Below are positions 1-64,000 of a stretch of DNA of 64,000 nt, one piece after another. The translations under genes were made by a program, and so were the position numbers. Positions within the stretch are counted from its first letter, which is position 1. The number at the start of each line of letters is the position of its first letter. The notes under the pieces were generated by a model. That model did no database searches. It had not been told where the DNA came from and was given only the letters and a program-made list of their open reading frames with translations. Origin of the DNA: Thauera sp. JM12B12 (GTDB taxonomy: Bacteria > Pseudomonadota > Gammaproteobacteria > Burkholderiales > Rhodocyclaceae); the NCBI RefSeq assembly GCF_039614725.1, contig NZ_CP154859.1, positions 2,790,001 through 2,854,000 of the forward strand. Direction: 5' to 3'.

Positions 1-390
1 CACCTCCCACAGGTGGCCGTCGGGATCCCTGAAGTAGCCGGCATATCCCCCCCAGAAGGTGTCGCGCGCCGGCTGCGGGATCTCCGCCCCCGCCACGCGC
101 GCCTGCGCCAGCACGGTCTCGACCGCCTCGCGACTGGCAACGTTGTGGCTGAGCAGGCACTCGGTCGAGCTCGCCGGACCGAGCGTCACGCCCGCATCGT
201 GGGCAAGGCTGCGGCGCGGGAACAGCGCGAGCTTCAAGCCCGGCTGCAGATCGAAGAAGACGACGGCGCCATGCTCGAACTCGGCGCCGACGATGCCCTT
301 CGTCGGCCAGCCGAGACCGTCGCGGTAGAAGACGAGCGCGCGCTCGAGACTATCGACGCCGAGGGTGATGCAGCTGATGCGAGACTTCAT
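1..390 (-). CDS. VOC (glyoxalase/bleomycin-resistance) family protein, 3' end cut by window
   Basis: Reading the minus strand from the ATG at 390 gives 130 codons without a stop, so the gene runs off the left edge. The protein starts MKSRISCITLGVDSLERALV and contains FYRDGLGWP near residue 22 and GYAGYFRDPDGHLWEV at the visible end. Those are the first and last beta-strand motifs of a vicinal-oxygen-chelate fold, the last carrying the usual metal-ligand Glu. VOC proteins include glyoxalases, dioxygenases and antibiotic-binding proteins, and the sequence does not tell which one this is. At most a few residues are missing at the C-terminus if it has the typical length of about 135. Confidence 0.85.
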   Translation of the reverse strand, partial: MKSRISCITLGVDSLERALVFYRDGLGWPTKGIVGAEFEHGAVVFFDLQPGLKLALFPRRSLAHDAGVTLGPASSTECLLSHNVASREAVETVLAQARVAGAEIPQPARDTFWGGYAGYFRDPDGHLWEV

Positions 391-541
391 GGGGACATTC
401 CTGGCTGCGGTCGAGTGGATGAAGGGCCGTGCGGAGCCGCAGGGGTCGGCCCACAGCGCTCACACCCACGGGCGACGCCGCTGACCGACCGCGCGCCGTG
501 GCGCACGGCTCCCCCCGGAGGCACGCATCGACCGATCGGGC

Positions 542-799
542 TCATCGGCACTGCAGCTGGCCCGACTGCACATGGACCACGCACTGCAGCCCGCCGCACT
601 GGCAGTTGTACAGCACCGATGCAAGGCCACGCTGGGCGCCGAGGTCGAGCCCCTGCGAACACACGCAGGCCTCGGGGGTGACGCGGGTGAGGGTCTGGGC
701 GACGGCCGGCGACGCGGCCGGACCGGCGGTCAGCAGCGCAGCGCCCGCAGCAATCGTGGCCAGGCCAGCCAGCGTCGCCAGCAGGGAACGGATCTTCAT
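542..799 (-). CDS. small Cys-rich exported protein of unknown function
   Basis: 85 residues. A basic start, a hydrophobic stretch (about residues 6-29) and an AVAQ site near 32-35 make a clear Sec signal peptide. The remaining 50 residues hold six cysteines (45, 47, 66, 68, 73, 84), two of them in CVC and CQC pairs, which suggests a disulphide-stapled periplasmic or secreted peptide. No family is recognised. It stands alone between the VOC gene and the DUF2157 gene, both also on the minus strand, with gaps of about 150 and 130 bases. It is supported by its start, signal peptide and codon use. Confidence 0.6.
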   Translation of the reverse strand: MKIRSLLATLAGLATIAAGAALLTAGPAASPAVAQTLTRVTPEACVCSQGLDLGAQRGLASVLYNCQCGGLQCVVHVQSGQLQCR

Positions 800-933
800 G
801 GAAGCCTCCAGGAGCGGCGTCGATCAGGAAAGGAGCCGCATCCGCCCGCCGACCGATGCGCATGCAAGCCCGCAGACCCCATGCACGATCAGCGCGCGCA
901 CGAGACCACACACGTTTCAATTCATAGCACGCC

Positions 934-3516
934 TCAGCGCACTGTCTCCCCGAGCCGTTGCAGATCGGCATCGCGCAGGTGGGTGAGCAAGGCCATGCCG
1001 TCGGCCGCCACGCGGAACTCCCCCCAGCGCGCGCCGGCCAGGCCGGCGGCCTGGCCCTCCTGGAAGAAGAATGCGTTCGGTCCCACGCTCGGTGCCCCAT
1101 CGCGCATGCGGATGCGCAATCCGATGGCGCCCGCCGGCGCCGGCAGGCTCTCGCCGACACCTGCCAGGCGCGCCCGCCCCTCTTCATCCACCTCCAGATA
1201 CGCGAAGCGTGGCGGCGGCGCCGCGCCGCCTTCCGTGCGACGTGGCAAGCCGTCGTCGGGCGCGAACCGCAGCGCCATGTAGTCGCCCTGCATCAGCGAG
1301 CGCGGATCGACCGGCGCAAGCTCGATCAGGACGATGCGCCCCGCGGCCAACACGCGCTCGAAATCGACCACCGCATGCGCGGTCACACCCACCACCAGCA
1401 GGAAGGCAGCCGCCGGCGAGGCCCGCAGCCAGGACGGCATCGGTGCCCGGGACGCCTGCGCCGCGCCACGGTCCGGCGCGCCCTCGAGCGCCGTTCCGAC
1501 GCCCACGCCCGCCGCTGCGGGCCACAAGCGCCGCAGCGCGAGCAGCACGAGGCCGCTGGCCGCCATCAGCCCGGACTTCATCAGCAGGCTGGTGTCGAGG
1601 CGGTAGTAGTGATCGCCGACATAGGCTACGGCGGCGATGAGCGCGAGCGCGGCGAAGCCGCGGTGGCCACCGCGAAAGCAGGCGAGGAAGAGACTGGCTG
1701 CCACCAGCAGCCCCGGCGCCGGCTGCGACAGCACGGCGAGCGCCACCGCCGCTGCAACCGCCAGCGCCCGCCGGCGCGACCCGGCCGCCGCCGTCAGCCG
1801 GGCCACCAACAGGGCGAAGAGCACTCCGGCAGCGATCGACAGCACGCCGACGCGCAGCACGAACACCCCGTCCGCCTCGCCGATGCCGCCACTCCACAGC
1901 ACGATACGCCATGCATCGCTGCCCTGCAGGCCGCGCGCCGCGCCGATGAAGCCCGGCAAGGCGAGCGCGGCGAGCGTGCCACCACGCACCAGCGCCGCGA
2001 TCAGCGCCCCCTGCCCCGTATCCGCCCAGCGCGAGCGCGTCATCCACAGTGCGGCCACCAACGCGGCCAGCGCAGCGGCGAGCACCTCCAGCCCCACACC
2101 CACACCGATCAGCGCAGCGCCATGGAGGGCCATGAGCAGCGCACACAGGCTGCGATGGAGCGGACTCGTCCGCGGCCAGGCCATCGCCGCCGCCGCCAAC
2201 AGCCCGGCGGCCGCCCACTGCCGCCCGGCGTCGAAGAAGGCGCTCCATCCGGCCCCGGTCGCCGACACCAGCAGCGCCTGTCCCGCGAGCGAAAAGGCGA
2301 GCGCCATCTGCGTTGTAAACAGGCGCTCGCGCCGGAACAGTGCGATGGCCACGCCACACAGCACCGCACCGGCGATCGCCCGCAGCAGTGCCCGCTCGCC
2401 CACGAGGGCGAGCGGCAGCATGAACGACGCCAGGATGAGCAGCGAGGCGACCCAGGCCGCGAGCGTCTGCAGCGCGCTCAGCCACCATGGGGATGGCGCG
2501 CCAAGGGCGTCCTCGATCTGGTCGCGCCCCGCGGTGGCCTCCGTGCTCGCCGCCTGCCGATGCAGGCGCGCCAGCCAGACCCCCGCGCCTGCCGAGGTCG
2601 CGATGACGAACAGCCCGACCAGGTTGAGGCTGAAGAAGCTCTCCACCCGCAGCGCCTTGATGACCCCGCCGGTGAGCACGGCAATGCCGCCATACACAGT
2701 CAGCGCAAGGATCGGCAGGTCGCGTCGCCAGCGGTGGTAGGCGAACGCCATCGCGCCCGCCACAACCGAAAAGCTCGCCGCCACGACGCGGAATTCGTGC
2801 TCCCACCAGCCGAGCACACCCCCTGCGCACAGCGGCGCCAGCACTCCGAGCGCAGCCAGGCGCTGCAGCCAGCGGCGCGGATTCGCCAGTAACCGGAGGC
2901 CGAGACCCTCGAAAACGACCAGCACGATCAGGTTGAACGCCGCGATCGCGAGCAGCGCCTGCGCATCGCCGAGCGCGTCGAAGAACCCCCACCACACCGA
3001 CTGCGAGAACGCCCTCACCAGCGCCAGGTTTGCGAGCACCAGCCACAGCGCCCAGCTCGCCGCCGACCGCGCCGCGAGCGCGAACGGCGTCATCAGCGCC
3101 GCCCAGGCGGCAAACAGCTGCCACATGTCGGCGCCGGTCTGGTAGGTCTGCCCGACCAGCGCCAGCACCGCGCCGGTCGCCACGCTGGCTCCGAACAACG
3201 CCGCCCGCCAGCCTGCGCCGCGCCCAGCCGCCGCCCACATCGCCGCCGCGCAACAGGCGGCGAGCGCACCCAGCGCCAGGCCAAGCCGCGCGAAGCGATG
3301 CAGCGCATCCCAGTTGTAGGCGAGGAAGAACACCAGGGCGGCGGTGAGCAGCAGCGCGCCGCCAAACGCGAGCACGCGCTCGAGCAGGTCGCGCCACTCG
3401 GACACCGTAGGCTGCAGCGCACCGGCGTCACGCGCGCGCGCAAGTTCGCCGGCAGTCAGCCGGCCCGACTCTGCCCGTTGCAGCAGCAGCCCACGCTGCT
3501 CGGAAGTCAAGTTCAT
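934..3516 (-). CDS. DUF2157 / DUF4401 / GDYXXLXY fusion membrane protein
   Basis: 860 residues from the ATG at 3516 (MNLTSEQRGLLL). An in-frame ATG at 3591 would add 25 unlikely residues. The N-terminal ~60 residues are soluble and are followed by more than 20 hydrophobic segments. The DUF2157 signature region (VFFLAYNWDALHRFARLGLA, then VGQTYQTGADMW) comes first, and a DUF4401-like membrane domain follows. The last ~170 residues form a GDYXXLXY domain (MQGDYMALRF) preceded by one membrane anchor. These three domains are often separate neighbouring genes, and here they are one chain. Function is unknown; it is an inner-membrane protein. Confidence 0.8.
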   Translation of the reverse strand: MNLTSEQRGLLLQRAESGRLTAGELARARDAGALQPTVSEWRDLLERVLAFGGALLLTAALVFFLAYNWDALHRFARLGLALGALAACCAAAMWAAAGRGAGWRAALFGASVATGAVLALVGQTYQTGADMWQLFAAWAALMTPFALAARSAASWALWLVLANLALVRAFSQSVWWGFFDALGDAQALLAIAAFNLIVLVVFEGLGLRLLANPRRWLQRLAALGVLAPLCAGGVLGWWEHEFRVVAASFSVVAGAMAFAYHRWRRDLPILALTVYGGIAVLTGGVIKALRVESFFSLNLVGLFVIATSAGAGVWLARLHRQAASTEATAGRDQIEDALGAPSPWWLSALQTLAAWVASLLILASFMLPLALVGERALLRAIAGAVLCGVAIALFRRERLFTTQMALAFSLAGQALLVSATGAGWSAFFDAGRQWAAAGLLAAAAMAWPRTSPLHRSLCALLMALHGAALIGVGVGLEVLAAALAALVAALWMTRSRWADTGQGALIAALVRGGTLAALALPGFIGAARGLQGSDAWRIVLWSGGIGEADGVFVLRVGVLSIAAGVLFALLVARLTAAAGSRRRALAVAAAVALAVLSQPAPGLLVAASLFLACFRGGHRGFAALALIAAVAYVGDHYYRLDTSLLMKSGLMAASGLVLLALRRLWPAAAGVGVGTALEGAPDRGAAQASRAPMPSWLRASPAAAFLLVVGVTAHAVVDFERVLAAGRIVLIELAPVDPRSLMQGDYMALRFAPDDGLPRRTEGGAAPPPRFAYLEVDEEGRARLAGVGESLPAPAGAIGLRIRMRDGAPSVGPNAFFFQEGQAAGLAGARWGEFRVAADGMALLTHLRDADLQRLGETVR

Positions 3517-3636
3517 GCGCGCATCTGGAAATGCCAGAGAGGTTGTGCAGGGTATCAGCAAGACCGCCGGCAGCGCCGCCACAGGCAGCACGCACTATGC
3601 TTGGAGCGTGATGGATTGCCGCACGCAGGCCTCCCG

Positions 3637-4467
3637 ATGTCCGACCGCACCCTGGAATCCGCCCCGGAGCCCGACTCCCGCCGCGGCCCGCACACCGCGC
3701 CCGACGACGGCCCGGTGGTCGCAAGCTTCCGCTTCTACGAGGAGCTCAACGACTTCCTCTCGCCGCAGCGGCGCGGGCATGCCTTCGAAGCGCGCTGCGC
3801 ACGCGTTGCTACCGTCAAGCACATGGTCGAGGCCCTCGGCGTGCCGCACACCGAGGTCGAGCTTGTGCTGGTGAATGGCGAGTCGGTCGGCTTCGGGCGC
3901 CTCCTGTGCAACGGCGACCGGGTGTCGGTCTATCCGCGTTTCGAGACCTTCGACGTCACGCCGCTGCTGCGCGTGCGCGACGCGCCGCTGCGCGTCACCC
4001 GCTTCATCGCCGATGCCCACCTCGGCGGCCTCGCCCGCCTGCTGCGCCTGACCGGTTTCGATACGCTGTACGACAATCACTACGAGGACGCCGAAGTCGT
4101 GGCCATCGCCGAGCGCGAGGGCCGCATCGTGCTCACCCGCGACCGCGAACTGCTCAAGCGCCGCGAACTCACCCACGGCTGCTTCGTCCATGCCCCCCGC
4201 CCCGAGCATCAGGCTGCAGAAGTGCTCACCCGCCTCGACCTTGCGCGCAGCGCGAAACCGTTCTACCTGTGCCTTGCGTGCAACGCACCGCTGCACGCCA
4301 TCGACAAGGCGGCGGTCAGCAGTCGCCTGCCGCCGGACGTACGCGCGCGGCACACCCGGTTCGCCACCTGCGACCATTGCGGGCGCGTGTTCTGGGAGGG
4401 TTCGCACTGGCGACGGATGCGCAGCGTGGCGGACCGGCTGTTGGCGCATGCATCGCCACGCGACTGA
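3637..4467 (+). CDS. Mut7-C RNase-domain protein with N-terminal ubiquitin-like fold
   Basis: 276 residues starting MSDRTLESAP at 3637; the longer frame upstream is antisense to the neighbouring gene. Residues 27-105 look like the Mut7-C ubiquitin-like domain (FRFYEELNDF, VNGESVGFGRLL, GDRVSVYP). Residues 118-265 match the Mut7-C/PIN-like nuclease fold, with acidic residues D126 (FIADAHLGGLARLLRL) and D169 (VLTRDRELL). The end has a four-Cys zinc ribbon: C212, C215, C245, C248. Family knowledge predicts a metal-dependent RNase, but the RNA target is unknown. It is a single-gene unit convergent with the next gene. Confidence 0.8.
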   Translation: MSDRTLESAPEPDSRRGPHTAPDDGPVVASFRFYEELNDFLSPQRRGHAFEARCARVATVKHMVEALGVPHTEVELVLVNGESVGFGRLLCNGDRVSVYPRFETFDVTPLLRVRDAPLRVTRFIADAHLGGLARLLRLTGFDTLYDNHYEDAEVVAIAEREGRIVLTRDRELLKRRELTHGCFVHAPRPEHQAAEVLTRLDLARSAKPFYLCLACNAPLHAIDKAAVSSRLPPDVRARHTRFATCDHCGRVFWEGSHWRRMRSVADRLLAHASPRD

Positions 4468-4519
4468 GGGGCCACGTGGCGCAGGCCAATGCCAGCCGCA
4501 GCCCCGCCGGCCACTCCGC

Positions 4520-5017
4520 TCACGCCTCCGCCCGCGCCAGTGCCCGCGACAGCGCCCGCAGTACGAGCACGCCGAAGCCGATCAGCAAGCCCCACTTGAG
4601 CGCCGAGCAGGTCGTCGATGCGAGGTAGGTGGCCGGCGTGTCGAAGCGCGGCACCGCGGTCAGCCACCAGTGGAAGCCATTCTCGGCGGCGTCGAACGCG
4701 GCCGCCAGCGGCAGGCACAGGCGCGCGCACGCCTGCGTCCAGGGAGCAAGCACGGCGAACGCGGCGGTGCGCGTCGCAAGCAGCCAGCCAAACGCGCCAT
4801 AGGCGAGCAAGGTCACCATATCGACCGGCAAGTGGCCACGGTAACGCGCCAGGTCGGCCTCCGACCACAGGTGGATGATCCCGCCGAAGGTTTGCGGGTG
4901 CCAGGCGAACTGCAGCGCAACCACCCCCGGGCGCAGCGGCCAGAGATAGATGGACACGCCGACGAACAAGGCCGCCGCCAGCACGCCGCTCACCCAAACC
5001 GGCCACACCGCCCGCAT
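4520..5017 (-). CDS. hypothetical integral membrane protein
   Basis: 165 residues from the ATG at 5017, chosen because GGGAGGACGAGG lies just upstream; an ATG at 5059 in the same frame has no such site. Four hydrophobic segments can be seen (roughly residues 5-25, 60-80, 85-105, 135-155), with acidic or aromatic linkers such as WHPQTFGGIIHLW. No family is recognised. It is convergent with the Mut7-C gene (52-base gap) and lies downstream of the DUF2784 gene on the same strand. Confidence 0.6.
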   Translation of the reverse strand: MRAVWPVWVSGVLAAALFVGVSIYLWPLRPGVVALQFAWHPQTFGGIIHLWSEADLARYRGHLPVDMVTLLAYGAFGWLLATRTAAFAVLAPWTQACARLCLPLAAAFDAAENGFHWWLTAVPRFDTPATYLASTTCSALKWGLLIGFGVLVLRALSRALARAEA

Positions 5018-5145
5018 CCCTCGTCCTCCCGATTCCTGCGCCGCCAGCCGCAGGCACATTCCTGACCGCGGCGAGACGAATGGCGCCCGGCATTCATGCT
5101 ACTCCCGATGCCATCGGCCCGGTCGGAAGCACGGCTTCCCGCGGC

Positions 5146-5511
5146 TCAGGGTCGCCGGCGCCGCCTCCACACCCACCCGTAGGCGAGCACGTTCACCACG
5201 AGCACGATCCCGGCAAGCACATACTGGATCTCCTGCGTCAGGCCGGCGGGGTAGATCACCGGCAGCAGGTAATGCTCGATGAAGCCGCCATCGTATCCCG
5301 CCTCCCCGGCTGCGCGGCGCAGGCTGTTCTCCAGCGGCGTCAGCGGGCACAGACCGCCGCTGAGCTCGATGTACACGCCCCAGGCGGCGGCCGGCAGATG
5401 CAGCCAGGGCGCCCGCCGCCAGCGCAGCGCGAGCAGGCCGCCGAGCAGCACGAACACGATGAAGGCCAGATGCAGCAGCAGCACGGCGTCGGCGGCGATG
5501 CGATGGAGCAT
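5146..5511 (-). CDS. DUF2784 family membrane protein
   Basis: 121 residues with four membrane segments. It begins MLHRIAADAVLLLHLAFIVF and has the characteristic WGVYIELSGGLCPLTPLENSL stretch near residues 44-64, then GGFIEHYLLPVIYP, which identifies DUF2784. The C-terminus is a basic tail (WVWRRRRRP). It is an inner-membrane protein with no known biochemical role. It sits just downstream of purM on the same strand with a 108-base gap, so co-transcription is possible but not shown. Confidence 0.8.
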   Translation of the reverse strand: MLHRIAADAVLLLHLAFIVFVLLGGLLALRWRRAPWLHLPAAAWGVYIELSGGLCPLTPLENSLRRAAGEAGYDGGFIEHYLLPVIYPAGLTQEIQYVLAGIVLVVNVLAYGWVWRRRRRP

Positions 5512-5619
5512 GTGCGCGCCTCCATGAACGAAAAACCCGGCGCGCGGCCGGGTCGGGGTGCGAGAGCGGGTGCAGGACGGCGCTCATCCCGGCGCGCGCG
5601 GCGCACCCGCGCAGCAGGC

Positions 5620-6687
5620 TCAGCCGACGATGGTCTGCGCCTCGCCCTCGCGACGGCTGTCGATGCGGCCGATGCGATACACCGTCTCGCCCGCGGCTTC
5701 GAGCTTCGCCACCACCGCCTCCGCGTCGGCCGCGGCCACCACCACCGCCATGCCGATCCCGCAGTTGAACACGCGGTACATCTCCTGCATGTCGACCTTG
5801 CCTTCCTGCTGCAGCCACTGGAACAGCGGCGGCAGCGTCCAGCTCGCGGCATCGATGCGCGCGGTGAGTTCGTCGCGCAGGATGCGCGGCACGTTCTCGG
5901 TGATGCCGCCACCGGTGATGTGGGCCATGCCCTTCACCACGCCCGGCATCGCCTGCATCACCGCCAGCAAGGGCTTGACGTAGATGCGGGTGGGCTCCAT
6001 GACCACGTCGCGGAACGGACGGCCGTGGAAGGGCGCGTCCATGTCGGCGCCGGCGCGCTCGATGATCTTGCGGATCAGCGAGTAGCCGTTGGAGTGCGCG
6101 CCGCTCGAGGCCAGGCCGAGCACCACGTCGCCGGGGACGATCTTGCTGCCGTCGATGATGTCGGCCTTCTCCACCGCACCGACGGCAAAGCCGGCGAGGT
6201 CGTATTCGCCCGCCGGGTACATGCCGGGCATCTCGGCTGTCTCGCCGCCGATCAGCGCGCAGCCGGCGAGCTCGCAGCCGCGCGCAATGCCGCTGACCAC
6301 GTCGGCCGCCGCATCCACCTCGAGCTTGCCGCAGGCGAAGTAATCGAGGAAGAACAGCGGCTCGGCACCCTGCACCAGGATGTCGTTGACGCTCATCGCC
6401 ACCAGGTCCTGGCCGACGGTGTCGTGCTTGTTGAGCTGGAAGGCGAGCTTGAGCTTGGTGCCGACGCCGTCGGTGCCGGACACCAGCACCGGCTCCTTGT
6501 ACTTTTTCGACAGCTCGAACAGCGCGCCGAAGCCGCCGATGCCACCCAGCACCTCGGGGCGCATGGTGCGCTTGGCGAGCGGCTTGATGCGGTCGACCAG
6601 GGCGTCGCCGGCGTCGATGTCGACGCCTGCGTCGCGGTAGGAGAGCGGGGTCTGGGGGTCAAGGGGGGCGGGATGATGGTCGCTCAA
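5620..6687 (-). CDS. purM: phosphoribosylformylglycinamidine cyclo-ligase (AIR synthetase)
   Basis: 355 residues. PurM closes FGAM to aminoimidazole ribotide with ATP, a purine biosynthesis step in the cytoplasm. Visible signatures are [12 protein letters not shown] at the N-terminus, [15 protein letters not shown] (ATP site), [15 protein letters not shown] and [15 protein letters not shown]. No ATG precedes SYRDAG at a sensible distance. The TTG at 6687 with AGAGGAAC about 7 bases upstream gives the normal family length, so a TTG start is proposed. It is divergent from the perM-like gene. Confidence 0.95.
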
Positions 6688-6781
6688 GATCGTTCCTCTG
6701 GGCTCGCTGGATACAGGACTGAGTACTGCGTTGGATGCTGGACGCTGCACTCGACGGCGGCCGCCGCGCGACCGAACGCGC

Positions 6782-6810
6782 TTGAGGCCGCAACGCCAAG
6801 TGGCTACATT
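6782..6810 (+). promoter_or_regulatory. candidate sigma-70 promoter of the perM-like gene
   Basis: TTGAGG at 6782-6787 and TACATT at 6805-6810 are separated by exactly 17 bases, in the divergent gap between purM and the AI-2E transporter gene, about 50 bases before its ATG. Inferred from sequence only. Confidence 0.35.
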
Positions 6811-6862
6811 TACGGGTTTCGCGGGCGCCAAGCCCCGCGCCAAGTCCGCGATTTTACTTGAA

Positions 6863-7963
6863 ATGACCGCTCCCCGCGCCCACCGCCTGCAAACCGTCGC
6901 CTGGACCACGGCCGGCCTCGCCTTTGCGGTGCTGTTCTGGCTGCTCGGGCCGATCCTCACCCCCTTCGTGATCGCCGCGGTGTTCGCCTACATCTGCGAC
7001 CCGGCGGTCAACTGGATGGTGGCGCGGCGGGTACCACGCCCGCTCGCCGTGCTGCTGGTGATCATCGCACTCGGCCTCGCCCTGGTCGCGCTGGCGCTGA
7101 TCCTGGTACCGATGGTGTATCGCGAGGGCGTGCTGCTGGTGCGCCGACTGCCCGACCTGGTCGAGATGTTCAACGCACAGGTGTCGCCGCTGCTGATGGC
7201 GCGACTGGGCATCGACCTGCAACTGGACGCCGCGCAGTTCCGCCAGCTCATCGCGGAGAACTGGACCAGCGCGCAGGACATCGTGCCGATCGTGCTCGGC
7301 CACCTCAAGGCCGGGGGCATGGCGTTGCTCGGTCTCGTCGCCAACCTGTTCCTGATTCCGCTGGTGATGTTCTACCTGCTGCAGGAGTGGCCACGCATCC
7401 TCGACGAACTCCAGCGCATCGTGCCGCGCCCGTGGCTGGAGCGGACCATGCGCATCATCGGCGACATCGACTCGGTGATGTCCGAGTTCCTGCGCGGCCA
7501 GCTCTCGGTGATGCTGATCCTGGCGGTGTTCTACAGCCTCGGGCTGTGGTTCGCCGGGCTGAACTTCGCGCTGCCGGTGGGCGTGCTTACCGGCCTGCTC
7601 GTATTCATCCCCTACGTCGGCTTCGGTGGCGGACTGATCCTCGCCATCCTCGCCGCGCTGCTGCAGGCGGAGGGCTGGCCGCCGCTGGTGGGCGTGGCGG
7701 TGGTGTATGGGCTCGGCCAGCTGGTCGAGAGCTTCCTGCTCACCCCCTACCTGGTCGGCGAGCGCATCGGCCTCCATCCGCTCGCGGTGATCTTCGCGCT
7801 GATGGCCTTCGGCCAGTTGTTCGGCTTCGTCGGCGTGCTGGTGGCGCTGCCGGTGAGCGCCGCCCTGCTCGTCGGCCTGCGCGAAATGCGCGGTGCCTGG
7901 CTCGCCAGCCCGGTGTATCTCGGCAAGGACGGGCACGCCGCCGCGGATGACGTGAAGCAATGA
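6863..7963 (+). CDS. AI-2E family transporter (PerM/YdiK-like)
   Basis: 366 residues from the ATG at 6863 ([10 protein letters not shown]). About seven or eight membrane helices are arranged as in the AI-2E exporter family: an N-terminal pair ([20 protein letters not shown]), a long soluble middle (residues ~90-190), then clustered helices with [10 protein letters not shown] and [20 protein letters not shown], the family's conserved motifs. Members include the quorum-signal exporter TqsA and Na+/H+ antiporters, and the substrate here cannot be told. It overlaps hda by four bases (ATGA), so the two are translationally coupled, an arrangement common in betaproteobacteria. Confidence 0.88.
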
Positions 7964-8652
7964 AGCAGCTCGTCCTCGACATCCGCCCCGACGCACCGCC
8001 GACGCTGGAGAACTTCGTCGCCGGCGCCAACGCCGAGCTCGTCGCCATCGTGTCGCTGCTCGCCGCGCCGGCCACGGCCGCGCAGCTGCCCACCCGCCAC
8101 CTCTACCTGTGGGGCGGCGCCGGCAGCGGCCGCAGCCACCTGCTGCGCGCGGCCGCCACCATGGCGCGCGCCGCCGGACGGCCTGCGCACCTGCTCGCCG
8201 CCGCGGACATCGACGACGGCCTGCCCGAGACCGCCGACGCCCTGCTCGCAATCGACGACGTCGACCAGCTCGGCGCCGAGGCCCAGATCGCGCTCTTCAA
8301 TGCCTTCAACCGTTCCCGCATCAACGGCCAGTCGCTGCTGCTGTCGGGGCCTGCCGCGCCGCTCGCGCTGCAGCTGCGCGAGGACCTGCGCACGCGCATC
8401 GGCCAGAGCCTGATCTACGAGGTGCAGGCGCTCGACGACGCCTCGCGCGCCGCCATCCTCGCCACCCTGGCCGAGCGTCGCGGGCTGCGCCTGGCCGATG
8501 AGGTGGTCGATTTCCTCCTGCGCCATGGCCGCCGCGAGCTCTCCAGCCTGCTCGCCGTGCTCGACGCGCTCGACGCCGCCTCGCTCGAACACAAGCGCCC
8601 GATCACCCTGCCGCTGCTGCGCGAGATGATCCAGCGCGGGCTGGAAATCTGA
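7960..8652 (+). CDS. hda: DnaA regulatory inactivator Hda
   Basis: 230 residues, a short AAA+ protein homologous to DnaA domain III. With the beta clamp it promotes hydrolysis of DnaA-bound ATP and so limits re-initiation of replication. The N-terminal [11 protein letters not shown] is the likely clamp-binding peptide (QLxLD-like). A Walker A-like GGAGSGRSHLL has Arg in place of Lys, as is usual in Hda, and LLAIDDVDQL is the Walker B region. The length fits the family. It overlaps the preceding transporter gene by four bases. Confidence 0.93.
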   Translation: MKQLVLDIRPDAPPTLENFVAGANAELVAIVSLLAAPATAAQLPTRHLYLWGGAGSGRSHLLRAAATMARAAGRPAHLLAAADIDDGLPETADALLAIDDVDQLGAEAQIALFNAFNRSRINGQSLLLSGPAAPLALQLREDLRTRIGQSLIYEVQALDDASRAAILATLAERRGLRLADEVVDFLLRHGRRELSSLLAVLDALDAASLEHKRPITLPLLREMIQRGLEI

Positions 8653-8721
8653 ACTGCCGGAGCGGGCGCCGGCGCGTGCCGGCCCCGTCCCGATATCCCG
8701 ACTCAACCCGGAGCCACAACC

Positions 8722-9384
8722 GTGAACCTCGTCCTCTTCGACCTCGACAACACCCTCCTCGCCGGTGACTCCGACTTCGCCTGGGCACAATTCCTCATCG
8801 GCAAGGGCGTGCTCGACCGCGAGGTGCAGGAATCGAAGAACGTCCAGTTCTACGAGCAGTACAAGGCGGGCACGCTCGACATCTTCGAGTTCCTCGACTT
8901 CCAGCTCGCCCCGCTCGCCCGCCACCCGCGCGCGCAGCTCGACGCCTGGCACGAGGAGTTCATGGACCTGTCGGTGCGGCCGATGATCACCGCCAAGTCC
9001 CGGGCGCTGGTGCAGCAGCACCTCGACAGCGGCGCGCTGGTCGCCGTGGTCACCGCCACCAACGCCTTCGTGACCGGCCCGATCGTGCGCGAGTTCGGCA
9101 TCCCGCACCTGGTCGCCACCATCCCGGCGCAGGAAGGCGGCGCCTTCACCGGCAAGCCGCGCGGCATGCCGGCCTTCAAGGCGGGCAAGATCGAGCGCGT
9201 GGACAACTGGCTGGAATCACTCGGCCTGCACCTGGGCAGCTTCGCGCGCAGCTGGTTCTACAGCGACTCGCACAACGACCTGCCGCTGATGGGCCGCGTC
9301 ACCGACCCGATCGCGGTCGACCCGGACGACACCCTTCGCGCCCACGCCCAGGCAGAGGGCTGGCCGGTCATCTCGCTGCGCTGA
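8722..9384 (+). CDS. HAD-IB family hydrolase (SerB-like phosphatase)
   Basis: 220 residues with a GTG start at 8722 preceded by CCCGGAGCC. The N-terminal VLFDLDNTLL carries the nucleophile Asp7 and Asp9 of HAD phosphatases. Motif II is VVTATNAFVTG and motif III/IV is WFYSDSHNDLPLM. The helical cap type and length place it in HAD subfamily IB with phosphoserine-phosphatase-like enzymes, but the exact substrate is not evident. It lies 69 bases after hda, and the unit continues with pcnB, an order seen in related betaproteobacteria. Confidence 0.88.
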   Translation: MNLVLFDLDNTLLAGDSDFAWAQFLIGKGVLDREVQESKNVQFYEQYKAGTLDIFEFLDFQLAPLARHPRAQLDAWHEEFMDLSVRPMITAKSRALVQQHLDSGALVAVVTATNAFVTGPIVREFGIPHLVATIPAQEGGAFTGKPRGMPAFKAGKIERVDNWLESLGLHLGSFARSWFYSDSHNDLPLMGRVTDPIAVDPDDTLRAHAQAEGWPVISLR

Positions 9385-9524
9385 CCCCGGCAGGCGGTGC
9401 TCGGGCGCGCGCGCTCGAGCCTTGCGCCGTGCTCGATCGCCCGCGTGAAAGCCGTCCCCGCACCGCGCCCGGGCGAACGCATCGGTTATCATTGCGCACT
9501 TATGCAAGCACGACTCCTCTCCCG

Positions 9525-10889
9525 ATGATCCGCAAGCTGCTGCGCAAGGTCTTCAAGCGCCCGGCCACCTCCGCACGCCACGAACCCGCCCTCATTCCCG
9601 TCGAACGCCACGGCGTGCGCCGCGACCAACTCTCGCCCGCGGCGCGCAAGGTGTGCGCGGTGCTGCAGGAAAAGGGCTTCAAGGCCTTCGTCGTCGGCGG
9701 CGCGGTACGCGACCTGCTGATCGGTCAGCCGCCCAAGGACTATGACGTCGCCACCAGCGCCACACCCGAGGAAGTGCGTGCCGCCTTCCGCCGGTCGCGC
9801 ATCATCGGCCGTCGCTTCAAGATCGTTCACGTCATGAGCGGGCCGGAGACGATCGAGGTCTCCACCTTCCGCGCCAGCCAGGATGCGGAGAGCGCGGAGA
9901 CCGACGAGCACGGCCGCGTGCTGCGCGACAACGTTTTCGGCAACCAGGAAGAAGACGCCACCCGGCGCGACTTCACGGTCAACGCCCTGTACTACGACCC
10001 CGGCACCGAGACCATCGTGGACTACCACCACGGCGTCGCCGACATCCAGCAGAAAACGCTGCGCATGATCGGCGATCCGCGCACGCGCTACCGCGAGGAC
10101 CCGGTGCGCATGCTGCGCGCGGTGCGCCTGGCCGCCAAGCTGGGGCTGACCATCGACCCCGCGGCGCGCCAGCCGATCCGCGAGATGGGACCGCTGCTCG
10201 AGAACGTGCCCGCGGCGCGGCTGTTCGACGAGATGCTGAAGCTGCTGTTCTCCGGCCACTCGATGAAGTGCCTGCAGCAGTTGCGCGCCGAAGGCCTGCA
10301 CCACGGCCTGCTGCCGCTGCTCGACGTGATCCTCGAGCAGCCGATGGGCGAGCGCTTCGTCACCCTGGCACTGGAAAACACCGACGAACGCGTGCGCCAG
10401 GACAAGTCGGTGTCGCCCGGCTTCCTGTTCTCCACGCTGCTGTGGCATGAGGTGCTCAAGACCTGGGAGCAGAAGACGGCCGCCGGCGAGCACAGCCAGC
10501 CGGCGCTGTTCGAGGCGATGGACGAGGTGCTCGACGCGCAGGCGGGCAAGCTCGCGATCACCCGCCGCATCGCCGGCGACATCAAGGACATCTGGGCCTT
10601 GCAGCCGCGCTTCGACAAGCGCGTCGGCAAGACCCCCTACCGCCTGATCGAGCAGCCCCGCTATCGGGCCGGCTGGGACTTCCTGCGCCTGCGTGCGCAG
10701 GCGGGCGAGATCCCGATGGAGATCGTCGACTGGTGGGACCGCTTCGCCCACGCCGGCCACGACGAGCGCGAGGCGCTGATCCGCCAGGCGCCGGCCGAAA
10801 CCGCACCGGCGGCCAAGAAACGCCGCCGCCGCAAGCGCAAGCCCGCGGGCGTGGCGGGCGACGCCGTGCCGGCGCCAGACCACGCCTGA
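9525..10889 (+). CDS. pcnB: polynucleotide adenylyltransferase (poly(A) polymerase I)
   Basis: 454 residues from the ATG at 9525 (MIRKLLRKVFKRP). The enzyme adds 3' poly(A) tails that mark RNAs for decay. The nucleotidyltransferase core is plain: FVVGGAVRDLLIGQPPKDYD, then TRRDFTVNALYYD and the RNA-binding region RYREDPVRMLRAVRLAAKL. The strongly basic C-terminus (AKKRRRRKRKP) distinguishes PcnB from CCA-adding enzymes. A 34-base gap leads into folK, the conserved pcnB-folK pair. Confidence 0.94.
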   Translation: MIRKLLRKVFKRPATSARHEPALIPVERHGVRRDQLSPAARKVCAVLQEKGFKAFVVGGAVRDLLIGQPPKDYDVATSATPEEVRAAFRRSRIIGRRFKIVHVMSGPETIEVSTFRASQDAESAETDEHGRVLRDNVFGNQEEDATRRDFTVNALYYDPGTETIVDYHHGVADIQQKTLRMIGDPRTRYREDPVRMLRAVRLAAKLGLTIDPAARQPIREMGPLLENVPAARLFDEMLKLLFSGHSMKCLQQLRAEGLHHGLLPLLDVILEQPMGERFVTLALENTDERVRQDKSVSPGFLFSTLLWHEVLKTWEQKTAAGEHSQPALFEAMDEVLDAQAGKLAITRRIAGDIKDIWALQPRFDKRVGKTPYRLIEQPRYRAGWDFLRLRAQAGEIPMEIVDWWDRFAHAGHDEREALIRQAPAETAPAAKKRRRRKRKPAGVAGDAVPAPDHA

Positions 10890-10923
10890 ACGCTGCGTTC
10901 GACGCGTCCGGCCAGACCTGCCC

Positions 10924-11439
10924 ATGCCAAGCACCGTGCGTGCCTTCGTCGCCTTCGGCGCCAATCTCGGCGACCCCGCCGCCGCTTTCGCACTGGCGCT
11001 GGAGCGCCTTGCCGCGCTGCCGGATACGCGCGTTGTCGCGCAGTCGTCGCTGTACCGCACGGCGCCGATCGGGGTCGACGGGCAGCCCGACTACATCAAC
11101 GCGGTGATCGGGCTCGACACCGCGCTCGGCGCGCGCTCGCTGCTCGACGCCCTGCTCGCCATCGAACGCGAGGGGGGACGGCGGCGGGACTTCCACATGG
11201 CGCCGCGCACGATGGACCTCGACCTGCTGCTCTTCGGCGAAGAGGTGATCGACGAACCCGGCTTGCAGGTGCCGCACCCCCGCATGCATGTGCGCGCCTT
11301 CACCCTCCGGCCGCTGGCCGAGATCGCGCCGGACACGGTCATACCTGGCAAGGGCAATGCGGCCAGCCTGCTGCCCACGGTCGCGGACCAGGCGATCGAA
11401 CGCATCGCCCCTGCGGGGCCCGATGCCCGCCGCCGCTGA
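10924..11439 (+). CDS. folK: 2-amino-4-hydroxy-6-hydroxymethyldihydropteridine pyrophosphokinase
   Basis: 171 residues. HPPK transfers pyrophosphate from ATP to hydroxymethyl-dihydropterin in folate synthesis. Family motifs are FGANLGDPAAAF at the N-terminus, SSLYRTAPIGVDGQPDYINA, the Mg-binding RTMDLDLLLFG and VPHPRMHVRAFTLRPLAEIAP. Length is typical. It follows pcnB closely and is 54 bases before the DUF486 gene. Confidence 0.95.
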   Translation: MPSTVRAFVAFGANLGDPAAAFALALERLAALPDTRVVAQSSLYRTAPIGVDGQPDYINAVIGLDTALGARSLLDALLAIEREGGRRRDFHMAPRTMDLDLLLFGEEVIDEPGLQVPHPRMHVRAFTLRPLAEIAPDTVIPGKGNAASLLPTVADQAIERIAPAGPDARRR

Positions 11440-11493
11440 CGGCCGCGGACAATCGACACCGTACGCCCCCGCCCCCCACGCGCTCCGCCCGCC

Positions 11494-11877
11494 ATGCCCG
11501 CCTGGCTCCAGCCCGCCACCAGCACCTTCACCGCCAGCCCGGTCTGGCTGCAGACCGCGCTGCTGCTCACCGCCTCCAACGTCTTCATGACCTTCGCCTG
11601 GTACGGGCATCTGAAGAACATGCAGGGCAAGGCGTGGTACATGGCGGCACTGGTGAGCTGGGGGATCGCGCTCTTCGAGTATCTGCTGCAGGTTCCGGCC
11701 AACCGTATCGGCGCCACCGCGCTCAGCCTCGCCCAGCTGAAGATCATGCAGGAGGTCATCACCCTGCTGGTGTTCATCCCCTTCGTCGTGCTCTACATGA
11801 AGCAGCCGATCAAGCTTGACTATCTGTGGGCGGCCTTGTGTATGCTCGGCGCGGTCTATTTCATCTTCCGCAGCTAG
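11494..11877 (+). CDS. DMT family protein (DUF486)
   Basis: 127 residues with four hydrophobic segments (about 23-41, 50-68, 85-105, 108-125). The motifs NVFMTFAWYGHLK and VPANRIGATALSLAQLKIMQEVITL are characteristic of the DUF486/DMT small membrane proteins. It is an inner-membrane protein of unknown transport activity. It lies 29 bases upstream of the deoxynucleoside kinase gene in a long run of plus-strand genes. Confidence 0.85.
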   Translation: MPAWLQPATSTFTASPVWLQTALLLTASNVFMTFAWYGHLKNMQGKAWYMAALVSWGIALFEYLLQVPANRIGATALSLAQLKIMQEVITLLVFIPFVVLYMKQPIKLDYLWAALCMLGAVYFIFRS

Positions 11878-11906
11878 CGCGGAGCAGTCATCGGGAGCAG
11901 CCACGG

Positions 11907-12545
11907 ATGCTGGACAAGGCTCACTACATCGTCGTGGAAGGTCCGATCGGCGCCGGCAAGACTTCGCTGGCGCGGCGACTCGCCGAGCGCCTGCAGGCCG
12001 AGCCCCTGTTCGAACAGGCCGAGAGCAACCCCTTCCTCAACCGTTTCTACCAGCAGCCCGAACGCTGGGCGATGGCCACCCAGCTGTCCTTCCTGTTCCA
12101 GCGCATCGACCAGCTCGCCAGTCTGGGGCCGGTCGGCCCGGAACGCCGGGTGGTGGCGGACTTCCTGATGGACAAGGACAGCCTGTTCGCCGAGCAGAAC
12201 CTGTCGCCGGACGAGCTCGTGCTCTACCGCCGCATCCACGAGGGCCTGCGTCCCGCCGCGCCACCGCGCCCGGATCTGGTGATCTACCTGCAGGCGCGCC
12301 CCGAGGCGTTGATGGAGCGCATCCGCAAGCGCGGCCTGGACGCGGAGCGCCGCATCACCGAGTCCTACCTCCAGCAGGTGGCCGACCGCTACACGCGCTA
12401 CTTTTACCAGTACGAGGCCGCGCCGCTGTTCATCGTCGATTCCGGCCAGCTCAATCCGGTCGATCGCGACGAGGACTTCGAGCTTCTGCTCGAGCGCCTG
12501 AGAGAAATGCGCAGCTACCGGGAGTTCTTCGGCTACTCGGGGTAA
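11907..12545 (+). CDS. deoxynucleoside kinase (dAK/dGK family)
   Basis: 212 residues from the ATG at 11907. Walker A is VEGPIGAGKTSLARRLAERL at residues 10-29, and the DRS-like region is replaced by VVADFLMDKD. The LID motif RIRKRGLDAERRI and the C-terminal FYQYEAAPLFIVDS complete the fold. Family members phosphorylate deoxyadenosine or deoxyguanosine for salvage. In many proteobacteria this kinase gene sits between folK and panB, as here, which supports the assignment. Confidence 0.88.
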   Translation: MLDKAHYIVVEGPIGAGKTSLARRLAERLQAEPLFEQAESNPFLNRFYQQPERWAMATQLSFLFQRIDQLASLGPVGPERRVVADFLMDKDSLFAEQNLSPDELVLYRRIHEGLRPAAPPRPDLVIYLQARPEALMERIRKRGLDAERRITESYLQQVADRYTRYFYQYEAAPLFIVDSGQLNPVDRDEDFELLLERLREMRSYREFFGYSG

Positions 12546-12593
12546 ACCCCTAGCGATCTCCCCATGCCGATTGGGGGCAACACACTTGTGCAA

Positions 12594-12610
12594 TGCACCA
12601 GTTTGGTGAA
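12594..12610 (+). promoter_or_regulatory. possible NtrC-type operator upstream of panB
   Basis: TGCACC-AGTTT-GGTGAA is a near-perfect inverted repeat resembling the NtrC consensus (TGCACC-N5-GGTGCA), about 30 bases before the panB ATG. It may equally be a chance palindrome, because no good sigma-54 promoter accompanies it. Confidence 0.25.
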
Positions 12611-12638
12611 CACTGCGCCCTCCCTTCAGGAGCGTCGA

Positions 12639-13454
12639 ATGAGCTATCTCCAGGACCAGAAGCCCGTCACCCTCTTCGAACTCGGCAAGATGCGCGCCGA
12701 GGGCCGCAAGATCGCGATGCTGACCGCCTACGACGCCAGCTTCGCCGCCCTCCTCGGGCGCGCCGGCGTCGATGCCATCCTCATCGGCGACTCGCTCGGC
12801 AACGTGCTGCAGGGACAGAAATCCACCCTGCCCGTGACGCTCGAGCAGATGGCCTACCACACCGAGTGCGTGGCGCGCGCCGGTGCGCGGCCGCTCATCC
12901 TCACCGACATGCCCTTCGGCAGCTACCACGAGAACCGCGAGCAGGCGATGCGCAACGCCACCCGCCTGATGGCGGCCGGTGCGCAGATGGTGAAGCTCGA
13001 AGGCGGCGCATTCATGGCCGATACCGTTCATTTCCTCGTCGAGCGTGGGGTGCCGGTGTGCGCCCACATCGGCCTGACGCCGCAGGCGGTGCACCAGCTC
13101 GGTGGCTATCGGGTGCAGGGCCGCAGCGACGAAGGCGCCGCCCGTCTCAAGGCCGACGCGCTCGCGCTGGAGCAGGCCGGCGCCGCGCTCATGGTGATGG
13201 AAATGGTGCCGGCCGCGCTCGCCGGCGAGATCACCGCCAGCCTGAAGACGATGGCCACCATCGGCATCGGCGCCGGCGCGGACTGCGACGGCCAGGTGCT
13301 CGTGCTGCACGACATGCTCGGCATCTTCCCGGGCAAGACCGCGCGCTTCGTACGCAACTTCATGGACGGCGCGGCGAGCATCGAGGAAGCCGTGACCCGC
13401 TATGCAGCCGCGGTCAAGGACGGCAGCTTCCCTGCCGCCGAGCACTGCTACTGA
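12639..13454 (+). CDS. panB: 3-methyl-2-oxobutanoate hydroxymethyltransferase
   Basis: 271 residues from the ATG at 12639 (CAGGAG seven bases upstream). PanB makes ketopantoate from alpha-ketoisovalerate and methylene-tetrahydrofolate, the first committed pantothenate step. Motifs are [79 protein letters not shown] and [18 protein letters not shown]. It precedes panC by 57 bases, the usual operon. Its substrate is the IlvD product of the pathway encoded at 21-24 kb. Confidence 0.97.
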
Positions 13455-13511
13455 GACACGGAAACGCGCCAGCAGCCCTTCCCTGCCGTCCCGACAACCC
13501 CGACCGCCACC

Positions 13512-14339
13512 ATGCAGATCCACGACACCATCGAAAGCCTGCGCGCCGCGCGCGCCCGTGCCGGCAAGGTCGCCTTCGTTCCCACCATGGGCAACCTGCA
13601 CGAGGGCCACATCGCCCTCATGCGTCAGGCCGGCGAACATGCCGACTGCGTGATCGCCAGCATCTTCGTCAACCGCCTGCAATTCGGCGCCGGCGAGGAC
13701 TTCGACCGCTACCCGCGCACCTTCGCCGCCGACTGCGAGAAGCTGCAGGCCGCCGGCGTCGCACATGTGTTCGCGCCCGACGAGAGCGTGATGTATCCGC
13801 AGCCGCAGCGCTACCACGTCGAGCCCGCCCCCGCGCAGGTTTCGATCCTCGAGGGCGAGTTCCGCCCCGGTCATTTCCGCGGCGTCGCCACCGTTGTCTT
13901 GAAGCTGCTCAACATCGTGCAGCCCGACTTCGCGCTGTTCGGCAAGAAGGACTACCAGCAGCTCATGGTGCTGTCGAACATGGTGCGCGAGATGGCGGTG
14001 CCGGTCGAGGTCATCCCGGGCGAGACCGTGCGCGCCGGAGACGGCCTGGCGCTGTCCTCGCGCAACGGCTACCTGAGCGCCGACGAACGCGCCCGCGCAC
14101 CGCTGCTCCACCGCTTGCTGAACCGGATCGCCGCCGCGGTGCGGGCGGGCGATCACGACCTGCTGAAACTCGAGACCGACGCCGTGGCCGAGCTGCGCGC
14201 AGCCGGCTGGGAGCCCGACTACGTGGCCGTGCGCCGCCGTGCCGACCTGCAGCCGCCCATGCAGATGGACGACCCGCTGGTGGTGCTCGCGGCGGCCAAA
14301 CTGGGCCGAACGCGCCTGATCGACAATCTGGAGATCTGA
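13512..14339 (+). CDS. panC: pantoate--beta-alanine ligase
   Basis: 275 residues. PanC joins pantoate and beta-alanine with ATP to give pantothenate. The nucleotidyltransferase signature [19 protein letters not shown] (HxGH at about 34-37), [10 protein letters not shown] and the KMSKS-like [12 protein letters not shown] are all present, and length is typical. It is co-directional with and downstream of panB. Confidence 0.97.
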
Positions 14340-14369
14340 ACGCCGCCCTGGGTCAGGGTTCGCCCGCCC

Positions 14370-14398
14370 TTGCATCGGCACGCGGTTCTGGTTAAAAA
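14370..14398 (+). promoter_or_regulatory. candidate sigma-70 promoter of the CBS-domain gene
   Basis: TTGCAT (14370-14375), 17 bases, TAAAAA (14393-14398). The -10 lies inside a small hairpin (TCTGGTT/AACCAGA, 14387-14403), so part of this AT-rich patch may instead be a weak panC terminator. Confidence 0.3.
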
Positions 14399-14469
14399 CC
14401 AGACAACTCAAGAATAAAGACCGCCACACTCCGTGGCGCGCAGCTCAACGACGAAGGGGGAGAAGGACG

Positions 14470-14916
14470 ATGATGACGACCGTGAAGCAGATCCTGGAGC
14501 AGAAAGGCTCCGCTTTCCATGCGGTACGGCCGACCGACTCGGTGTTCGACGCGCTGTCGCTGATGGCGCAGTTCGACATCGGCTGCGTGCTGGTCACCGA
14601 GAACGACAAGCTGGTCGGCATCTTCACCGAACGCGACTACGCGCGGAAGGTGGTACTCAAGGGCCTGGTGTCGCGCGACGTCAAGGTGGGCGACCTGATG
14701 ACGCATGCGCCCTACACGGTGGGACTCTCGGGCACGGCCGACGACCTGATGGCGACGATGACCGCGAAGCGTTTTCGCCACATCCCGGTGGTCGAGGATG
14801 GCAAGGTGCTCGGCATCGTGACCATCGGCGACATGGTCAAGTCCATCGTCAGCCAGCAGGAAAAGACGATCAAGCAGCTCGAGAGCTACATCGCCGGCGA
14901 TCTCGCCGCCGAGTGA
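14470..14916 (+). CDS. tandem CBS-domain protein
   Basis: 148 residues (MMTTVKQILEQKG), all of it two CBS motifs: residues ~8-65 (VRPTDSVFDALSLMAQFDIGC, FTERDYARKV) and ~78-135 (LSGTADDLMATMTAKRFRHI, VLGIVTIGDMVK). Such stand-alone CBS pairs bind adenine nucleotides and act as sensors, but the partner is not known. A 130-base gap from panC and a candidate promoter suggest independent expression. A strong hairpin follows the stop. Confidence 0.9.
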   Translation: MMTTVKQILEQKGSAFHAVRPTDSVFDALSLMAQFDIGCVLVTENDKLVGIFTERDYARKVVLKGLVSRDVKVGDLMTHAPYTVGLSGTADDLMATMTAKRFRHIPVVEDGKVLGIVTIGDMVKSIVSQQEKTIKQLESYIAGDLAAE

Positions 14917-14963
14917 TCGCGTACCCGCCCCTGAGGCGGGTATCGGAAGACAGGAAAGCGCAC

Positions 14964-14997
14964 GGCGCCGGGTCACGACGAAAGTCGGCCCGGCGCC
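14964..14997. terminator. bidirectional terminator between the CBS gene and pepN
   Basis: GGCGCCGGG (14964-14972) pairs with CCCGGCGCC (14989-14997), and the loop holds a second stem capped by a GAAA tetraloop. It lies between convergent genes. The T-run is weak (CTTGCATT). Confidence 0.7.
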
Positions 14998-15015
14998 CTT
15001 GCATTCGGACTCAGG

Positions 15016-17685
15016 CTAGAGCGCCTTGCCGACGACCTCGGCGACGTCCGCGGAGAGCCCCGGCGCCGCGAGCACGCGTTCGAGCTGGGGCCGGATGCTC
15101 GCCTGCAGCGCCGGGGTGAAGCGCCGCCAGTTCTCCAGCGCGCGCGCCATGCGGGCGGCCACCTGCGGATTCTTCGCGTCGAGCGCGATCACCTGGTCGG
15201 CCCAGAAGGCGTGGCCGCTCCCGTCGGCGGCGTGGAACTCGCCCGGGTTGGCGCGGAAGAAGGTGCCGAGCAGCGCATAGACCTTGTTCGGGTTCGACAG
15301 GCTGAATGCCGGATCGCTGAGCAGCACCTGCACGCGCGCAAGCGTGGGCTCGCCGTCGTCGCTCCAGCGCCAGGCGCCGGCCTGCAGGGCGAACCACTTG
15401 TCGAGCACCAGGGCGTCGTCGCGGTGGCGGTCGTGAAACGCGAGCAGCGCGGCGGTGCGCGCCGGGCTCGCGCTCTGCACCAGCGCGGCGAGCGCACCGA
15501 AGCGCTCGGTCATGTTGGTGGCGGCGGCAAAGCGCGCCTCGGCCCGCGCCAATCCCTCGCCCACGTCGGCGGCGGCAAGGTAGCGTAGCGCAAGATTGAC
15601 CAGCGCGCGGCGCCCGGCATCGCCCGGGTGGTAGCGGTAAGGGCCGGGCACGTGCAAGGTGTCGGCCACGCGCATCCAGTCGGCAGCGAGCGTGAGTCCG
15701 AGCGCGCGCATCATGCGCACGAGGGCGTCGCGCAGAGCCAGGGGGTCGGCCGGCGACATGCGTTCGAGCAGGTAAGCCTCACCGGGCAGCGCGAGTGCCT
15801 GGGCGCGGAAGGCCGGGTCGAGCGCGTCATCGTTGAGCAGCGCACGGAAGGCGTCGACGAAGGCCGCGGGCACCGTCGCCGCGGGCTCGGCCGCGAGCGC
15901 GAGCGCCACGCGCTCGGCGTAGCGCTGTGCGGCATCCCAGCGGTTGAAGGGATCGGCATCGTGCGCCATGCGAAAGGCAAGGCGGGCGTCATCCTCGTCG
16001 ACTTCCAGGATCACCGGTGCCGAGAAACCCCGCAGCAGGGACGGCACCGGCTCGCCCGCGAGACCGACGAAGCGGAACACCTGCACGTCCTCGGTGAGCT
16101 TGAGCACGCGGGTGCTGGCGCCGGGCTGAGCCTCGCCCTCGAGCTGCAGCGGCTGGTCGCGACCGTCGGGGCCGATCAGACCGACCGCGACCGGGATCAC
16201 CAGCGGCAACTTCACGTGCTGGCCCGGGGTGGCCGGCGTGTGCTGGGCCAGAGTCAGGGTGAAACTGCCGTCGGCGCCATTCCATTGCCCGTCGGCCTTC
16301 ACGCGCGGCGTTCCGGCCTGGCTGTACCAGCGCATGAACTGATCGAGGTCGAAGCCGTTGTTGGCCTCGGACATCGCCTCGACGAAGTCGTCGCAGGTCA
16401 CCGCCTGGCCGTCGAAATAGCTGAAGTAGAGATCCATGCCGTTGCGAAAGCCTTCCTGCCCGAGCAGGGTATGCAGCATGCGGATGACCTCGGCCCCCTT
16501 CTCGTACACCGTCGCGGTGTAGAAGTTGTTGATCTCCTGGTAGCTGTCGGGGCGGATCGGATGCGCCATCGGCCCGCCGTCCTCGGGGAACTGTGCGGCG
16601 CGCAGCACGCGCACGTCGTCGATGCGCTTGACCGCGCGCGCCGAAGCCGCGCCCTCGGGGCCGGCGGCGCGCGCCAGCATGTCGGCGGAGAACTGCTGAT
16701 CGCGGAAGACCGTGAGGCCTTCCTTGAGCGTGAGCTGGAACCAGTCGCGGCAGGTGACCCGGTTGCCCGTCCAGTTGTGGAAGTACTCGTGCGCGACCAC
16801 GCTCTCGACGTTCTCGTAGTCGACATCGGTGGCGGTGTCGGGCTTGGCGAGGATGAACTTGGTGTTGAAGATGTTCAGCCCCTTGTTCTCCATCGCGCCC
16901 ATGTTGAAGTCGGCCACGGCGACGATCATGAAGCGGTCGAGATCGAGCTCGAGGCCGAAGGCCTCTTCGTCCCAGCGCATCGAATGCACCAGCGAGTCCA
17001 TCGCATGCTCGACGCGATCGAGATTGCCCGCCTCCACCCACACCTGCAGCAGCACCTCGCGGCCGGACATCGTCTTCACGGTGCGCTCGAGCGCGACCAG
17101 CTTCGCCGCGACCAGCGCGAACAGGTAAGAGGGCTTGGGGAAGGGATCCTCCCACTTCGCGTAGTGGCGACCCTCGGGCAGTACGCCCTGGTCGATCAGG
17201 TTGCCGTTGGAGAGCAGCACCGGGCAGGCCTCGCGGTCGGCTTCCAGCGTGACGGTGTAGCGCGCCATCACGTCGGGGCGGTCGGGGAAGCAGGTGATGC
17301 GGCGGAACCCCTCGGCCTCGCACTGGGTGAAGAAGCCGCCGTTGGACAGGTAGAGGCCCGACAGCGTAGTGTTGGCGCGCGGGTTGATGCGGGTGACGAC
17401 CTCGACCGTCGCCGCGTCACCGTCGACGTCGATCTCGAGCACGCCCGCCGTCTCCCGAATCACGCCGGGCGCCTCGCCGTCCACGGTCAGCGCGACGCGC
17501 TCGAGCGCCTCGCTCCACAGCCGGAGCGGCCCTTCGCCTGCGCCCGGGTTGCGCACGCAACGCATGCGGTTGGTGACGAGCGTGGCCTCCGCATCGAGGC
17601 GGAAATGCAGGTCGACGGTCTCCACCGTCCACGGCAGGGGTTGGTAGTCGGCACGCTGGATCGTTGGGGCATGTTCGGTTTTCAT
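15016..17685 (-). CDS. pepN: aminopeptidase N (M1 family)
   Basis: 889 residues from the ATG at 17685 (MKTEHAPTIQ), with GGAG upstream; an in-frame ATG at 17718 adds 11 residues without a better site. It removes N-terminal amino acids from peptides in the cytoplasm. The exopeptidase loop GAMEN is at 263-267, the zinc site HEYFHNWTGNR at 299-309, and the third ligand Glu322 is in LTLKEGLTVFRDQQFSAD. The length and C-terminal helical domain match E. coli-type PepN rather than eukaryotic M1 enzymes. It is transcribed alone toward the CBS gene terminator. Confidence 0.96.
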   Translation of the reverse strand: MKTEHAPTIQRADYQPLPWTVETVDLHFRLDAEATLVTNRMRCVRNPGAGEGPLRLWSEALERVALTVDGEAPGVIRETAGVLEIDVDGDAATVEVVTRINPRANTTLSGLYLSNGGFFTQCEAEGFRRITCFPDRPDVMARYTVTLEADREACPVLLSNGNLIDQGVLPEGRHYAKWEDPFPKPSYLFALVAAKLVALERTVKTMSGREVLLQVWVEAGNLDRVEHAMDSLVHSMRWDEEAFGLELDLDRFMIVAVADFNMGAMENKGLNIFNTKFILAKPDTATDVDYENVESVVAHEYFHNWTGNRVTCRDWFQLTLKEGLTVFRDQQFSADMLARAAGPEGAASARAVKRIDDVRVLRAAQFPEDGGPMAHPIRPDSYQEINNFYTATVYEKGAEVIRMLHTLLGQEGFRNGMDLYFSYFDGQAVTCDDFVEAMSEANNGFDLDQFMRWYSQAGTPRVKADGQWNGADGSFTLTLAQHTPATPGQHVKLPLVIPVAVGLIGPDGRDQPLQLEGEAQPGASTRVLKLTEDVQVFRFVGLAGEPVPSLLRGFSAPVILEVDEDDARLAFRMAHDADPFNRWDAAQRYAERVALALAAEPAATVPAAFVDAFRALLNDDALDPAFRAQALALPGEAYLLERMSPADPLALRDALVRMMRALGLTLAADWMRVADTLHVPGPYRYHPGDAGRRALVNLALRYLAAADVGEGLARAEARFAAATNMTERFGALAALVQSASPARTAALLAFHDRHRDDALVLDKWFALQAGAWRWSDDGEPTLARVQVLLSDPAFSLSNPNKVYALLGTFFRANPGEFHAADGSGHAFWADQVIALDAKNPQVAARMARALENWRRFTPALQASIRPQLERVLAAPGLSADVAEVVGKAL

Positions 17686-17795
17686 TGGTTCTCCATCCGC
17701 GCCGCGACGGCGCGACAAGTCCGCGAGTGTACGCCGGCGCGGCCTGCGGCGCCCAGTTCACTCCGTGGGGCGCGAGGCGGCGCTCCAGTGCCTCG

Positions 17796-18692
17796 TCAGG
17801 CGCCTACGCGATCGGCCACCAGAACGTCGGCGACGGATTGGGCGAGGATGTGCTTGGTGACGCTACCGAGCAGCATCTCGCCGATCAAGCCCTGGCCGCG
17901 CTTGCCGATCACGATCAGGTCGCAGTCCTGTGCCTGCTCGTGCTCGAGCAGCTGCATGCTCGCCTCGCCATGGACCACGATTCGGCGCACGCGGGTCTGA
18001 TCGCCCCCGGCTTCGGCGACCAGGTCGTTCATCTTCGCCGTGGCTTCGCGACGCGCGCTGACCCGCAGTCCGGACAGCGCGCTCTCCTCGACCCCGGCGT
18101 AGCGGAGCTTGCCTTCGAACGGCACCTCGAAGGCGTGCACGAGCACGTATTCGGCCTGCGGCGCCACGCGTTGGGCAAGACGCAGCGCGTCGAGCGAGCG
18201 CGGCGAGAAATCCACCGGCACGAGCACGCGGCGGTAGGGCTCATGCGCCATCTGCTTGACGACCAGCAGCGGACGCGTGCATTTGCGCAGCACGCGCTCG
18301 GTGGTCGAGCCGATCAGCAGCTCGCGCACGAAACCGGCGCCCCGCGCACCCATGACCAGCAAGTCGGCGTCGATCGCGTCCGCATGGCTGGCGATCTCGT
18401 TCAGCACGTTGCCCACGACCAGGTGCAGTTCGGACCTCACGCCCTGGCGCTCCTCGATCTCCAGTGCGAGCGCAGCGACCTCCTCGCGCACCTCGTCGAG
18501 CAGCTTCTGCTGCAGCTCGCCCGCACCCGCATCGATCAGGTGGCGCAAGACGTCGAGCGCACCGACATTGACCACGTGCTGAAGCGCAAGCCGGGCGCCC
18601 AGCTCGCGGGCGACCATCGCGGCACGCACCACGGCATGGCGCGCAATCGGCGACAGGTCGGTCGGAGCCAGAATGGTGCGGACGGGGGTCAT
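17796..18692 (-). CDS. tandem universal stress protein
   Basis: 298 residues made of two Usp domains. The first (1-145) starts TILAPTDLSPIARHAVVRAA and ends in the ATP-loop-like VMGARGAGFVRELLIGSTTE. The second (~150-298) starts RVLVPVDFSPRSLDALRLA and ends VIGKRGQGLIGEMLLGSVTK. Both G-x2-G-x9-G(S/T) nucleotide-binding loops are intact, so ATP binding is expected. It overlaps the upstream antiporter gene by four bases, so it is probably co-expressed with it and may gate it in response to energy state. That link is inference. Confidence 0.9.
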   Translation of the reverse strand: MTPVRTILAPTDLSPIARHAVVRAAMVARELGARLALQHVVNVGALDVLRHLIDAGAGELQQKLLDEVREEVAALALEIEERQGVRSELHLVVGNVLNEIASHADAIDADLLVMGARGAGFVRELLIGSTTERVLRKCTRPLLVVKQMAHEPYRRVLVPVDFSPRSLDALRLAQRVAPQAEYVLVHAFEVPFEGKLRYAGVEESALSGLRVSARREATAKMNDLVAEAGGDQTRVRRIVVHGEASMQLLEHEQAQDCDLIVIGKRGQGLIGEMLLGSVTKHILAQSVADVLVADRVGA

Positions 18693-20410
18693 CGTTCACT
18701 CTCCTTGACTGAGGGCGCGGATTGGGTGGACGCGTCGGGATCGTCCCGGTGCACGTCCTCGAAGGCGATCTCCGCGGCAAAGCTGCGCGCGGCGTAGTCG
18801 GCCGCATCGTTGAAGGGGTTGAGCACACGCTCGACGCCCGCGGCGCACAGCGCCTCGGCGTGCAGATCGTCGCGCACCACACCGGCAATCCGGCCCTTGA
18901 AGCCGGCCTCCTTGAGCGCGCTGAGGAAGGCGCGGTTGGACTCCCATTGCGGGAAGGTGGTGATCGCCCAGCGTGCGTGCGCGAGCGGCAGCGACTCGAG
19001 GAAGCTCGGATCCTCTCCGTCGCCGAAGCGCACCGGCTGGCGCAGCTTGTGCAGGTCGCGGACCGTCTCGGGGTCGAAGTCCACGCCCAGCACCTCGATG
19101 CCGGCACCACGCAACTGGCGCATCAGCCGCGCGCCGTAGCGACCGAGACCGAAGATGATGATGTCGGGCTGACCGGCTGGCCGCCCCTGGCCCTCGACCG
19201 CGAGCTCGCGGAACGGCCGCTTGCGCTCGAACACCTCCAGCAGCGGCGCGAGGCGCTCGTAGAGAGGATGCGAGAACAGGATCATGTAGGTCGACACCAT
19301 GATCGTCACCAGGCCGACCAGCGTGGTGAGCCCGAGCGCGCCGACGCCGACGTGGCCGAGCGATATGCCCATGGCGACGAATACGATCGAGAACTCGCTG
19401 ATCTGCGCCACCGTGAGCCCGGCGAGAAAACCCGTCCTCTTCCGGTAGCCCATGTAACCCATGATCGCCATCACGATCAGCGGGTTGCCGACCAGCACGA
19501 ACAGGGACAGCACCATCGCCGGCCAGAGCTCGCCGCCCAGCGTGGAGAAATCGAGCTTGGCGCCGAGATCGACGAAGAAAAACAGGAGCATGAAGTCGCG
19601 GATGCCGGTGAGGCGCGCGTTCATCGCCTCGCGGTAGCTCGTCGAGGCGAGCGAGAAACCCGCCATGAAGGCGCCGGCCTCCTTGCTGAAGCCCGCCCAT
19701 TCGCCGAGCGCAGCGAGGCCGGTTCCCCAGGCGATGGCGAAGATCAGCAGCAGCTCCTGCGAGCGCGCCATCGCCTCGACCACGCGCGGCAGGACGAAGC
19801 GCATCAGCAGGTACATCAGCGCGCCCGCCGCCAGCAAGCGCATCACCAGCGAGCCGGCGACCTCGATCACGGCCGCATCGCCCGCACCGCGCAACGCGCT
19901 CATCGCCATCATCGCCAGCACCACGGCGACGTCCTGCACGATCAGGAAACCCACCGCGATGCGCCCGTGCAGGGAATCGAGCTCGCGCTTGTCCGACAGC
20001 AGCTTGACGATGATGATCGTGCTGGAGAAGGTGAGCGCCACGGCCACGTAGAGCGCCTCCATGACGTCCTTGCCCATCACCAGGATCAGGAGGAAGCCGA
20101 ACACGATGGTGAAGCCGAGCTGGCCCAGGCCGGTCGCCAGCGCCACCGGGCCGATGTGGCGGATGTGATGCAGGTCGAGCTTGAGGCCGACGACGAACAA
20201 CAGCACGGTGACGCCGATCTCGGCAAGGAGGGCGACCTGGTCGTGGGCCTTGACGATGCCGAATACCGCCGGGCCGACGAGGATGCCGACGAGGATGTAG
20301 GCGATCAGCACGGGCTGGCGAAGGCGCACCGCCACCGCCCCGGCCACCGCCGAGATGATCAGCAGCACGGCGAACTCGGCGTATGGCCCATGGGCCAGAC
20401 TGTCGGCCAT
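18689..20410 (-). CDS. CPA2 cation:proton antiporter with RCK domain (KefB/YbaL type)
   Basis: 573 residues. The first ~385 residues hold about 12 membrane helices of the Na+/H+ exchanger fold (QPVLIAYILVGILVGPAVFG, FSSTIIIVKLLSDKRELDSL, GFLIVQDVAVVLAMM). Residues ~405-540 are an RCK/TrkA-N Rossmann domain (IIFGLGRYGARLMRQLRGAG), which binds NAD(H) or nucleotides and gates K+ efflux in the family. The stop overlaps the start of the universal stress protein gene. The exported cation is presumed to be K+ by homology only. Confidence 0.9.
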   Translation of the reverse strand: MADSLAHGPYAEFAVLLIISAVAGAVAVRLRQPVLIAYILVGILVGPAVFGIVKAHDQVALLAEIGVTVLLFVVGLKLDLHHIRHIGPVALATGLGQLGFTIVFGFLLILVMGKDVMEALYVAVALTFSSTIIIVKLLSDKRELDSLHGRIAVGFLIVQDVAVVLAMMAMSALRGAGDAAVIEVAGSLVMRLLAAGALMYLLMRFVLPRVVEAMARSQELLLIFAIAWGTGLAALGEWAGFSKEAGAFMAGFSLASTSYREAMNARLTGIRDFMLLFFFVDLGAKLDFSTLGGELWPAMVLSLFVLVGNPLIVMAIMGYMGYRKRTGFLAGLTVAQISEFSIVFVAMGISLGHVGVGALGLTTLVGLVTIMVSTYMILFSHPLYERLAPLLEVFERKRPFRELAVEGQGRPAGQPDIIIFGLGRYGARLMRQLRGAGIEVLGVDFDPETVRDLHKLRQPVRFGDGEDPSFLESLPLAHARWAITTFPQWESNRAFLSALKEAGFKGRIAGVVRDDLHAEALCAAGVERVLNPFNDAADYAARSFAAEIAFEDVHRDDPDASTQSAPSVKESER

Positions 20411-20561
20411 CAGCGCCTCCAGATCACAGGATTAAAGGCGGTTCGGACAAGCTCCACGACGCGCTGGTTCAGCGGGCGCCGCCACCGGCCGTGAGCCGAC
20501 GCGGGCGCCGCGAGGCCGCCCCGCCCCTGCCAGCGGGCCGAGACCCGCCAGCGCGGTCGTG

Positions 20562-21089
20562 TCAGCTCTTCCGGGGCGCAGGCAGCAGCACGATGCAGGT
20601 GCCCGCCAGGCGATCGTGCAGGAACTGGCGGTCGCGATCAACCAGCGCCCATAGCAAGCCGAAACCGCATAGCAGCACCGACGGCCAGGCGAGCACGTAG
20701 CGCAGCAGGCTGCGGCGAAGGCTGGCAGCACGGCCATCGGTCGCGTCCACGATCTTCAGGCGCCAGGTCTGCATCGCCAGCGTCTGGCCACCCCGCCGCC
20801 AGTACCAGATGAAATAAGCGCCGACCACCACGAAGACGTGGATCCACAGCACCCAGCCGGGTGGAGTCAGTCCGGCCGCCGCCCCGAGGATCAGGTAGGG
20901 GACGAGAAAGGTCAGCGCGAGCACGCCCAGCAGAAGCATCGACTCGTAGAGCATCGACGCGAGCCGACGGCGCAGGCCGGCGAGTTCGGCGACCGGCCGC
21001 GAAGCATCGGCTGCGCCCAGCGCCGGCGATGAGGGGGATTCGGCCTGCGCCTGCGGAGCCGTGCCGGCCCTGCTCGTCCTGCGGGTCAT
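20562..21089 (-). CDS. RDD family membrane protein
   Basis: 175 residues. A polar N-terminus of ~40 residues is followed by the RDD signature (GLRRRLASMLYESMLLLGVL), two to three membrane helices and GQTLAMQTWRLKIVD, typical of the family. The end is HDRLAGTCIVLLPAPRKS. Some RDD proteins have Na+/H+ antiport activity, but the role here is unknown. It is divergent from ilvI, and a 151-base gap with nothing recognisable separates it from the antiporter gene. Confidence 0.85.
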   Translation of the reverse strand: MTRRTSRAGTAPQAQAESPSSPALGAADASRPVAELAGLRRRLASMLYESMLLLGVLALTFLVPYLILGAAAGLTPPGWVLWIHVFVVVGAYFIWYWRRGGQTLAMQTWRLKIVDATDGRAASLRRSLLRYVLAWPSVLLCGFGLLWALVDRDRQFLHDRLAGTCIVLLPAPRKS

Positions 21090-21269
21090 GAGTTATTCCG
21101 GAAAAATTCGCGCGCGTGTTTCGAGCGCATGGAGTGCGACCGGGTGAGCACGATCTGCGCGCAGAGGGCCCGCAAGAAGGCCCGGGACAAGACAACACCT
21201 CCCTGGCGCCGAGCACGCCGGCGGCGAGCGATCGCGCAGCGACCGCGGTGCGCGCCACCGGCCTCAGCC

Positions 21270-21298
21270 TTGACCAAAACACCGCCCGCCGGTAACGT
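21270..21298 (+). promoter_or_regulatory. sigma-70 promoter of ilvI-ilvH-ilvC
   Basis: TTGACC (21270-21275), exactly 17 bases, TAACGT (21293-21298), placing the transcription start near 21305 and leaving a leader of about 34 bases before ilvI. That is too short for a classical peptide attenuator. Confidence 0.55.
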
Positions 21299-21338
21299 TC
21301 TGCGTTTATTCAAACCCCTATTGACGAGCGAGTTCGCG

Positions 21339-23051
21339 ATGGTGCTGTCCGGAGCCGAAATTGTAATCAGGTGCCTTCAGGAAGAAAAGGTCGAGTATGT
21401 CTTCGGTTATCCGGGTGGCGCGGTCCTTTTCCTGTACGACGCACTCTTCCAGCAGGACCAGGTTCGCCACGTGCTGGTGCGTCATGAACAGGCCGCGGTG
21501 CATGCCGCGGACGGCTTCGCGCGCAGCACCGAGAAGGTCGGCGTCGCGCTGGTGACTTCCGGCCCGGGCGCGACCAACGCCGTCACCGGCATCGCCACCG
21601 CCTACTGCGATTCGATCCCGATGGTGATCATCTCGGGTCAGGTGCCCACCGCGGCGATCGGCCAGGACGCCTTCCAGGAAGTGGATACGGTCGGCATCAC
21701 CCGGCCGTGCGTGAAGCACAACTTCCTGGTCAAGGACGTGCGTGACATCGCGTCGACGATGAAGAAGGCCTTCTACCTCGCACGCACCGGCCGCCCCGGC
21801 CCGGTGCTGGTCGACATTCCCAAGGACGTGTCGATGCAGCGCTGCGAGTTCGAGTATCCGAAAGAGATCTCGATGCGCTCGTACAACCCGGTGGTCAAGG
21901 GCCACTCGGGCCAGATCAAGAAGGCGGTGCAGCTGCTGCTCGAGGCCAAGCGCCCGATGATCTACACCGGCGGCGGCGTGGTGCTCGCCAACGCGGCGGC
22001 CCAGCTCACCAAGCTCACCCGCCTGCTCGGCTACCCGATCACCAACACCCTGATGGGCCTGGGCGGCTACCCGTCGACCGACCGCCAGTTCCTCGGCATG
22101 CCGGGCATGCACGGCACCTTCGAGGCGAACATGGCGATGCACTACTCCGACGTGCTGCTCGCCGTCGGCGCGCGCTTCGACGACCGCGTGATCGGCAACC
22201 CGGCGCACTTCGCAGAAGAGCCGCGCAAGATCATCCATGTGGACATCGACCCTTCGTCGATCTCCAAGCGCGTGCGCGTCGACGTGCCGATCGTCGGCGA
22301 CGTCAAGGAAGTGCTCGACGAGATGATCCGCCAGCTCGAGGCCGGAGAGGCGCGCCCCAACCCGGACGCGCTTGCCGCGTGGTGGAAGCAGGTCGACGAA
22401 TGGCGCAGCCGCCGCTGCATGGTGTACAAGAACTCGGACGAGATCATCAAGCCGCAGTTCGTGGTGCAGAAGCTGTGGGAGGTGACCGGCGGCGACGCCA
22501 TCGTCACCTCGGACGTGGGCCAGCACCAGATGTGGGCCGCGCAGTACTACGGCTTCGACAAGCCGCGGCGCTGGCTCAACTCCGGCGGCCTGGGAACGAT
22601 GGGCGTGGGCCTGCCCTACGCGATGGGCGCCAAGCTCGCCAACCCCGACATGCAGGTCGCCTGCGTGACCGGCGAGGCCTCGATCCAGATGAACATCCAG
22701 GAGCTGTCCACCTGCAGGCAGTTCCGCCTCCCGATCAAGATCTGCAATCTCAACAACCGCTACCTGGGCATGGTGCGCCAGTGGCAGGAGCTCTTCCACG
22801 GCGGGCGTTACTCCGAGTCCTACATGGACTCCCTGCCCGACTTCGCCAAGCTGGCCGAGTCCTATGGCCACGTCGGCATCCGTGTTGACAGGCCGGCCGA
22901 CGTCGAAGGTGCGCTGCGCGAGGCCTTCACCACCTACAAGAACGAGCTCGTGTTCCTCGACTTCCAGATCGATGCCACCGAGAACGTCTATCCGATGGTG
23001 CAGGGCGGCAAGGGTCTCACCGAGATGATCCTGTCGGCCGAAGACCTCTGA
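21339..23051 (+). CDS. ilvI: acetolactate synthase large (catalytic) subunit
   Basis: 570 residues from the ATG at 21339 (MVLSGAEIVIRCLQEEKVEY). This ThDP-dependent enzyme condenses pyruvate with pyruvate or 2-oxobutyrate in branched-chain amino acid synthesis. FGYPGGAVLFLYDAL and the catalytic Glu in VRHEQAAVHAADGFAR mark the ThDP Pyr domain. The central FAD region contains TNTLMGLGGYP and MHGTFEANMAMHYSD. The C-terminal ThDP motif ends in NLNNRYLGMVRQW. It is followed by ilvH (31 bases) and ilvC. The longer upstream frame is non-coding. The symbol could equally be ilvB. Confidence 0.95.
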   Translation: MVLSGAEIVIRCLQEEKVEYVFGYPGGAVLFLYDALFQQDQVRHVLVRHEQAAVHAADGFARSTEKVGVALVTSGPGATNAVTGIATAYCDSIPMVIISGQVPTAAIGQDAFQEVDTVGITRPCVKHNFLVKDVRDIASTMKKAFYLARTGRPGPVLVDIPKDVSMQRCEFEYPKEISMRSYNPVVKGHSGQIKKAVQLLLEAKRPMIYTGGGVVLANAAAQLTKLTRLLGYPITNTLMGLGGYPSTDRQFLGMPGMHGTFEANMAMHYSDVLLAVGARFDDRVIGNPAHFAEEPRKIIHVDIDPSSISKRVRVDVPIVGDVKEVLDEMIRQLEAGEARPNPDALAAWWKQVDEWRSRRCMVYKNSDEIIKPQFVVQKLWEVTGGDAIVTSDVGQHQMWAAQYYGFDKPRRWLNSGGLGTMGVGLPYAMGAKLANPDMQVACVTGEASIQMNIQELSTCRQFRLPIKICNLNNRYLGMVRQWQELFHGGRYSESYMDSLPDFAKLAESYGHVGIRVDRPADVEGALREAFTTYKNELVFLDFQIDATENVYPMVQGGKGLTEMILSAEDL

Positions 23052-23082
23052 TCGCCACCCACCGATTGCGGAACACATCACC

Positions 23083-24646
<1,564 letters not shown>

Positions 24647-24666
24647 TCGACACTGGCTCCCGCCGC

Positions 24667-24700
24667 AAGGCCGGCCCCGCACCCGCGGCGCCGGCCTTTT
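24667..24700 (+). terminator. rho-independent terminator after ilvC
   Basis: AAGGCCGGC (24667-24675) pairs with GCCGGCCTT (24690-24698) and is followed by TTTTCATTT. It separates ilvI-ilvH-ilvC from pssA-leuA. Confidence 0.75.
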
Positions 24701-24748
24701 CATTTCGGCGCGCCCTCGGGCACGCGGATCGCCGCCCTTCCGGTGCGC

Positions 24749-24754
24749 TAGAAT
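24749..24754 (+). promoter_or_regulatory. -10 element of a pssA promoter
   Basis: TAGAAT lies 39 bases before the GTG proposed as the pssA start, just after the ilvC terminator. No convincing -35 is seen. A start of transcription near 24761 would leave no room for a ribosome site before the in-frame ATG at 24770. Confidence 0.35.
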
Positions 24755-24787
24755 GGGCGCTCGCAACCGATGGAGGCGTTCGTCAAC

Positions 24788-25641
24788 GTGCCCCAAAACG
24801 AATACACCCCGCCGCCCCTGACCGACAAGCGGCGCCGCGGCATCTACATCCTGCCGAACCTGTTCACCACCGCCGCGCTGTTCGCCGGTTTCTACGCCAT
24901 CGTGCAGGCGATGAACGACCGCTTCGAATACGCTGCGGTGGCCATCTTCGTCGCCATGGTGCTCGACGGCCTCGACGGCCGCATCGCCCGCCTCACCCAC
25001 ACCCAGAGCGAGTTCGGAGCCGAGTACGACTCGCTCTCCGACATGGTGTCCTTCGGCGCCGCACCCGCACTGGTCATGTACGAGTGGGCGCTGCAGGACC
25101 TGGGCAAGTTCGGCTGGATCGCGGCCTTCATCTACTGCGCCGGAGCGGCGCTGCGCCTCGCCCGCTTCAACACCAACATCGACGTCGTCGACAAGCGCTA
25201 CTTCCAGGGCCTGCCCAGCCCGGCCGCCGCCGCACTCGTGGCCGGCATGGTGTGGGTCGGCATCGACAACGGCTTCAGCGGCGATGAGCTGCGCTGGTAC
25301 GCCGCGGCGCTGACGATCTTCGCCGGCGTATCGATGGTCAGCAACGTGCTGTTCTGGAGCGGCAAGAGCATCAACCTCAGGAAGAGCGTGCCCTTCATCG
25401 TGCTGATCGCGCTGGTGCTGGCATTCGCGCTCATTTCCAGTTACCCGCCGGGGATCCTGTTCGGCCTCTTCCTGGTCTACGCGGCGTCGGGCTACGTGGT
25501 CGCCGCGCTGCGCTGGCGCAAGCGCAAGCTCGGACGACCCGATCAGCACGCAGCCGCCTCGTCGGCCGCTGCATCGGAGGACGAGGCCGACATCCCCGCC
25601 GCGCCCGCACAGGGCACTTCATCCGACCCCGGGAGCAAGCC

Positions 25642-25645
<4 letters not shown>
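24788..25645 (+). CDS. pssA: CDP-diacylglycerol--serine O-phosphatidyltransferase
   Basis: 285 residues from the GTG at 24788 (GGAGG 11 bases upstream); an ATG at 24770 would add six residues. PssA makes phosphatidylserine at the inner membrane, the precursor of phosphatidylethanolamine. The CDP-alcohol phosphotransferase motif spans about residues 55-80 (DGLDGRIAR ... [14 protein letters not shown], that is DGx2ARx8Gx3Dx3D). About seven or eight membrane helices follow. The C-terminal ~40 residues are polar and Ala/Glu rich. It overlaps leuA by four bases, a lipid gene sandwiched between branched-chain amino acid genes. Confidence 0.93.
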
Positions 25646-27177
<1,532 letters not shown>

Positions 27178-27196
27178 CCCCGAACGGAACGACGGG

Positions 27197-27235
27197 ATGC
27201 GGGCGGTTCCGGCGACGCCGGCCCGCCCGCATTTT
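27197..27235 (+). terminator. rho-independent terminator after leuA
   Basis: ATGCGGGCGG (27197-27206) pairs with CCGCCCGCAT (27223-27232), with an inner stem CCGGC/GCCGG and a following TTTT. It lies between convergent leuA and the DUF2069 gene. Confidence 0.75.
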
Positions 27236-27251
27236 CATGCCCGCGGCGCGC

Positions 27252-28228
<977 letters not shown>

Positions 28229-28278
28229 TTATACCCGCGCGCGGCCGAAGGGCCGCTGCAGGCCGCTCCCGACGCTGC

Positions 28279-29784
28279 TCAGATCGGATAGGGATCGATC
28301 TCGTACTGAAAAAGTTCGACGCCCTGCGTCTGCATGTCGAGACCGAGCGCACGTGCCTGCGCGATGTACACCCCGACCCCATCACGCACGAACACGAAGC
28401 GGCGCGACGCGTAGGTACCCGCGGGCGCCAGCATCGCGGGGTGGCGGCGCATCGGCTCCATCACCGGGAGCGCGAGCGCGGGGGCGAGCTGCTGCAATGC
28501 CCGCCCCCGGAATCCGACCTTCACCGACTGGAAGGACGGTCCGATCACTTGCAGGCCCAGCTCGATCTGCCCCGGCATCTCGCTCCTGATCCAGCGCACC
28601 ACGCACACCGACCAGGGCTGCTGCGGATCCCGCCGCAGCGCCAGCGCGACACCGGCTTCGACGTTCGCCTCCGCGCCCGCCACGCTCATGATCGCCAGGC
28701 CCGCAGGACTCTCGTTCAGGACCACCCACTCGTGCGTCCGCCCGGCCTCCACGCGACCACTGCACCCGAGCTCCCACACCGCAGCAAGGCCCATGCACAC
28801 CTGCACCACATACTGGTTCTGACGCCGTGGCTGCTCCCGCACCGGGGTCGCCATCCAGTGATTGCGCACCCGCCTGAGCAGCGCGAGCGCCTCGAGCGAC
28901 GACAGGCCAGCAGGAAACCCCCCGTCCTCCGCGCTGAGCGGCTCGACCTCGCAGTTCATCCCCGCCAGTTCCGCGGCGGTCATGTGAGCGGTGATCCACT
29001 CCACGCACTCGCCCAGCTTCTGCGCCATCGGGCGCGGATTGAAGAACCACAGCGGCGCCCCGTGCGCCGCTCCCTCGGGCACCGGCCGTCGCGCCACGGC
29101 CTGCGGGCCGATGTCCGTGTCGGCGTCGATCCACCACGACGCCGCATTGCCCGCAGCGGTGCCGGTCTCGAATCCCGCCACGGCGAGCACGCGCGCGTCG
29201 ATGAACTCGAAGATCCAGGCCAGCTCACGCCCCGTCAAGCCCTCCGGCTGCGAGACCGCGACCGCAATCAGGCGCAGGTAGGCGCAGCGGACCGGATCGT
29301 CCACGGCCGTACGCATCAGCTCGGCAGCACGGGCCAGCCGGTGCGCCTGCCGCCATACGCCCGCAGGCACCGGCGCGGCAGCCAGGCCCGAGAGGACGAA
29401 CACGCCGGACAGCAGCCCCAGGCCGCCCATGCAGAGCGCACTGCGCTCGCCTCCCGCGCGGCGCTCGCGCTCGGCGCGCTCGGCAAACCAGCCGGCGACG
29501 TCGAGCAAGGCTCCGCACACGCGCTCCGCGGTCTCGTAGAGCTCGGACGGGACCGGAAGCTGCACCGCGATGAGCTGCGGTCGCAGACGCTCGGCCATGT
29601 CCAGCACCCGCTCGGCGGCCGCCTCGAGCACACGGACGTCGCCACCTGCCCGACTCCCGGCCATCGAGGGCTTCAGGCGGGCGCGGAAGGCGGCGAGATC
29701 GTCGGCGACGGTCGCGGCCGGCTCGCCATCCAGCCAGGCGAGCAGTTCGCGCTCATCGTCGGTGGTCGCAGAGGAAGCTTCCAT
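28279..29784 (-). CDS. uncharacterised protein with degenerate PilZ-like C-terminal region
   Basis: 501 residues without signal peptide or clear membrane anchor (one mildly hydrophobic stretch near 120-140). The N-terminal ~300 residues are helical and Ala/Arg rich. Around residues 360-430 the pattern [15 protein letters not shown] ... [21 protein letters not shown] resembles a PilZ core ([N/D]xSxxG followed by a beta strand), with Arg residues in [12 protein letters not shown] upstream. PilZ domains bind cyclic-di-GMP, but whether this copy does is uncertain. It stands alone, divergent from the rpsP operon. Confidence 0.6.
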
Positions 29785-29928
29785 GGTCAGGCAGTGGCTG
29801 TGGAACGAGGATTGGATCCCAGGCTATGTGGGCGCCGGAGCGTGCCGAGCATTCTAGCCCCTTCATCGCGCGGCTCGGGGCCGCGCAGGGAGCCACGGCT
29901 CAACTCCGTGCGAAGCCCAGAATTCACC

Positions 29929-29957
29929 TTGCTCGACGCCGAGGCTTCACCTATACT
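29929..29957 (+). promoter_or_regulatory. sigma-70 promoter of the rpsP operon
   Basis: TTGCTC (29929-29934), 17 bases, TATACT (29952-29957), giving a start near 29964 and a leader of about 30 bases with AGGAAAATCAG before the rpsP ATG. Confidence 0.65.
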
Positions 29958-29993
29958 CCACGGTTTTTCGCATCTACCGATCAGGAAAATCAG

Positions 29994-30245
29994 ATGGTCG
30001 TCATTCGCCTTGCCCGTGGTGGCGCCAAAAAGCGCCCGTTCTTCAACATGGTCGTCGCCGATTCGCGCAACCGCCGCGACGGTCGCTTCATCGAGCGCGT
30101 CGGCTACTACAACCCGATCGCCTCGGGCGCCGAGAAGGGTCTCGTCGTCAACACCGAGCGCCTGGCCTACTGGCAGGAAAACGGCGCCCAGCTGTCGCCG
30201 ACCGTAGCCCGCCTGGTCAAGCAGGCCAGCAAGGCCGCGGCCTGA
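29994..30245 (+). CDS. rpsP: 30S ribosomal protein bS16
   Basis: 83 residues. It starts [20 protein letters not shown] and contains [21 protein letters not shown], the bS16 core; length is typical. AGGA lies ten bases before the ATG. It is the first gene of the conserved rpsP-rimM-trmD-rplS operon, joining two ribosomal proteins to a ribosome maturation factor and a tRNA methyltransferase. Confidence 0.98.
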
Positions 30246-30273
30246 CCGCGTTCGATCAGCGGCAGCACGGCGC

Positions 30274-30792
30274 ATGATCGTACTGGGGCGCATCGTCGCC
30301 CCTTTTGGCGTTCAGGGCTGGGTCAAGATCCACCCCTTCGGCGACGACCCGGCCTCGTGGCGGAAGATGTCGCACTGGTGGCTCAGCCGTGATGACGCTG
30401 CACCGGACGAGGCGTGGATACAGTACACCCTGACCGCCTGTCGCGCGCACGGCAAGGGACTGGTAGCCGCGCTGGCCGAGGTTCCCGACCGCAACGCGGC
30501 TGAAGCCATCGACGGCTGCTTCATTGCCGCGCCGCGCGAGGCGCTGCCGAAGCCCGCCGAGGATGAATACTACTGGGGCGACCTCGTCGGCCTGGAAGTG
30601 AAGAACGAAGCGGGTGAAACGCTCGGCACGGTGACCGGATTGCTTTCGACCGGCGCACACGACGTGCTGCAGCTCAAGGATGGCGAAGGCGAGAAGCAGG
30701 TGGAACGCCTGATTCCGTTCGTCGCCGCCTACGTGCTCGACGTCGACCTGGCTGCCCGGCGCATCCGGGTTGCCTGGCAGAAAGATTGGTAA
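30274..30792 (+). CDS. rimM: ribosome maturation factor RimM
   Basis: 172 residues. RimM binds S19 and helps 30S head assembly. The N-terminal barrel starts [20 protein letters not shown], and the PRC-barrel region has [20 protein letters not shown] and the ending [19 protein letters not shown]. It lies 28 bases after rpsP and 20 before the proposed trmD start. Confidence 0.95.
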
Positions 30793-30812
30793 TACGGGAC
30801 TGTGAAAGGCCG

Positions 30813-31661
30813 GTGAGTTCGCACACCCCGGAAAGCGACACGGCGCAGCAGGCAGCTGCGGGACTTCAGGGCGGACTGCGTCGATACGACGTCGTCACCC
30901 TCTTCCCCGAGATGTTCGCTGCGCTGACCGGCAGCGGTATCACGCGGCGTGCGGTCGATCGCGGCTTGTATGCGCTCGGGTTCCACAATCCGCGCGACTT
31001 CACCAGCGACCCGCATCGAACCGTGGACGACCGTCCTTATGGCGGCGGTCCCGGAATGGTGATGCTGGCGGAACCGCTGATGCGCGCAATCGATGCGGCA
31101 CGCATCGCACAGCAAGACGCGCTGGGGCGGAGCGGGCGGGTGATCTACCTGTCGCCCCAGGGGCGCAGGCTTGACCAGGCGGCGGTCTTGGAACTGGCCG
31201 CAGAACCCGGTCTGGTGCTGCTCTGCGGGCGGTACGAGGGCGTCGATCAGCGCCTGATCGACCGCGAGGTCGACGAGGAACTATCGCTCGGTGACTTCGT
31301 GCTGTCGGGCGGCGAACTGCCGGCGATGGTGCTGCTCGACGCGATCGTGCGCCAGTTGCCGGGCGCATTGAATACTGCCGGTTCGGCGCTGGAGGACTCC
31401 TTCGCCGACGGGCTGCTGGACTGTCCGCACTACACGCGGCCGGAGCTGTACGAGAACGAACGGGTGCCCGAAGTCCTGCTATCGGGCAATCATGCGGCGA
31501 TACGCCGGTGGCGGCTGAAGCAATCTCTCGGCCGCACCTGGTTGCGCCGGCCCGAGTTGCTGGCGGCGCGCCAGCTCAGCAAGACCGAATTGAAACTGCT
31601 TGAGGAGTTCAGGCAGGAGCAAGCCGGGGCGGACGACGTGCTGGAACCCCAGCGCGGCTGA
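30813..31661 (+). CDS. trmD: tRNA (guanine-N1)-methyltransferase
   Basis: 282 residues from a GTG at 30813 (AAAGG just upstream); a TTG at 30786 in the same frame would overlap rimM. TrmD methylates G37 next to the anticodon using S-adenosylmethionine. The trefoil-knot SAM site shows [42 protein letters not shown] and [13 protein letters not shown]. The N-terminal 30 residues before [13 protein letters not shown] are unusually long and polar, so a later start cannot be excluded. Confidence 0.94.
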
Positions 31662-31758
31662 ATGCCCTTCTACAAACGGCGCGCATCAGGTTGCGACCTG
31701 CTCTGCGGCCAGGCCGATGCAACAGGCAGAGGCCGATAACATCGATGGAGTATCTGCA

Positions 31759-32166
31759 ATGAACCTGCTTCAGCAACTCGAACAGGAAGAGATGGCCCGC
31801 GTTTCCGCCGGCAAGACCATCCCCGAATTCGGTCCCGGCGACACCGTGATCGTCCAGGTGAAGGTCAAGGAAGGCAACCGCGAGCGTCTGCAGGCCTACG
31901 AGGGCGTGGTCATCGCCAAGCGCAATCGTGGTCTGAACTCCTCCTTCATCGTCCGCAAGATCTCCTCGGGCGAAGGCGTCGAGCGTACGTTCCAGACCTA
32001 CTCGCCGCTGGTTGCCGGTGTCGAGGTCAAGCGTCGTGGTGACGTGCGTCGCGCAAAGCTGTACTACCTGCGCCAGCGCTCGGGCAAGTCGGCGCGCATC
32101 AAGGAAAAGCTGGACTACAAGGCCGCCGCTGCCAAGCGCGCTGCCCAGCAGCAACAGGAAGGCTGA
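31759..32166 (+). CDS. rplS: 50S ribosomal protein bL19
   Basis: 135 residues from the ATG at 31759. Features are [10 protein letters not shown] at the start, [40 protein letters not shown] and the end [20 protein letters not shown]. An Ala/Gln-rich tail extends slightly beyond E. coli L19. It is the last gene of the operon and is followed by a strong terminator. Confidence 0.97.
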
Positions 32167-32190
32167 TCGCGTCACGCGGTCGCCTCATGG

Positions 32191-32218
32191 AAACGGGCCT
32201 GCGGGCCCGTTTTTTTTT
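32191..32218 (+). terminator. rho-independent terminator of the rpsP operon
   Basis: AAACGGGCC (32191-32199) pairs with GGCCCGTTT (32204-32212) around a four-base loop and runs into eight to nine T residues (to 32218). This is the clearest intrinsic terminator in the window. Confidence 0.92.
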
Positions 32219-32267
32219 CACTGCCGGCGCTTCACCGAGTTCGCAGCGTCGCCGGCGCCCGCCCCGC

Positions 32268-33344
32268 TCAGCGCCGCTCGACCCAGCGCATCAACCCGAA
32301 GGCGGCCGCAAGGAAGATCAGGCTCGGCGTGAGCGCGGCCATGACCGGCGGCCAGGCGTTGATCATGCCGAGGTTGGAGAACAGGCCGTTGAGCAGATGG
32401 AAGGCGACGCCCAGCATTACCCCCATGAAGATGCGCGCGCTCGCGCCGCCCATGCGATCGTGGATGAAGCCGAAGGGCATGGCCAGCGCCATCATGACGA
32501 GCGCGGCGAAGGGGTAGATCACCTTCTTCCACAGCGCGATCTCGAAACGGTCGGCGTTCTGGTTGTTCTCGCGCAAGTGGTTGATGTATGTCCACAGCTT
32601 GGCGAACGGCATGTGCTCGGGCGACACCATCAGCACGCCAAGCACTTCCGGGGTCAGCTCGGAGCGCCAGCGAATCTCCTTCAGGCGCTCGATCTCGGTG
32701 CGGTCGGCGCGGAAGTTCGTGCGCGTCACGTCGAGCAGCTTCCATTCGCCCTCGCCATCGAAGACGCCGCGCTTGGCCTCGCTGATCGACACCAGCGCGT
32801 AGTTCTCGTCGAAGGCATACATGCGCGCATTGCGCATCGTACGGTCGGGCATCAGCGTGCGCACGTTGAGCACCAGCCTGCCGTCCTTGACCCAGAGCCC
32901 CGAGCGCAGCTGCTGCGACACCGTGGCCTTGGTCGCAGTGAGCTTCCATTCCTCCGCAGCCGTCTCCGCCGGCGGCGCGACGTACTCTCCGATCACGAAG
33001 ATCAACGCCACGAACACCCCGCCGATGAGCCCGAGCGTGCGCATCAGGGCGGCATTGGACAGGCCCGAGGCCCGCATCACCGTGATCTCCGAATTCTTTG
33101 CCAGCGTCGCCAGCGCATACAGGGTGCCGATCAGCACCGCGACCGGCATCAGCTCATAGACCCGCGCCGGCAGCGTGAGGGCGACATACACCACGGCCTG
33201 GTAGAGCGTGTATCCGCCCTTGCCGATGTCCTCGAGCTCGTTGATGAAATCGAAGAACGCGAACAGGCCGAGGAATGCCACCAGCACGAGCGCAGTGGCA
33301 CCGAAGATCTCGCGCGCGAGATAGCGCAGCAACACGGGGCTCAT
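32268..33344 (-). CDS. lptG: LPS export ABC transporter permease LptG
   Basis: 358 residues. LptG pairs with LptF and LptB2 to extract LPS from the inner membrane toward the Lpt bridge. Six membrane helices flank a periplasmic beta-jellyroll (~100-265). VLLRYLAREIFGATALVLVA at the start, LALPFGFIHDRMG-like LAMPFGFIHDRMG and the LFSNLGMINAWPP end are LptG signatures. Its start overlaps the lptF stop by four bases. The terminal ATPase genes are not in the window. Confidence 0.93.
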   Translation of the reverse strand: MSPVLLRYLAREIFGATALVLVAFLGLFAFFDFINELEDIGKGGYTLYQAVVYVALTLPARVYELMPVAVLIGTLYALATLAKNSEITVMRASGLSNAALMRTLGLIGGVFVALIFVIGEYVAPPAETAAEEWKLTATKATVSQQLRSGLWVKDGRLVLNVRTLMPDRTMRNARMYAFDENYALVSISEAKRGVFDGEGEWKLLDVTRTNFRADRTEIERLKEIRWRSELTPEVLGVLMVSPEHMPFAKLWTYINHLRENNQNADRFEIALWKKVIYPFAALVMMALAMPFGFIHDRMGGASARIFMGVMLGVAFHLLNGLFSNLGMINAWPPVMAALTPSLIFLAAAFGLMRWVERR

Positions 33345-34423
33345 GCTCGCCTCCGCCAGAACGGCGAAACCGCCAGGCGCTTGTGAAACATCAGGCCGAG
33401 CGCAGCGAGCACCACGAGATGCGGCAGGACCAGGCCGAGCGCAAAACCGAGCTTGCCCTGCGCGACCCAGGACTGGAACACGGAGATCGCGTTGCTGTAG
33501 AGCAGGTACACCAGCAGCGCCACCAGCATGTTGTTGGCCCGCCCGGCGCGCGGATTCACGAACGACAGCGGGATCGCCATCAACGCGAGCAGCAGCGCGA
33601 CCAGCGGCGCACCGGCGCGACCGACGAGTTCGCCGAGGCTGCGCTTGTCGGGGTTGGCGAGCAGGACGGCGGTCGGCAAGGCGCGGACGCGCGCTTGCTG
33701 GGTCAGCACCTGCTTCTGCTCGACCAGCACCTCGTAGCGCTCGAACTCCATCACGCGGTACTCGGGCGTGCCCGGCTTGCCGTCGTAGCGACGCCCCTTC
33801 TCCAGCACGACGTAGCGACGGCCCTCGTCGTCGCTGCGCAGGAAGCCCTCGGACGAGACGATGACCACCAGTTCGCCCGCGCGCGTCTGTTCGCTGACGA
33901 ACACGTTGCGCACGCGACCGTCCTCGCCGGCGCCGATCTCCACGAAGAACACCCGCTGCGCGCCGGACGACTCGCGAAACACGCCGGGCGCCACGCGGTG
34001 GGTATCATCGCGGCTGTCGAGGCGCTCGCGATACTCCGCGCTCTTGAGCTGCGCCCAGGGCGACAGATAGAGCGATCCGGCGCCGATCACCACCACCATC
34101 GGCACCGCGAACAGCAGCACCGGCGTGATCCACGCGGTGAGCGGCACGCCCGAGGCGAACCACACCACCATCTCCGAGTCGCGGTAGCTGCGCGACAGCG
34201 ACACCAGGACGGCGATGAACAGGGTGAGCGTGAGCACCGTCGGCAGCTGCGCGAGCGCGCCGAAACCGATCAGCGCGGCGACCGCCTCGGCCGGGACGCG
34301 ACCGCCCGCCGCCTGGCCAAGCAGGCGGATCAGCACGGTGGAGATCAGGATCGCGAACAGCGCGATGAAGACCGCCGCCGCCGTCTGCGCGAATTCCCTT
34401 TGCAGCGCACGCCGGAAGATCAT
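33341..34423 (-). CDS. lptF: LPS export ABC transporter permease LptF
   Basis: 360 residues. The start MIFRRALQREFAQTAAAVF and the early motif VLIRLLGQAAGGRVPAEAV are typical of LptF. A periplasmic domain (~110-255) lies between two three-helix bundles. AVPLSFVNPRAGR-like AIPLSFVNPRAGRANNML near residue 290 is conserved. It is upstream of lptG and divergent from pepA, the standard betaproteobacterial arrangement. Confidence 0.93.
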   Translation of the reverse strand: MIFRRALQREFAQTAAAVFIALFAILISTVLIRLLGQAAGGRVPAEAVAALIGFGALAQLPTVLTLTLFIAVLVSLSRSYRDSEMVVWFASGVPLTAWITPVLLFAVPMVVVIGAGSLYLSPWAQLKSAEYRERLDSRDDTHRVAPGVFRESSGAQRVFFVEIGAGEDGRVRNVFVSEQTRAGELVVIVSSEGFLRSDDEGRRYVVLEKGRRYDGKPGTPEYRVMEFERYEVLVEQKQVLTQQARVRALPTAVLLANPDKRSLGELVGRAGAPLVALLLALMAIPLSFVNPRAGRANNMLVALLVYLLYSNAISVFQSWVAQGKLGFALGLVLPHLVVLAALGLMFHKRLAVSPFWRRRA

Positions 34424-34503
34424 CGGTCGAATCGGGGAAAACCAGGAAAAACGGGAGGAGCCGTCCCTGGCATGTGCGCAGGCGCGGCCGGGAGGAGGCG
34501 TTT

Positions 34504-34533
34504 TTGACGCCCCGGTTGCGAACGGTCCATAAT
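34504..34533 (+). promoter_or_regulatory. candidate sigma-70 promoter of pepA
   Basis: TTGACG (34504-34509), 18 bases, CATAAT (34528-34533), in the divergent lptF/pepA gap, about 40 bases before the pepA ATG. Confidence 0.5.
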
Positions 34534-34575
34534 CTTCGACGGTCCGAACAGAGCGTCTTTACAAGGAAAAAGCGG

Positions 34576-36081
34576 ATGGAATTTACCATAAAGACTGGCA
34601 GCCCGGCGAAGCTGAAGACCGGCACCCTGGTGCTCGGCGTGTTCGCCGGCGGCAAGCTTCCTGCGCTCAGCGTCGCGGTCGACGGCGCAGCCGAAGGGCG
34701 TATCGCCGCCATCGTCAAGCGTGGCGACCTGGAAGACAAGGCAGGCGCGACCCTCGCGCTGCCCGACCTGCCGGGCACCCATGCCGAGCGCGTGCTGCTG
34801 GTCAGCCTGGGCAAGGAAGACGAGTACGGCGACAAGGCCTATCGCGACGCGCTCGCGGCCGCGGCCAAGGCGCTCGCCAACGGTCCTGCACGCGACGCCA
34901 TCGTCGCCCTGGCCGATACCGACCTGGCTGCGCGCGGCCTGCCCTGGCGACTGCAGCAGGCGGCCCGCATCCTTGCCGACGGCGCCTATCGCTTCGACGC
35001 CCTCAAGTCGGACAAGGACCGAAAGGACAAGAAGCATCGCGGCGCGAAGAAGCTCGTGCTGCTGGTGAGCAGCGAGCTCACCGCCGAACTCGACACCGCC
35101 GTGCGGCAGGGCCACGCGATCGCCACCGGCATGGCGCTCGCCAAGGATCTCGGCAACCTGCCGGGCAACATCTGCACGCCGACACATCTGGCCGAGACCG
35201 CCGAGACGCTCGGCAAGCAGTACAAGTTCGACGTCGAGGTTCTCGAGCGCGACGACATGGAAAAGCTCGGCATGGGCTCCTTCCTGTCGGTGGCGCGCGG
35301 CTCGCACCAGCCGCCCAAGTTCATCGTCATGCACTACAAGGGTGGCAAGGCGAAGGCGAAGCCGGTCGTGCTCGTCGGCAAGGGCATCACCTTCGACACC
35401 GGCGGCATCTCGCTCAAGCCGGCGGCCGAGATGGACGAGATGAAGTACGACATGTGCGGCGCCGCGAGCGTGCTCGGCACCTTCAAGGCTGTGGCGCAGA
35501 TGGGGCTGCCGATCAATCTCGTCGGACTGATTCCCACCACCGAGAACATGCCCGGCGGCGGCGCCACCAAGCCCGGCGACGTCGTCACCTCGATGTCGGG
35601 CCAGACCATCGAGGTGCTCAACACCGACGCCGAAGGCCGCCTGATCCTGTGCGACGCGCTCACCTACGCCGAGCGCTTCAAGCCCGAATGCGTGATCGAC
35701 ATCGCCACCCTCACCGGTGCCTGCGTGGTCGCCCTGGGCAAGATCCCGAGCGGGCTGCTCGCCAACGACGACGAACTCGCCGCCGAGATCCTCGGCCGCG
35801 GCACCGAATCCGGCGACCGCGCGTGGCAGCTGCCGCTTTGGGACGAGTACCAGGAACTGCTCAAGAGCAATTTCGCCGACATGGGCAACATCGGTGGCCG
35901 CTACGCCGGCACCATCACCGCGGCCTGCTTCCTGGCGCGCTTCACCAAGGCCTACAAGTGGGCGCATCTGGACATCGCCGGCACCGCCTGGGTGTCGGGC
36001 GACGCCAAGGGCGCGACCGGCCGGCCGGTACCGCTGCTGTCGTCCTTCCTGATCGGACGCGCACTCGGCGCTGCGGCCTGA
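34576..36081 (+). CDS. pepA: leucyl aminopeptidase (M17 cytosol aminopeptidase)
   Basis: 501 residues from the ATG at 34576 (AAGGAAAAAGCGG upstream). This two-zinc exopeptidase also acts as a DNA-binding protein in some bacteria. The M17 signature NTDAEGRL is present, as are VLVGKGITFDTGGISLKPAAEMDEMKYDM (metal Asp/Lys), GLIPTTENMPGG, and the C-terminal KWAHLDIAGTAW. Length is typical. It is followed 25 bases later by holC, a conserved pair. Confidence 0.96.
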   Translation: MEFTIKTGSPAKLKTGTLVLGVFAGGKLPALSVAVDGAAEGRIAAIVKRGDLEDKAGATLALPDLPGTHAERVLLVSLGKEDEYGDKAYRDALAAAAKALANGPARDAIVALADTDLAARGLPWRLQQAARILADGAYRFDALKSDKDRKDKKHRGAKKLVLLVSSELTAELDTAVRQGHAIATGMALAKDLGNLPGNICTPTHLAETAETLGKQYKFDVEVLERDDMEKLGMGSFLSVARGSHQPPKFIVMHYKGGKAKAKPVVLVGKGITFDTGGISLKPAAEMDEMKYDMCGAASVLGTFKAVAQMGLPINLVGLIPTTENMPGGGATKPGDVVTSMSGQTIEVLNTDAEGRLILCDALTYAERFKPECVIDIATLTGACVVALGKIPSGLLANDDELAAEILGRGTESGDRAWQLPLWDEYQELLKSNFADMGNIGGRYAGTITAACFLARFTKAYKWAHLDIAGTAWVSGDAKGATGRPVPLLSSFLIGRALGAAA

Positions 36082-36106
36082 AGCACGGCGAGCCGCGAAA
36101 CGCGTG

Positions 36107-36547
36107 ATGGCGCCCCGCGTGCAGTTCTATCACAACACGCCCGACCGGCTCGCGCTCGTCCGCGAGCTGGTCGCCGGCGCCTGGCAGCGCGGGCGCAAGC
36201 TCGCGATCCGCTGCGCCGACACGGCGCAGCTCAAGCGGCTAGACCAGTCTTTATGGACGGCCGAGCCGCTGAGTTTCATCCCGCACGTGGCGATCGATTC
36301 GCCTCTGGCCACCGAGACGCCGGTCATCCTCGCCGCGCCCGGCGAGGACTCGCGGTGGCCGCATACCGACCTCCTCTTCAACCTTGCGGACGGGCTTCCT
36401 CCCGGCCACGAGCATTTCCGCATGCTGATCGAGATCGTCGGCAAGGACGAGGCCGAGAAGCACGCCGCCCGCCAGCGCTGGGCAAGCTACCGCCAGCACG
36501 GCTACGAACTCAAGGCCTTCGACGCCGAGCTGAGGGTGGCGCTATGA
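36107..36547 (+). CDS. holC: DNA polymerase III chi subunit
   Basis: 146 residues. Chi links the clamp loader to single-strand-binding protein. Visible are VQFYHNTPDRLALVRELVAGAWQRG, FIPHVAIDSPLATETPVIL (the typical FIPH-like region) and WASYRQHGYELKAFD. The ATG at 36107 is used; the GTG codon immediately before it is an alternative. It sits between pepA and a poorly characterised gene in a tight unit. Confidence 0.92.
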   Translation: MAPRVQFYHNTPDRLALVRELVAGAWQRGRKLAIRCADTAQLKRLDQSLWTAEPLSFIPHVAIDSPLATETPVILAAPGEDSRWPHTDLLFNLADGLPPGHEHFRMLIEIVGKDEAEKHAARQRWASYRQHGYELKAFDAELRVAL

Positions 36548-36557
36548 GGACGCCACG

Positions 36558-37160
36558 ATGAAGGAATGGCCCGAGCTGCCTCGAGATCGCGAGCTCGAGC
36601 GCGCCGACGACCTTCTCGACCAGGCCGATGCGCTGCTGCGTCGCCACCACGCGCGCAACGAAGCCAAGACCGACGCAGCGGACGCCTGGGCGCCCGCCGC
36701 GGGGCTCGACGACGACGACCTGCCCATCCTCACCGAGGTCGTCGACGACTTCGCGTTCCCGTCCGGAACGGCCCCGGGCCCACGCGCCCCTGGCGATGCA
36801 TACGCCCACGGCCCGTCCTATGCAGGGGGCCCGTTCGAGGGATTCGACGCGGCTACCCCGCACGCGCCATCCGCTCCCGCCCGGACAACGCCGCCCGCAT
36901 CGGAGGCGATATCGTCACGTCTCGCCGAACGCTTGATCGAACTCGACACCGAGATCGCCCGCGAGATCGGCAACTGGGTCGCTGCAGAAATGCCGCAGAT
37001 CCTCGCGCGCGAGCTCGACCAGCTCGCCAGCCGCGTGCAGGCGGAACTCCAGGCCCACCTGCGCGCCACCTTGCTGCCCGAGCTGTCCGCCCGCGTTGGA
37101 AAGCTTCTCGACCAGACGGCCGATCCGGCATCGACACCCAACCGTCCGCCCCTCCCCTGA
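36558..37160 (+). CDS. conserved protein of unknown function in the pepA-holC unit
   Basis: 200 residues, ten bases after holC. The first ~70 residues are charged and helical, with many Asp/Glu (LLDQADALLRRHHARNEAKT, DDDDLPILTEVVDDF). Residues ~70-115 are a Pro/Ala/Gly-rich linker. The last ~85 form a predicted amphipathic coiled region (LAERLIELDTEIAREIGNWVA, LASRVQAELQAHLRATLLPEL). No catalytic motif and no signal peptide are seen. Its position suggests a role near DNA replication, but that is only context. Confidence 0.7.
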   Translation: MKEWPELPRDRELERADDLLDQADALLRRHHARNEAKTDAADAWAPAAGLDDDDLPILTEVVDDFAFPSGTAPGPRAPGDAYAHGPSYAGGPFEGFDAATPHAPSAPARTTPPASEAISSRLAERLIELDTEIAREIGNWVAAEMPQILARELDQLASRVQAELQAHLRATLLPELSARVGKLLDQTADPASTPNRPPLP

Positions 37161-37169
37161 GACCGCGCG

Positions 37170-38702
37170 CTACTTCCCGTACATCAGGCCCGGCAGCCAG
37201 GTTGCGATCGCCGGGAACACCACCACGAGCACCAGCGCGAGGACCTGGATCGCCAGGAATACCAGCGATGAGCGGAATATTGTCGCCATGCTGATCGACG
37301 CCGGCGCCACCCCGCGGATGTAGAACAGCGCGTAGCCGAAGGGCGGGCTGAGGAAACTCATCTGCATGTTCACCAGGTACAGCACGCCGAACCAAACCAG
37401 CACCTGGTCCGAGCTCGGCCCGGGCAGGCCGAACAGCCCGTCGAAAGTGAGCTGCTTGATGATCGGCACGAAGATCGGCACGGCGAGCAGCAGAATCCCC
37501 ACCCAGTCGAGGAACATGCCCAGGATCACCAGCAGCACCATCATCAGCAGCAGGATGCCGTAGGGCGACAGTCCGGTGCCGAGCAGGGTCTCGGTGATGA
37601 AGGTCTGGCCACCCTTGAGGATGTAGAGACCGACGAAGATCGACGCGCCGAAGATGATCCACAGCACCATTGCGGTGGCCTTGACGGTCGACAGACTGGC
37701 ACCGAACAGCCCCGCCAGCGTAAGCCGCCGATGCAGCAGCGCCACGATCATGGCGCCAAAGGAGCCCAGGCCCGCAGCCTCGACCGGCGTGGCAATACCG
37801 GTGAACAGCAAGCCGAGGACGACGACGACGAGCGCGATCGGCGCGATCAGGCCCCGCAGCAGCTTGAGCTTGGCGGCCAGGTCGATGCGCTCGGCCACCG
37901 GCACCGCCGGACCCACCTTGGGATTGGCGTAGGCGCGCAGCAGGACGTAGGCGATGTACAGGCCCGACAGCATCAGTCCGGGCAACACGCTGCCGGCGTA
38001 GAGCTCGCCCACCGACTGCTGTGCCACCACCGCATACAGGATGGCGAGGATGGAAGGGGGAATCAGTACCCCGAGCGCACCGCCCGCCATGATCGAGCCG
38101 AGCGCGATCTGCTCGTCGTAGCGCCGCTTGAGCATCGCCGGGAGCGCGATGATGCCCATGGTGACGATCGCCGCGCCGACGACGCCGACCATCGCGGCAA
38201 GGATGGTCGACGCGACGATCGTCGCCACCGCCAGCCCGCCGCGCAGGCCGCCCATCCACTGGTACACGGCGTCGAACATCTCCTCGATCAGGCCTGCGCG
38301 CTCGAGCATGGTCGCCATGAAGATGAACAGCGGAATCGCTGCCAGGTCGGGGTTCGTCATCATCGGGAAAATGCGGCTCGGCACCATGTTGAGCATGGCC
38401 GAGTCACCCACCAGATACAGGAACACCACGCCCAGGCCGCCAGCCACGAAGGCCAGCGGCAGGCCCGCCATGAGCAGCACGAACAGCGACCCGAACATGA
38501 TCCAGGTGAGCGGCCCCATCTCCACCGCGCCGAGCACGCCTTGCAGCCGGAACAGGAAGTAGTCCTCGCCCCAGGGGTCGTAGAAGGCGATGTTGATCGC
38601 CTCCACCGCCATCACCAGGGCAAGCAGCTGCGCGGCCCCATATACGGCGTAACGATAGGCGGGGCTGCTGCCCTTCGCCGGTTGCGCTAGGGTTCCGTGC
38701 AT
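37170..38702 (-). CDS. dctM: TRAP transporter large permease (DctM)
   Basis: 510 residues with 12 or more membrane segments. DctM is the substrate-translocating subunit of Na+-coupled TRAP uptake systems. Typical stretches are GLPLAFVAGGLGVVFLYLVG, GVVGAAIVTMGIIALPAMLKRRYDE, GSIMAGGALGVLIPPSILAI and the C-terminal LNMQMSFLSPPFGYALFYIRGVAP-like motif. It begins one base after the small permease gene ends, and the substrate-binding gene lies upstream, giving the order dctP-dctQ-dctM. Confidence 0.93.
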   Translation of the reverse strand: MHGTLAQPAKGSSPAYRYAVYGAAQLLALVMAVEAINIAFYDPWGEDYFLFRLQGVLGAVEMGPLTWIMFGSLFVLLMAGLPLAFVAGGLGVVFLYLVGDSAMLNMVPSRIFPMMTNPDLAAIPLFIFMATMLERAGLIEEMFDAVYQWMGGLRGGLAVATIVASTILAAMVGVVGAAIVTMGIIALPAMLKRRYDEQIALGSIMAGGALGVLIPPSILAILYAVVAQQSVGELYAGSVLPGLMLSGLYIAYVLLRAYANPKVGPAVPVAERIDLAAKLKLLRGLIAPIALVVVVLGLLFTGIATPVEAAGLGSFGAMIVALLHRRLTLAGLFGASLSTVKATAMVLWIIFGASIFVGLYILKGGQTFITETLLGTGLSPYGILLLMMVLLVILGMFLDWVGILLLAVPIFVPIIKQLTFDGLFGLPGPSSDQVLVWFGVLYLVNMQMSFLSPPFGYALFYIRGVAPASISMATIFRSSLVFLAIQVLALVLVVVFPAIATWLPGLMYGK

Positions 38703-38703
38703 C

Positions 38704-39345
38704 TCAGCGGTGCTCCTGACAGGCCAGCTCGAAGCGGCGGATGTCCTTGATCAACTGCGAGACTCCGGCGAGCAGGATGAGCACCGCGCCCAGCAGCAGC
38801 GTCGCCTTGACCGGCCAGTACTGGACCTGCCAGGTCTCCAGCGAGCGCTCGCCCATGCCGTAGCTGTCGCTGAAGAAGCGCCAACCGGTGGAGATCATCA
38901 CCAGCACGAAGGCGAAGAAGAACACCGAGGTGATGACGTCGACCGCGCCGCGCGCGCGCTTCGAGAGCTTGGTGTAGATCACGTCCACGCGAACATGGGC
39001 GCCATGCAGCAGGCCGTAGGCGCCGGCGATCACGTACTGCATGCCGAACAGCAGGTAGCTGCTCTCATGGACCCAGATCGTGGGCTGGTTGAACGCATAG
39101 CGCATCACCACCTCGTAGGTGTAGGCCAGCACCGCGTTGACGCTCCACAGCGCCACGAACATGCCGCTGCGGTCGCTCAGCCAGTCGACCGCACGCTCGA
39201 ACGCAGTGGCGTCCGCCTCGTGCTTGACCTTCGGCAGCACGCCCTTCGCACGCGCAGCCGCAATCAACAGCAACGGCATCACCGCCAGCCAGCCCCAGTA
39301 AGCCCAGTGGGGCATGACGAAACCGAAACCCTTGAGTTCTTCCAT
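38704..39345 (-). CDS. dctQ: TRAP transporter small permease (DctQ)
   Basis: 213 residues from the ATG at 39345 (MEELKGFGFV), preceded by GGGAGAGG; an in-frame ATG at 39396 has no such site. Four membrane helices carry the DctQ pattern ALWSVNAVLAYTYEVVMRYAFNQPTIWVHESSYLLFG near the centre. It pairs with DctM in the inner membrane. Confidence 0.9.
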   Translation of the reverse strand: MEELKGFGFVMPHWAYWGWLAVMPLLLIAAARAKGVLPKVKHEADATAFERAVDWLSDRSGMFVALWSVNAVLAYTYEVVMRYAFNQPTIWVHESSYLLFGMQYVIAGAYGLLHGAHVRVDVIYTKLSKRARGAVDVITSVFFFAFVLVMISTGWRFFSDSYGMGERSLETWQVQYWPVKATLLLGAVLILLAGVSQLIKDIRRFELACQEHR

Positions 39346-39419
39346 CCTCTCCCGCTCCGCAGATCGAGCGGGTCGGTCGATGCCGACCCGCCCCATGCTT
39401 CACCGCGTCAGACCGCGCC

Positions 39420-40514
39420 TCAGATGGAATGCCCCTTGAGATCCTCGTCGGTGACGTAGCCGAGCAGATCGTTCTTCATGTACTCGAGCTGCAGCTTGAA
39501 CACGCGTGCGGCATCGGCGTCCTTCTTCGCCCAGTTGAACCAGATCGGAATCGCCGCCTTGCGGAACTTGGCGATGTCGTCAGGCCCCATGCGCGAGACC
39601 TCGCAGCCGGCCTCGCGGAACTTGGTCATCGCCGCCATGTTCGCCTTCTGGATCTCGACGAAATGCCGCACCGAGTACGTCCTGACCTGATCCTCGACGA
39701 ACTGCTGCATCTTCGGGCTGAGGCGCCGCCAGGCGCCCATGTTGATGGTGAGATCCATCACATCCACCGGCTGGTACACGCTCATGGTCCCCGGCGGCCC
39801 GAACAGGATGTACTTGGTCACCTGATGGAAACCGAGATCGTAGTTCACCGCAGGCCCCACGTAGTCGGCGGCGTCGATCGTGCCCTTCTCCAGCGCCGGG
39901 AAGATGTCCGAACCGGGCAACGCCACCGTCGAGCAGCCGAAGGCCTGGAAGACCTCCGCGACCATGCCCCCGGGCAGGCGGATCTTCTTGCCCTTGAGGT
40001 CATCGACCGAGCGGATCGGCACCTTGGAGTGGATGATGTTGGCGTCGTGGTGGATGGGACCGACGAAGTACAGGCCCTGCTTGGCGTAGATCTCGCGCGC
40101 CATCTCGAGCATGCCGAGGCCGTAGTACATCGTGTCCCATTGGGCGGGCTGGTCCGGACCCATCGGATACGAGGACAGGAACACGGTGGCCGGGATCTTG
40201 CCCGCCCAGTACAGGGTGAAGGGGTTCATGCCCTGCAGCACGCCGCTGCGCACCGCGTCGAACAGCGAGTTGTTGTCGGCCGCGACGGCTTTCGCCGGGA
40301 AGGGCTGGATGGTCAGCTCGCCCCCCGATTTCTCCTTGAAGCCGTTGCACCACGCCTCGAACAGCCGGTAGCCGGTGGTGCCCGCATCCCACACCGACTG
40401 GACCTTCCAGGTCGTTCCGGCCTGTGCCTGGGCGTTACCGATGAAGGGTGCGCTCACCAGCGCGCCGGCGGCGGTGGTCTTGAGCAGGTCGCGTCGCGTG
40501 AATGTCTTGCTCAT
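39420..40514 (-). CDS. dctP: TRAP transporter substrate-binding protein (DctP/TakP type)
   Basis: 364 residues. The N-terminus has TRRDLLK followed by a hydrophobic stretch and an AQA-type cleavage site near 30, which fits a twin-arginine signal. The mature protein is a DctP fold: LRLP-like KIRLPGGMVAEVFQAFG, LPGSDIFPALEKGTIDAADYVGP (hinge/Arg region) and W residues near the ligand. Similarity is to binders of 2-oxo or aromatic carboxylates, but the ligand cannot be read from sequence. It is the first gene of the unit, divergent from the LysR gene. Confidence 0.9.
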   Translation of the reverse strand: MSKTFTRRDLLKTTAAGALVSAPFIGNAQAQAGTTWKVQSVWDAGTTGYRLFEAWCNGFKEKSGGELTIQPFPAKAVAADNNSLFDAVRSGVLQGMNPFTLYWAGKIPATVFLSSYPMGPDQPAQWDTMYYGLGMLEMAREIYAKQGLYFVGPIHHDANIIHSKVPIRSVDDLKGKKIRLPGGMVAEVFQAFGCSTVALPGSDIFPALEKGTIDAADYVGPAVNYDLGFHQVTKYILFGPPGTMSVYQPVDVMDLTINMGAWRRLSPKMQQFVEDQVRTYSVRHFVEIQKANMAAMTKFREAGCEVSRMGPDDIAKFRKAAIPIWFNWAKKDADAARVFKLQLEYMKNDLLGYVTDEDLKGHSI

Positions 40515-40824
40515 GGTGTCTCCTTCCCTTTCTCTGGTGGATGTCGCTCAGCCCCGACTTATTCCTGCAGCGCAGCAATCGCATGAAACGCCTTACACCG
40601 ACAAACTCACGCCCTTCCGCGGACGCAGCCTCGCCGACCCTCAGGGCGCAACGCAGTGCAGCGCTCGACAGCCTTGTATTCGGGAAAACCCGCACGGTTA
40701 GCCGGTGCGGACAAGCACTACTGCGGACGCATCTTGCCCCCATTCCAGGAGTGCGAGAACCCTACATAAGGAATATCGATTATTCTTTAGTGGAATTAAT
40801 AAACCACCTCTGAGCAGCCATGCC
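40515..40824. other. 310-base divergent regulatory gap, TRAP operon / LysR gene
   Basis: No gene is supported here. The part nearest dctP is GC-rich with one bulged hairpin (CCGCAC/GTGCGG, about 40690-40710). The part nearest the LysR gene (about 40762-40805) is strikingly AT-rich for this genome and carries an ATTC-N7-GAAT palindrome at 40782-40796 with the T-N11-A spacing of LysR operators. It is the likely shared control region. Confidence 0.55.
40782..40796. promoter_or_regulatory. candidate LysR-type operator
   Basis: ATTC-TTTAGTG-GAAT is a T-N11-A dyad within a longer near-palindrome (TTATTC ... GAATTAA), 30-45 bases before the LysR gene. LysR regulators commonly bind such sites beside their own gene. 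Confidence 0.4.
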
Positions 40825-41754
40825 ATGGACAAACTGACCGGACTGCAATTGTTCGTCCGCCTCGTGGAAAGCGGCAGCTTCTCGCGTACGGCGCACGACA
40901 TGAAGCTGTCCCAACCCACGGTGACCAAGCACATCGCTGCACTCGAAGCGCGCCTCGGCGTGCGTCTGCTCAACCGCAACACCCGTGGCATGCGGCTGAC
41001 GGAGGCCGGCGCGCTCTATTACGAGCGCTGCAAGATCATCGAGCGCGAGCTCGAAGCCGCCGATCGGCTGGTCACGAACCTGGGCGCGGACATCTCCGGC
41101 TCCCTGCGCGTGGCCTGCCCGGCAGGTCTCGGTCGCCACGTGATCCTGCCGCTGGCGCGGGCGTTCATCGCCCGCAATCCCGGGGTGCGCTTCGATCTGC
41201 AGCTCGACGACCACACCCTCAACCTGCTCGAGCACGGCATCGATGTCGCCGTGCGCATGGGGCGGCTGGCCGACTCTGCGCTGGGCAGCCGGCAGCTCGG
41301 ACTGAACCCCTGGGTCACGGTGGCGAGCGCGGACTATCTCGAGCGCCACGGCCTGCCCGCAGCACCCGAGGCACTCGCCACCCACGACTGCCTCGTGTAC
41401 AGCAGCGTCCCGGGCGATCAGCGCTGGCAGTTCCAGGGTGCCCAGGGCGCGCCGCTCACCGTCTCCGTGCGTGGCCCGCTGCGCACCAACGACATCGACT
41501 CGATCCTGGCGGCGACGCTGGCGGGGATGGGCATCGCCATCCTGCCCACATATCTGGCCCGCCCGGCAATCCTGCGCGAGGCGCTCGTGCCCCTGCTCCC
41601 CGAGTTCACCCTGCCTGCCCAGCCGATCCACGCGGTCTACCCCTCGCCACGGCTGGTGCCGACCAAGGTGCTGGCCTGGATCGAATTCATGCAGACGCAG
41701 TTCGCCGATGCGCATTGGCCAGCGCGCGACTGGGCCCATGCCGGGCCGTGCTGA
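40825..41754 (+). CDS. LysR family transcriptional regulator
   Basis: 309 residues from the ATG at 40825. The N-terminal winged helix (LQLFVRLVESGSFSRTAHDM, LSQPTVTKHIAALEARLGVR, LLNRNTRGMRLTEAGALYYE) covers residues 5-65. The effector domain follows (~90-300), of the group near residue SLRVACPAGLGRHVILPLAR that includes CrgA/DhcR-like regulators. Its position opposite the TRAP operon suggests it controls that transporter in response to the imported acid. The inducer is unknown. Confidence 0.92.
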   Translation: MDKLTGLQLFVRLVESGSFSRTAHDMKLSQPTVTKHIAALEARLGVRLLNRNTRGMRLTEAGALYYERCKIIERELEAADRLVTNLGADISGSLRVACPAGLGRHVILPLARAFIARNPGVRFDLQLDDHTLNLLEHGIDVAVRMGRLADSALGSRQLGLNPWVTVASADYLERHGLPAAPEALATHDCLVYSSVPGDQRWQFQGAQGAPLTVSVRGPLRTNDIDSILAATLAGMGIAILPTYLARPAILREALVPLLPEFTLPAQPIHAVYPSPRLVPTKVLAWIEFMQTQFADAHWPARDWAHAGPC

Positions 41755-41840
41755 CGCCTTGCGGTTCGGCCAGGCACGCGCACACGCCACTCGCGTGGCC
41801 ACTTGCACTGCGGCCAGGCGGGCCGGACGGGCGCATCCGC

Positions 41841-41846
41841 TATAAT
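41841..41846 (+). promoter_or_regulatory. -10 element of the valS promoter
   Basis: A perfect TATAAT lies 32 bases before the valS ATG, with no convincing -35 at 16-18 bases and no extended -10. The implied leader is about 25 bases. Confidence 0.45.
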
Positions 41847-41877
41847 CCGCGCTTTGCCTTCACGCGCTAAAGACACC

Positions 41878-44871
41878 ATGGAACTGGCCAAGAGCTTCGA
41901 GCCCGCAGACATCGAACGTCGCTGGTACCCGGAATGGGAATCCCGCGGCCATTTCGACGCCGGACTCGACAAGTCGAACCCCAACGCCTTCTGCATCCTG
42001 CTGCCGCCGCCCAATGTCACCGGCACGCTGCACATGGGGCACGGCTTCAACCAGACGATCATGGACGCGCTCACGCGCTACCACCGCATGCGCGGCGACA
42101 ACACGCTGTGGCAGCCGGGCACCGACCACGCCGGCATCGCCACACAGATCGTCGTCGAACGCCAGCTGGATGCCCAGGGCATCAGCCGCCACGACCTCGG
42201 CCGCGAGAAGTTCCTGGAGAAGGTGTGGGAGTGGAAGGAATACTCCGGCGGCACCATCACCCGCCAGATGCGCCGGCTCGGTACCAGCCCGGACTGGAAG
42301 CGCGAGCGCTTCACGATGGACGAGGGCCTGTCGAAAGCGGTCACCGAGACCTTCGTGCGCCTCTACAACGAGGGCCTGATCTACCGCGGCAAGCGCCTGG
42401 TGAACTGGGACCCGAAGCTCGGCACCGCGGTGTCCGACCTCGAGGTGGTATCCGAGGAAGAGGACGGCAAGCTGTATCACATCCTCTACCCGTTCTCCGA
42501 CGGTCCCATCGGTGAGTTGCGCGGCCTGACGGTGGCCACCACCCGCCCCGAGACCCTGCTCGGCGACGTCGCGGTGATGGTGCATCCGGAAGACGAGCGC
42601 TACGCCCACCTCATCGGCAAGACCGTCGCGCTGCCGCTCACCGGCCGCCACATCCCGATCATCGCCGACGACTACGTCGATCGGGCGTTCGGCACCGGCT
42701 GCGTCAAGGTCACCCCGGCACACGACTTCAACGACTACGCCGTCGGCCAGCGCCACGCGCTCGACATGATCGTCGTGCTCAAGCTCGACGGCAGCGTGCC
42801 CGCGGTCGCCGAGCGCTACACCTCCGACGGCATCACGCTCGAAGGCGTGCCCATGCCCGCAAGCATCGCCGGCCTCGACCGCGTGCCGGCACGCGATGCC
42901 GCCGTCGCCGAACTGGAACAGCTCGGCCTCCTGGTCGAGGTCAAGGCGCACAAGCTGCAGGTGCCGCGCGGCGACCGCACCGGCGTGGTCATCGAGCCGA
43001 TGCTGACCGACCAGTGGTTCGTCGCCATGTCCAAGCCCGGCGCGGACGGCAAGAGCATCACCGAGAAGGCGCTCGAGGTCGTGGCCTCGGGCGAGATCAG
43101 GTTCTACCCCGAGAACTGGGTCAACACCTACAACCAGTGGCTCAACAACATCCAGGACTGGTGCATCTCGCGCCAGCTGTGGTGGGGCCACCGCATCCCG
43201 GCCTGGTACGACGAGGAAGGCCGCATCTACGTCGCCGCCTGCGAGGAGAAGGCGATCGCGGCCTGGAAGGCCGACCTCGAAGCGGAGATCGCCGGCCTGC
43301 AGGGCGAGGTCGCGGCGCGCCAGAGCCAGGGCCAGACCGCGCCCGACTATCCGGAACTGGCCGAACGCCTGGCGGTGCTCCACGCCCGCTACGAGGAAGG
43401 CAAGCTGCGCCAGGAGGACGACGTGCTCGACACCTGGTACTCGTCCGCGCTGTGGCCGTTCTCGACGCTGGACTGGACCGCCGAATGGCCCGCCAGGAGC
43501 AACGACGCACTCGACCTCTACCTGCCGTCCACCGTGCTGGTGACCGGCTTCGACATCATCTTCTTCTGGGTGGCGCGCATGGTCATGATGACCAGGCACA
43601 TCACCGGCAAGATCCCGTTCAAGCACGTGTATGTGCATGGCCTGATCCGCGATGCGGAGGGCCAGAAGATGAGCAAATCCAAGGGCAACGTGCTCGACCC
43701 GATCGACCTCATAGACGGCATCGCCCTCGACGAGCTGGTCAAGAAGCGCACCTATGGCCTGATGAACCCGAAGCAGGCGCAGAGCATCGAGAAGAAGACG
43801 CGCAAGGAATTCCCCGACGGCATCCCCGCCTTCGGCACCGACGCGCTGCGCTTCACCTTCGCCAGCCTCGCCAGCCCGGGCCGCGACATCAAGTTCGACC
43901 TCGCCCGCTGCGAGGGCTACCGCAACTTCTGCAACAAGCTGTGGAACGCCACCCGCTTCGTGCTGATGAACTGCGAAGGCCAGGACTGCGGCCTGGGCGA
44001 GCACGGCGCCGACCAGTGCGTGCCCGGCGGCTACCTCGACTTCTCCTTCGCCGACCGCTGGATCGTCTCCCGACTGCAGCGCACCGAGGCCGAGGTCGCC
44101 CAGCAGTTCGAGGCCTATCGCTTCGACCTGGTCGCGCGCGCGGTGTACGAATTCGTCTGGGACGAGTACTGCGACTGGTATCTGGAGCTCGCCAAGGTCC
44201 AGATCCAGAGCGGTACGCCCGAACAGCAGCGCGCCACCCGCCGCACCCTGCTGCGCGTGCTCGAGACCGTGCTGCGCCTTGCCCACCCGCTGATCCCCTT
44301 CATCACCGAGGAGCTGTGGCAGACCGTGGCGCCACTCGCCGGGCGCAAGGACGGCGACAGCATCATGCGCGTACGCTACCCGCAGGCCGACCTGAGCCGC
44401 GTCGACGAGGCCGCAGAGTCCAGGGTCGCCGAGCTCAAGGCCATGACCTACGCCTGCCGCAACCTGCGCGGCGAGATGAACATCTCGCCCGCCCAGCGCC
44501 TGCCGCTGGTGGCCGCGGGTGACAAGGCGGCGCTCGCGCTCTACGCGCCCTACCTCGCCGGACTGGCGAAACTGGCCGAAGTGCAGATCGTGGACGAGAT
44601 CGGTGCCGACGAACTCGCCCCGGTCGCAGTGGCCGGCGAGACCCGCCTGATGCTGAAGGTGGAGATCGACGTCGCCGCCGAGCGCGAGCGCCTGAAAAAG
44701 GAGATCGCTCGCCTCGAAGGCGAGATCGCCAAGGCCGAGGGCAAGCTCGGCAATGCCAGCTTCGTCGATCGCGCGCCCGCGGCGGTGGTGCAGCAGGAAC
44801 GCGACCGCCTCGCCGGCTTCAAGGCCACGGTGGACAAGCTCAAGCCGCAGTTGGCCAAGCTGGGCGGCTGA
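41878..44871 (+). CDS. valS: valyl-tRNA synthetase
   Basis: 997 residues, class Ia synthetase. The HIGH-type motif is in [15 protein letters not shown] (HMGH at 52-55), and KMSKS is at 597-601 in [10 protein letters not shown]. The editing (CP1) domain contains [19 protein letters not shown]. The C-terminal tail (about 920-995) is the Val-specific coiled coil ([20 protein letters not shown]). An insertion around 465-510, with [14 protein letters not shown], is somewhat longer than in E. coli. A single-gene unit with its own terminator. Confidence 0.98.
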
Positions 44872-44887
44872 GGCGGAGCATTGCGCC

Positions 44888-44933
44888 GCTTTTTTCGCGG
44901 GCAAGCCCGCGAAAAAAGCGGGCTTTCGCCCGC
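44888..44933. terminator. bidirectional terminator between valS and the TusA-like gene
   Basis: A perfect 15-base arm (44888-44902) pairs with 44905-44919, with six T on one side and six A on the other, so it can stop transcription from both strands. A second stem GCGGGC/GCCCGC (44918-44923/44928-44933) shares bases with it. Confidence 0.85.
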
Positions 44934-44975
44934 CCTCGTGTGTAGCTCAACGGCCGCAACGCGGCCGCGGGGCGC

Positions 44976-45206
44976 TTACTTGCGCTTGAGGAAGAACTCG
45001 AACGCCTTGTCGGTCGTCTCGCCCTGTTGCAGCAGCTCATTGCCGGTCTGGCGCGCGAAGGCCTGGAAGTCCTTCACCGAACCCGGGTCGGTGGCCACCA
45101 CGCGCACGACCTGGCCCGACTCCATTTCCGCGAGCATTTTCTTGGCGCGCAGAATCGGCAGCGGGCAATTCAGACCGCGGGCATCCACTTCCTTGTCGAA
45201 ATTCAT
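44976..45206 (-). CDS. TusA/SirA family sulfur carrier protein
   Basis: 76 residues. The family Cys is C14 in DARGLNCPLPILRAKKML, and the fold continues through VVRVVATDPGSVKDFQAFAR to a Lys-rich end. These small cytoplasmic proteins pass persulfide sulfur for tRNA thiolation, molybdenum/tungsten cofactor work or sulfur metabolism. It is a single gene between the valS terminator and the protease gene. The exact paralogue is not assigned. Confidence 0.9.
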   Translation of the reverse strand: MNFDKEVDARGLNCPLPILRAKKMLAEMESGQVVRVVATDPGSVKDFQAFARQTGNELLQQGETTDKAFEFFLKRK

Positions 45207-45301
45207 CCTCTGTCCTCTTCCATGTTCCGTGGGCTTGAGCCGGCGATTCTAAAGGATGCCGGCGGAAGGCGAAAAGCGCACCTGCAACGCATGGCGCACC
45301 C

Positions 45302-46741
45302 TCAGCGCTCGCGCTTCTCCTCGAGCAGCCGCTGCTTGAGTTCGCGCATGCGCGCATCGATCGCCGAAAGCGTGTAGAAGTCCCCATCCCCTGCCTTGCG
45401 CGCGATCTCGAGTTGCTCGATCGCTGCCGGCAGGCTGCCACGCAGTACATAGACCTCGGCCTGGGCGCGATGCTGCGCGCTGCGCTCGCCGAGTTCGGCA
45501 TGCGCCCGCGACAGCAGCTGCCACAGGCGCGGATCGGCACTGCGGGTGTCGATCATGCGCCGTACCGCGGCCGCCGCCTCGCGGGCCTGGCCGGCATGGA
45601 TGCGCGCGTCGGCGAGGGCGTAGGCAAGGCTGCGCCCCCCCGGAAACTGGGTGCGCGCAGCCTCCAGCACGCGCACCGCACCGACCGCATCGCGACGCGC
45701 AAGACGGATCTCGGCGGCGAGCGTCTCCACCCAGGGCGAAGCCTCCGCAGCCTTGCGCACAGCCTCCAGCCGGCGCTCGGCCTCGTCGGCACGGCCGGCG
45801 CGCAGCAACGCGCGCGCCAGCCCGTAGCTCAGCGCCTCGTCACCGGGGCTTCGCTCGAGCAGGTCCTGAAGCGCCTCGACCGCCTCTGCAGGCTGTCCGG
45901 CCATCGCGCGCAGCTTGGCGCGCGCGTAGCGGAAATCGGCCGAGTCCGGCACCTGCCGATAGGGCATCGCCGCGACGCGGTTCTCCATGTCGGCGATGCG
46001 CTCGGTGGTGAGCGGGTGGGTGCGCAGGTAGGCCGGCGCATTGTTCTCGTAGACCCGCGTGTTGCGTTGCAGGCGCTCGAAGAAGCTGGGCATGCCGCGC
46101 ACATCCAGCCCGGCGCTCGCCAGTGTCTCCAGACCCACGCGGTCGGCCTCGCGCTCGAAGCTGCGGGTGTAGCCGAGCTGTGACTGGATCGCGCCTGCCT
46201 GGCCGGCGGCGATGGCCGCCTGGCTCACGTCCGAGTTGCTGCGCGCCGCCAGCACCGCAACCAGCAGCGAGGCCACCATCAGCATCGCCGACTGGCTCTG
46301 CTTGCCGACGATCTGTGCGATGTGGCGCTGGGTGACGTGGGCGATCTCGTGACCGAGCACCGAGGCGAACTCTGACTCGGTCTGCGCTGCCAGCAGCAGG
46401 CCGGTGTGCACGCCGATGTAGCCCCCGGGGAGCGCAAACGCGTTCAATGTGGCGTCGCGGACGACGAAAAAGTCGAAATCCTGTGCAGGGTTGTTGCTTG
46501 CCGCGGCGAGGCGGTGACCAAGACGGTTGATGTACTCCTCGACCTCGGGGTCGTCCAGGTAGGCCGCATCGCGCCAGCGGATCTGGGCGATGATCTGCTC
46601 GCCGATGCGGCGCTCGGCGGCGGGAGAGAGCTCGGACGCCGCCACGTCGCCCAGGTCCGGAAGATCGTAGGACTGGGCGGTCAACGGGGCGGGCAGGGCC
46701 AGCGCGAGGCTGAGCAGCAGGGCGAGAGGTCGGCGCATCAT
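45302..46741 (-). CDS. M48 family metalloprotease with TPR domain (BepA-like)
   Basis: 479 residues. A Sec signal peptide (1-22, ending LTA-Q) directs it to the periplasm. The M48 zinc site HEIAH is at 131-135 within [12 protein letters not shown], with [13 protein letters not shown] carrying the third ligand Glu. Residues ~265-470 form several TPR repeats, as in BepA, which handles outer-membrane protein assembly and LptD quality control. It is divergent from moaC. The role is assigned by domain architecture. Confidence 0.9.
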
Positions 46742-46865
46742 CGGGTGCTATGATACCCGCCGATCCCGACCCGTTCCCCTGCCCGATGTATCGGCGTGTT
46801 CGCCGATCCGCATGCACCGTCCGGCGCCCCTGCACCGGGCGCCGCCCCTGCCCCGCAAGCCCGTC

Positions 46866-47354
46866 ATGACGACCTCCGCACCCAACCCGCTGACCCACTT
46901 CGATGCCGACGGCCAGGCCCACATGGTCGACGTCGGCGCCAAGGCCGAGACCCGCCGCGTCGCGGTCGCCACCGGCCGGATCGTGATGCTTCCGGACACG
47001 TTCGAGATGGTGAGGTCCGGCACCGCAAAGAAGGGCGACGTCCTCGGCATCGCCCGCATCGCCGCCATCCAGGCCTCGAAGCGCACCAGCGAGCTGATCC
47101 CGCTCTGCCATCCGATCCCGCTCACCCGCGTCGCGGTGGCGTTCGAACTCGACGCGGCCGAATGCGCGATCCGCTGCACCGTCACCGCCGAAACGGTCGG
47201 CCGCACCGGGGTGGAGATGGAAGCACTCACCGCAGTGAACGTCGGCCTGCTCACCATCTACGACATGTGCAAGGCGGTCGATCGCGGCATGCGCATGGAA
47301 GGCATCCAGCTGATGGAAAAGCTCGGCGGCAAGTCGGGGCACTGGAAGGCCTGA
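46866..47354 (+). CDS. moaC: cyclic pyranopterin monophosphate synthase
   Basis: 162 residues from the ATG at 46866; an in-frame ATG at 46812 is possible. MoaC converts the MoaA product to cPMP in the pterin cofactor pathway used by molybdenum and tungsten enzymes. Motifs are [39 protein letters not shown] (active site), [20 protein letters not shown] and the Lys of CKAVDRGM. It lies 4 kb from the tungsten-enzyme operon, which needs this cofactor. A TGC-TATGAT extended -10 at 46746-46754 may be its promoter. Confidence 0.95.
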
Positions 47355-47375
47355 GGCCCCGCTCGCGAGCTCCGT

Positions 47376-47606
47376 CTACTCCCCGTCGCGCCGCGCCAGG
47401 CGCGCGAGCACCAACGGAAACGCACCCGAGCCCGCGAGCGCAATTGCCGACACCAGGAAGGCCAGCCCGGCCATCGGGTCGGACAGGGCAGGATGCAGGC
47501 GCGCGCCCTCCCCGGCAAAGCACACCAGCGCCGGCAGCAGGCACAGCGCGGCGAGGATGAAGAGGACGAGCGCCGAGCGCGGCACCCGGCGCGGCGCGGC
47601 GCTCAT
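47376..47606 (-). CDS. small membrane protein of unknown function
   Basis: 76 residues with two hydrophobic helices (~12-31 and ~45-67) and a basic N-terminus. A GGAGGG site lies just before its ATG, which overlaps the stop of the upstream small gene by four bases. No family is recognised. It is the last gene of the tupB-tupC unit and convergent with moaC. Confidence 0.5.
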   Translation of the reverse strand: MSAAPRRVPRSALVLFILAALCLLPALVCFAGEGARLHPALSDPMAGLAFLVSAIALAGSGAFPLVLARLARRDGE

Positions 47607-47827
47607 CGTCCGCCCTCCGCGGTGGTGCCCGTCGCGCCCACCGGCGTCTGCGCGGTCCGGGCGTCCCCCGCTGCATCAGGCCTCGTCTCGGTCGCCGTTG
47701 CGGCCACCGCCCCGCCCGGCACCGAGCGCACGATCAGACCGCAGGTGGCCCCTGCACTGCCCAGCAGCACGACCGCTGCGGTCGCGATCAGCGTGCGCCT
47801 CAGACGCCCTGGAAACGCATCCGCCAT
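47603..47827 (-). CDS. small single-pass membrane protein of unknown function
   Basis: 74 residues from the ATG at 47827 (GGGAGAG seven bases upstream), overlapping the end of the tupC-like gene by 28 bases. One helix (~13-32) is followed by a low-complexity Ala/Thr/Gly tail. It could be an exported or anchored peptide. No homology is recognised. Confidence 0.5.
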   Translation of the reverse strand: MADAFPGRLRRTLIATAAVVLLGSAGATCGLIVRSVPGGAVAATATETRPDAAGDARTAQTPVGATGTTAEGGR

Positions 47828-48534
47828 GGCAGCTCTCCCTGGATGAAAAGCCGCGCCTCGTCCGAGTGCGGCCGGCTGAAGAAGGCGCGCACCGAGGTGT
47901 GCTCGCACACCCGTCCGCCCGCCATGAAGACGATGTCATCGGCGAGCCGGGTGGCCTGACCGAGGTTGTGGGTGACCATCAGGATGCGCGTACCGTCGGT
48001 GCGGATCTCGCGGATGATGCGCTCGACCGCCGCGCTCGCCGAGGGGTCGAGGCTGGCCGTGGGCTCGTCGAGCAGCAACAGGCGCGGTCTGGTCAGCCAG
48101 GCGCGCGCGAGCGCGAGGCGCTGCTGCTCGCCGCCGGAGAGCCGGCGTGCGCTCTCGCCGGCGCGATCGGCCAGGCCGACGCGCTCGAGCATCTCCGCGC
48201 CCAGGCGGATGCGCGCGCGCGTCGACAGGTCGAGCGGCTTGAGCCCCAGGATCACGTTCTGCAGCACCGACATGCGCAGCATCATCGGGTGCTGGAACAC
48301 CATCATCACGCCCTGCGCGGGCCGTGGGCCGCGCGCGTTCCCCCACGCCAGCGTGCCGGCGGTTGGCTCGATGAGGCCGCAGATCGTGCGCAGCAGCACG
48401 CTCTTGCCCGCTCCGTTCGGGCCCAGCACGAGCGTGATGCCGTCGTCGCCGAGCTCGAGATCGACGCCCGCGAGCACCTCGCGTCCCTGGGGCGCGTAGC
48501 GCAGGCCGGAGATCCGCAGCGGGAAGATCGCCAT
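47800..48534 (-). CDS. tupC: ABC transporter ATP-binding protein, TupC type (tungstate)
   Basis: 244 residues. Walker A is GPNGAGKS (38-45), the signature LSGGE 132-136, and Walker B LLLLDEP 152-158, with the H-loop in MVTHNLGQATRLAD. With the adjacent permease it forms the energy-coupling part of a TupABC-like importer. Tungstate is inferred from the permease type and the neighbouring tungsten enzyme operon. The 20-base gap to tupB supports co-transcription. Confidence 0.83.
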   Translation of the reverse strand: MAIFPLRISGLRYAPQGREVLAGVDLELGDDGITLVLGPNGAGKSVLLRTICGLIEPTAGTLAWGNARGPRPAQGVMMVFQHPMMLRMSVLQNVILGLKPLDLSTRARIRLGAEMLERVGLADRAGESARRLSGGEQQRLALARAWLTRPRLLLLDEPTASLDPSASAAVERIIREIRTDGTRILMVTHNLGQATRLADDIVFMAGGRVCEHTSVRAFFSRPHSDEARLFIQGELPWRMRFQGV

Positions 48535-48554
48535 GCGCGTCGTCCTGTCCGCGC

Positions 48555-49259
48555 TCAGCCGAAGCGGCGCATCGCCCAGTGCCGCAGCAGGTAGGCGAAG
48601 GCGTTCAGCGTCAGGATGATCACGATGAGGACGATGCCGAGCGCGATCGCGAGCGGCAGATCGCCCTTGCTGGTCTCGAGGGCGATCGCGGTGGTCATCA
48701 CCCGCGTTGCGCCATCGATGTTGCCGCCGACGATCATCACCGCGCCCACCTCGCTCATCGCCCGCCCGAGGCCGGCGAGCACCGCGACCACCAGCGAGTG
48801 GCGGCAGTCGTGGAGCAGCGTCGTCACGCTGTCCCACCACGAAAAGCGCATCACGTGCAGTTCCTCGGCGTAGCGCGCCCACACGTCCTCGACCACCTGA
48901 CGGCTTATCGCCGCCATCAGCGGCACGACGAGCAGGGTCTGGGCGATGATCATCGCCGGCGCCGAGTAAAGCAGGCCGAGACCGCCAAACGGCCCGGAGC
49001 GCGAAAGCAGCAGGTACACGACGACGCCGACCACCACCGAGGGCAGGCCCATGAGGCCGTTGATCAGCACCGACAGCGCGCTCTTTCCCGGAAAGCGCCC
49101 CACCGCGATGCAGGCGCCCAGCGGCAGTCCGATCAGCGTGCCCAGCACCACCGCGCCACCGCTTACCTGCAGCGACAGCACCACGATCTCGGCCACGGTG
49201 TGGTCGAAGCTGGCGAGCAGGGACATGGCGTCGGAGAAGGTGGCGGCGAAGGCGGACAT
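48555..49259 (-). CDS. tupB: ABC transporter permease, TupB type (tungstate)
   Basis: 234 residues with five to six membrane helices. The EAA-like loop is AMSEVGAVMIVGGNIDGATRVMTTAI near 165-190, which is the hallmark of TupB/WtpB-like tungstate permeases. It starts with a short periplasmic N-terminus. A substrate-binding partner (TupA) is expected, but no such gene is found on either side in the window, so the binding protein must be encoded elsewhere or supplied by another system. Confidence 0.83.
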   Translation of the reverse strand: MSAFAATFSDAMSLLASFDHTVAEIVVLSLQVSGGAVVLGTLIGLPLGACIAVGRFPGKSALSVLINGLMGLPSVVVGVVVYLLLSRSGPFGGLGLLYSAPAMIIAQTLLVVPLMAAISRQVVEDVWARYAEELHVMRFSWWDSVTTLLHDCRHSLVVAVLAGLGRAMSEVGAVMIVGGNIDGATRVMTTAIALETSKGDLPLAIALGIVLIVIILTLNAFAYLLRHWAMRRFG

Positions 49260-49278
49260 CGGCCGGGAGCATAACCGA

Positions 49279-49312
49279 AAGCCGCTGCCGGCCGGAATGC
49301 AGGCAGCGGCTT
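49279..49312 (-). terminator. hairpin between the DUF1330 gene and tupB
   Basis: AAGCCGCTGCC (49279-49289) and GGCAGCGGCTT (49302-49312) form a perfect 11-base stem with a 12-base loop just after the aor operon's last gene. The T-run on the minus strand is short, so read-through into tupB is plausible. Confidence 0.6.
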
Positions 49313-49373
49313 CAGCCCGGCGCCGGTGCGGCGCACACGCTGCCTGAGACCTGACGCGACAGGCGTCCCGGGC

Positions 49374-49661
49374 TCAGCTCGTGTAGGACAGCAGGAGCAC
49401 CTCTGCGGCCTGCTCCCGGAGCGGGATCAGGGCCTGATAGGCCGGCGACGAGAACCAGTCGTTCACCGCCGCAATGCCGGGAAAGCGGATCACGACGATG
49501 TCCGCGTACGGGCTCTCGCCCGCGAGCGCGGCCACCTGCTGGCCACGAAACACCAGCTCCGCACCCCAGGGGGCCAATGTCTGCGGAACCTTGCTCCGAT
49601 ACTCCGCCCACTTGTCCGCGTTCTTCACCGTGATGTGGCCGACGACGTATGCGTCACTCAT
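49374..49661 (-). CDS. DUF1330 family protein
   Basis: 95 residues, dimeric alpha-beta barrel (ferredoxin-like) type. It starts MSDAYVVGHITVKNADKWAE and contains YRSKVPQTLAPWGAELVFRG and DIVVIRFPGIAAVNDWFSSP, as in DUF1330. No catalytic role is known. It lies 33 bases after the 102-residue gene, and is either the last gene of the aor operon or a hitch-hiker before the hairpin. Confidence 0.85.
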   Translation of the reverse strand: MSDAYVVGHITVKNADKWAEYRSKVPQTLAPWGAELVFRGQQVAALAGESPYADIVVIRFPGIAAVNDWFSSPAYQALIPLREQAAEVLLLSYTS

Positions 49662-49694
49662 GCATGGCGCTCCCTGAATTGATTGCGTTGCAGC

Positions 49695-50003
49695 TTAACC
49701 ACCCCCCTTCTGCATCGCGCGATCGAGCCGTGACAGCAGCGCGCGGCGCGTGGTCTCTTCGCCCGGACCGAAACGGTAGCGCACGATCAGCTGCGGCAGC
49801 GCGAACAAGCCGAGCCGACGCACGCCGGCGGGCTCGACGTCGATGACGAGCGACTGCGCGCCGTCCGCGAGCGTAAAGCGCAGCGCATCTGCGCTGCCGA
49901 GCACCTCGCCCCACGCCTGGCGCAGGTCGCGCTCGAACTCGCGCGCGGTGGCGGTGACCCGGCGCTCGAAGGACTCGGGCACCGGACCGTTGATGAAGGC
50001 CAC
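49695..50003 (-). CDS. unknown protein in the aldehyde oxidoreductase operon
   Basis: 102 residues, three bases after the MoaD-like gene and on the same strand. The sequence looks like a small alpha-beta protein (FERRVTATAREFERDLRQAW, LRFTLADGAQSLVIDVEPAG, LGLFALPQLIVRYRFGPGEE), with no Cys and no metal motif. Its fixed place after the sulfur-carrier gene suggests a part in tungsten cofactor insertion or enzyme maturation. It may correspond to aorE of Aromatoleum, but that cannot be confirmed here. Confidence 0.65.
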   Translation of the reverse strand: MAFINGPVPESFERRVTATAREFERDLRQAWGEVLGSADALRFTLADGAQSLVIDVEPAGVRRLGLFALPQLIVRYRFGPGEETTRRALLSRLDRAMQKGGG

Positions 50004-50006
50004 CGT

Positions 50007-50276
50007 TCAACCGCCGGCGATCGGCGGCCAGATCGCAAGCTCGTCACCGTCCTGCAGCCGCCGCCTGGGGCGCTCGCCCGGGGGCACGAAGTGGCCGTTC
50101 ACCAGCACCAGGTGCGCGCTGCGCTCGGGGACCTTGTAGCGGCGGATCATCTCCGCCACCGTCGTCCCCTCGTCGACCTCGAGCTCCAGGCGGTTGCCAC
50201 GATGGCCCGCCGGCAGGAAATCCGACAGCGAAGCGAAGAGCTTGAAGGCGATGCGGATCGTCACGCGGGTCTCCAA
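50007..50276 (-). CDS. aorD: MoaD/ThiS-like sulfur carrier of the AOR operon (AorD)
   Basis: 89 residues with a beta-grasp fold ending in the diagnostic Gly-Gly (WPPIAGG). The N-terminal IRIAFKLFASLSDFLPAG and central DEGTTVAEMIRRYKVPERSA match MoaD-type carriers. In molybdopterin synthesis the C-terminal thiocarboxylate delivers sulfur. A dedicated copy inside a tungsten-enzyme operon suggests a specialised dithiolene or cofactor-loading step. It is 11 bases after aorC. Confidence 0.85.
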   Translation of the reverse strand: METRVTIRIAFKLFASLSDFLPAGHRGNRLELEVDEGTTVAEMIRRYKVPERSAHLVLVNGHFVPPGERPRRRLQDGDELAIWPPIAGG

Positions 50277-50287
50277 ATCGTGCCTCC

Positions 50288-51580
50288 TCAGCGCGCCAGC
50301 GCCATCGGTTGCTGGCTGCGGGCGACGTAGGCGTCGACGAAGCCGAGCGGGTTGGCGAGCAGGCGCCCCTTCCAGTCGCCGAGCTTCACCTGCCCGTGGA
50401 TCAGCCCGCGCAGCGCGCCCACGTGCTGGGTCAGCCCGATCGAGGTGGCGCCGATCAGCACGTCGTCCTTGAACTGCAGGCTCAGATACCGGTAGCGCGC
50501 CTCATCCACGAGTTCCACGCCGCTGCCCCCGGCCTCGGGCTTCTCGCCCCACCATTGGCCGAACGAGGACGAGATCAGGCCGAGCGTGTCGAGCACGTTG
50601 ATGGCGAGCACGCCGTTCAGCTTCGCCTCCCCCGTGGTCGTGCCGCGCGCCATGTTCATCGCCGCGATGCGGGCCTGGTCGGCGGCATTGGGCTGGATGG
50701 CGGCAACGAGGTGCGCGCCGGTGAAGAGGTCGGGCGCCTCGGCCACATCGCCTGCAGCGAAGATGCCCGGCACCGAGGTCTCCATGCGGTCGTCCACCAG
50801 CACGCCCTTGGCGACATGCACCGCGGTTTCCTCCAGGAAGCCGACATTGGGCGCGACACCGGCGGCGACGATGACCAGGTCGCAGTCGAGGCGGTCGCCG
50901 GTCGACAGCGTCACCACCAGCGGCGCCTCACGCCCGCTCTCGCTGCCGCGGTCGATGCGCTGCACGCCCGCCGAGGTGACGACGCGGACCCCCTTGTCCT
51001 CCACCCAGCGCTTGATCATGCCGCCCGCCTTGGGCGTCATCATGCGCGGCACCATGCGGTCGCCCATCTCCACCACGGTGAGCTGCACGCCGCGCTTGGC
51101 GAGCGCTTCCATGATGATGCAGCCGATGAAGCCGGCGCCCAGCTGCAGCACGCGCGCGCCGGGCTTGGCGTGCGCGGCGATCGCACGCGCGTCCGCCAAA
51201 GTCCAGCAGGTCTGGACCTCGGGCAGATCGACGCCGGGAATCGGCGGGCGCACCGGATGCGAGCCGGTGGCGATCAGCAGGCGGTCGTAGTCCTCGAAGT
51301 GGCCATCGTCGAACAGCACGGTGCGCTTGTCGGTGTTGAGCGCGACCGCACGGCCGCGCAGCTGGCGGATGCGCAGGCGCTCGAAGTGGTCGGCACCCTT
51401 GCGCAGCCAGGTGCCCGACTCGTCGATGTTGCCCTCGAGCAGGTAGGGGATGGCCATGCGCGAATACGGCGGCGCGTCCTCGTGGCCGACCATGAGGATG
51501 TCGTCGCCCGGCGCGGCCTTGCGCAGGGTTTCGGCGGCGACGACCCCTGCAGGGCCGTTGCCGAGAATCAGGTGTTTCAT
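50288..51580 (-). CDS. aorC: FAD/NAD-dependent oxidoreductase subunit (AorC)
   Basis: 430 residues with the pyridine nucleotide-disulphide reductase fold: FAD site LILGNGPAGVVAAETLRKAA at residues 4-23, NAD site VLQLGAGFIGCIIMEALAKR near 145-164, and the FAD ribityl motif GIFAAGDVAEAPD near 273-285. No redox-active Cys pair is present. In the Aromatoleum enzyme the FAD subunit lets the tungsten protein use NAD+. It is directly downstream of aorB with a 59-base gap. Confidence 0.9.
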   Translation of the reverse strand: MKHLILGNGPAGVVAAETLRKAAPGDDILMVGHEDAPPYSRMAIPYLLEGNIDESGTWLRKGADHFERLRIRQLRGRAVALNTDKRTVLFDDGHFEDYDRLLIATGSHPVRPPIPGVDLPEVQTCWTLADARAIAAHAKPGARVLQLGAGFIGCIIMEALAKRGVQLTVVEMGDRMVPRMMTPKAGGMIKRWVEDKGVRVVTSAGVQRIDRGSESGREAPLVVTLSTGDRLDCDLVIVAAGVAPNVGFLEETAVHVAKGVLVDDRMETSVPGIFAAGDVAEAPDLFTGAHLVAAIQPNAADQARIAAMNMARGTTTGEAKLNGVLAINVLDTLGLISSSFGQWWGEKPEAGGSGVELVDEARYRYLSLQFKDDVLIGATSIGLTQHVGALRGLIHGQVKLGDWKGRLLANPLGFVDAYVARSQQPMALAR

Positions 51581-51639
51581 CAGAAGACCCTCGAACGAAG
51601 CGCGGGCGCCCCGATAGGCGCCCGCGTGCGCTTACACGA

Positions 51640-53487
51640 TCACAATCCCAGACGCGCCCGCGTCTCGGCGGTCGGCTCGCCCCCAGGCGTCCACCCACGC
51701 ACCTGGTAGTACTCGGGCAGCATCTTCGCCAGGCCATTGACCAGGCCCTTGGCGGGACCCGTCTTGGCCGGCTCGGTGGTCAGGCGCGGCGGCAGGTTGT
51801 CGTCGGCGGCGGTGAAGCCGGCGGCATTGTTGAACATGCGCTCCATGTTCCAGATGCGCTCGCCCACCTCGTTCAGCTTTTCCATGCTCCAGTCGCCCTC
51901 GCACGCCGCGGCCACCTGCGGCTGCACGTCGGCAAGCGTCCACGCGAAGCTGGTGAACACGCAGATGCCGGCCGAATCGAACACCGCGGTGGCGTCCTGG
52001 AAGGCCTTCACCAGCTCGGGCTTGCCGTCGGTGGTGAGCGGGTCGGTCTTGACCGGGATGCCGAGCACTTCGGAGGCCACGGTGTAACCGCGCAAGTGGC
52101 AGGCGCCACGGTTGGAGGTGGCATAGGCCAGGCCCATGCCCTGGATGCCGCGCGAGTCGTAGGCGGGGAATTCCTGCCCCTTCACGCTCATCGACAGCTC
52201 GGGGCGGCCGTACTTCTCGCACAGGCGCTTGCTGCCCAGGCCGAGCTCCTTGCCGAAGCCCTCGCCGAGCGCGGTCATCTCGACCATCTTCGCCAGTGCC
52301 TCGGCCGAGCCGAAGGGCGCCGCCATCCCGATGATCTCGTCGTTGAGGATGCCCAGCTCGTAAAGCTCCATCGCCGAACCGACGGTGGCGCCGAAGGAGA
52401 TCGGGTCCATGCCCTGCTCGTTGCAGATCAGGTTGGCGTACTGCAGCGCCTCGAGATCGCCCACGCCGTTGGCCGCACCGAGCGCCCAGGCGGCTTCGTA
52501 CTCGAGGCCACCGGAGGCGCCCCAGTACTTCGGGCTGTTCTTGACCGTGAAGTGGCCCTTGTCGATCTCCGAGATGCGCCCGCAGGCGATGGTGCAGCCG
52601 AAGCAGGCGGCATTGGTGACCAGGTGCGTCTTGCCGTCCGATTCGCGCTTCTCGTGCATGGCCTCGGCGGAGATCTTGGACGCGTCCTCGAACTGCACGT
52701 CGCGGTGGTTGCGGGTGGGCAGCGCGCCGATCTCGTTGATGACGTTCATCAGCACCTGGGTGCCGTACTTGGGCAGGCCCTGGCCGGTCACGGCGTTGTC
52801 GGCGAGCACCTTCTTGGCGTCATTGGTGGCCTTGAGGAAGGCGCCGAAGTCCTTGATGCCCGACACGCCCTTGGTGCCACGGATGGCGACCGCCTTGAGG
52901 TTCTTCGCGCCCATCACCGCGCCCACGCCGGAACGGCCGGCCGCGCGGTGCAGGTCATTGACCACGCAGGCGTAGAGCACCTGGTTCTCGCCCGCCTTGC
53001 CGATCGAGGAGATGCGCACGAGCGGATCGTGAAGCTCCTCCTTGATCTGCTCCTCGGTCTCCCAGCAGCTCTTGCCCCACAGGCCGGACGCGTCGCGCAG
53101 CTCGGCCTTGTCGTTCTCGATGTAGAGCCACACCGGCTTCGCCGCGCGCCCTTCGAAGATCACCATGTCCCAGCCGGCGAACTTCATCTCGGCGCCGAAG
53201 AAGCCGCCCGAGTTCGAACAGGCGATGGCGCCGGTGAGCGGGCCCTTGGTGACCACGGTGTAGCGGCCGCCGGTCGAGGCCATGGTGCCGGTGAGCGGCC
53301 CGGTGGCCATGATCATCTTGTTGTCGGGCGACAGCGGATCGACCTTGGGGTCGATCTCGGACACCAGGTACTTGGTGGCCAGCCCGCGCGAGCCGAGGTA
53401 GTCGTCGGCCCACTGCATGTTCAGCGGTTCTTCCGTACAGGTGCCGGCCGTGAGGTTCACCCGCAGGAGCTTGCGATTCCATCCCAT
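51640..53487 (-). CDS. aorB: tungsten aldehyde ferredoxin oxidoreductase large subunit (AorB)
   Basis: 615 residues. It oxidises aldehydes to carboxylic acids, and can run in reverse under low potential, in the cytoplasm. The AOR N-domain starts GWNRKLLRVNLTAGTCTEEP. Cofactor-binding stretches include GRYTVVTKGPLTGAIACSNS. The [4Fe-4S] ligands are C295, C298, C302 (AACFGCTIACG) and C509 (AGICVF), as in the archaeal enzyme. Two tungstopterin molecules are expected by homology. It lies 12 bases after aorA and matches the short, bacterial heteromeric subfamily. Confidence 0.93.
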   Translation of the reverse strand: MGWNRKLLRVNLTAGTCTEEPLNMQWADDYLGSRGLATKYLVSEIDPKVDPLSPDNKMIMATGPLTGTMASTGGRYTVVTKGPLTGAIACSNSGGFFGAEMKFAGWDMVIFEGRAAKPVWLYIENDKAELRDASGLWGKSCWETEEQIKEELHDPLVRISSIGKAGENQVLYACVVNDLHRAAGRSGVGAVMGAKNLKAVAIRGTKGVSGIKDFGAFLKATNDAKKVLADNAVTGQGLPKYGTQVLMNVINEIGALPTRNHRDVQFEDASKISAEAMHEKRESDGKTHLVTNAACFGCTIACGRISEIDKGHFTVKNSPKYWGASGGLEYEAAWALGAANGVGDLEALQYANLICNEQGMDPISFGATVGSAMELYELGILNDEIIGMAAPFGSAEALAKMVEMTALGEGFGKELGLGSKRLCEKYGRPELSMSVKGQEFPAYDSRGIQGMGLAYATSNRGACHLRGYTVASEVLGIPVKTDPLTTDGKPELVKAFQDATAVFDSAGICVFTSFAWTLADVQPQVAAACEGDWSMEKLNEVGERIWNMERMFNNAAGFTAADDNLPPRLTTEPAKTGPAKGLVNGLAKMLPEYYQVRGWTPGGEPTAETRARLGL

Positions 53488-53499
53488 GATCCGTCCTCC

Positions 53500-53979
53500 T
53501 CAGGCGGCGGCCGAAGCCGGGGTGTTGGCCTTGGCGGCCCAGGCGCGCATCTTGTCGATGCCGGTCCAGTCGGCGTCGACATAGGTGATGGCGCCGGTCG
53601 GACAGGCGCTCGCGCAGGCGGGGTTGCCCTCGCACAGGTCGCACTTCTGCACCTTGCCGGAGTCCTGGTTGTAGTTGATGGTGCCGAAGGGACAGGCGAT
53701 CGTGCACACCTTGCAGCCGACGCAGGTGTCCTCGAACACCATCTTGGCGCCGGTCGTGAGATCGATGCGGATTGCGTCCACCGGACAGGCATTCAGGCAC
53801 CAGGCCTCGGTGCACTGCGTGCAGGTGTAGGGCACCTTGCGGCCCTCGTGCTCGAAGTTGAACACCTTGATGCGCGACTTGCTCGGATTGATGACCCCGG
53901 TGTGCTCGTAGGAACAGGCCATCTCGCATTGCAGACAGCCGGTGCACTTCGCGGGATCAATGTGCAGTGCTTTCCACAT
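53500..53979 (-). CDS. aorA: four-cluster ferredoxin-like electron-transfer subunit (AorA)
   Basis: 159 residues from the ATG at 53979. Sixteen cysteines in four groups (12/15/18/22, 53/56/61/65, 86/89/92/96, 113/116/122/126) can hold four [4Fe-4S] clusters in the DMSO-reductase-type Fe-S subunit pattern (CTQCTEAWCLNACP, CVGCKVCTIACPFG). It would wire the tungsten site of AorB to the FAD subunit AorC. It is the first gene of the operon, downstream of a sigma-54 promoter. Confidence 0.93.
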   Translation of the reverse strand: MWKALHIDPAKCTGCLQCEMACSYEHTGVINPSKSRIKVFNFEHEGRKVPYTCTQCTEAWCLNACPVDAIRIDLTTGAKMVFEDTCVGCKVCTIACPFGTINYNQDSGKVQKCDLCEGNPACASACPTGAITYVDADWTGIDKMRAWAAKANTPASAAA

Positions 53980-54086
53980 CGATCGTCTCCTGAATCGTTG
54001 TTGTTCGCGGCCACTGCCAGCGCGCCACGGCGCACTGCCAAGGCCCCACAAGCGCCCCGCCGAGCGGAACGCCTATGCACTTTGAA

Positions 54087-54101
54087 GCATATGTCGTGCC
54101 G
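54087..54101 (-). promoter_or_regulatory. sigma-54 promoter of the aor operon
   Basis: On the minus strand CGGCAC-GACAT-ATGC keeps the GG and GC elements exactly 10 bases apart, with the start predicted near 54075, about 96 bases before aorA. An inverted repeat TATGTC-N6-GACATA (54090-54107) overlaps the -24 element. Confidence 0.65.
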
Positions 54102-54120
54102 GACATAGGTCAACCCGGGA

Positions 54121-56163
54121 TTACCCACCTCCCGACGCGCTGCGGCCGAGCTTGCGGTACAGGCGGTTGCGGCTCACGCCGAGCATGCGCGCAGCGGCGG
54201 AGAGGTTCCCCCCCACCTCGCGCATCACGCGCTCGATGAGCTCGACCTCGAGCTGATCGAGCCGGCGCCCACCCGCCCCGCCCGCCGGCAGCGCGAACGC
54301 CACATCGGCTTGCGCATCGTTGCAGCGCGGCGCGGGCGCCTGCTCGCTCTCTTCGGTGCACTCGGCCATGAACAGCTCCTCGGGCAGATGCACCGGCAGG
54401 ATCTCGCGCTCGTCCGGGTCGAGCAGCGCGACCGCGACCCGGATCACGTTCTGCAGTTGGCGCACGTTGCCCGGCCAGGCGTGGCGCTCGATGAAGCGCA
54501 TCACTTCCTCGCCGATGCGCACGCCCTCCAGCCCGGCATCGCGCGCCTCGCTGGCCAGGATGCGCTCGACGATGCAGCCGATGTCGCTGCGCTCGCGCAG
54601 CGGCGGCAGGCACACGGTGAGGCTGTTGACGCGGTAGTAGAGGTCCTCGCGGAACTCGCCGCGCGCCACCGCATCGCGCAGCACGCGGTGGGTGGCGCAC
54701 ACCAGCGAGATGTCGACCGGGATCGACTTCACCGAGCCGACCGGCGTCACGCAGCGCTCCTGCAGCACGCGCAGCAGCCGCGCCTGCATGCCCAGCGGCA
54801 TGTCGCCGATCTCGTCGAGGAAGAGCGTGCCGCCGTGGGCCTGCTGGATCTTGCCGATCGCGCCTTCCTTGCGCGCGCCGGTGAAGGCGCCGCCGACGTA
54901 GCCGAAGAGCTCGGACTCGATCAGCGTCTCCGGCACCGCGGCGCAGTTCAGGGCGACGAAGGGCTTGTCGGCACGCGGCCCGCTGTTGTGGAAGGCCTGG
55001 GCGAAGAGCTCCTTGCCCACGCCCGACTCGCCCTGGATCAGCAGCGGAATGTCCTTGCCGAGGATGCGGCGCGCGCGATCGAGGGCGCGGCCGATGCCGG
55101 CGTCGCCGGTCGCCAGCGAGGCGAGCGTGCAGGCCTCGCCGGCGGGGGCCGCGGCTCGTGCGCTGCGTGCACTCGTCGCGACCGGCTGGGCGTTCCCCTC
55201 GAAGGCGCGGATCTGCGGCCGCAGCGAGCGCAGCTGCACGTAGAGCTGGGCGCCGTCCTGCAGCGGCAGCCGGATCAGCGCGTCGTTCGAGTTGCGCGCG
55301 CGGTCGGCGATCCGCCCCAGGCCGTGGCGGAACAGCTCGGCGAACGCACTGCTGCCGCCGCAAGCCGCCACGCGCTGCGCCAGCCAGTCGCGCGCGATCG
55401 AGTTGGCGCCCACCATCACGCCGTCCGCATTCACCGCGATCAGGCCTTCCTGCAGGCTGCCGACGTATTCGGGACGTTCGTGGAAGGCGACCAGGATCTC
55501 GTTGGCGAACTCGGTCTCGAACAAGCGCTTCTCGATCAGCTGCACCGACAAGCGCACCAGCCCGAGCGAGTGGCGCTGGTGCATGCGCTCGTCGCAGGAC
55601 ACGTCGAGCACGCCCGCGATCGCGCCGCGCGGGTCGAAGATGGGCGACGCGGTGCAGGACAGGAAGCCGTTGTGGTCGAGGTAGTGCTCGGCACCGAGCA
55701 CCACCGCGGGCGCCTGCGCGGCGATCGCGGTCCCGATTGCGTTGGTGCCGCGCGCCGCCTCGCTCCAGCACGCGCCGGGCTGCAGCGCGACACGATGGGC
55801 GCGGTCGACGAAGTCGGCATCGCCCAGGCTATGCACGATCATGCCGCTGGGGTCGGAGAGCAGCACCATGCTGCCCGAGGCGCGGATCTGCTCGAACACG
55901 TGCTCCATGACCCCGCTGGCGTGCTCCACCAGCCGTGCGCTGCGCTCGCGCACCTCGGCGAGGCGCGCACGATCTCCATGCTCGCGCGCCTCACGGCAGT
56001 CGCGCTGCAGGCCGGACTCGCGGCATCGCAACCAGGAATTGAGGATCACGGAAGGCACGCCGTCCTCCGGACAACGCCCCTCCTCGAAGAACTGCCGGCG
56101 TGCAAGCCTGAAACGCTGGTCGCGACCAGCCTCGACAGTCGAAAGCCGTCCCATCGTGCTCAT
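54121..56163 (-). CDS. sigma-54-dependent transcriptional activator, AcoR family
   Basis: 680 residues from the ATG at 56163 (GGAGGAGAC directly upstream). Domains: N-terminal sensor with GAF-like region (~75-215), a PAS-like segment (~225-310), AAA+ domain (~345-580) with Walker A GESGVGKE (378-385), the sigma-54 contact loop GAFTGA (425-430), Walker B LFLDE (447-451) and Arg-finger region REDLYYR, and a Fis-type helix-turn-helix (~635-675, GGNLSAAARMLGVSRNRLYR). AcoR relatives sense small alcohols, diols or ketones. Its place between the aor and PQQ units makes it the probable regulator of both. Confidence 0.92.
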   Translation of the reverse strand: MSTMGRLSTVEAGRDQRFRLARRQFFEEGRCPEDGVPSVILNSWLRCRESGLQRDCREAREHGDRARLAEVRERSARLVEHASGVMEHVFEQIRASGSMVLLSDPSGMIVHSLGDADFVDRAHRVALQPGACWSEAARGTNAIGTAIAAQAPAVVLGAEHYLDHNGFLSCTASPIFDPRGAIAGVLDVSCDERMHQRHSLGLVRLSVQLIEKRLFETEFANEILVAFHERPEYVGSLQEGLIAVNADGVMVGANSIARDWLAQRVAACGGSSAFAELFRHGLGRIADRARNSNDALIRLPLQDGAQLYVQLRSLRPQIRAFEGNAQPVATSARSARAAAPAGEACTLASLATGDAGIGRALDRARRILGKDIPLLIQGESGVGKELFAQAFHNSGPRADKPFVALNCAAVPETLIESELFGYVGGAFTGARKEGAIGKIQQAHGGTLFLDEIGDMPLGMQARLLRVLQERCVTPVGSVKSIPVDISLVCATHRVLRDAVARGEFREDLYYRVNSLTVCLPPLRERSDIGCIVERILASEARDAGLEGVRIGEEVMRFIERHAWPGNVRQLQNVIRVAVALLDPDEREILPVHLPEELFMAECTEESEQAPAPRCNDAQADVAFALPAGGAGGRRLDQLEVELIERVMREVGGNLSAAARMLGVSRNRLYRKLGRSASGGG

Positions 56164-56220
56164 GTCTCCTCCGGGCGGCCTGGTCGCGTTCCACGCGAAT
56201 GGTCGCCTCAAATCTGTGGG

Positions 56221-56262
56221 TCCCACGGTTCGGAACGTAGCACTTGATCCGTATCGAAACAA
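56221..56262. promoter_or_regulatory. possible upstream activator sites for the cytochrome/PQQ-accessory promoter
   Basis: Two imperfect copies of a 7-N3-7 inverted motif: TCCCACG-GTT-CGGAACG (56221-56237) and TGATCCG-TAT-CGAAACA (56245-56261), 24 bases apart and about 145 and 120 bases before the -24 element. They resemble the sharper sites at 57770 and 60786. Confidence 0.35.
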
Positions 56263-56371
56263 ATGCCGTGCTCCGTCCGCCGTATCCCAGAGCAGGAATC
56301 CTGCCAGTTCGTACGAGCGCACACCACCCGAAGGCCTTCGCGGTCGCCGATCGAAGGCAATCGGCAACGCA

Positions 56372-56386
56372 TGGCACGCGGATTGC
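56372..56386 (+). promoter_or_regulatory. sigma-54 promoter of the cytochrome c-550 gene
   Basis: TGGCAC-GCGGA-TTGC is a full consensus match, with transcription predicted from about 56398, 42 bases before the cytochrome ATG. It is divergent from the AcoR-type activator gene. Confidence 0.85.
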
Positions 56387-56439
56387 AGTTGGAGTGTCAT
56401 CCGGGACTGCCGGATCAAGACCCGAACCGAACCACACCC

Positions 56440-56904
56440 ATGAGGATCAACAAGGTGAAGACAGCAACCTTGAAGGAGACACTGTTCCGCCGGCTCACAC
56501 TCGGTACCGCCACGCTCGCGATCACGGCCTCGGCCAGCCTCGCGATCGCCCACGGCGACGTCACGCCGCAGGCGGTGGACACCTCCAGCCTGACCCAGCT
56601 CGGCGAGGACTGGCGCATCGCCAACCCCTATCGCGGCAACACCGACGCCATCCGCATCGGCGACTCGGCCTTCAACCAGAACTGCGCGCGCTGCCACGGC
56701 CTAGGCGCGGTCTCGGGCGGCATCGCTCCCGACCTGCGCTTCCTCGAGCCGGGCGACGACATGGACGAGTTCTTCATCGGCAAGGTGCGCAACGGCGTCA
56801 CCCGCAACGGCGCGGTATACATGCCGCCATTCGAGGGCACGCTCACCCAGGAAGCCATGTGGGCAATCCGCGCATGGCTGGAGACGGTCCATGAAGCGCA
56901 ATGA
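56440..56904 (+). CDS. cytochrome c-550, PedF type
   Basis: 154 residues. A signal peptide (about 15-37, ending AIA-HGD) exports it to the periplasm. One c-type haem site C82-A-R-C85-H86, with a likely distal ligand Met128 in YMPPF. Length and motifs match the PedF cytochrome that takes electrons from PQQ alcohol dehydrogenases. A GTG at 56455 with AGGA upstream is an alternative start. It overlaps the solute-binding gene by 14 bases, so the two are co-expressed from the sigma-54 promoter. Confidence 0.88.
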   Translation: MRINKVKTATLKETLFRRLTLGTATLAITASASLAIAHGDVTPQAVDTSSLTQLGEDWRIANPYRGNTDAIRIGDSAFNQNCARCHGLGAVSGGIAPDLRFLEPGDDMDEFFIGKVRNGVTRNGAVYMPPFEGTLTQEAMWAIRAWLETVHEAQ

Positions 56905-57739
56905 CCGCCGCCGCTTCCTGCTCGGCGCAGGCGCCCTCGCGCTGCTCGCGGCCAGCCCGGTGCGGGCGGCCGCGGCCGAGCTGGAGCTCCAGCAGCCGGG
57001 CACCCTGCGGGTAGCGGTCTACGCCAACTTCGCGCCCTGGTCGGCAGCCGGCAAGGGCATCGACGTCGCCCTTGCCCGCGCACTCGCCGAGCGCCTCGGC
57101 CTGCAGCCGCAGATCGCCGAGTTCCCCGCCGACGAGAACATGAACGACGATCTGCGCAACATGGTCTGGCGCGGCCACTACCTCGGCACCAAGCCCGCCG
57201 ACGTGATGCTGCACGAGCCTGTCGACGTGCATTTCGCGGCGAGCAACCGCCAGGTGAAGATCTTCGCCCCCTACCACCTCGAGACCCTCGCGCTGGCGCG
57301 GATCGCCGAGCGCGTGCCGGCGCCCACGGGCTCGGCGACGGAGAGCTTCGCGGTGTTCGAGACCGAGCGCATCGGCGTGGAGCTCGACACCCACGCCAGC
57401 GACTTCCTCCTCAACCTGCGGGAGGGCGCCCTGCGGCCGAACGTCGTGCATTACCGCAACCTGGCCGAGGCGGCCAGCGCCCTCAAGGGCGGCGAGGTCG
57501 CCGCGGTCATGGGCACCCGCAGCGAACTCGAGGCCGCGCTGGGCGCGCATGCCGGCGTCGCCATCGACACGCTGGCGATGCCGGAACTGCGCCTCACCGG
57601 CTGGCCGCTCGGAATGGCGGTCAAGGCCGACAGCAGCCAGCTCGCCGAGGCGCTCTCCGGCGCCCTCGCGGATCTCCAGCGTTCCGGCGAGCTCAGCCGC
57701 ATCTTCGAAGCAAACGGCGTGCGCCACCGCGTGCCCTGA
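56891..57739 (+). CDS. quinoprotein dehydrogenase-associated solute-binding-like protein
   Basis: 282 residues. The N-terminus RNDRRRFLLGAGALALLAAS is a signal peptide, twin-arginine-like. The mature part is an extracellular solute-binding fold (GTLRVAVYANFAPWSAAGKG at the start, MGTRSELEAALGAHAGVAID later). This family (relatives of MoxJ/XoxJ) accompanies PQQ dehydrogenases and is thought to help their assembly rather than transport, with no ABC permease nearby. It overlaps the cytochrome gene, and a hairpin follows it. Confidence 0.85.
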   Translation: MKRNDRRRFLLGAGALALLAASPVRAAAAELELQQPGTLRVAVYANFAPWSAAGKGIDVALARALAERLGLQPQIAEFPADENMNDDLRNMVWRGHYLGTKPADVMLHEPVDVHFAASNRQVKIFAPYHLETLALARIAERVPAPTGSATESFAVFETERIGVELDTHASDFLLNLREGALRPNVVHYRNLAEAASALKGGEVAAVMGTRSELEAALGAHAGVAIDTLAMPELRLTGWPLGMAVKADSSQLAEALSGALADLQRSGELSRIFEANGVRHRVP

Positions 57740-57749
57740 GCAATGGAGC

Positions 57750-57785
57750 GTTCCGAAGCGCAGCGAACTTGTTGCGCTTCGGAAC
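57750..57785. terminator. bidirectional hairpin between the solute-binding and Cache genes
   Basis: GTTCCGAAGCGCA (57750-57762) and TGCGCTTCGGAAC (57773-57785) form a perfect 13-base stem with a 10-base loop between convergent genes. Its right arm contains the same TGTTGCG-N3-CGGAACA motif seen at 60786, so it may also be a protein-binding site. Confidence 0.7.
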
Positions 57786-57797
57786 ACCTTCTGCTCC

Positions 57798-58655
57798 TTA
57801 TTCCACGTAGTGCCCGACCCCGATCAGCGAACGTCCGTCGCGGCGCACGTAGGAACGCTTGTTCTCCACCCTGTTGGTCACCGGATTGCGCCAGACGTAG
57901 TCCACCGTGGCTTCGTCCGCCGCCTGCAGCTTGGCGATCATCTCGGCCACCAGCGCATGACCGGCCGCGTCGTGCAGGCCGAGCGCATCGGTGTCCGACA
58001 GCGCCGGGTTCATGCCCATCGCCTCGAAGCGGCCGCTGTCCATGTTCACCATGAACACGTAGAGGTCGTCCTTGACGAAATCGCCGCGACGATCGTTGAA
58101 GCGCGCGGCTGCCGCGGCATGGCCCTCGGTACGCGCCAGCGCCACCGCGCGATCGAGCATCGCCCGCGCATCGTCCGCCGTCGCCCGCGGCGCCGAATAG
58201 CCCACGCCCAGCACGTAGCCGCCCACCTTGCGCACGTAGCTCACCTTGGGCTCGACCTTGTTGGTGACGCGGTTGAGCCACATGTAGCGCACGGTCGCCT
58301 CCGGACTCACCCGTGTGCGCTCGATCATCTCGCGGAACAGCGGGTTGCCCGCGGCGTCGGTGGTGTTGAGCACGGTGAGGCCGACCAGGGCCTCGGGGGC
58401 GGCGCCGCTGGCGTGATAGACGCCCTGGTCGTCGATCACGAACACATACAGGTCCTTGCGCACGAACGCGCCCTGGCGGTCGTTGAAGGCCGCGAAGGCG
58501 CGCTCGGGGCCGTTCTGGTTCATGTAGTCGACCGCGCGCTCGAACAGCGCCTGGGCCTCGCGCGCGGTGGCGCGCTCGGCGGCGTGGGCGCCGAGGCTGG
58601 TCAGGGCCGCGATCGCGACGGCGGCCACCGTCCTGGTCATCGAGGTTTGCTTCAT
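57798..58655 (-). CDS. periplasmic tandem-Cache domain protein
   Basis: 285 residues from the ATG at 58655. A signal peptide (1-26, AHA-AER) is followed by two copies of a single-Cache unit (about 30-152 and 160-285). The copies repeat FNDRQGAFVRKDLYVFVID / FNDRRGDFVKDDLYVFMVN and NRVTNKVEPKVSYVRK / NPVTNRVENKRSYVRR. There is no membrane anchor or output domain, so it would be a soluble periplasmic ligand binder, perhaps for the alcohol or its product. It is downstream of the PQQ dehydrogenase gene on the same strand. Confidence 0.85.
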   Translation of the reverse strand: MKQTSMTRTVAAVAIAALTSLGAHAAERATAREAQALFERAVDYMNQNGPERAFAAFNDRQGAFVRKDLYVFVIDDQGVYHASGAAPEALVGLTVLNTTDAAGNPLFREMIERTRVSPEATVRYMWLNRVTNKVEPKVSYVRKVGGYVLGVGYSAPRATADDARAMLDRAVALARTEGHAAAAARFNDRRGDFVKDDLYVFMVNMDSGRFEAMGMNPALSDTDALGLHDAAGHALVAEMIAKLQAADEATVDYVWRNPVTNRVENKRSYVRRDGRSLIGVGHYVE

Positions 58656-58715
58656 CGTCTGGACTCCTTGTCTTGAAACATCTGCGCACGCCGCCTCGCG
58701 CGCGGCGCACAACGC

Positions 58716-58781
58716 GTTGCGGCCCGGGCGCTGCCGCGTCCGGGCCGCAACGAAGGGCCTTGGCGCCGCCCGCGGGCGGCG
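58716..58781 (-). other. strong hairpins between the PQQ dehydrogenase and Cache genes
   Basis: GTTGCGGCCCGG/CCGGGCCGCAAC (58716-58727/58740-58751) and CGCCGCCC/GGGCGGCG (58764-58771/58774-58781) follow the dehydrogenase stop. Neither has a T-run, so they may stabilise or process the mRNA rather than terminate it. Confidence 0.5.
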
Positions 58782-58788
58782 TTCGGGA

Positions 58789-60588
58789 TCAGCTCTTGTG
58801 CAGCTTGAACACCCACACCATGCCGCCCTGCTCGAGGTAGTTCACGCGCTTGGCGACGTCACCGCCCCACAACGGCACCGCGCCGCCCCAGCCGGACACC
58901 ACGGCCACGTACTGCTCACCGTCCATCTCCCAGGTCACCGGCGGCGCGATCACGCCCGAGCCGGTCTGGTACTGCCACACTTCGTCGCCGGTCTTGGCAT
59001 TGACGGCCTTCAGGTAGCCCTCGGGGGTACCGTAGAACACCAGGTTGCCGCCGGTGGTCAGCACACCACCCCACAGCGGTGCGTTGTTCTTGACCTCCCA
59101 CACGATCTTGCCGCTCACCGGGTCGACCGCGCGCATGGCGCCGATGTAGTCCTCGTACAGCGGCTTGATGGTGAAGCCCGCGCCCAGGTAGGCGGCGCCG
59201 CGCTTGTAGCTCACCGGCTCGTTCCAGATGTCCATGCCCCACTCGTTGGCGGGCACGTAGAACAGGCCGGTGTCGGGGCTGAAGGCCATCGGCATCTGGT
59301 TCTTGCCGCCGAGGAAGGACGGGGCGTTGAACACCACCTTGCCCTTGCCGCCCTCGACCGCGCCGCCCCCCTCGGTGAAGGGGTTGCCCGGGCGCTTCGA
59401 CTCATCGAACAGCGGCCGCCCGGTCTGCAGGTCGATGCCCTTGGCCCAGTCGATGCGGGTCACGAAGGGGAAGGCGTTCAACAGCTTGCCGTTGCTGCGG
59501 TCATTGACGAAGAAGAAGCCGTTGCGGTCGGCCTTGCCGCCGGCCTTCACCACCTGGCCGGTCTTCGGGTCCTTGTACTCGAAGGACACGAATTCGTTCA
59601 CGCCGTCGTAGTCCCAGCCGTCGTGCGGGGTGCTCTGGTAGTGCCAGGCGATCTTGCCGGTGTCGGGGTCGATGGCGACGGTAGCCGAGGAGTACAGGTT
59701 GTCGCCCGGGCGCAGCCAGGAGTTCCACGGCGCCGGGTTGCCGGTACCCATGAAGATCAGGTCGACATCGGGGTCGTAGTAGGCGGCCTGCCAGGTCGCG
59801 GCGCCGCCGGTCTTCCACAGGTCGCCCGGCCAGGTGGCGTTGGTCGTGCCGGAGATGCCGTTCTCGACCTTGTTGCCGTCCTTGTCGTAGGTGTAGCCCA
59901 TGTGGCCCTCGACCACCGGCCGCATCCACACCATCTTGCCGGTCCTCGCGTCGCGCGCCTCGACCCGGCCCATGACGCCGAACTCGCCACCCGACACGCC
60001 GGTGATGATCTTGCCCTTGACGATCTGCGGCGCCGCGGTCAGCGAGTAGCCGGCCTTGTAGTCGTCGACCTTCTCGCGCCACACCACCTTGCCGGTGTCC
60101 TTGTTGAGCGCGACGAGCTGGGCGTCGAGCGTGCCGAAGATCACCAGGTCGCCATAGATCGCGGCGCCGCGGTTGATCACGTCGCAGCACGGCATGATGC
60201 CCTCGGGCAGGCGGTGCTCGTACTTCCACAGCTTGGCGCCGGTCTTCACGTCGAGCGCGTAGATGCGGCTGTAGGAGCCGGTCACGTACATCTTGCCGTC
60301 GTAGATCAGCGGTTGCGACTGCTGGCCGCGCTGCTTCTCGCCACCGAAGGAGAACGCCCACACCGGCACCAGGTCCTTGACGGTGTCGACGTTGACCTTG
60401 GCGAGCGGGCTGTAGCGCTGCCCCTTGGTGCCCAGGCCGTGGGTGACGACCTGGTGCGTGGTCTCGGCGTCCTTGAGGATGTCCTCGTCGGTCACGCCAG
60501 CCGCCTGCGCGGCACCGATGCCCGCCAGCGCGATGGCGAGCGAACTCAGGGCGACGGTCAGGGACTGCCGCGGGTTGTGCTTCTTCAT
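58789..60588 (-). CDS. PQQ-dependent alcohol dehydrogenase, lanthanide-type (PedH/ExaF-like)
   Basis: 599 residues from the ATG at 60588 (GAGGAG upstream), with signal peptide 1-29. An eight-bladed propeller quinoprotein that oxidises alcohols in the periplasm. The vicinal disulphide C134-C135 lies in [10 protein letters not shown]. Metal ligands are E202, N284 and the catalytic D326. D328 in [10 protein letters not shown] is the extra acid that lanthanide enzymes (XoxF, PedH) have where calcium enzymes carry Ala or Ser. No cytochrome domain is fused, so electrons go to a separate cytochrome such as the one at 56440. Confidence 0.93.
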
Positions 60589-60674
60589 GTTCCACTCCTC
60601 CTCTTGTCTCTCTTGCGAATGGTGTCTTTCGCATGCCTTCCGGCGCCTTGGCTGAGCCGGACGATCAACAGACT

Positions 60675-60689
60675 GCAATCGCCATGCCA
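60675..60689 (-). promoter_or_regulatory. sigma-54 promoter of the PQQ dehydrogenase
   Basis: On the minus strand TGGCAT-GGCGA-TTGC, near-consensus with correct spacing; start predicted near 60663, a 75-base leader. Confidence 0.82.
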
Positions 60690-60784
60690 TGTACCGGGGC
60701 GCAGGCCTCAAGCCCTCCGCGGGCGGCAACGCTGCTCCAGCGTCGTCGAAACGCTCCTGCCCGCCCTGTAGCGGTGGAGCACAT

Positions 60785-60803
60785 CTGTTGCGGATCGGAA
60801 CAG
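60785..60803. promoter_or_regulatory. candidate activator binding site (19-base inverted repeat)
   Basis: CTGTTGCG-GAT-CGGAACAG, eight-base arms with one mismatch. Its centre is about 105 bases from the minus-strand -24 element and about 63 from the plus-strand one, suitable for an enhancer-binding protein. The core TGTTGCG-N3-CGGAACA recurs at 57770-57786. Confidence 0.45.
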
Positions 60804-60855
60804 GCGCGGACAGCGTCTTGCCGCGCACGGGCAGACGCAGCCGCCTGGCTGGCGC

Positions 60856-60870
60856 TGGCATGTGGCTTGC
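60856..60870 (+). promoter_or_regulatory. sigma-54 promoter of the SoxYZ-like / metallohydrolase unit
   Basis: TGGCAT-GTGGC-TTGC, near-consensus with exact spacing. The start is predicted near 60882, 69 bases before the ATG at 60951. Confidence 0.82.
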
Positions 60871-60950
60871 ATCGCGCAACCGCAAGGTGTTGGGCTGCGC
60901 GCGAGGGCGCGTTCGGCAGCGCGTCACCATGAGCTTGCCCGGGAGAGCCA

Positions 60951-61790
60951 ATGACTCACGTATCGATCGCCGCCAGCGGACTGCTGTGCGCCCTCTGCCT
61001 CGCACTGGCGGGGCTGGCCGCGCCGCTGTCGGCGCGCGCGGCCGCCCCTGCCGCTGCATCCGTCGCTGCACCCGGCACCACCGCCGGCGCACAAGCCGAT
61101 CCGCTCGACTCGCCGCGCTGGGAGGACATGAAGAAGGCCTTCTTCGACGGCCAGGCAGTGGTGTTCGACGAGCGCATCTCCGTCACCGGTCCGGCCGTGG
61201 CCGAGGATGCGCTCAACGTGCCGATCACCGCCGACGCCAGCGCCGTGCCCGGCGTCGAGGAGATGATCGTGTTCGCCGACTTCAACCCCATCCTGAAGGT
61301 GCTGCGCTTCGAGCCCGGTGCGGCGCGCGCGAGCCTGGGCTTCCGCATCAAGCTCCAGCAGTCCTCGCCGATCCGCGTCGCGGCGCGCACGGTCGATGGT
61401 GTCTGGCGCGTGGGCGGCACCTGGGTGACGACCACCGGCGGCGGCTGCACCCTGCCCTCGCTCGGCTCGGGCTCGCCCGAATGGCAGGAGCGCCTCAACG
61501 AGGTCAACGGACGCCTGTGGCCGCGGATCGGCGGCGGCGAGCGCCTGCGCATGCGCGTCATCCATCCGATGGACACCGGCCTGGCGGCCGGCATCCCCGC
61601 CTTTCACATCGAGGACATCGTGATCACCGACGAGGCCGGTCAGGTGCTGAGCCGCATCCAGCCGCTCGAGCCGGTCGCGGAGAACCCGAGCTTCACGCTC
61701 GACTTCGCCGCAGCCGCACCCGGCACCCGTATCCATGTCGGCGGCCGCGACAACAACGGCAACCGCATCGACGCCTGGGTGACACGATGA
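60951..61790 (+). CDS. quinoprotein dehydrogenase-associated SoxYZ-like carrier protein
   Basis: 279 residues from the ATG at 60951 (GGGAGAG upstream), with a signal peptide (1-31). Residues ~55-170 resemble SoxY, with the carrier Cys166 in WVTTTGGGC (SoxY normally ends GGCGG; here the loop continues). Residues ~190-279 resemble SoxZ. In thiosulfate oxidation this pair carries the substrate on the Cys. The fused form occurs beside PQQ dehydrogenases, where its cargo is unknown. It overlaps the next gene by four bases. Confidence 0.87.
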
Positions 61791-62830
61791 TGCGCCCCGC
61801 CCAGCCCCTGCCCACCACCGTGCTGGCCCACCACACGGTGGCCGTCCCGGCCCTGCGCCGGGTCGGCGCCGCGCTGATGCTGCTCGTCCTTGCCATGATG
61901 GCCACGCCGGCCTTTGCCAACGCCCCCTCCGACACCCGCTCGGACACCCACTCCGACGCGTTCGACTACCGGCTCGCGCCGCGCGAGCTCGCGCCGGGCG
62001 CCTATGTCATCGTCGGCCTGAAGGAGGATTTCAGCTTCACCAACGGCGGCAACATCGTGAACACCGGCTTCCTGGTCGGCACCGAGGGCGTGATCGTCAT
62101 CGATACCGGCCCCTCCCGGCGATACGGCGAACAGATGCTGGCGGCGATCCGCCGCGTCACCCCGCTGCCGGTGGTGCTCACCCTCAACACCCATCACCAT
62201 CCCGACCACTTCCTCGGCAACCAGGCCTTCCCGCCCGCCACGCTCGCCGCGCTGCCGGACACCCTCGCCGCCCTGCGCGGCGAGGGCGAGGCCTTCAACG
62301 CCAACATGTACCGCCTCAACGGCGACTGGATGCGCGACACCGAGGTGGTCGTGCCCGGCCGCGCCCTCGCCCCCGGACGCCAGCGCATCGGCGGGCGCGA
62401 CGTGGAGCTCGTCGCCCTCGGCGGACATACGGTGGCCGACCTGGTGGTGGTGGACCATGACAGCGGCACCGTCTTCGCCGCCGACCTCGTGTTCAACGGC
62501 CGCGCCGCCACCACGCCACATGCCGACGTCGCGCGCTGGCTCGCGGCGCTCGACGCGCTCGAGCGCCTGCCGGCCAGGCGCTGGGTGCCCGGACATGGCG
62601 AGGTCGCCACCGACACCGCGCCGCTGCACGAGACGCGCGACTGGCTGCGCTGGCTCGCCGACACCATCCGCAGCGCCGCCGAACAGGGCCTGGACATGAA
62701 CGAGGTGTTCGCGATCCCGATCCCGCCGCGCTTCGCCGGCCTCGCCCTCGCCGAGCAGGAGTTCCGGCGCTCGGTCACCCACCTGTTTCCGGCGGCGGAG
62801 CAGGCCGCACTCGCCGCGCGCACGCGCTAG
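61787..62830 (+). CDS. quinoprotein relay system zinc metallohydrolase
   Basis: 347 residues with a signal peptide ending near 45 (AFA-NAP). Metallo-beta-lactamase fold with a complete metal set: NTHHHPDHFLG (HxHxDH), GGHTVAD, FAADLVFNG and the final PGHGE. The family always travels with the SoxYZ-like carrier and PQQ dehydrogenases, and its SoxH-like relatives suggest hydrolysis of something bound to the carrier Cys. The substrate is unknown. Its ATG overlaps the SoxYZ-like stop. Two ATG codons stand in tandem (61787, 61790). Confidence 0.87.
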   Translation: MMRPAQPLPTTVLAHHTVAVPALRRVGAALMLLVLAMMATPAFANAPSDTRSDTHSDAFDYRLAPRELAPGAYVIVGLKEDFSFTNGGNIVNTGFLVGTEGVIVIDTGPSRRYGEQMLAAIRRVTPLPVVLTLNTHHHPDHFLGNQAFPPATLAALPDTLAALRGEGEAFNANMYRLNGDWMRDTEVVVPGRALAPGRQRIGGRDVELVALGGHTVADLVVVDHDSGTVFAADLVFNGRAATTPHADVARWLAALDALERLPARRWVPGHGEVATDTAPLHETRDWLRWLADTIRSAAEQGLDMNEVFAIPIPPRFAGLALAEQEFRRSVTHLFPAAEQAALAARTR

Positions 62831-62881
62831 CGTGGCAGGCTCACCAGCATGCGTCCGCTCAGCCCGCCCCCGCGCGCTTCA

Positions 62882-63367
62882 TCACTGCGCAGCAACACGC
62901 CCCTCGGGCCCCTCCTCACGGCGCAGCGCATCGAGCCGCCGCGCCGCCTCGTCGTCGCCGTTGGCTGCAGCCACCGCCAGCCAGTAGCGCGCCTGCGCTC
63001 GATCCTGCGCCACCAACCTGCCCTCGAGATGGAGCAAGCCGAGCCGGTACTGCGCCTTCGCCGAGCCCGCCTCGGCCGCACGCCGGTAGCGCGCCAGCGC
63101 GGCACCCGGATCGCGCGGCTCGCCCAGTCCATCCTCGGCGAGGATGCCGAGATGGAACCAGGCTTCGGCGACTCCCTTCTCCGCCAGCGCCTGCCAGATG
63201 CTGCGCGCGCTGTCGTAGCGCGCCATCTTGAATTCGGCATAGGCCTTGTAGAGGCCGATGCTCGGCCGTGCCGCCAGGTCGGCGAGCTCGCTCTCGTCGA
63301 GGGTCTGGGCCGATGCCATGCAGGCCTGGACCATCGCCAGGGCGGCGAGACAGCTGCGGATGTTCAT
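62882..63367 (-). CDS. Sel1-repeat periplasmic protein
   Basis: 161 residues from the ATG at 63367. A signal peptide (1-21, ASA-QTL) is followed by two to three Sel1/TPR-like repeats (AEAWFHLGILAEDGLGEPRD, AKAQYRLGLLHLEGRLVAQD, ARYWLAVAAANGDDEAARRL). Such repeats are protein-interaction scaffolds. It is convergent with the metallohydrolase gene and divergent from the DUF302 gene. A role in the quinoprotein system is suggested only by location. Confidence 0.82.
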   Translation of the reverse strand: MNIRSCLAALAMVQACMASAQTLDESELADLAARPSIGLYKAYAEFKMARYDSARSIWQALAEKGVAEAWFHLGILAEDGLGEPRDPGAALARYRRAAEAGSAKAQYRLGLLHLEGRLVAQDRAQARYWLAVAAANGDDEAARRLDALRREEGPEGRVAAQ

Positions 63368-63432
63368 GCGCGCAATGCTCCGGAATGGGGACATGGCCGT
63401 CCCGTAGCAACAAATGCACCCGGGGGCATGCG

Positions 63433-64000
63433 ATGAAGCACGCCGCACGCGCCATCGCCGAACAGCCGGCCCGGTGCAGCGCCTGCACAGCCGGGCGCGC
63501 GCGGCGCGCACTGCGCAGCATGGCGCTCGGCCTGCTGCTCGCCGCCAGTGTGCTGTTTCCCGGACTCGGGCCGGCCGCACAGGCCAGCGACCGCGCGGCG
63601 GGCATCGTCGCCCGCAGCCTGGAGGACATCGATTACGCGGACGTGCGCGAGGCGCTCGCCGAGGCGATCGCCGAGGAAGGCATCGCCGCCCCGGTCGTCA
63701 GCCACTTCGCCGACATGCTCGCCCGCACCGCGGACGACCTCGGGCATCGCGCGAACCTGTACGCGCACGCCGAGATCCTGACCTTCTGCAGCGTGGGCGT
63801 CGCCGCGCGCCTGGCGACCGAGGCCGCGGAAAACATCGCGCTCTGCCCGCTCTCGGTAGCGGTGTATGCACTGCCGGGGGCACCGCGCACCGTCACGCTG
63901 GCCTACCGCCCGCCGGCGCTCGACAGCGCAGGGGGCGATGCGGCGCGCGCGTTGCTGGCGCGCATCGTGGCGCGCGCGGCGAACCTGGTCGGCCGGCCCT
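63433..64000 (+). CDS. DUF302 domain protein, 3' end cut by window
   Basis: 189 codons are visible before the window ends. A Cys-containing polar start (CSACTAGRARRA) precedes a hydrophobic segment (~30-48), so it is exported or anchored. The rest reads GHRANLYAHAEILTFCSVGVAARLATE, NIALCPLSVAVYALPG and VTLAYRPP, typical of DUF302. DUF302 proteins are frequent neighbours of PQQ dehydrogenase genes. GGGGG lies a few bases before the ATG; later starts are possible. Confidence 0.75.
   Translation, partial: MKHAARAIAEQPARCSACTAGRARRALRSMALGLLLAASVLFPGLGPAAQASDRAAGIVARSLEDIDYADVREALAEAIAEEGIAAPVVSHFADMLARTADDLGHRANLYAHAEILTFCSVGVAARLATEAAENIALCPLSVAVYALPGAPRTVTLAYRPPALDSAGGDAARALLARIVARAANLVGRP

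Follow-up and report, generated by a model that had tools for sequence, protein, structure and literature searches.

The ped cluster of Pseudomonas putida comprises pedF, pedG, genes for SoxYZ-like and SoxH-like proteins, and pedE/pedH, and the regulators described for it are AgmR, PedS/PedR and EraSR (PMC12997753). A word search of the accessible portion of that source returned neither rpoN nor AcoR, and the single sigma54-dependent mention there refers to CbrB. Within the genus Thauera, the alcohol-responsive sigma-54 activator BmoR of Thauera butanivorans drives an alkane monooxygenase promoter and, by its description in the accessible part of the source, not PQQ dehydrogenase or aldehyde oxidoreductase (AOR) units (PMC6366067). 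The aorABCDE genes of Aromatoleum aromaticum EbN1 specify a three-subunit tungsten AOR with MoaD-like genes; the words regulator, promoter and sigma were not found in the portion of that paper that was searched, in which no transcriptional control of aor is described (PMC6365974). Among the titles and opening lines of abstracts that were listed, none reported that AOR, PedF/PQQ dehydrogenase or fhc-fae is under sigma-54 control in these genera, which is weak evidence of absence given the thin coverage of subscription literature.

The window analyzed here, a stretch of 64,000 nucleotides from Thauera sp. JM12B12, includes a ped-type cluster in which PedF, the SoxYZ-like carrier, the zinc hydrolase and a PedH-type PQQ dehydrogenase all are encoded, along with a PedG-like protein, as in the portion of the P. 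putida account that was available (PMC12997753). An operon of aorA, aorB and aorC with a MoaD-like gene resembles the AOR locus of A. aromaticum (PMC6365974, accessible part). Unlike the P. putida ped genes, the Thauera cluster has a built-in sigma-54 activator, designated Reg1, with aor adjoining (Table 1). Lanthanide-dependent PQQ dehydrogenases bear a second, hallmark Asp, located two positions beyond the catalytic one. Motif comparison revealed this residue in the Thauera enzyme, whose WDYDGVNE sequence resembles that of 6zcv/6zcw (WDFDGVNE), unlike that of 1flg (WDFSGNNE); the comparison points to a predicted lanthanide (PedH-like) type. The genome also possesses pqqE.

Table 1. Features of the ped and aor region (window coordinates unless indicated otherwise).
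Feature	Position	Strand	Evidence or remark
ABC ATPase, TupC-like by place alone	47800..48534	-	no tungstate model over cut-off
Tungstate-type ABC permease, TupB-like	48555..49259	-	NF038017 over cut-off; TupB NF041773 below cut-off
MoaD/ThiS-like protein, aorD-like	50007..50276	-	annotation
aorC, FAD subunit	50288..51580	-	annotation
aorB, tungsten-cofactor subunit, 615 aa	51640..53487	-	PF02730
aorA, iron-sulfur subunit of tungsten AOR	53500..53979	-	naming after PMC6365974 (accessible part)
GG-N10-GC element before aorA, CGGCACGACATATGCT	54086..54101	-	degenerate sigma-54 site, 2 mismatches
Sigma-70-type pair TTGACC-N16-TATGCT	54086..54113	-	overlaps GG-N10-GC element
Palindrome GGGTAATCCC, possible operator	54117..54126	-	just upstream of aorA -35
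Reg1, GAF / sigma-54 AAA+ / HTH_8 activator, 680 aa	54121..56163	-	domain matches and motifs
Candidate enhancer TGATCCGTATCGAAACA, Reg1-pedF gap	56245..56261	none	2 mismatches
Sigma-54-like element facing Reg1, TGGCAGGATTCCTGCT	56291..56306	-	2 mismatches; conservation in Reg-pedF loci
Sigma-54 promoter of pedF, TGGCACGCGGATTGCA	56372..56387	+	<=1 mismatch in 54/54 Reg-pedF loci
Cytochrome c-550 PedF	56440..56904	+	TIGR04494 over cut-off
Periplasmic binding protein, PedG-like	56891..57739	+	gene order as in ped cluster (PMC12997753, accessible part)
Perfect copy of enhancer candidate	57770..57786	none	convergent gap of PedG-like and Cache genes
Cache-domain protein	57798..58655	-	domain match
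PQQ alcohol dehydrogenase	58789..60588	-	WDYDGVNE motif
Sigma-54 promoter of PQQ dehydrogenase, TGGCATGGCGATTGCA	60674..60689	-	strict in 7/9 aligned genomes
Perfect candidate enhancer TGTTGCGGATCGGAACA	60786..60802	none	between divergent PQQ dehydrogenase and SoxYZ promoters
Sigma-54 promoter of SoxYZ-like gene, TGGCATGTGGCTTGCA	60856..60871	+	strict in 9/9 aligned genomes
Quinoprotein-associated SoxYZ-like carrier	60951..61790	+	TIGR04557 over cut-off
Quinoprotein relay zinc metallohydrolase 1	61787..62830	+	TIGR04558 over cut-off
Reg2, 679 aa	G000:C1:2854007-2856046 (from window coordinate 64007)		62% identical to Reg1

AcoR has a GAF-AAA+-Fis HTH architecture. Reg1 shares this arrangement, with an N-terminal GAF region, no receiver domain and a C-terminal Fis HTH, and the motifs that the preliminary description had reported as intact were located in the AAA+ region (Walker A GESGVGKE at residue 378; GAFTGA at residue 425). 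The likeness to AcoR-type enhancer-binding proteins is one of architecture only: the target genes are different and no acetoin gene is present among the annotated neighbors. The genome encodes RpoN, which a sigma-54 activator requires. An activator gene immediately precedes aorA in Thauera, Aromatoleum, Azoarcus, Parazoarcus and a Zoogloeaceae MAG, and the proposed association of one activator of AcoR-like architecture with a sigma-54-promoted PQQ alcohol dehydrogenase system recurs in relatives.

The -24/-12 elements were assessed by pattern scanning. All four that had been proposed were found where they had been placed, but only those before pedF, the PQQ dehydrogenase gene and the SoxYZ-like gene are strict sigma-54 sites; that of aorA is degenerate. 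These three are the only perfect matches to TGGCAYN5TTGCW in the window. Across the 4.17-Mb genome the strict pattern occurs 17 times, compared to one occurrence of the reversed control pattern, so that the cluster holds three of the 17 genomic sites. When 17 positions were drawn at random, a cluster of three within 4.5 kb arose in 455 of 200,000 runs. The sites also are retained in relatives, as the preliminary description had suggested checking: besides the conservation recorded in Table 1, the dehydrogenase-side site reads TTGCG in the two aligned genomes in which it is not strict (G007, G026). The three promoters both conform to the consensus and are conserved. The 54 Reg-pedF loci comprised 15 genomes with G handles plus L111-L148, L155-L158, L160, L161 and L164, leaving out the duplicates L113, L117 and L121 and the loci L101-L110 that duplicate G handles; L123, L138 and L142, without a Reg-pedF pair, fall outside the 54, and L145, a duplicate of G007, is included. 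The element that faces Reg1 has two or fewer mismatches in 52 of these loci and one or none in 35. It had been entertained as an enhancer palindrome, an interpretation that was dropped because many loci of Dechloromonas, Zoogloea and Azonexus have perfect Reg-facing sites, which favor a Reg promoter.

An enhancer candidate, the palindrome TGTTSCGNNNCGGAACA, has only two perfect copies in the genome, both in this island. Upstream of the PQQ dehydrogenase gene it is present with at most one mismatch in 11/11 Reg1-class genomes in which the region is covered, and the Reg1-pedF gap copy is recognizable at two or fewer mismatches in 7/12 such genomes with the gap covered. At this threshold none of five Reg3-class genomes (G001, G002, G003, G006, G017) has the palindrome upstream of the PQQ dehydrogenase gene. 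When mismatches are tolerated the motif is not enriched, with 28 matches in the genome at two or fewer compared to 22 for a control pattern, and 12 in the window at three or fewer compared to 11.4 expected. Copies with at most one mismatch also occur in L144, L114 and L129, although their activators fall outside the Reg1 clade. High scores of the island copies in matrix scans are circular since the matrix was made from copies that include them; only low scores at aorA are informative. Separately, the copy in the convergent gap may belong to a terminator hairpin.

Genes, sites, conservation and linkage read from the DNA suggest a scheme in which an alcohol or aldehyde would be sensed via the GAF region of Reg1, which then would bind the palindromes between the divergent promoters. 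Sigma-54 RNA polymerase would fire pedF-pedG, the lanthanide-type PQQ dehydrogenase gene and the SoxYZ-zinc hydrolase unit, and probably also the Reg1 gene. Immediately downstream of Reg1, the aor-tup operon probably would be pulled in via the degenerate sigma-54 site and/or by read-through from Reg1. There is good support for a sigma-54 regulon of alcohol oxidation under Reg1, and in Thauera and relatives the activator probably switches on the lanthanide-type alcohol dehydrogenase system. In that case these bacteria would run such oxidation by sigma-54 and small-molecule-sensing activators, not by the Pseudomonas ped regulators. The conserved motifs make the regulon directly testable, and alcohol- or formaldehyde-sensing activators could serve as biosensors.

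Reg1 may help to switch on the neighboring tungsten AOR also, which would provide a regulatory handle on this bacterial enzyme. The aorA element keeps the spacing of TGGCAY-N5-TTGCW, but its boxes are degenerate and it overlaps the sigma-70-type pair. In this single sequence it is borderline, because 21 sites with two or fewer mismatches occur in the window and, when the G000 aorA upstream region was shuffled 1000 times, 48 of the shuffles gave an equally good site. Those shuffles would fit a rival explanation in which Reg1 controls the ped/PQQ units only and aor forms an independent operon of sigma-70 type (TTGACC-N16-TATGCT plus a GGGTNNTCCC operator), a hitch-hiking neighbor whose GG-N10-GC is coincidental. 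Irrespective of Reg1, the expression TTG(A/C)-N16-TATnCT is found at aorA in 21/22 same-genus loci, nine of them away from Reg1. Neither pattern nor matrix scans of 11 genomes detected the enhancer motif in the 700 bp before aorA (357 bp for G024). The palindrome GGGTAATCCC is exact in 11/12 Reg1-adjacent Thauera loci, and GGGYNTTCCC variants, read by eye, accompany 9/10 other same-genus aorA loci.

Comparison across genera tells against a wholly separate aor operon. GG-N10-GC with three or fewer mismatches precedes aorA in 23/23 loci that adjoin a Reg1/Reg2-type activator (12/12 Reg1-adjacent Thauera and 11/11 activator-adjacent sister-genus loci) versus 1/18 others, with 0/10 among the other same-genus loci. 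Relatedness, together with a threshold chosen after the data had been seen, inflates the Fisher p value of 1e-10; at two or fewer mismatches the counts are 17/23 versus 1/18, and three-mismatch sites were attained in 128-206 of 1000 shuffles of aorA upstream regions. These counts omit the duplicates L101-L107 and L145, and the adjacency in G020, whose contig begins there, was read from the end of the activator coding sequence upstream of aorA. At the six aorA loci from Aromatoleum, the GG-N10-GC sites carry 0-2 mismatches and the -35/-10 expression used finds no match; in Aromatoleum toluolicum the site is perfect (TGGCATGATATTTGCA). The -12 box is ATGC in 12/12 Thauera loci. The aor loci of G017 and G002 lie behind a Reg3-class activator and have no GG-N10-GC at the aligned place. 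Dismissal of the aorA element as a plain sigma-70 misreading was withdrawn, because GG-N10-GC tracks activator adjacency in Aromatoleum, Azoarcus, Parazoarcus and L111. Separate control of aor is considered the less probable account, albeit one that deserves weight. Instead, the favored reading, to which a probability of roughly 0.57 is assigned, is that the Thauera ped cluster is under Reg1 and that aor-tup probably is drawn in also, only partly so because its own sigma-70-type promoter is kept.

Reg1 had been viewed as the only regulator in the island, which is accurate between aor and the window edge and fails just outside: Reg2, a paralog of Reg1, starts 7 bp beyond that edge, 7.8 kb from the Reg1 gene and 3.1 kb from the SoxYZ promoter. 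The conserved activator beside the ped/PQQ system and aorA is in keeping with a master switch for a complete alcohol-to-acid pathway, but with Reg2 nearby, a degenerate aorA element on a sigma-70-type pair and no enhancer motif at aorA, that proposal is plausible rather than established. The closeness of Reg2 and the strong similarity of its C-terminal helix to that of Reg1 (SRNTLYRKLGR against SRNRLYRKLGR) raise the prospect that Reg2 instead, or both proteins by cross-talk, drives the PQQ dehydrogenase and SoxYZ promoters between them. This is improbable: G007 retains the palindrome between these promoters with one mismatch, with no Reg2 (>70% identity) in the stretch of G007 examined, and Reg2-clade genes in the sample otherwise adjoin formaldehyde or formate genes. 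The activator tree comprised 67 rows from part of the sampled loci, and its 'no AOR' labels for G020 and G027 reflect contig ends only.

Control of the PQQ dehydrogenase and SoxYZ promoters by Reg1 thus is preferred, and labor probably is divided between the two paralogs. Reg2, the sister activator, seems to serve the oxidation of formaldehyde and formate. More tentatively, and at somewhat less than even odds, the adjacent genes may form a modular sigma-54 switchboard, with Reg1 governing the lanthanide-type PQQ dehydrogenase and partly the tungsten AOR, and Reg2 the tetrahydromethanopterin formaldehyde pathway (fhc-fae) and NAD formate dehydrogenase; lanthanide-type, tungsten and molybdopterin enzymes then would all be under one sigma factor. 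Reg2 is situated beside a formate dehydrogenase operon in the JM12B12 genome, and in other Thauera its relatives stand last in the fhc-fae formaldehyde operon.

The genome under study comprises 4.17 Mb in one contig, of which the window covers G000:C1:2790001-2854000. Judged by the activator, its nearest named relatives belong to Thauera (Thauera sp. THA1, 96%). The strict sigma-54 pattern TGGCAYN5TTGCW produced 17 matches genome-wide compared to one for the reversed pattern. Three of the 17 sites fall inside the island, before pedF, the PQQ alcohol dehydrogenase gene (PQQDH) and the SoxYZ-like carrier gene, and no further perfect sites occur in the window. When 17 sites were placed at random, 455 of 200,000 trials brought any three together within 4.5 kb. 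Sites with up to two mismatches to the strict pattern totaled 21 in the window. Among the four sigma-54 promoters claimed in the preliminary description, those of pedF, PQQDH and SoxYZ are firm. The element before aorA in the tungsten aldehyde oxidoreductase (aor) operon is degenerate and goes with the presence of the activator.

Features in the island and in the adjoining chromosome (bare coordinates are window positions)
Feature	Coordinates	Strand	Remark
aorA element	54086-54101	-	two mismatches to strict pattern
Enhancer candidate	56245-56261		two-mismatch copy, between Reg1 and pedF
Site before pedF	56372-56387	+	perfect TGGCAYN5TTGCW
Site before PQQDH	60674-60689	-	perfect TGGCAYN5TTGCW
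Site before SoxYZ-like gene	60856-60871	+	perfect TGGCAYN5TTGCW
Reg2	G000:C1:2854007-2856046 (window 64007 onward)		62% identical to Reg1
fhcB-A-D-C, fae, pabB	G000:C1:2866189-2874195		fhcB below its model's cut-off
Strict site before fhc-fae-pabB	G000:C1:2874331-2874346		loci L003, L165 (operon and site)

Gene maps and alignments of relatives revealed that genomes with a Reg1-class activator share the layout in which Reg1 is divergent from pedF-pedG, and PQQDH from SoxYZ-hydrolase; the Reg-pedF pair is spread more widely than these genomes. Among 54 Reg-pedF loci (53 distinct; L145 duplicates genome G007), every one had the pedF site with no more than one mismatch. The site facing Reg was kept with up to two mismatches in 52 loci, being absent at this threshold from L111 and L125, and with up to one in 35. 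Because of this retention, Reg1 itself is probably sigma-54-driven; its own copy of the site has two mismatches. This Reg1-facing promoter is an addition to those listed originally. Nine genomes were aligned across the PQQDH-SoxYZ gap; all nine have a strict site on the SoxYZ side and seven on the PQQDH side, where G007 and G026 read TTGCG.

A TTG(A/C)-N16-TATnCT pair upstream of aorA was kept in 21 of 22 same-genus loci. Nine of these 21 do not adjoin Reg1, and none of the nine possesses an element with the GG-N10-GC spacing of -24/-12 promoters at up to three mismatches. As the -35/-10 pair is retained without Reg1 or GG-N10-GC, its conservation taken alone favors a sigma-70-type promoter. 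Allowing up to three mismatches, the GG-N10-GC element preceded aorA in 23/23 loci that adjoin a Reg1/Reg2-type activator (12 Thauera, 6 Aromatoleum, Azoarcus spp. Aa7, L1K30 and E21, Parazoarcus and one Zoogloeaceae MAG); allowing two, the count was 17/23. The element is a perfect site in Aromatoleum toluolicum. It was found in 1/18 remaining aor loci (G039) at either threshold. Fisher values for this association are overstated since the rows are related, the mismatch threshold was chosen after the data were seen, and three-mismatch sites were reached in 128-206 of 1000 shuffles. No enhancer motif was detected within 700 bp before aorA (357 bp in G024) in 11/11 Thauera loci. Overall, the aor operon probably carries a dual promoter and is probably joined to Reg1, at least in part.

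The palindrome GGGTNNTCCC (54117-54126) is located just upstream of the aorA -35 element, also is present in same-genus loci without Reg1, and is a candidate operator for some aor regulator. In G039 (L074), from another family, aorA has TGGCAGGGTTATTGCA 79 bp ahead of it, and the same stretch holds pedF and PQQ dehydrogenase genes. The aorA genes of G003 and G013 (L084, L086) are transcribed divergently from a gene for a TonB-dependent receptor, which may serve in metal uptake.

An activator tree of 67 sequences separated supported groups of Thauera Reg1 (with L111), Thauera Reg2 and Reg3. Aromatoleum activators with one MAG (L124) formed another supported group, as did Azoarcus/Parazoarcus with Thiobaca and Thauera genomes G014, G018 and G022. 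Adjacency to aor requires 7-8 changes on the tree as labelled, the labels of G020 and G027 being contig-end artefacts. Searches of 61 relatives recovered AorB from 29 and the PQQ dehydrogenase or a homologue from 35. The aor genes of G017 and G002 come after a Reg3-class gene, behind aldehyde dehydrogenase and DUF779 genes, which is a separate association. Reg3 of the genome under study (L050, G000:C1:2939673-2941679) is a third paralogue (56%) that adjoins an aldehyde dehydrogenase gene, to which relatives add a DUF779 gene.

A second activator, Reg2, lies from 7 bp past the window edge. An NAD formate dehydrogenase operon (fdsGB-fdsA) adjoins Reg2, with TGGCACAGGGCTTGCG at G000:C1:2856215, and this site was present with up to one mismatch in 6/6 genomes. 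The fhc-fae-pabB genes are a formaldehyde-oxidation operon. Of 61 genomes, 20 had its fhcB gene, and 15 of the 20 belong to this genus. All 15 carry a strict site before fhcB; the five outside the genus have none there, even with one mismatch allowed. A Reg2-clade gene ends the fhc operon in G002 and G003, where the operon genes were named by likeness to proteins of the genome under study rather than by family search. The same gene-size pattern is seen in the maps of G017, G006, G013, G001 and G023. Reg1 can occur apart from the one-carbon set, since fhcB is missing from three Reg1 genomes at least 98% complete (G007, G020, G024). G010, which is 68% complete, has Reg2 and fds with no fhcB match. 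The idea of one master switch is better exchanged for that of two sister activators, each carrying a different load.

A conserved palindrome, TGTTGCGnnnCGGAACA, within the PQQDH-SoxYZ gap is a candidate enhancer and was present with up to one mismatch in 9/9 aligned genomes. Perfect matches to TGTTSCGNNNCGGAACA number only two genome-wide (57770-57786 and 60786-60802). The pattern was not enriched when mismatches were allowed, with 28 genomic matches versus 22 for the control at up to two mismatches, and 12 in the window versus 11.4 expected at up to three. Upstream of PQQDH, the palindrome occurred with up to one mismatch in all 11 Reg1-class genomes with the region in hand; at Reg1-pedF it was found with up to two in only 7/12. 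None was detected with up to two mismatches in stretches fetched from five Reg3-class genomes (G001, G002, G003, G006, G017). L144, L114 and L129 also have the palindrome with no more than one mismatch, although their activators group outside the Reg1 clade in the tree. Hence, the link between palindrome and Reg1 is strong but not exclusive. The convergent gap at 57749-57786 includes an inverted pair of motif copies that may terminate transcription in both directions, serve as an enhancer decoy, or do both.

WDYDGVNE-type motifs are a mark of lanthanide enzymes, and the island dehydrogenase has WDYDGVNE, like 6zcv/6zcw and unlike 1flg. The ped cluster (PMC12997753) has the same gene set as the Thauera island, but is regulated by AgmR and PedS/PedR whereas the island has a built-in sigma-54 activator. 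BmoR, an alcohol-sensing sigma-54 activator of Thauera, is a functional parallel (PMC6366067). The AOR subunits and operon are described in PMC6365974, the accessible part of which gives no regulation of AOR. A strict sigma-54 site also precedes another PQQ-dehydrogenase-like cluster, the second in this genome, which includes hydrolase and SoxYZ-like genes (L052, G000:C1:2902574). Downstream of the island PQQ dehydrogenase, a Cache-domain protein with a ligand-binding fold (57798-58655) is encoded, as in most Reg1-class maps.
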